Assembly: GCA_023257915.1 (NCBI GenBank)
Contig: JALRBB010000405.1
Span: 1-14,299 of the forward strand
Direction: 5' to 3'
Length of the DNA: 14,299 nt
Source of the DNA: Quisquiliibacterium sp.
GTDB taxonomy: Bacteria; Pseudomonadota; Gammaproteobacteria; Burkholderiales; Burkholderiaceae_E
In this document: positions 1 to 14,299 of the stretch, piece by piece
How the letters are laid out: every line of letters begins with the position of its first letter
How positions within the stretch are numbered: position 1 is the stretch's first letter
Made by a program: the position numbers and the translations under genes
The notes under the pieces: model-generated
Database searches by the model: none
Seen by the model: only the letters and a program-made list of their open reading frames with translations
Told to the model about the DNA's origin: nothing

Positions 1-290
1 TTCTCGAAATAGACCCGCATCACGATCTCCAGATCATCGCGCAGCCGCTCGCGCTCGACCACCAGCCGGCGCGCGTATTCCATCGCGGCGACCTGGTCAT
101 GGATCGAGCACGGTCCGATGATCACCAACAACCGGTCATCCATGCCGTGCAGGATCCGGTGAATCGCCTGGCGCGAGCCATAGGTGACGACCGAGGCCTT
201 CTCGCTGACCGGCAGTTCACGCAGCAGGTGCGAAGGCGGCGCGAGCTCCTTGATCTCGCGGATTCGAACGTCGTCTGTCGTTGCTCTCAT
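1..290 (-). CDS. aroG: DAHP synthase, class I (AroG-type), 5' part only
   Basis: 3-deoxy-D-arabino-heptulosonate 7-phosphate synthase condenses phosphoenolpyruvate and erythrose 4-phosphate, the first committed step of the shikimate pathway to Phe, Tyr and Trp. About 96 N-terminal codons are present before the gene leaves the left edge of the window. The translation contains the family signatures [40 protein letters not shown] and [10 protein letters not shown]. The GPCSIHD stretch belongs to the phosphoenolpyruvate/phosphate-binding part of the barrel in class I enzymes. Two in-frame ATGs lie side by side at 293 and 290. A GGAG motif sits 3 nt before the first and 6 nt before the second, so 290 is preferred, but 293 differs by only one residue. 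The gene has its own promoter and a Phe/Tyr attenuator upstream. Which aromatic amino acid inhibits the enzyme cannot be told from this part; the leader suggests Phe and/or Tyr control. Confidence 0.93.
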
Positions 291-334
291 CATTGGCTCC
301 AGGGCTTTTCGCCGTCCATAAGACTTGGGGTCCA

Positions 335-371
335 CAAAACAAAACCGCCGGCGCTTTTCAGGGCCGGCGGT
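335..371 (-). terminator. Intrinsic terminator of the aroG attenuator (3:4 hairpin)
   Basis: On the minus strand a 9-bp stem pairs 371-363 (ACCGCCGGC) with 352-344 (GCCGGCGGT). The loop is 10 nt (353-362), and TTTGTTTTG follows at 343-335. A GC-rich stem followed at once by a T-rich tail is the form of a Rho-independent terminator. It lies about 45 nt before the aroG start and after the leader-peptide stop, so it can only act as a conditional terminator for aroG. Confidence 0.82.
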
Positions 372-432
372 GTTCGGATTCGGTTCAGGCTTGGGTCAAG
401 CGCGATTCCGACTCCTCCCGCCGGCGGCAGGA
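363..432 (-). promoter_or_regulatory. Antiterminator and pause-hairpin segments of the aroG attenuator
   Basis: Three segments can pair in mutually exclusive ways. Segment 1 (432-426, TCCTGCC) pairs with segment 2 (422-416, GGCGGGA) through 7 bp including one G-U, with a 3-nt loop. It overlaps the last Phe-Pro-Ala codons of the leader peptide. The segment-2 region (425-418, GCCGGCGG) is also perfectly complementary over 8 nt to segment 3 (370-363, CCGCCGGC), which is the 5' arm of the terminator. A ribosome stalled on the Phe/Tyr codons would cover segment 1, release segment 2 to pair with segment 3, and so prevent the terminator. Fast translation would allow 1:2 and 3:4 and stop transcription. 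The pairings are read from the sequence; the regulatory logic is inferred from known trp, phe and his attenuators. Confidence 0.72.
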
Positions 433-476
433 AAGCCGAAGTAAAAAAACCCGTAAAAGAAGTTCGGTCGCGTCAT
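396..476 (-). CDS. Phe/Tyr-rich leader peptide of aroG (26 aa)
   Basis: A short ORF runs ATG (476-474) to TGA (398-396). Residues 5-16 read NFFYGFFYFGFP, so 8 of the 10 residues 6-15 are Phe or Tyr. The rest is polar or Ala/Gly-rich (AAGGRSRNRA at 17-26). The run of TTT, TTC and TAC codons is striking in such GC-rich DNA. The layout recalls PheL, the leader of E. coli pheA, and its position before a terminator and aroG fits an attenuation sensor for charged tRNA-Phe and tRNA-Tyr rather than a functional protein. No Shine-Dalgarno sequence precedes the ATG. The best promoter predicts transcription starting only 3-4 nt upstream, so initiation may be nearly leaderless. Expression is inferred, not shown. 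Confidence 0.82.
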   Translation of the reverse strand: MTRPNFFYGFFYFGFPAAGGRSRNRA

Positions 477-485
477 GATTGGCGC

Positions 486-514
486 AGTGTACCCAGCAAG
501 CGTGCGGTCGGCAA
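486..514 (-). promoter_or_regulatory. Predicted sigma70 promoter of the aroG leader
   Basis: Reading the minus strand, TTGCCG (514-509, 4 of 6 matches to TTGACA) is followed after exactly 17 nt by TACACT (491-486, 4 of 6 matches to TATAAT). It lies just after the tldD stop codon (533). Transcription would begin near 480-479, a few bases before the leader-peptide ATG at 476. No other good promoter was seen between the tldD stop and the leader, though read-through from tldD remains possible. Confidence 0.5.
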
Positions 515-532
515 GCGCAGACTTCGGGCGCG

Positions 533-1993
533 TCAGCCTGTGCCCCCAACCGTCAGCCCCTCGATCCGCAGCGTCGGCTGGCCGACGCCAACCGGAACGC
601 TCTGCCCGTCCTTGCCGCAGACACCGACACCCGAATCCAGCCGCATATCGTTGCCGATCATCGTGACGCGGGTTAGCGCATCCGGCCCATTGCCGATGAT
701 CGTCGCTCCCTTGACCGGATACTGGATACGCCCCTTCTCGACCCAGTAGGCCTCGGACGCCGAAAACACGAACTTGCCATTGGTGATGTCGACTTGCCCG
801 CCGCCAAAGTTGACCGCGTACAGACCGCGCTCGATCGAAGCGACAACCTCGCGTGGATCGTCCTTGCCGCCCAGCATGTAGGTATTGGTCATCCGCGGCA
901 TCGGCAGGTGCGCGAAGGATTCGCGTCGACCGTTACCGGTAACCGGCACCTTCATCAGGCGCGCGTTCAGCGAGTCCTGCAGGTAACCCTTCAGGACACC
1001 GTCTTCAATCAGGACATTGCACTGCGTCGGATTGCCCTCGTCGTCGATGTTCAGCGATCCGCGACGGTCACGCAGCGTGCCGTCATCCACCACGGTGACA
1101 CCCTTGGCGGCGACCCGCTTGCCCAGTTGGCCGCAAAACGCCGACGAGCCCTTGCGATTGAAGTCGCCCTCCAGTCCGTGTCCGATCGCCTCGTGCAACA
1201 GGACTCCGGGCCATCCGGGGCCCAGGACCACGCTCATCACGCCAGCCGGCGCCGGCCGTGACTCCAGGTTAACCAGCGCTGCATCGACCGCTTCGCGCAC
1301 ATAGCGATCGATCAGCGCATCGTCGAAATGCGCCAGGCCAAATCGACCGCCGCCGCCACTGGTGCCCTGCTCGCGCCGACCATTGGACTCGGCGATCACC
1401 GACACCGAAAGCCGGACCAGCGGCCGCACATCAGCGGCAATCAGCCCGTCGGAGCGGGCCACCAGCACGACGTCATGTTCGGCGGCCAGGCCGGCCATGA
1501 CCTGCACAACGCGCGGATCGCGGGCTCGCGCCAGCGTTTCGACCTTCTCGAGCAGTGCTACCTTGGCCGTGGCATCCAGACCGGCAATCGGGTCGGCGAC
1601 CGGGTACAGCGTACGGCCGGCTCCAGGGGTCAGCATGCCAGCCACCCGCCTTCGGCCAGCACCTTGCCGGGCGATGGTGCGGGTGGCCCGCGCGGCCGAC
1701 AGCAAGGCACCGGCGTGAATTTCATCGGAATACGCGAACGCGGTCTTATCCCCGCTGACCGCACGCACGCCAACGCCCTGGTCGATCGAGAAGCTGCCGC
1801 TCTTGACGATGCCTTCCTCCAGACTCCAGCCCTCGTGGCGGGTGTACTGGAAATACAGATCGGCGTAGTCGACACGGTGCTCGAACACCTCGGCCAGCGC
1901 CCGGGTCAGGTCAGATTCGTCAAGCCCGGCGGGTTCGAGCAGCACACTCCTGGCGATAGCCAGGCGGTCGATTCCTTCGTCGGCAATGTTCAA
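533..1993 (-). CDS. tldD: Metalloprotease TldD
   Basis: TldD is a zinc metalloprotease subunit that works with TldE/PmbA in proteobacteria. The pair trims unfolded peptides, matures some ribosomally made peptides such as microcin B17, and has been linked to CcdA degradation. The product is 486 residues, close to the 481 of E. coli. The zinc-binding HEAIGH motif is at residues 267-272 within GWPGVLLHEAIGHGLEGDFN. The conserved later Cys is at 459 in GVGVCGKDGQS, and the C-terminus GQPTLRIEGLTVGG is typical. The start is a TTG at 1993 with GGGAG about 8 nt upstream; no ATG occurs near the expected N-terminus. The gene lies 28 nt after the nitrilase stop and probably shares its transcript. Its partner TldE is not in the window and is usually encoded elsewhere. 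Confidence 0.96.
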   Translation of the reverse strand: MNIADEGIDRLAIARSVLLEPAGLDESDLTRALAEVFEHRVDYADLYFQYTRHEGWSLEEGIVKSGSFSIDQGVGVRAVSGDKTAFAYSDEIHAGALLSAARATRTIARQGAGRRRVAGMLTPGAGRTLYPVADPIAGLDATAKVALLEKVETLARARDPRVVQVMAGLAAEHDVVLVARSDGLIAADVRPLVRLSVSVIAESNGRREQGTSGGGGRFGLAHFDDALIDRYVREAVDAALVNLESRPAPAGVMSVVLGPGWPGVLLHEAIGHGLEGDFNRKGSSAFCGQLGKRVAAKGVTVVDDGTLRDRRGSLNIDDEGNPTQCNVLIEDGVLKGYLQDSLNARLMKVPVTGNGRRESFAHLPMPRMTNTYMLGGKDDPREVVASIERGLYAVNFGGGQVDITNGKFVFSASEAYWVEKGRIQYPVKGATIIGNGPDALTRVTMIGNDMRLDSGVGVCGKDGQSVPVGVGQPTLRIEGLTVGGTG

Positions 1994-2021
1994 GGTCTTT
2001 ACTCCCTCAATGCATGGGCGA

Positions 2022-2837
2022 TTACATCACCCGGTGCCCGAGCGCGGGCAGGATGCGGCGGACTTCGTCGATGCGTGAGCGCTCAAGTTTGCCGGCGACC
2101 ACCCCTTCTCCCTCGGCCAGTACCGACTGGATCTCGCCCCAGGGGTCGATCAGCATCGTATGCCCCCAGGTGCGGCGTCCGTTCGGATGCTTGCCACCTT
2201 GTGCGGGGGCCAGAACATAGCACTGGTTTTCGATCGCCCGCGCGCGCAGCAAGATCTCCCAGTGCGCCGAGCCGGTGGTGTAGGTGAACGCCGATGGAAC
2301 GACGATCAGATCGACAGGCGCAAGCGCACGATACAACTCCGGAAAACGCAGGTCATAGCAGATCGACAATCCGATCCGCCAGCCTTCGACGTCAACGACT
2401 ACCGGCGTGCGCGCCGCCTCGATCGTGGCCGCCTCATCGAACTTCTCGATACCACGCTGAAAGCCAAACAGATGGATCTTGTCGTAGCGGGCAACCCGCT
2501 GTCCGTCCGGCCCGTAGACTAGCAACGCATTACGCACCTTGGCCGGACGATCGCAGGCCAGAGGCACCGTACCGCCAAGCAGCCAGATCCGGTGTTCGGC
2601 AGCCTGCTGCGCCAAAAAGGCCTGCAGCGGTCCATCGCCATCAGCCTCGCGGATTGCGACCTTGTCGGTATCGCGTTCACCGAGCAGGCAGAAGTATTCC
2701 GGTAGCACGACCAGCTTGGCGCCCTCGGCTGCGGCCTGCGCAATGAGACGGCCAGCCGACTCCATGTTCGGAGCAGGCTGCGGTGCCGAGATCATCTGCA
2801 CCGCGGCAACCGGTAAGGCATGGGTGTTTTCTGTCAT
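2022..2837 (-). CDS. Carbon-nitrogen hydrolase (Nit1/Nit2-type amidase)
   Basis: This 271-residue member of the nitrilase superfamily has the complete catalytic triad: Glu47 in LVVLPEYF, Lys120 in RYDKIHLF and Cys160 in SICYDLRFPE. Its length, the KIHLFGF segment and the DLRFPELYR segment place it with the Nit1/Nit2 branch, whose members include deaminated-glutathione amidase (a metabolite-repair enzyme) and omega-amidase (alpha-ketoglutaramate or ketosuccinamate hydrolysis). Deaminated-glutathione amidase is the more likely role, but sequence alone does not decide it. It is a cytosolic enzyme with no signal peptide. The start ATG (2837-2835) overlaps the yhdP stop in an ATGA junction, so translation is probably coupled to yhdP. 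This position between yhdP and tldD is a recurring betaproteobacterial arrangement. Confidence 0.9.
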   Translation of the reverse strand: MTENTHALPVAAVQMISAPQPAPNMESAGRLIAQAAAEGAKLVVLPEYFCLLGERDTDKVAIREADGDGPLQAFLAQQAAEHRIWLLGGTVPLACDRPAKVRNALLVYGPDGQRVARYDKIHLFGFQRGIEKFDEAATIEAARTPVVVDVEGWRIGLSICYDLRFPELYRALAPVDLIVVPSAFTYTTGSAHWEILLRARAIENQCYVLAPAQGGKHPNGRRTWGHTMLIDPWGEIQSVLAEGEGVVAGKLERSRIDEVRRILPALGHRVM

Positions 2838-5800
2838 GGCATGATCTGTTGAAGCGAATTGATCGATCGGCGCCTTTCGACGACCTGCGGATCGGCCCAG
2901 GAACCGCTGACATCGTACTCGTAGCGCAGCAACTGCTGGATCGGACCGCGCAAGGCAAGCTGTGCGACGAAGGATCCAAGCCCGATCGCCGGGTTCACCA
3001 TCGCCCCGTAGGCAAGCGACGCAAGACCCGCATTGATTTCGGGTGTTACTTCGACGCGCAACTGCTGGGTCTCTCGCGCGATGTCCGCGCTCCCCGAGAT
3101 ACGAACCTGCGCCTGAACCCCCTTCATCACCAGGTTTTCAGAGCGAGCCACCCCGTGCGCAATCGCCACATCGCCGTTGACCTCGTCGAAGGCGAAACCC
3201 TGGGCGAATATGTCACGAAAATCGAGTGTCAGGCGTCGCGGCAGCGACTGCAGGCTCAACACGCCAATCAACTTGGCAATCCCCGGGTCGGATTTCAGGA
3301 ACTGCCCTTTGCCGATCGCCAGCTTCAGACTGCCACCCAGTGAGGCATAGTCGATCGCCATCGGCGAACCTTGCCAATACACCTGTCCGGAAATCTTGCC
3401 GGCTGCGCCACGCATCACGTCCTTGAGCCCGAACAGGCCCAACGTGCCGCCGGAATCGGCTAGCCGCAAGTCGAACGTCAGTCGGGTCGGACGAACTCCG
3501 GCCACTGCCGCCGGAGCCCATGAACCGGTCGCATCGAAGCTTGCCGCCGGGTTTCGGATTCGCAGCGTGTCCAGCCTCCAGCCTGGCCGGGCCGGATTGA
3601 CGCTATTGGTTGCCTTGAGCTCGAGTTGCCCGAGCGGATGCTCGAACAGCACGAAGTTGTCGGCCAGGATGTCGAGCGCCGGCAGGTCGGTTGGCGCCGT
3701 ATCCAGCAGGTTTTCGAACTCACGCACCCGGGTCCGGGGAATCTCCAGCTTGTTGAAACGGGCCGTCAGCGTGCCGATCGGCTGACCGGGTAGAGCGGCG
3801 CGCCAGTTGAAAAAGCCCTGCACCTCGCGAGCATCGATATTCGCGCTCCAGAACTCACCGATCCGGGTGGCGCCAAGCACGACATTGTGAAGATCCTTGC
3901 CCGCGACGGTGAGCCGATCAGCGCGCACCGACACGGTTTGCGGCTGCAGCGCATCACCACGCACATAGCCCTCGGCCACCTTCTCGCCGCCGACGCGCAG
4001 TTCGGGCGCACGCAGCAGTGGCATCCAGGCATCGACATCGACCAGATCGGAGTCGAGCGATACCGCCAGACCTTCACCTCGCAGCACCGGCTCGACGTTC
4101 ATGGCCAGCGCACCGCGCCGGATCAGCAGCTTTTCGCTGCCCGGCTCGCGCTCGCGCTCGAGCAACAGCCGGATCGAGTCGCGCAGCACCAGTCGGATGG
4201 TGTCCCGGGCCGGCCTGGCCAGAGGATCGGCTGGAAGCTCCGGCGTGGCCGTCACCTTCAGCGGCCATGCCTCTTGCGCTGCCTTGCGAAACGGAGGAGG
4301 CAGACTCGAATACAGGCCGCGCAGGTCCGACTCGATCGTGACCTCCGAGGCCAGTCTGCGCACATCGATCCGGGCCCGATAATCGGTCTGGCCACCGAAC
4401 GCACGGGTCAACGGGTTATCGGCGACCTCACGCATGCCCTGCGCGCTCATACTGCCCTCGGCCTGCAACTCGAAGCGACCTGGCTCCGGAGTCTGCCCCT
4501 GGACGCGTAAGCTGCCACCAAGAAAGCTTGCGCGGATATCGCGCAACGCAAGCCGATCCTCGCTGAACTCCAGGCTGCCGCTGACCCGTGAAAAAACCGG
4601 CAGCGTCTTGTCGAGCCGCAGTTCGTTGTCGTCGAACCCGACCGAGCCAGCAACCCGCGAGCGATCCAGATCGCTCAGCGGCAACTGGAGTCGCAGCGCC
4701 AGCTTTGCATTGCCGGACGCGCTGGCCTCCCGGGTGAAATCATCGATCCGTGTGGCGACCGGGCTCTCGTTGACGAAGCGCAGCATGTCGGCTGCTGGTC
4801 CGGTGCCGTTGCCCTCGATCTGCAGCAAGGGCTTGCCGAAGTCTGCGAGCGTCGCGCGCACACCGCTCAGACGGCTGCTGAACACCTGACCGGAGTTGGC
4901 CTGGATCCGCATACCGGCCCGCTCGAATGCGAGCGTGCCGTCGATCTTGTCGATCCTTGGCCATCCGGGCGCGTAGCGCAGCCCGACGCCGCGCACCTGC
5001 GCGACGATGGCGAATTCGCCGCTGCCGGCGTCCCGGTACGGAAAGTCCTCCAGATCCCCGCGCAGCGTGAATCGCACATCGTCCGCGACACCACCGACGA
5101 TGGAATCTGCGACCCACTGTCTGACGACCTCGTCGATCTGCAAGGGCAAGTAGCGAGCGACCCGATTCGCTTGCGCGCGCCGTAATTTGCCGGTCAGGGC
5201 AACGATGCCCGCTCCCTTGCCGCCAGTGCGATAGCTACCAGTCACCTGTCCGGCGGTATCGGCGTTCGCGAACTCGAAGCGCTCGATTTGCACCGCAAGC
5301 TGCTGGCCCTCCTGGCTGCGTTCGAGTTGCCAGCGGGCCTGCGCCGCGAGTGTGTCCAGCTCAATCACCGGTTGGGAAAAAATCCCCGGAAATCCAAACG
5401 CCCCTCCCTGACTGCGCAGACGCAATTCCCCGGAGTCACGCCAGATGCGCGCCTCGCCATCGAGGCGTTCGAACCAGGGCAACCGGCCTTTGCCACCGCC
5501 CGGGCCACGCTGGCCGGATTCGGACACCGGCTTGCCTGACCGTGACGCTCGTTTGCCGGCGTCGGAATGTGACGGCTCCTTGCCGTAGGCCAGCGACAAA
5601 CCGCGAAAATCGACCGAGGCCTCCAGCGTGTCCAGCGAGCCCTCGCTCCAGCGCGCACTCAGGCCAGACACGTCACCGGACACCGATAACGGCGCCAGGC
5701 GAGCTGACATCGACTCGGGCAAGGGCAGGCTTCGCAGATGGTCAAGCAACTCGGCCGGATCGAACCGGCCGATGCCGATGCGTCCGGCTACCGGCTGCAA

Positions 5801-6925
5801 GTTGCGATCCAGCGACAACTCCTGCGGCCCGACAGATGACACCATCAGCCCGGGACGCAGCACCGCGTCGAATTGCTCGACCCGGATCGCGAATCCATCC
5901 AGATCGCGCCTCGCGCCTGCATCGACCCGCAGCCCGTCCAGCCCCAGCGACCGCCCCTCGTGCCCCCAGCGCAGCGCGTTGCTCTCGATGCGCAACTGCG
6001 CATCGGACAAGCGGCCTGAGTCGAACCCTGCCCATGCGAGAAAGTCACCGCGCACTTCTGCGATGCCCGTGAACCGGGCCAGCGGGGCGAAATGGGTCCG
6101 CAACTCTCCAAGGTCCAGCGCACGCAGTTCCGTGAATACCGTCCCGGTCCAGCTACGCCAGTCGGCAAGCGGCTTGCCGGCAGCCCGGTAGATCTCGAAC
6201 GCAAACTGCAAGCGCCCGAGCCCCGCAACCGAAGCGCCCAGGGTCAGGCTGCCACGATGCCTGCGCCCCACCGTGCCCAGCCCCGCCTCGACCGAGCGCA
6301 GCATCAGATGGTCACCGCGCAGATGATCGATCCATTCGATGCTGGCGTCATGCAGCAGCACGCGACGCTGATCCAGAAGCACCGCCAAACCGGCCGCGTC
6401 ACCAGCCCGCGTGTTGGACACTTCGAACCCGGCGATCCTGAGCCGCTGCGCATCGAGCCGCTCGACACGAATGCTCGGAGAATCGAACTGCAGCACCGAC
6501 AGGCGAAGACGTCCGCTGACCAGCGTCAGCGGAGACACGACCGCGACCGCGCGCGGCACGGTGAGCGGGCTGGAGGCTGAACCCTCGGCGATCGCACCGG
6601 GGGCCGCATTCGCCGTCCCCGCCAAGCGCAGCCCATGAATCGTCAGCCGGGGTAACAGGCCCTCGAAGCCGGTCTCGATCCGATCAATCGAGATCGCGAC
6701 GCCCAGCGCCTGAGACAGCTCGGACACCACCAGGGGACGCCAGTCATCAAGCCTTGGCCATAGGTAATGGCGCAGGCCCAGGAACGCCAATCCTGCGATG
6801 AAATACGCGACCAGCAGGACTCCGATCAACAGCCGTGCTGCCGAAGGAAATCGCTCGCCGCGTCCGTGCGGAAGAGGGTTCTGGGACAAGTTCGTTACGC
6901 GCCGCGGCCGGGAAAGCGCCGGCAA
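2834..6925 (-). CDS. yhdP: YhdP-family AsmA-like envelope protein
   Basis: This very large protein (1363 residues, E. coli YhdP about 1266) belongs to the YhdP/TIGR02099 family. One membrane anchor lies near residues 31-52 (LLIGVLLVAYFIAGLAFLGL), followed by a long periplasmic part rich in short beta-strands and ending in an AsmA-like C-terminal domain. In E. coli, YhdP with TamB and YdbH forms a set of bridge-like proteins needed for phospholipid delivery to the outer membrane. A hydrophilic Gly/Ser/Lys-rich segment near residues 449-482 looks like an inserted linker. The start is uncertain: the TTG at 6925 gives a family-like N-terminus but has only a poor Shine-Dalgarno sequence and lies in a small hairpin. 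Other TTG codons (residues 13 and 33) are possible. It heads the yhdP-nitrilase-tldD gene run, is divergent from glnE, and no convincing promoter was seen in the 90-nt gap. Confidence 0.92.
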   Translation of the reverse strand: MPALSRPRRVTNLSQNPLPHGRGERFPSAARLLIGVLLVAYFIAGLAFLGLRHYLWPRLDDWRPLVVSELSQALGVAISIDRIETGFEGLLPRLTIHGLRLAGTANAAPGAIAEGSASSPLTVPRAVAVVSPLTLVSGRLRLSVLQFDSPSIRVERLDAQRLRIAGFEVSNTRAGDAAGLAVLLDQRRVLLHDASIEWIDHLRGDHLMLRSVEAGLGTVGRRHRGSLTLGASVAGLGRLQFAFEIYRAAGKPLADWRSWTGTVFTELRALDLGELRTHFAPLARFTGIAEVRGDFLAWAGFDSGRLSDAQLRIESNALRWGHEGRSLGLDGLRVDAGARRDLDGFAIRVEQFDAVLRPGLMVSSVGPQELSLDRNLQPVAGRIGIGRFDPAELLDHLRSLPLPESMSARLAPLSVSGDVSGLSARWSEGSLDTLEASVDFRGLSLAYGKEPSHSDAGKRASRSGKPVSESGQRGPGGGKGRLPWFERLDGEARIWRDSGELRLRSQGGAFGFPGIFSQPVIELDTLAAQARWQLERSQEGQQLAVQIERFEFANADTAGQVTGSYRTGGKGAGIVALTGKLRRAQANRVARYLPLQIDEVVRQWVADSIVGGVADDVRFTLRGDLEDFPYRDAGSGEFAIVAQVRGVGLRYAPGWPRIDKIDGTLAFERAGMRIQANSGQVFSSRLSGVRATLADFGKPLLQIEGNGTGPAADMLRFVNESPVATRIDDFTREASASGNAKLALRLQLPLSDLDRSRVAGSVGFDDNELRLDKTLPVFSRVSGSLEFSEDRLALRDIRASFLGGSLRVQGQTPEPGRFELQAEGSMSAQGMREVADNPLTRAFGGQTDYRARIDVRRLASEVTIESDLRGLYSSLPPPFRKAAQEAWPLKVTATPELPADPLARPARDTIRLVLRDSIRLLLEREREPGSEKLLIRRGALAMNVEPVLRGEGLAVSLDSDLVDVDAWMPLLRAPELRVGGEKVAEGYVRGDALQPQTVSVRADRLTVAGKDLHNVVLGATRIGEFWSANIDAREVQGFFNWRAALPGQPIGTLTARFNKLEIPRTRVREFENLLDTAPTDLPALDILADNFVLFEHPLGQLELKATNSVNPARPGWRLDTLRIRNPAASFDATGSWAPAAVAGVRPTRLTFDLRLADSGGTLGLFGLKDVMRGAAGKISGQVYWQGSPMAIDYASLGGSLKLAIGKGQFLKSDPGIAKLIGVLSLQSLPRRLTLDFRDIFAQGFAFDEVNGDVAIAHGVARSENLVMKGVQAQVRISGSADIARETQQLRVEVTPEINAGLASLAYGAMVNPAIGLGSFVAQLALRGPIQQLLRYEYDVSGSWADPQVVERRRSINSLQQIMP

Positions 6926-7015
6926 CCGCCGGCTTGCCTTGAGTTGCCTTTAGGATACCTTGTCGCAAGCTTCGCTCCGAGCGCGAACCGCTGCCGCACA
7001 GCTGACCAGGAACCG

Positions 7016-9778
7016 ATGACGATGGACTATCAAGCGCAGGCGCACTCAGGCTATTTCAGGCGTTCCCTGGGCGCGCTGCAGGCGCGCGCCGCCGGCAGTT
7101 TCGATGCGCTAACCACCCTGGATGACTGGATCGGTCGCAAAATCGATGCGACCTTGCTCGAAGCCACCCTGGACCAGACACTGCAGGCCGAACGGGCACG
7201 CATCGGCGCAATGCCCAGCGCAGATGCTTATGGCGAGGGAGTCGGGCGTGTGCTGCGCCAGGTGCGCCAGTGCCTGATCATGGCGCTGGCCGAGCGCGAC
7301 ATCCGCGGCCTGGCCCCGTTGTCCGAGGTCTGCAGCGCGATGACCGCATTCGCGGCGATCGCCACCCGGATCGCGATGCGCCAGGCCGGTGCCGAGTTGG
7401 CCGAACGCCACGGTCGCCCTCTGGATTCACGCGGCGCCCCGCAGGATCTGCTCGCGGTCGCGATGGGCAAGGGCGGCGCCGACGAACTCAATGTGTCCTC
7501 GGACCTGGATCTGATCTTCGTGTTTCGGGAGCAGGGCGAGACCGAAGGCGTAGCGGGCGGCGACGGCCAGATCCGGGCGTCGAGCCGGATCGCCACCGCC
7601 GAATTCATGCACCGGCTTGCCCGTCGCACGATCAACCTGCTGGCCGAATCCACCGGCGATGGGTTCGTGTTCCGCGTCGACACCCGTCTTCGCCCCAACG
7701 GCGACTCCGGCCCGCTGGTGGCGAGTCTGCCGATGCTCGAGGATTACTTCTTCTCGCAAGGTCGCGAATGGGAGCGGCTCGCCTGGCTCAAGGGCAAGGT
7801 TGCCGCCGACTCCGGACTGGCTGGTGACCAGGCCTGCCGCGACGATACGCAGGCGCTTGCCTCGATCGTCACTCCGTTCGTGTTCCGGCGCTACCTCGAC
7901 TTTCGCGCATTCGGCGCCTTGCGCGAGCTGCATCAGAAAATTCATGCCGAAATTGCCCGGCGCGACGCCCGCAACAGCGGCGGCATCGACCTGAAGCTCG
8001 GTCGAGGCGGTATTCGAGAAATCGAATTCACCGCACAACTGTTCCAGATCGTGCGCGGCGGCCGCGATCCCGGTCTGCGCGATCGGCGCACGCTGGTCAC
8101 GCTGGGCGCCCTGGGCGAGCGCGGCATCCTGCCGCAATCCGACGTGGATGCGCTGCGCGACGCCTACGAATTGCTGCGCCGGGCCGAACATGCGCTGCAG
8201 TTTCAGGAAGACGCCCAGACGCATCGGCTCGGACATGATGCCGAGGCTCGAGAGCGCGTCGCGGCGATGCTCGGCATGCCACGCGAGCGCTTCGAGAGCG
8301 CACTGGAGTCTGCGCGCACCGCGGTACAGCGGGTCTTCGACGATCTGCTCAAGGCCTCTGACCAAGGTGAACTGCCGCGTGCTGGCGAGGTCGGCGACGG
8401 AGCCAAGCCGCCGCCGGAGGCGCTCACGATGCGACTGCAGGCCTTGCGCGACGCGCAGCGTTACCGGGTCGCGGCCGAAGACACCCGCAAGGCGATCGAG
8501 ACGGTACTGGCCAGGGCGTTTGACGAAAGCGAGGACGAGGCCGCGCTGACCCGGCTGATCGAGCTGATCGAGGCCGTGCTCGGGCGTCCTGCCTACATCG
8601 CGCTGCTCGCACAGTTTCCGCTCGCCCAACGTCGCGTGATGACACTGCTCGGCAAGGCGAAATGGGCTGCCGACTACCTGAACCACCATCCGATCCTGCT
8701 TGATGAACTGCTCGACGGTCAGTTGTTCGAACCGGCCGACTATGCATCCTGGGAGGCCGCGCTGCGCGAGGCACTAGCCGGCGCGCGACTGGACGGCGAA
8801 CCCGACATCGAACTGCAGATGGACCTGATGCGCGAGGCGCATCACGCGCAGCTGTTCCGACTGCTCGCACAAGACCTCGAGGGGCTGCACAGCGTCGAGC
8901 GCATCTCGGACCACCTGAGCGAATTGGCCGACCGGGTGCTGGCGATTACGCTGGACCTGGTCTGGCCGCTGATTCGCAAGCGTCATCGCGACACACCCCG
9001 CTTCGCGGTGATTGCCTATGGCCGGCTCGGCGGCAAGGAACTCGGTTATGCATCCGACCTCGATCTGGTCTACCTGTTCGACGACGATGACGATGCCGCG
9101 CAGATGGCCTATTCGCAATTGGGCACCCGACTGGGCACCTGGTTGTCCTCACGCACTGCAGCCGGACAGTTGTTCGATGTTGACCTGCGGCTGCGGCCCA
9201 ACGGCGATGCCGGCCTGATCGTGAGCAGCCTGAACGGGTTTCGCAGCTACCAGCGCGACTCGGCCTGGGTCTGGGAGCACCAGGCGCTGACACGGGCGCG
9301 CTTTGCCGCGGGCGATGCGCAAATCGGCGCCGCGTTCGAGCAGGAGCGCCGAGCAATCCTGTCGCGCGAACGCGACCTGGACGCGCTTCGCAAGGAAGTG
9401 ATCTCGATGCGCGAGCGCATGCACGAAGGGCATCCGAACCGCAGCGAGCTGTTCGATCTGAAACATGACGACGGCGGCATGGTCGATATCGAGTTCATCG
9501 TGCAGACGCTCGTGCTGGCGCATGCGCATGCGCATCCGGAACTGCTCGAAAACCTGGGCAACATCGCCCTGCTGCGTCGCGCCGGCCAGGCCGGCCTGAT
9601 CGACGCGCAGCTGGCCGAACGGGTGGCAACCGCCTACCGCAGCTTTCGACAGTTACAGCACACGCTGCGTCTGAACGATGTTCGCTACGCCCGAGTCGAG
9701 CCCGACAGCGTCCAGGCGCTGCGCGATGATGTGAAAGCCTTGTGGCAGGCGGTGCTAGGCGATCCGCCGACTCAGTAG
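7016..9778 (+). CDS. glnE: Bifunctional glutamine synthetase adenylyltransferase / adenylyl-removing enzyme
   Basis: GlnE covalently switches glutamine synthetase (GlnA): its C-terminal half attaches AMP and its N-terminal half removes it, under control of PII proteins and glutamine. The product is 920 residues, normal for the family. The N-terminal adenylyl-removase nucleotidyltransferase motif AMGKGGADELNVSSDLDLIF is at 149-168, with metal-binding Asp163 and Asp165. The second, adenylyltransferase copy AYGRLGGKELGYASDLDLVY begins at 667, with Asp681 and Asp683. Both active sites look intact. The ATG at 7016 is chosen because AGGA lies 4 nt upstream and the length then fits; the reading frame stays open further 5' to 6767, but that part overlaps the divergent yhdP start and has no family resemblance. 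Neighbouring glnE and yhdP divergently is common in this lineage. Confidence 0.96.
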   Translation: MTMDYQAQAHSGYFRRSLGALQARAAGSFDALTTLDDWIGRKIDATLLEATLDQTLQAERARIGAMPSADAYGEGVGRVLRQVRQCLIMALAERDIRGLAPLSEVCSAMTAFAAIATRIAMRQAGAELAERHGRPLDSRGAPQDLLAVAMGKGGADELNVSSDLDLIFVFREQGETEGVAGGDGQIRASSRIATAEFMHRLARRTINLLAESTGDGFVFRVDTRLRPNGDSGPLVASLPMLEDYFFSQGREWERLAWLKGKVAADSGLAGDQACRDDTQALASIVTPFVFRRYLDFRAFGALRELHQKIHAEIARRDARNSGGIDLKLGRGGIREIEFTAQLFQIVRGGRDPGLRDRRTLVTLGALGERGILPQSDVDALRDAYELLRRAEHALQFQEDAQTHRLGHDAEARERVAAMLGMPRERFESALESARTAVQRVFDDLLKASDQGELPRAGEVGDGAKPPPEALTMRLQALRDAQRYRVAAEDTRKAIETVLARAFDESEDEAALTRLIELIEAVLGRPAYIALLAQFPLAQRRVMTLLGKAKWAADYLNHHPILLDELLDGQLFEPADYASWEAALREALAGARLDGEPDIELQMDLMREAHHAQLFRLLAQDLEGLHSVERISDHLSELADRVLAITLDLVWPLIRKRHRDTPRFAVIAYGRLGGKELGYASDLDLVYLFDDDDDAAQMAYSQLGTRLGTWLSSRTAAGQLFDVDLRLRPNGDAGLIVSSLNGFRSYQRDSAWVWEHQALTRARFAAGDAQIGAAFEQERRAILSRERDLDALRKEVISMRERMHEGHPNRSELFDLKHDDGGMVDIEFIVQTLVLAHAHAHPELLENLGNIALLRRAGQAGLIDAQLAERVATAYRSFRQLQHTLRLNDVRYARVEPDSVQALRDDVKALWQAVLGDPPTQ

Positions 9779-9793
9779 CCCAAGCATCGGCCA

Positions 9794-9819
9794 TCGCGAG
9801 GCTCTTGCAGCTCTCGCGA
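9794..9819. terminator. Hairpin between convergent glnE and crotonase genes
   Basis: An inverted repeat TCGCGAG (9794-9800) / CTCGCGA (9813-9819) makes a 7-bp stem with a 12-nt loop in the 50-nt space between the glnE stop and the opposing crotonase stop. It is well placed as a bidirectional terminator, but there is no clear T-run on either side, so function is uncertain. Confidence 0.4.
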
Positions 9820-9828
9820 CTGTTACCG

Positions 9829-10614
9829 CTATTTCGACTTTTGCGACTGCCCGCGCTCGACGATGTCAGCGCGCCGCCGTTCGATGTCGCCTGCATCGAC
9901 CGCGGCATTCGCCTGTCTTGCCCGCTCGGCCTCCAGCTGCATGCCATCGGCAAATGCCGCAGCGAATCCGTCATCGATCAGTTTCTTGTAGTCGACCAGC
10001 ATCTGCGGAATCACCGACAACATGTCGAGCGCCAACGCCCGCGCCTGCTCAAGTAGCTGAGCCGGTTCGACGACACGATTGACCAGCCCCCATTCGCAGG
10101 CCTGGCGCGCCGACAGAAAGTTGCCGGTCAAGGACAACTCCTTGGCGCGGTAAACGCCAATCGCCCGGCTCAGGCGCTGCGACAACCCCCAGCCCGGCAT
10201 CACACCGACTCGCGCATGCGTGTCGGCAAAACGCGCCTCGCTCGACGCGAGCAGCACATCGCAGGCGAGCGCCAGCTCAAAGCCCCCGGTGATCGCCGCA
10301 CCATTGATCGCACCAATGACCGGCCCCGAAAAACGCTCCAGCGCACGCACCGGATCGCGCACCTGGACCGCGAATGCCGCCGAACCCTCGCCACCCGCGC
10401 CAAGCTCTTTCAGATCCAGCCCCGCGCAAAACGCCTTGCCAGCACCGGTCAGGATCAGCACCCGCACCGCCGGATCCGCCTCCAGCGCCTCGATCTGTGC
10501 CGCGAGTTCCTCGCGAAGCCGCCGGGACAGCGCGTTCATCGCTTCCGGCCGGTTCAGCGTCAAAACCGCGTACCCCTGCGGCGCGCGCTCGACGATCAGC
10601 AAGCCATGTTCCAT
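9829..10614 (-). CDS. Crotonase-family protein (enoyl-CoA hydratase/isomerase-like)
   Basis: A 261-residue crotonase-fold protein. The oxyanion-hole segments are visible: KAFCAGLDLKEL (60-71) and AINGAAITGGFELALACD (102-119). Glu113 matches the first catalytic glutamate of enoyl-CoA hydratase (Glu144 in the rat enzyme). At the position of the second one (Glu164 in rat) the alignment puts His133, in FADTHARVGVMPGWG. A classical syn-hydration mechanism is therefore doubtful; isomerase, thioesterase, decarboxylase or other acyl-CoA chemistry is possible. The ATG at 10614 has AGGG 8 nt upstream and is preferred over a TTG at 10620, which is only 2 nt from that motif. It starts 18 nt after the MFS transporter stop, so the two genes form an operon. 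Confidence 0.85.
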   Translation of the reverse strand: MEHGLLIVERAPQGYAVLTLNRPEAMNALSRRLREELAAQIEALEADPAVRVLILTGAGKAFCAGLDLKELGAGGEGSAAFAVQVRDPVRALERFSGPVIGAINGAAITGGFELALACDVLLASSEARFADTHARVGVMPGWGLSQRLSRAIGVYRAKELSLTGNFLSARQACEWGLVNRVVEPAQLLEQARALALDMLSVIPQMLVDYKKLIDDGFAAAFADGMQLEAERARQANAAVDAGDIERRRADIVERGQSQKSK

Positions 10615-10632
10615 GCACAAATCCCTGTTGAC

Positions 10633-11841
10633 TCAGGCAGCCGCCGGCGCCGTCTTTCCGGTGCGCCAGCCGATGCGCCCGCCCAGCCAGATCGCAGCCC
10701 CCAGCACCAGCAATACAAAGGGCAGCGACAGCAGATTGAGCACCGACCAGCCGTTGACGAACAACAGCGCACCGGACGAAGCCGAAGAGGTGACCATCAC
10801 TGAAAACACGCACAAGTCCATGAAACCCTGGACTTTCATGCGCTCGGCGGGCCGGTAACTGCTGGTGAGCAGCGTGGTACCGCCGGTGTACATGAAGTTC
10901 CAGCCCAGTCCGAGCAGGAACAAGGCCGCCAGAAAGTGCATCAGATCGACCCCGGACAGCGCGATCACGACACAGGCCAGCATCAGCGTGCAGCCGGCGA
11001 TGATGATCTGCAGCACACCAAATCTGGCGACCAGAGAGCCGGTGATCAGACCCGGCGCAAACATGCCGATCACATGCCATTCGATGACCAGAGCGGCAGA
11101 GGCAAACGGATGCTTGCAGACCTGCATCGCGAGCGGCGTGGACACCATCAGCAGGTTCATGATGCCGTAGCCGAGCGCAGCCGTCATGATCGCGAACCAG
11201 CAGGTCGGCTGGCGCAGGATTTCGCGCAGGCCACGTATCTCGCCAATCGCAGCCACTGCCTCCTTGGAAGGCAAACGCAGCAACTGCACCAGTAACAATG
11301 AGGCGAGCGCAAAACCGATCAGCGTCAGGTAGGTGCCGGCAAACTGTGTGGCCAGCCACTGGCTGGACCACTTGGCCAGCTCCGGACCGATGACACCGCC
11401 GGCGATGCCGCCGGTGACCACCAGAGAGATCGCCTTGGCCCGGAACGAGGGCTGGTACTTGTCGGCCACATCGGCTGCGGCAAAGCGCAAGCTGGCGCCA
11501 AAGGCGTTGTACAGGCCCAGCACGAAGGTGGCGAAACACAGCAGGCCCAGGCTCTTTTGCGTCATCGCATACCAGGCCAGCAGCGAGCCGATCATCGCAA
11601 CCAACGATCCGACGGTGTAGCCGATGCGACGCCCGAAGCGGTTCATCACCGCCGCCGCCGGCATCGCCCAGAGCGCTCCCCCGAGCACATAGCCGGTGAC
11701 CGGCAGCGTCGCCATCAGCTTGTTGTCCGCGATCGCCAGCCCGGCCAGACCGTTGACCACGATCAGCGTCGTGTTGTTCGTGAACAGCAGCGCCTGCAGC
11801 GCGGTCAACAGCGTCAGCTGACTTCGAAGTGAGGAGAGCAT
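10633..11841 (-). CDS. MFS transporter
   Basis: A 402-residue integral membrane protein of the major facilitator superfamily with about 12 hydrophobic segments in two halves, separated by a charged loop near residues 215-237 (RLPSKEAVAAIGEIRGLREIL). The motif-A-like loop between helices 2 and 3 reads NRFGRRIGY at 67-75. The substrate cannot be named. The ATG at 11841 starts MLSSLRSQLTLL just before helix 1 and fits the family; the frame stays open upstream to 12039, but that part is Arg/Gly/Pro-rich shadow sequence overlapping the ilvE promoter region. The ribosome-binding site is weak. The crotonase gene follows after 18 nt, suggesting uptake or export of an acid whose CoA ester the crotonase handles, or a general partnership. 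No regulator gene is adjacent. Confidence 0.9.
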   Translation of the reverse strand: MLSSLRSQLTLLTALQALLFTNNTTLIVVNGLAGLAIADNKLMATLPVTGYVLGGALWAMPAAAVMNRFGRRIGYTVGSLVAMIGSLLAWYAMTQKSLGLLCFATFVLGLYNAFGASLRFAAADVADKYQPSFRAKAISLVVTGGIAGGVIGPELAKWSSQWLATQFAGTYLTLIGFALASLLLVQLLRLPSKEAVAAIGEIRGLREILRQPTCWFAIMTAALGYGIMNLLMVSTPLAMQVCKHPFASAALVIEWHVIGMFAPGLITGSLVARFGVLQIIIAGCTLMLACVVIALSGVDLMHFLAALFLLGLGWNFMYTGGTTLLTSSYRPAERMKVQGFMDLCVFSVMVTSSASSGALLFVNGWSVLNLLSLPFVLLVLGAAIWLGGRIGWRTGKTAPAAA

Positions 11842-11896
11842 AGGGGTCTGGCCTGCCTGGAAGCGGACGCCCGGCCGCTGGCCAGGCAAGTTCGCG

Positions 11897-11902
11897 AGTA
11901 TA
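11897..11902 (-). promoter_or_regulatory. Possible -10 element for the MFS-crotonase operon
   Basis: TATACT on the minus strand (11902-11897) matches 5 of 6 bases of the sigma70 -10 consensus in otherwise very GC-rich DNA, about 55 nt before the MFS start. No recognisable -35 box lies at the right distance, so the promoter may be weak or activator-dependent. Confidence 0.35.
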
Positions 11903-12010
11903 GGACCTGTGGCCGCCCGCCGGCCGGCCGGAGCGCCGCCTGCCGGCCGACGCCATTCAGTCCGTGGACGAAATCGGACCCACGGCCCCCGACGTCCGCC
12001 GCGCATTGGA

Positions 12011-12016
12011 TAGAAT
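12011..12016 (+). promoter_or_regulatory. Possible -10 element for ilvE
   Basis: TAGAAT (12011-12016) matches 5 of 6 bases of the -10 consensus and lies about 55 nt before the ilvE ATG. The -35 region is poor (CCGACG at a 16-nt spacing, 3 of 6). No leader peptide or terminator was found between it and ilvE. Confidence 0.38.
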
Positions 12017-12069
12017 CGCGCTCTGGATCCGAAATTCACGCAACATCACTCATTTCCCGGGAGTTTCCT

Positions 12070-12990
12070 ATGTCGATGGCCGACCGCGACGGTTTGATCT
12101 GGTTCGACGGCAAGATGGTCGATTGGCGCGACGCCAAGCTGCACGTGCTGACCCACACCCTGCACTACGGCATGGGCGTGTTCGAGGGCGTCCGTGCATA
12201 CAAGACCGGCACCGGCACCGCAATCTTCAGGCTCAAGGAACACACGACCCGACTGTTCAACTCGGCCAAGATCTTCCAGATGACGATCCCGTACGCGTTC
12301 GACGAGATCCTGCAGGCGCAACTGGACACGGTCCGCCAGAACAAGCTCGAGTCCTGCTACATCCGTCCGCTCGCCTGGATCGGCTCGGAGAAAATGGGCG
12401 TCTCGCCGAAGGGCAACACGATCCATGTCGCGATCGCGGTGTGGCCCTGGGGCGCCTATCTTGGCGAGGACGGCATCGCCAAGGGCATTCGCATCAAGAC
12501 GTCTTCGTACAGCCGGCACCATGTCAATGTCTCGCTGGTGCGCGCCAAAGCCAGCGGCTACTACATCAACTCGATTCTGGCCAACCAGGAAGTCACCGCA
12601 AACGGTTACGACGAGGCGCTGCTGCTCGATACGGATGGCTACGTCTCCGAGGGTGCCGGCGAGAACGTGTTCATCGTCAAGAACGGCAAGCTGTACACCC
12701 CGGATCTTGCGTCCTGCCTGGACGGCATCACGCGCGATTCGGTCATCACGATGGCGCGCGACCTGGGTATCGAAGTCATCGAAAAGCGCATCACGCGTGA
12801 CGAGATGTATTGCGCCGACGAAGCATTTTTCACCGGCACTGCGGCCGAAATCACCCCGATCCGCGAACTCGATGACCGAACCATCGGTGCTGGCAGCCGC
12901 GGCCCGGTCACCGAAAAGCTGCAGTCGCTGTTCTTCGACGTGGTTGCCGGCAAGAGCGAAAAGTACGCTCATTGGCTAAGCGCGGTCTGA
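12070..12990 (+). CDS. ilvE: Branched-chain amino acid aminotransferase
   Basis: IlvE is a PLP-dependent fold-type IV transaminase that performs the last step of Ile, Val and Leu synthesis with glutamate as amino donor, and the first step of their breakdown. The product is 306 residues, the usual length. The PLP-binding lysine is Lys160 in LVRAKASGYYIN (Lys159 in E. coli). The class-IV signature runs through YVSEGAGENVF near 191-201 with Glu194. HYGMGVFEGVRAY (32-44) and FFTGTAAEITPIREL near the C-terminus are also typical. The ATG at 12070 has GGGAG (12059-12063) 6 nt upstream. Five nucleotides separate its stop from the zinc-finger gene, so the two are co-translated. Confidence 0.96.
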   Translation: MSMADRDGLIWFDGKMVDWRDAKLHVLTHTLHYGMGVFEGVRAYKTGTGTAIFRLKEHTTRLFNSAKIFQMTIPYAFDEILQAQLDTVRQNKLESCYIRPLAWIGSEKMGVSPKGNTIHVAIAVWPWGAYLGEDGIAKGIRIKTSSYSRHHVNVSLVRAKASGYYINSILANQEVTANGYDEALLLDTDGYVSEGAGENVFIVKNGKLYTPDLASCLDGITRDSVITMARDLGIEVIEKRITRDEMYCADEAFFTGTAAEITPIRELDDRTIGAGSRGPVTEKLQSLFFDVVAGKSEKYAHWLSAV

Positions 12991-12995
12991 TCGCC

Positions 12996-13199
12996 ATGCA
13001 AGCCAGCGACAAGAGCGCCGCAGCCGTCGAACTCGACGGCTCCGACCTGCCGGCCTATTGCCCAAATCCGCGCATGCCGATCTGGAGCAGTCACCCGAAG
13101 GTGTTCATCGACGTCACGCACGACGGCGAAGGCCGCTGCCCATACTGCGGCACCCTGTATCGTTTGAAACCCGGCGCGGTCGTCAAAGGCCATCACTGA
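12996..13199 (+). CDS. Small CHCC zinc-finger protein (NDUFS6-like)
   Basis: A 67-residue protein of the zf-CHCC family, which resembles the zinc-binding end of mitochondrial complex I subunit NDUFS6. The four likely zinc ligands are Cys22, His33, Cys48 and Cys51, in AYCPNP, SSHPKVF and RCPYCGTLY. The bacterial function is not established. The ATG at 12996 lies 5 nt after the ilvE stop; an in-frame TTG at 12972 overlapping ilvE is less likely. There is no clear Shine-Dalgarno sequence, so reinitiation after ilvE is probable. This gene commonly sits between ilvE and waaF in Burkholderiales. Its stop codon is part of a large hairpin. Confidence 0.88.
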   Translation: MQASDKSAAAVELDGSDLPAYCPNPRMPIWSSHPKVFIDVTHDGEGRCPYCGTLYRLKPGAVVKGHH

Positions 13200-13243
13200 G
13201 CCGGGCGGCCCGGAGCAGATTCCGGGCCCATGCGCCTGGCTCA
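13197..13243 (+). terminator. Large hairpin at the end of the zinc-finger gene
   Basis: TGAGCCGGGCG (13197-13207) pairs with CGCCTGGCTCA (13233-13243) over 11 bp with one G-U. Inside it GCCCGGA (13208-13214) pairs with TCCGGGC (13221-13227) around a 6-nt loop, leaving a 5-nt bulge on the 3' side. The stem includes the stop codon of the zinc-finger gene. No T-run follows, so it is either an imperfect terminator or an mRNA-stabilising 3' structure. Confidence 0.42.
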
Positions 13244-13259
13244 CCGGCCTAGTCGCGAC

Positions 13260-13296
13260 GGGCAGTCTTGGGGGAAAATAAGGCTCCCCCCTGCCC
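13260..13296 (+). promoter_or_regulatory. Hairpin in the waaF leader
   Basis: GGGCAG (13260-13265) pairs with CTGCCC (13291-13296) and GGGGGA (13270-13275) pairs with TCCCCC (13285-13290). There is a 4-nt bulge (TCTT) and a 9-nt loop. It ends 13 nt before the probable waaF start at 13310 and has no T-run. It could affect waaF translation or mark the end of the upstream transcript. Confidence 0.35.
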
Positions 13297-13309
13297 TGGT
13301 CGCATCACC

Positions 13310-14179
13310 TTGAACACCCTGATCGTTGCCCCGAACTGGATCGGTGACGCCGTGATGGCGCAGCCGCTGTTGGCGCTGCTCGCCCGCAACGATCCGCAGG
13401 CGTGCATCGAGGTGCTCGCACCGCCACAGGTCGCGCCGGTGTTCGCCGCGATGGCCGAGGTGGCCGGGGTCATCGAGGCGCCGAACCTGCGGGGCAGGCT
13501 GCAGTTGCGCGAACGCTGGCAACTGGCGCGACAGCTTCGCGGCCGCTACCAGCGCTGCTATGTACTGCCCAATTCGCTGAAATCGGCGCTGATCCCGTTC
13601 ATGGCCGGCATCGCGCAGCGCCACGGCCATCTGGGCGAGTCGCGCTACCTGCTGCTCAACCGCGCACACCGCAGCGGCAAAGCCAGACACCTGCCGATGG
13701 TCGAGCATTACGCAAGACTGGCGTTCCCTGCGCAAGAACCGATACCGGCCGGCGTGCCCGACCCGGTGCTGCGGGTTGCGCCGGCGCAAATCCAGGCCGC
13801 GCGTAGCCGGCTCAAGATCGAGGCCGACGCCCCCTTGTTCGTCTTGTGCCCGGGCGCCGAGTACGGTGCGGCCAAGCGATGGCCGGCCCGGCATTTCGGG
13901 GCCTTGGCAAGCATGATCGCCAACGAATGGCCGGAGGCGATCATCGCGCTGCTGGGCTCGGCCAAGGAACGCACCCTGGCGACCGAAATCGCCGCGCTGT
14001 CGGGCCAGGAGCTGCGCAACCTGTGCGGGGAAACCTCGCTGGCTGAAGCGCTTGCCCTGATCGCCGGCGCTGACGCCGTGGTCTCGAACGATTCCGGGCT
14101 GATGCACATCGCCGGTGCGTTCGACCGCAAGCTGGTGGTGATCTACGGCGCATCGTCGGAGAAGATGACGCCGCCGTAG
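13310..14179 (+). CDS. waaF: ADP-heptose:LPS heptosyltransferase II, cut at the C-terminus
   Basis: WaaF (RfaF) adds the second L-glycero-D-manno-heptose to the inner core of lipopolysaccharide at the cytoplasmic face of the inner membrane. It belongs to glycosyltransferase family 9. The N-terminus [23 protein letters not shown] and the donor-binding part [19 protein letters not shown] and [13 protein letters not shown] are diagnostic. Only 289 residues are present against about 340-350 normally. The frame ends in [11 protein letters not shown] followed by TAG, just where the family continues with TPPLS and about 40 more residues. Sequence after about 14176 reads as truD on the other strand. 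The start is taken as TTG 13310 because the conserved N-terminus begins there; no ATG or GTG is available and the upstream TTG (13268) lies inside a hairpin. The missing end is thus due to a junction rather than normal variation. Confidence 0.88.
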
Positions 14180-14299
14180 CCGAAACGCTGGCTGCCAAAG
14201 TAGTTCGGTACGCCCTGCACCTTGAGCTGTTGCAGGCGTGCATCAAGGGCCTGGTGGTCGGCTGCCAGGGCGGTCAGGCGCAGGGTGAAGCCGTTCGCC
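14143..14299 (-). CDS. truD: Fragment of tRNA pseudouridine synthase D
   Basis: The minus-strand frame entering from the right edge reads [20 protein letters not shown] and then [16 protein letters not shown]. The second stretch is the conserved TruD motif (E. coli has KGVPNYFGAQRFGIGGSN). TruD makes pseudouridine 13 in tRNA-Glu. TruD-like sequence stops at about 14170, and the remaining residues VIFSDDAP before the TAG (14145-14143) are only the antisense of waaF. The N-terminal part of the gene would lie beyond the window and the C-terminal half is missing. It is either a chimeric end of the assembly or a truncated gene from a real rearrangement. Confidence 0.8.

What the first reader, a model, noticed from the sequence alone, without database searches (positions are those of the whole stretch)
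335..514. A complete Phe/Tyr attenuator in front of DAHP synthase
Within 180 nt there are, in order, a promoter, a 26-codon peptide with FFYGFFYFGF at residues 6-15, a pause-hairpin candidate overlapping the last control codons, an 8-bp antiterminator pairing and a 9-bp GC-rich terminator with TTTGTTTTG. aroG follows. E. coli controls its DAHP synthase genes through TyrR and TrpR repressors; ribosome-mediated attenuation by Phe/Tyr codons is well known for pheA and pheST but I do not recall it as an established control of aroG. A run of TTT/TTC/TAC codons is very unlikely by chance in DNA this GC-rich. It would put the first step of the whole aromatic pathway under charged tRNA-Phe and tRNA-Tyr supply.
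Basis: partly seen in the sequence, partly recalled or inferred. Interest (0 to 1): 0.78.

Follow-up and report, generated by a model that had tools for sequence, protein, structure and literature searches.

The report
Aromatic leader-peptide attenuator controlling aroG
In front of the gene for the first enzyme of aromatic amino-acid synthesis sits a small RNA switch, conserved across many related bacteria, that most likely measures phenylalanine and tyrosine supply by how fast a ribosome reads a tiny Phe/Tyr-rich peptide.

Summary
The minus strand at window 514-335 carries a promoter-like pair, a 26-codon ORF (MTRPNFFYGFFYFGFPAAGGRSRNRA), an 8-bp antiterminator and a 9-bp terminator with a T run, then aroG (ATG 293). 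Its Phe/Tyr density exceeds all 5000 shuffles. It is conserved: 125 of 145 aroG upstream regions from relatives hold such an ORF (reverse strand 6 of 145); the script finds a terminator after 124 of those 125. Region 2 keeps GGCGG while read in all three frames; regions 2, 3 and 4 change together, at essentially one column. Folding by ribosome position gives the expected switch. I conclude: a ribosome-mediated transcription attenuator of DAHP synthase, experimentally untested. The kind is known: C. glutamicum has an aroR Phe-Tyr-Phe attenuator before aroF (described in PMC11802643). New here, as far as my searches reach, are the family in Burkholderiales, the near-leaderless leader ORF in the window's lineage, and Trp codons in 61 of 124 leaders (none in this window). 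No Rfam match; no TyrR-family match in any of 41 genomes searched.

The parts
486..514 (-). promoter-like pair TTGCCG - 17 nt - TACACT; -10 ends 9 nt before the leader ATG
   Evidence: Sequence; same arrangement (gap 6-10 nt) in 31 of 33 scored loci of the window's close set; below threshold of the generic scan
396..476 (-). leader peptide ORF, 26 codons + TGA: MTRPNFFYGFFYFGFPAAGGRSRNRA
   Evidence: aromatic-rich ORF at this place in 125 of 145 unique loci
432..461 (-). control codons: residues 6-15 (6 Phe, 2 Tyr); Phe codons TTT in 4 of 6
409..438 (-). region 1:2 pause hairpin candidate (CGGCT/AGTCG 438-434 with 413-409 and TCCTGCC/GGCGGGA 432-426 with 422-416)
   Evidence: fold; 79.7% of cells paired in 34 relatives, weaker than the other helices
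418..425 (-). region 2, GCCGGCGG, antiterminator 5' arm, inside the leader ORF
363..371 (-). region 3, ACCGCCGGC, shared by antiterminator and terminator
344..352 (-). region 4, GCCGGCGGT, terminator 3' arm
335..343 (-). T-rich tract TTTGTTTTG of the intrinsic terminator
   Evidence: hairpin with T-rich tail found by the script in 124 of 125 loci
1..293 (-). aroG, DAHP synthase (N-terminal 97 codons; cut by the window end); GGAG at 300-297
   Evidence: NF006723 AroG E=1.3e-36 and TIGR00034 E=2.1e-31 over the N-terminal part; as a fragment it stays below both curated cut-offs
533..1993 (-). tldD, upstream neighbour
   Evidence: NF008006 TldD, 666.9 bits, over its cut-off

Best explanation
A ribosome-mediated transcription attenuator that couples aroG (DAHP synthase) expression to charged tRNA-Phe and tRNA-Tyr. 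RNA polymerase starts just upstream of, or at, the leader ATG. A ribosome follows on the leader ORF. If Phe- or Tyr-tRNA is scarce it stalls at codons 6-15, leaving region 2 (425-418) free to pair with region 3 (370-363); the terminator cannot form in time and aroG is transcribed. If supply is good the ribosome runs to the stop codon (398-396), covers region 2, region 3 pairs with region 4 and transcription ends near 335. Shown: the anatomy, its conservation, the pairing changes, and the predicted folding switch. Inferred: transcription start, translation of the leader, termination, and the amino-acid response.
For: Aromatic-rich ORF in 125 of 145 unique loci versus 6 of 145 on the reverse strand and 277 of 7250 dinucleotide shuffles. 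A terminator-like hairpin after 124 of these 125 by script (in L037 and L040 it is not the standard one). Region 2 complement of region 3: mean 6.3 nt versus 4.3 in mononucleotide shuffles, 81 of 123 loci at p<=0.05. Region 3 A with region 4 T in 74 of 74 and G with C in 34 of 34; region 2 base pairs with region 3 in 86 of 113. In 34 near relatives the antiterminator has 92.3% of cells paired (best slid control 58.2%) and the terminator 90.2% (62.5%), with 9 and 10 cells changed on both sides, 0 of 500 shuffles as high. GGCGG lies in all three reading frames (67/30/16 loci; at least 10 changes on the AroG tree), so the RNA motif rather than the peptide tail is kept. Ribosome-position folding: P(region 3 paired upstream in nascent RNA) 0.91 at control codons and 0.30 at stop; drop over 0.2 in 119 of 122 loci; 0.95 against 0.65 for shuffled spacers, 60 of 60 loci drawn from these 122. 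Of 57 covariance-model hits at E<=1e-7 in 101 genomes, 55 lie within 400 nt upstream of a DAHP synthase match; the other two are at contig ends and look the same. Twenty more distant DAHP synthase genes I picked lack it.
Against: No transcript, term-seq or reporter data. At equilibrium the terminator is favoured even with a stalled ribosome (mean 0.81), so the switch relies on co-transcriptional order. In the window the antiterminator already falls to 0.60 and 0.47 when the ribosome is at residues 14 and 15. 27 of 113 loci do not pair at the variable region 2 base, mostly Oxalobacteraceae-type leaders that use GGCGGT with ACCGCC instead; 42 of 123 loci do not reach p<=0.05 for the 2:3 complement. 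Double changes occur at one column set only: the number of pairs with double changes and of pair types does not exceed shuffles; 8 changes on the tree, sign test underpowered. The pause hairpin is only weakly supported. 20 of 145 loci showed no leader by script (one, L053, has the motif in a longer frame), and 18 of 25 families in my order-wide sample showed none.
Confidence: 0.93

Rival explanations
1. The hairpin is simply the terminator of the upstream gene tldD and the Phe/Tyr ORF is a by-product of T-rich sequence.
For: tldD lies upstream on the same strand and ends about 160 nt before the hairpin.
Against: An aromatic-rich ORF is found in 125 of 145 loci against about 4% in controls; Tyr and Trp codons are not T-only; the promoter-like pair stands between tldD and the hairpin; a region 2 complementary to region 3 is kept inside the ORF.
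Confidence: 0.02
2. The leader peptide itself matters: a nascent-chain arrest peptide, or a peptide or terminated leader RNA acting in trans (as reported for S. meliloti peTrpL), instead of or in addition to charged-tRNA sensing.
For: Very regular FYFYFF runs in Burkholderia-type leaders; a trans-acting attenuator peptide is described in PMC7298713 (search listing and abstract start only).
Against: The part after the control codons is read in different frames in different clades while the RNA motif is kept; the order of F, Y and W varies, which argues against a specific arrest motif.
Confidence: 0.04
3. A metabolite-binding riboswitch or protein-binding leader that happens to overlap an ORF.
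For: An intrinsic terminator and alternative pairings are present.
Against: No Rfam family reaches its gathering score in the window; with lax thresholds only weak matches below gathering appear in the window stretch and in nine related loci; in the alignment of 34 the conserved columns are mainly the pairing arms.
Confidence: 0.01

Closest known systems
aroR leader of the aroF operon, Corynebacterium glutamicum (Neshat et al. 2014; seen only as described in passages of PMC11802643 and PMC4046766)
   Same: Leader peptide with Phe-Tyr-Phe upstream of a DAHP synthase gene; transcription raised under Phe limitation.
   Different: Actinobacterium; three aromatic control residues named there against eight here; there Tyr availability had no effect (PMC11802643); sequence homology not tested.
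pheA (pheL) and pheST attenuators of Escherichia coli (structure recalled; named in passages of PMC11802643)
   Same: Phe codons, overlapping 2:3 and 3:4 hairpins, intrinsic terminator.
   Different: Control the terminal Phe branch or Phe-tRNA synthetase, not the first common step; E. coli DAHP synthase genes are under TyrR and TrpR repression.
uORFC-13-1 motif upstream of aroF in Acholeplasma (PMC8632094, passages)
   Same: uORF with Phe codon(s) and a terminator before DAHP synthase; predicted attenuation.
   Different: Prediction in another phylum, at least one Phe residue; no relation shown.
Predicted cis-regulatory RNAs before aroF and aroH in Shewanella (PMC2659441, passages)
   Same: Predicted leader RNA before DAHP synthase genes; aroF listed as an attenuator sensing Tyr-tRNA on the strength of E. 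coli work of 1980.
   Different: Computed motif, no aromatic leader peptide for these two genes described in the passages seen.
Leaderless leader peptides of actinobacteria, e.g. trpL1, leuL, ilvL of Streptomyces lividans (PMC8079986, passages)
   Same: Leader ORF starting at the transcript 5' end.
   Different: Other amino acids and genes; here leaderlessness is inferred from promoter position only.

Membership tests
Ribosome-mediated (trp/phe-type) transcription attenuator | Short upstream ORF rich in codons of the end product | tested here: met
   8 aromatic residues in 10; 125 of 145 loci, controls about 4%
Ribosome-mediated (trp/phe-type) transcription attenuator | Intrinsic terminator between leader ORF and gene | tested here: met
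   Present by sequence in the window; 124 of 125 loci by script, two of them with a non-standard hairpin
Ribosome-mediated (trp/phe-type) transcription attenuator | Alternative antiterminator using the same region 3, placed so that a ribosome at the control codons leaves it free and one at the stop codon does not | tested here: met
Ribosome-mediated (trp/phe-type) transcription attenuator | Region 1:2 pause hairpin | tested here: inconclusive
   Forms in the window fold; 79.7% of cells paired, modest margin over best slid control 62.7%
Ribosome-mediated (trp/phe-type) transcription attenuator | Termination relieved by shortage of the charged tRNA | not testable with these tools
   needs expression data
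A registered Rfam leader family (any of the 4227 models) | Match at the curated score | tested here: not met
   0 in the window; weak matches below gathering only
C. glutamicum aroR attenuator | Common descent | not tested
   AroR sequence was not fetched; resemblance is of function and codons only
TyrR-controlled DAHP synthase (E. coli type) | A TyrR regulator in the genome | tested here: not met
   TIGR04381 in 0 of 41 genomes; of 14 control genomes it rings in E. coli alone. The window genome itself is a 77.6% complete draft

The most novel reading that the evidence does not exclude
In Burkholderiales the gate to the whole shikimate pathway is set not by TyrR-like repressors but by one translation-coupled RNA sensor that pools the supply of two or, in about half of the leaders, all three aromatic amino acids (Phe, Tyr, Trp) in a single leader peptide; in many lineages the leader is leaderless, so promoter, start codon and sensor are fused; and the switch has travelled with aroG outside the order.
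Probability: 0.4. Interest if true: 0.65.

Novelty: new member of a known kind. Interest (0 to 1): 0.5.

Why it matters
It would explain how a group of bacteria in which no TyrR was found adjusts the entry to aromatic synthesis, adds a widespread RNA element that has no Rfam model to annotation libraries, and gives a multi-aromatic sensor that could be studied or used. It also shows one regulatory solution at DAHP synthase in both actinobacteria and Burkholderiales, so its origin (common or independent) becomes testable.

Tried and rejected
Covariance-model hits away from aroG: of 31 weaker hits (E above 1e-7, up to 1e-3), many match only the terminator end of the model; I opened three (G033:C58, G086:C1, G084:C3) and found no aromatic leader before DAHP synthase. 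G001, G007, G072, G080, G084 and G086 count among the 63 positive genomes on such hits alone. Three class-level hits (L240-L242) were likewise chance. L148 has an aromatic ORF without terminator and was dropped as chance; L037 (frame-shifted leader, wrong hairpin) and L040 (the script chose another hairpin; the model finds the standard one in G011, whose contig has the same length) were dropped from the 122 loci; one search dropped L148 and L037 only. Independent-pair tests on the tree were underpowered. Rfam and NCBIfam gave no leader family. pheA of the draft genome was located but its leader was not analysed; trpE was not found in the draft. Supplementary Table S3 of PMC5688073 (82 short 5'UTR transcripts of B. 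cenocepacia) could not be read here; it might already hold this leader as a short transcript.

Full report
What is there. On the minus strand between tldD (1993-533) and aroG (ATG 293) lie a promoter-like pair TTGCCG-17-TACACT (514-486), a 26-codon ORF (476-396) with six Phe and two Tyr among residues 6-15, and a 9-bp terminator (371-363 with 352-344) followed by TTTGTTTTG (343-335). Region 2 (425-418, GCCGGCGG) inside the ORF is identical to the core of region 4 and can pair with region 3 (370-363). The generic scan found neither promoter nor terminator: the promoter scores 8 of 12 and the loop has 10 nt. The gene matches AroG/AroFGH models over its N-terminal fragment, below the full-length cut-offs. 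The window lies in a draft genome (77.6% complete) with two PF00793 places: this aroG, and one whose translation looks like KdsA (my reading, recalled). Type II DAHP synthases were not searched.

Sampling. 80 regions are the best 80 of 578 confirmed places in genome contigs, capped, so biased to close relatives. 70 more are from 70 of the 84 genomes with a match among 101 relatives. Of these 150, 145 were unique by their last 300 nt; at least two genomes are still counted twice.

Chance. 125 of 145 hold an ORF with 5 or more F/Y/W in 10 residues; 86 of 145 reach 7 or more. The reverse strand gives 6 of 145 and 0 of 145, dinucleotide shuffles 277 of 7250 and 4 of 7250. The window reaches 8; its 5000 shuffles stop at 6. 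Of the 20 misses, L053 does carry the motif in a frame longer than the script allowed.

Structure. For 124 of the 125 leaders the script finds a following hairpin with a T-rich tail, as a rule (A/G)CCG(C/T)C(A/G)...GGCGG(T/C); L037 and L040 got other hairpins. The longest perfect complement of region 3 in the stretch after the control codons averages 6.3 nt, mononucleotide-shuffled 4.3; 81 of 123 loci reach p<=0.05, 42 do not. Of 124 loci, 3 had non-standard terminators and 8 lacked an exact GGCGG in region 2. In the other 113, region 3 A meets region 4 T in 74 of 74 and G meets C in 34 of 34; five loci have other bases, three of them mismatched. Region 2 can pair at that base in 86 of 113; the 27 others are mostly Oxalobacteraceae-type. 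GGCGG begins in frame 2, 0 or 1 of the ORF in 67, 30 and 16 loci. In the alignment of 34 near relatives the stretch around GAGTCGGGAGCGCG is read as DESGAR in some (L005) and MSRER in others (L004). Antiterminator cells pair in 92.3% (slid controls at most 58.2%), terminator 90.2% (at most 62.5%), pause hairpin 79.7% (at most 62.7%). Cells with double changes exceed all 500 shuffles for the first two, but they lie at one column set, and the count of pairs with double changes and of pair types does not exceed shuffles. The region 3 and region 4 bases each change at least 8 times on a quick AroG tree of 121 rows; only 2 independent supported pairs were available, both concordant, too few for a test.

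Switch. I masked the RNA up to 12 nt past the A-site codon and folded the rest. In the window the chance that region 3 is paired upstream in the nascent RNA is 0.90-0.92 with the ribosome at residues 5-13, 0.60 at 14, 0.47 at 15 and 0.34-0.44 from 16 to the stop. Over 122 loci it is 0.91 at control codons and 0.30 at the stop codon; the drop exceeds 0.2 in 119. As more RNA is free upstream, I shuffled the spacer in 60 of the 122 loci: real 0.95, shuffled 0.65, real higher in 60 of 60. At equilibrium with region 4 present the terminator wins in both cases (0.81 and 0.98), so the switch must be kinetic, as held for known attenuators (recalled).

Near-leaderless start. In the window's close set the -10-like hexamer ends 6-10 nt before the leader ATG in 31 of 33 scored loci (34 given; L120 had no candidate), at 9 nt in the window, with TTG at the -35 place; mean score 7.1 of 12 against 5.2 in shuffles. 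Over 124 loci TAnnnT ends 5-10 nt before the start in 53 (shuffles 7.7%), with a TTG at -35 spacing in 42 (0.5%); 38 of 49 in L083 and later, 15 of 75 in the rest. In many Burkholderia- and Oxalobacteraceae-type loci the TAnnnT or TATAAA element lies farther upstream. Shine-Dalgarno-like matches are rare (76 of 125 have none of even 3 nt), whereas aroG itself has a 4-nt match in 20 of 34. A transcript starting at or within a few nt of the ATG is inferred, not shown.

What is sensed. In the densest 10-residue windows of 124 leaders Phe occurs in 124, Tyr in 119 and Trp in 61. This window has no Trp. Presence of Trp changes at least 16 times on the tree. Phe is written TTT in 411 of 592 leader codons against 47 of 156 in nine ORFs of the window; the former are from many genomes, so the contrast is only indicative.

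Where it occurs. A covariance model gives hits in 63 of 101 relatives at E<=0.001, six of them on weak, mostly partial hits alone. Of 57 hits at E<=1e-7, 55 lie within 400 nt upstream of a DAHP synthase match, and two are at contig ends, one with a TldD-like frame before it and one with an aroG-like start after it. In an order-wide draw of 300 genomes 167 had an AroG match at E<=1e-28; I examined 57 loci picked from these: 22 of 57 have the leader, in 7 of 25 families (f4, f8, f12, f22, f29, f31, f49); the terminator pattern used there, which asked for ACCG, was seen in 17 of the 22 and missed the five of f4; two further ORFs without a terminator were taken as chance. One f19 genome outside this sample has the leader (L138). 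In the class draw 8 of 274 genomes matched at E<=1e-6: three in the order including the window's own, two of one family outside the order that carry the whole element before aroG (L238, and L239 with a GTG start), and three chance. Twenty more distant DAHP synthase genes picked (mostly second copies; in G007 and G010 the only one found) lack a leader; one further copy, found by the model, has one (L177), and so does a DAHP synthase of f49 (L243).

Regulatory setting. The TyrR family model is absent from 41 of 41 genomes and rings in E. coli alone among 14 controls. PMC5343134 (passages) says TrpR and TyrR are conserved in many gammaproteobacterial groups and absent in other classes.

Prior work. 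Passages of PMC11802643 and PMC4046766 describe the C. glutamicum aroR leader (Phe-Tyr-Phe) before aroF, enhanced on Phe limitation, Tyr without effect; Neshat 2014 itself was not held. PMC8632094 (passages) predicts a Phe uORF before aroF in Acholeplasma and cites an old hypothesis for E. coli aroF. PMC2659441 (passages) lists predicted RNA motifs before Shewanella aroF and aroH. Term searches in the main texts of PMC2965389, PMC1262725, PMC10175445, PMC10987360 and PMC5688073 found no aroG; PMC5688073 reports 82 short 5'UTR transcripts of B. cenocepacia in a table I could not read. Ten paper searches listed no paper that I recognised as reporting an aroG attenuator in Burkholderiales; I opened only the papers named here. 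Subscription journals are largely missing and Vitreschak 2004 was not held, so an earlier report cannot be excluded.

Verdict. A conserved, trp/phe-type attenuator of DAHP synthase by anatomy and comparison; ordinary in mechanism, new as a family in this group as far as searched, with two features (near-leaderless start, pooled aromatic sensing) worth testing.

Noticed in passing
L177 (reverse complement 1407-1516): A second DAHP synthase copy in a relative (G057) has its own aromatic leader MSRFTLFFAYFWFSRRPGAGEDSA and terminator, unlike 20 other more distant copies tested.
   Followed up: partly
L238 and L239 (f63, outside the order): Complete aromatic attenuator before aroG in two genomes of another order (L239 with a GTG start); transfer or deep ancestry is open.
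   Followed up: partly
L037, L042, L053 (Caballeronia and a Candidatus Burkholderia): The frame after the control codons differs from that of close relatives, giving longer or altered peptides, while the control codons remain; may be decay or tolerance.
   Followed up: no
window 1-2: aroG is cut by the contig end; no other type I DAHP synthase was found in the 77.6% complete draft.
   Followed up: partly
window 432-461: Phe control codons favour TTT over TTC although the window is 65% GC; slower decoding or freedom from structure could be the reason.
   Followed up: partly
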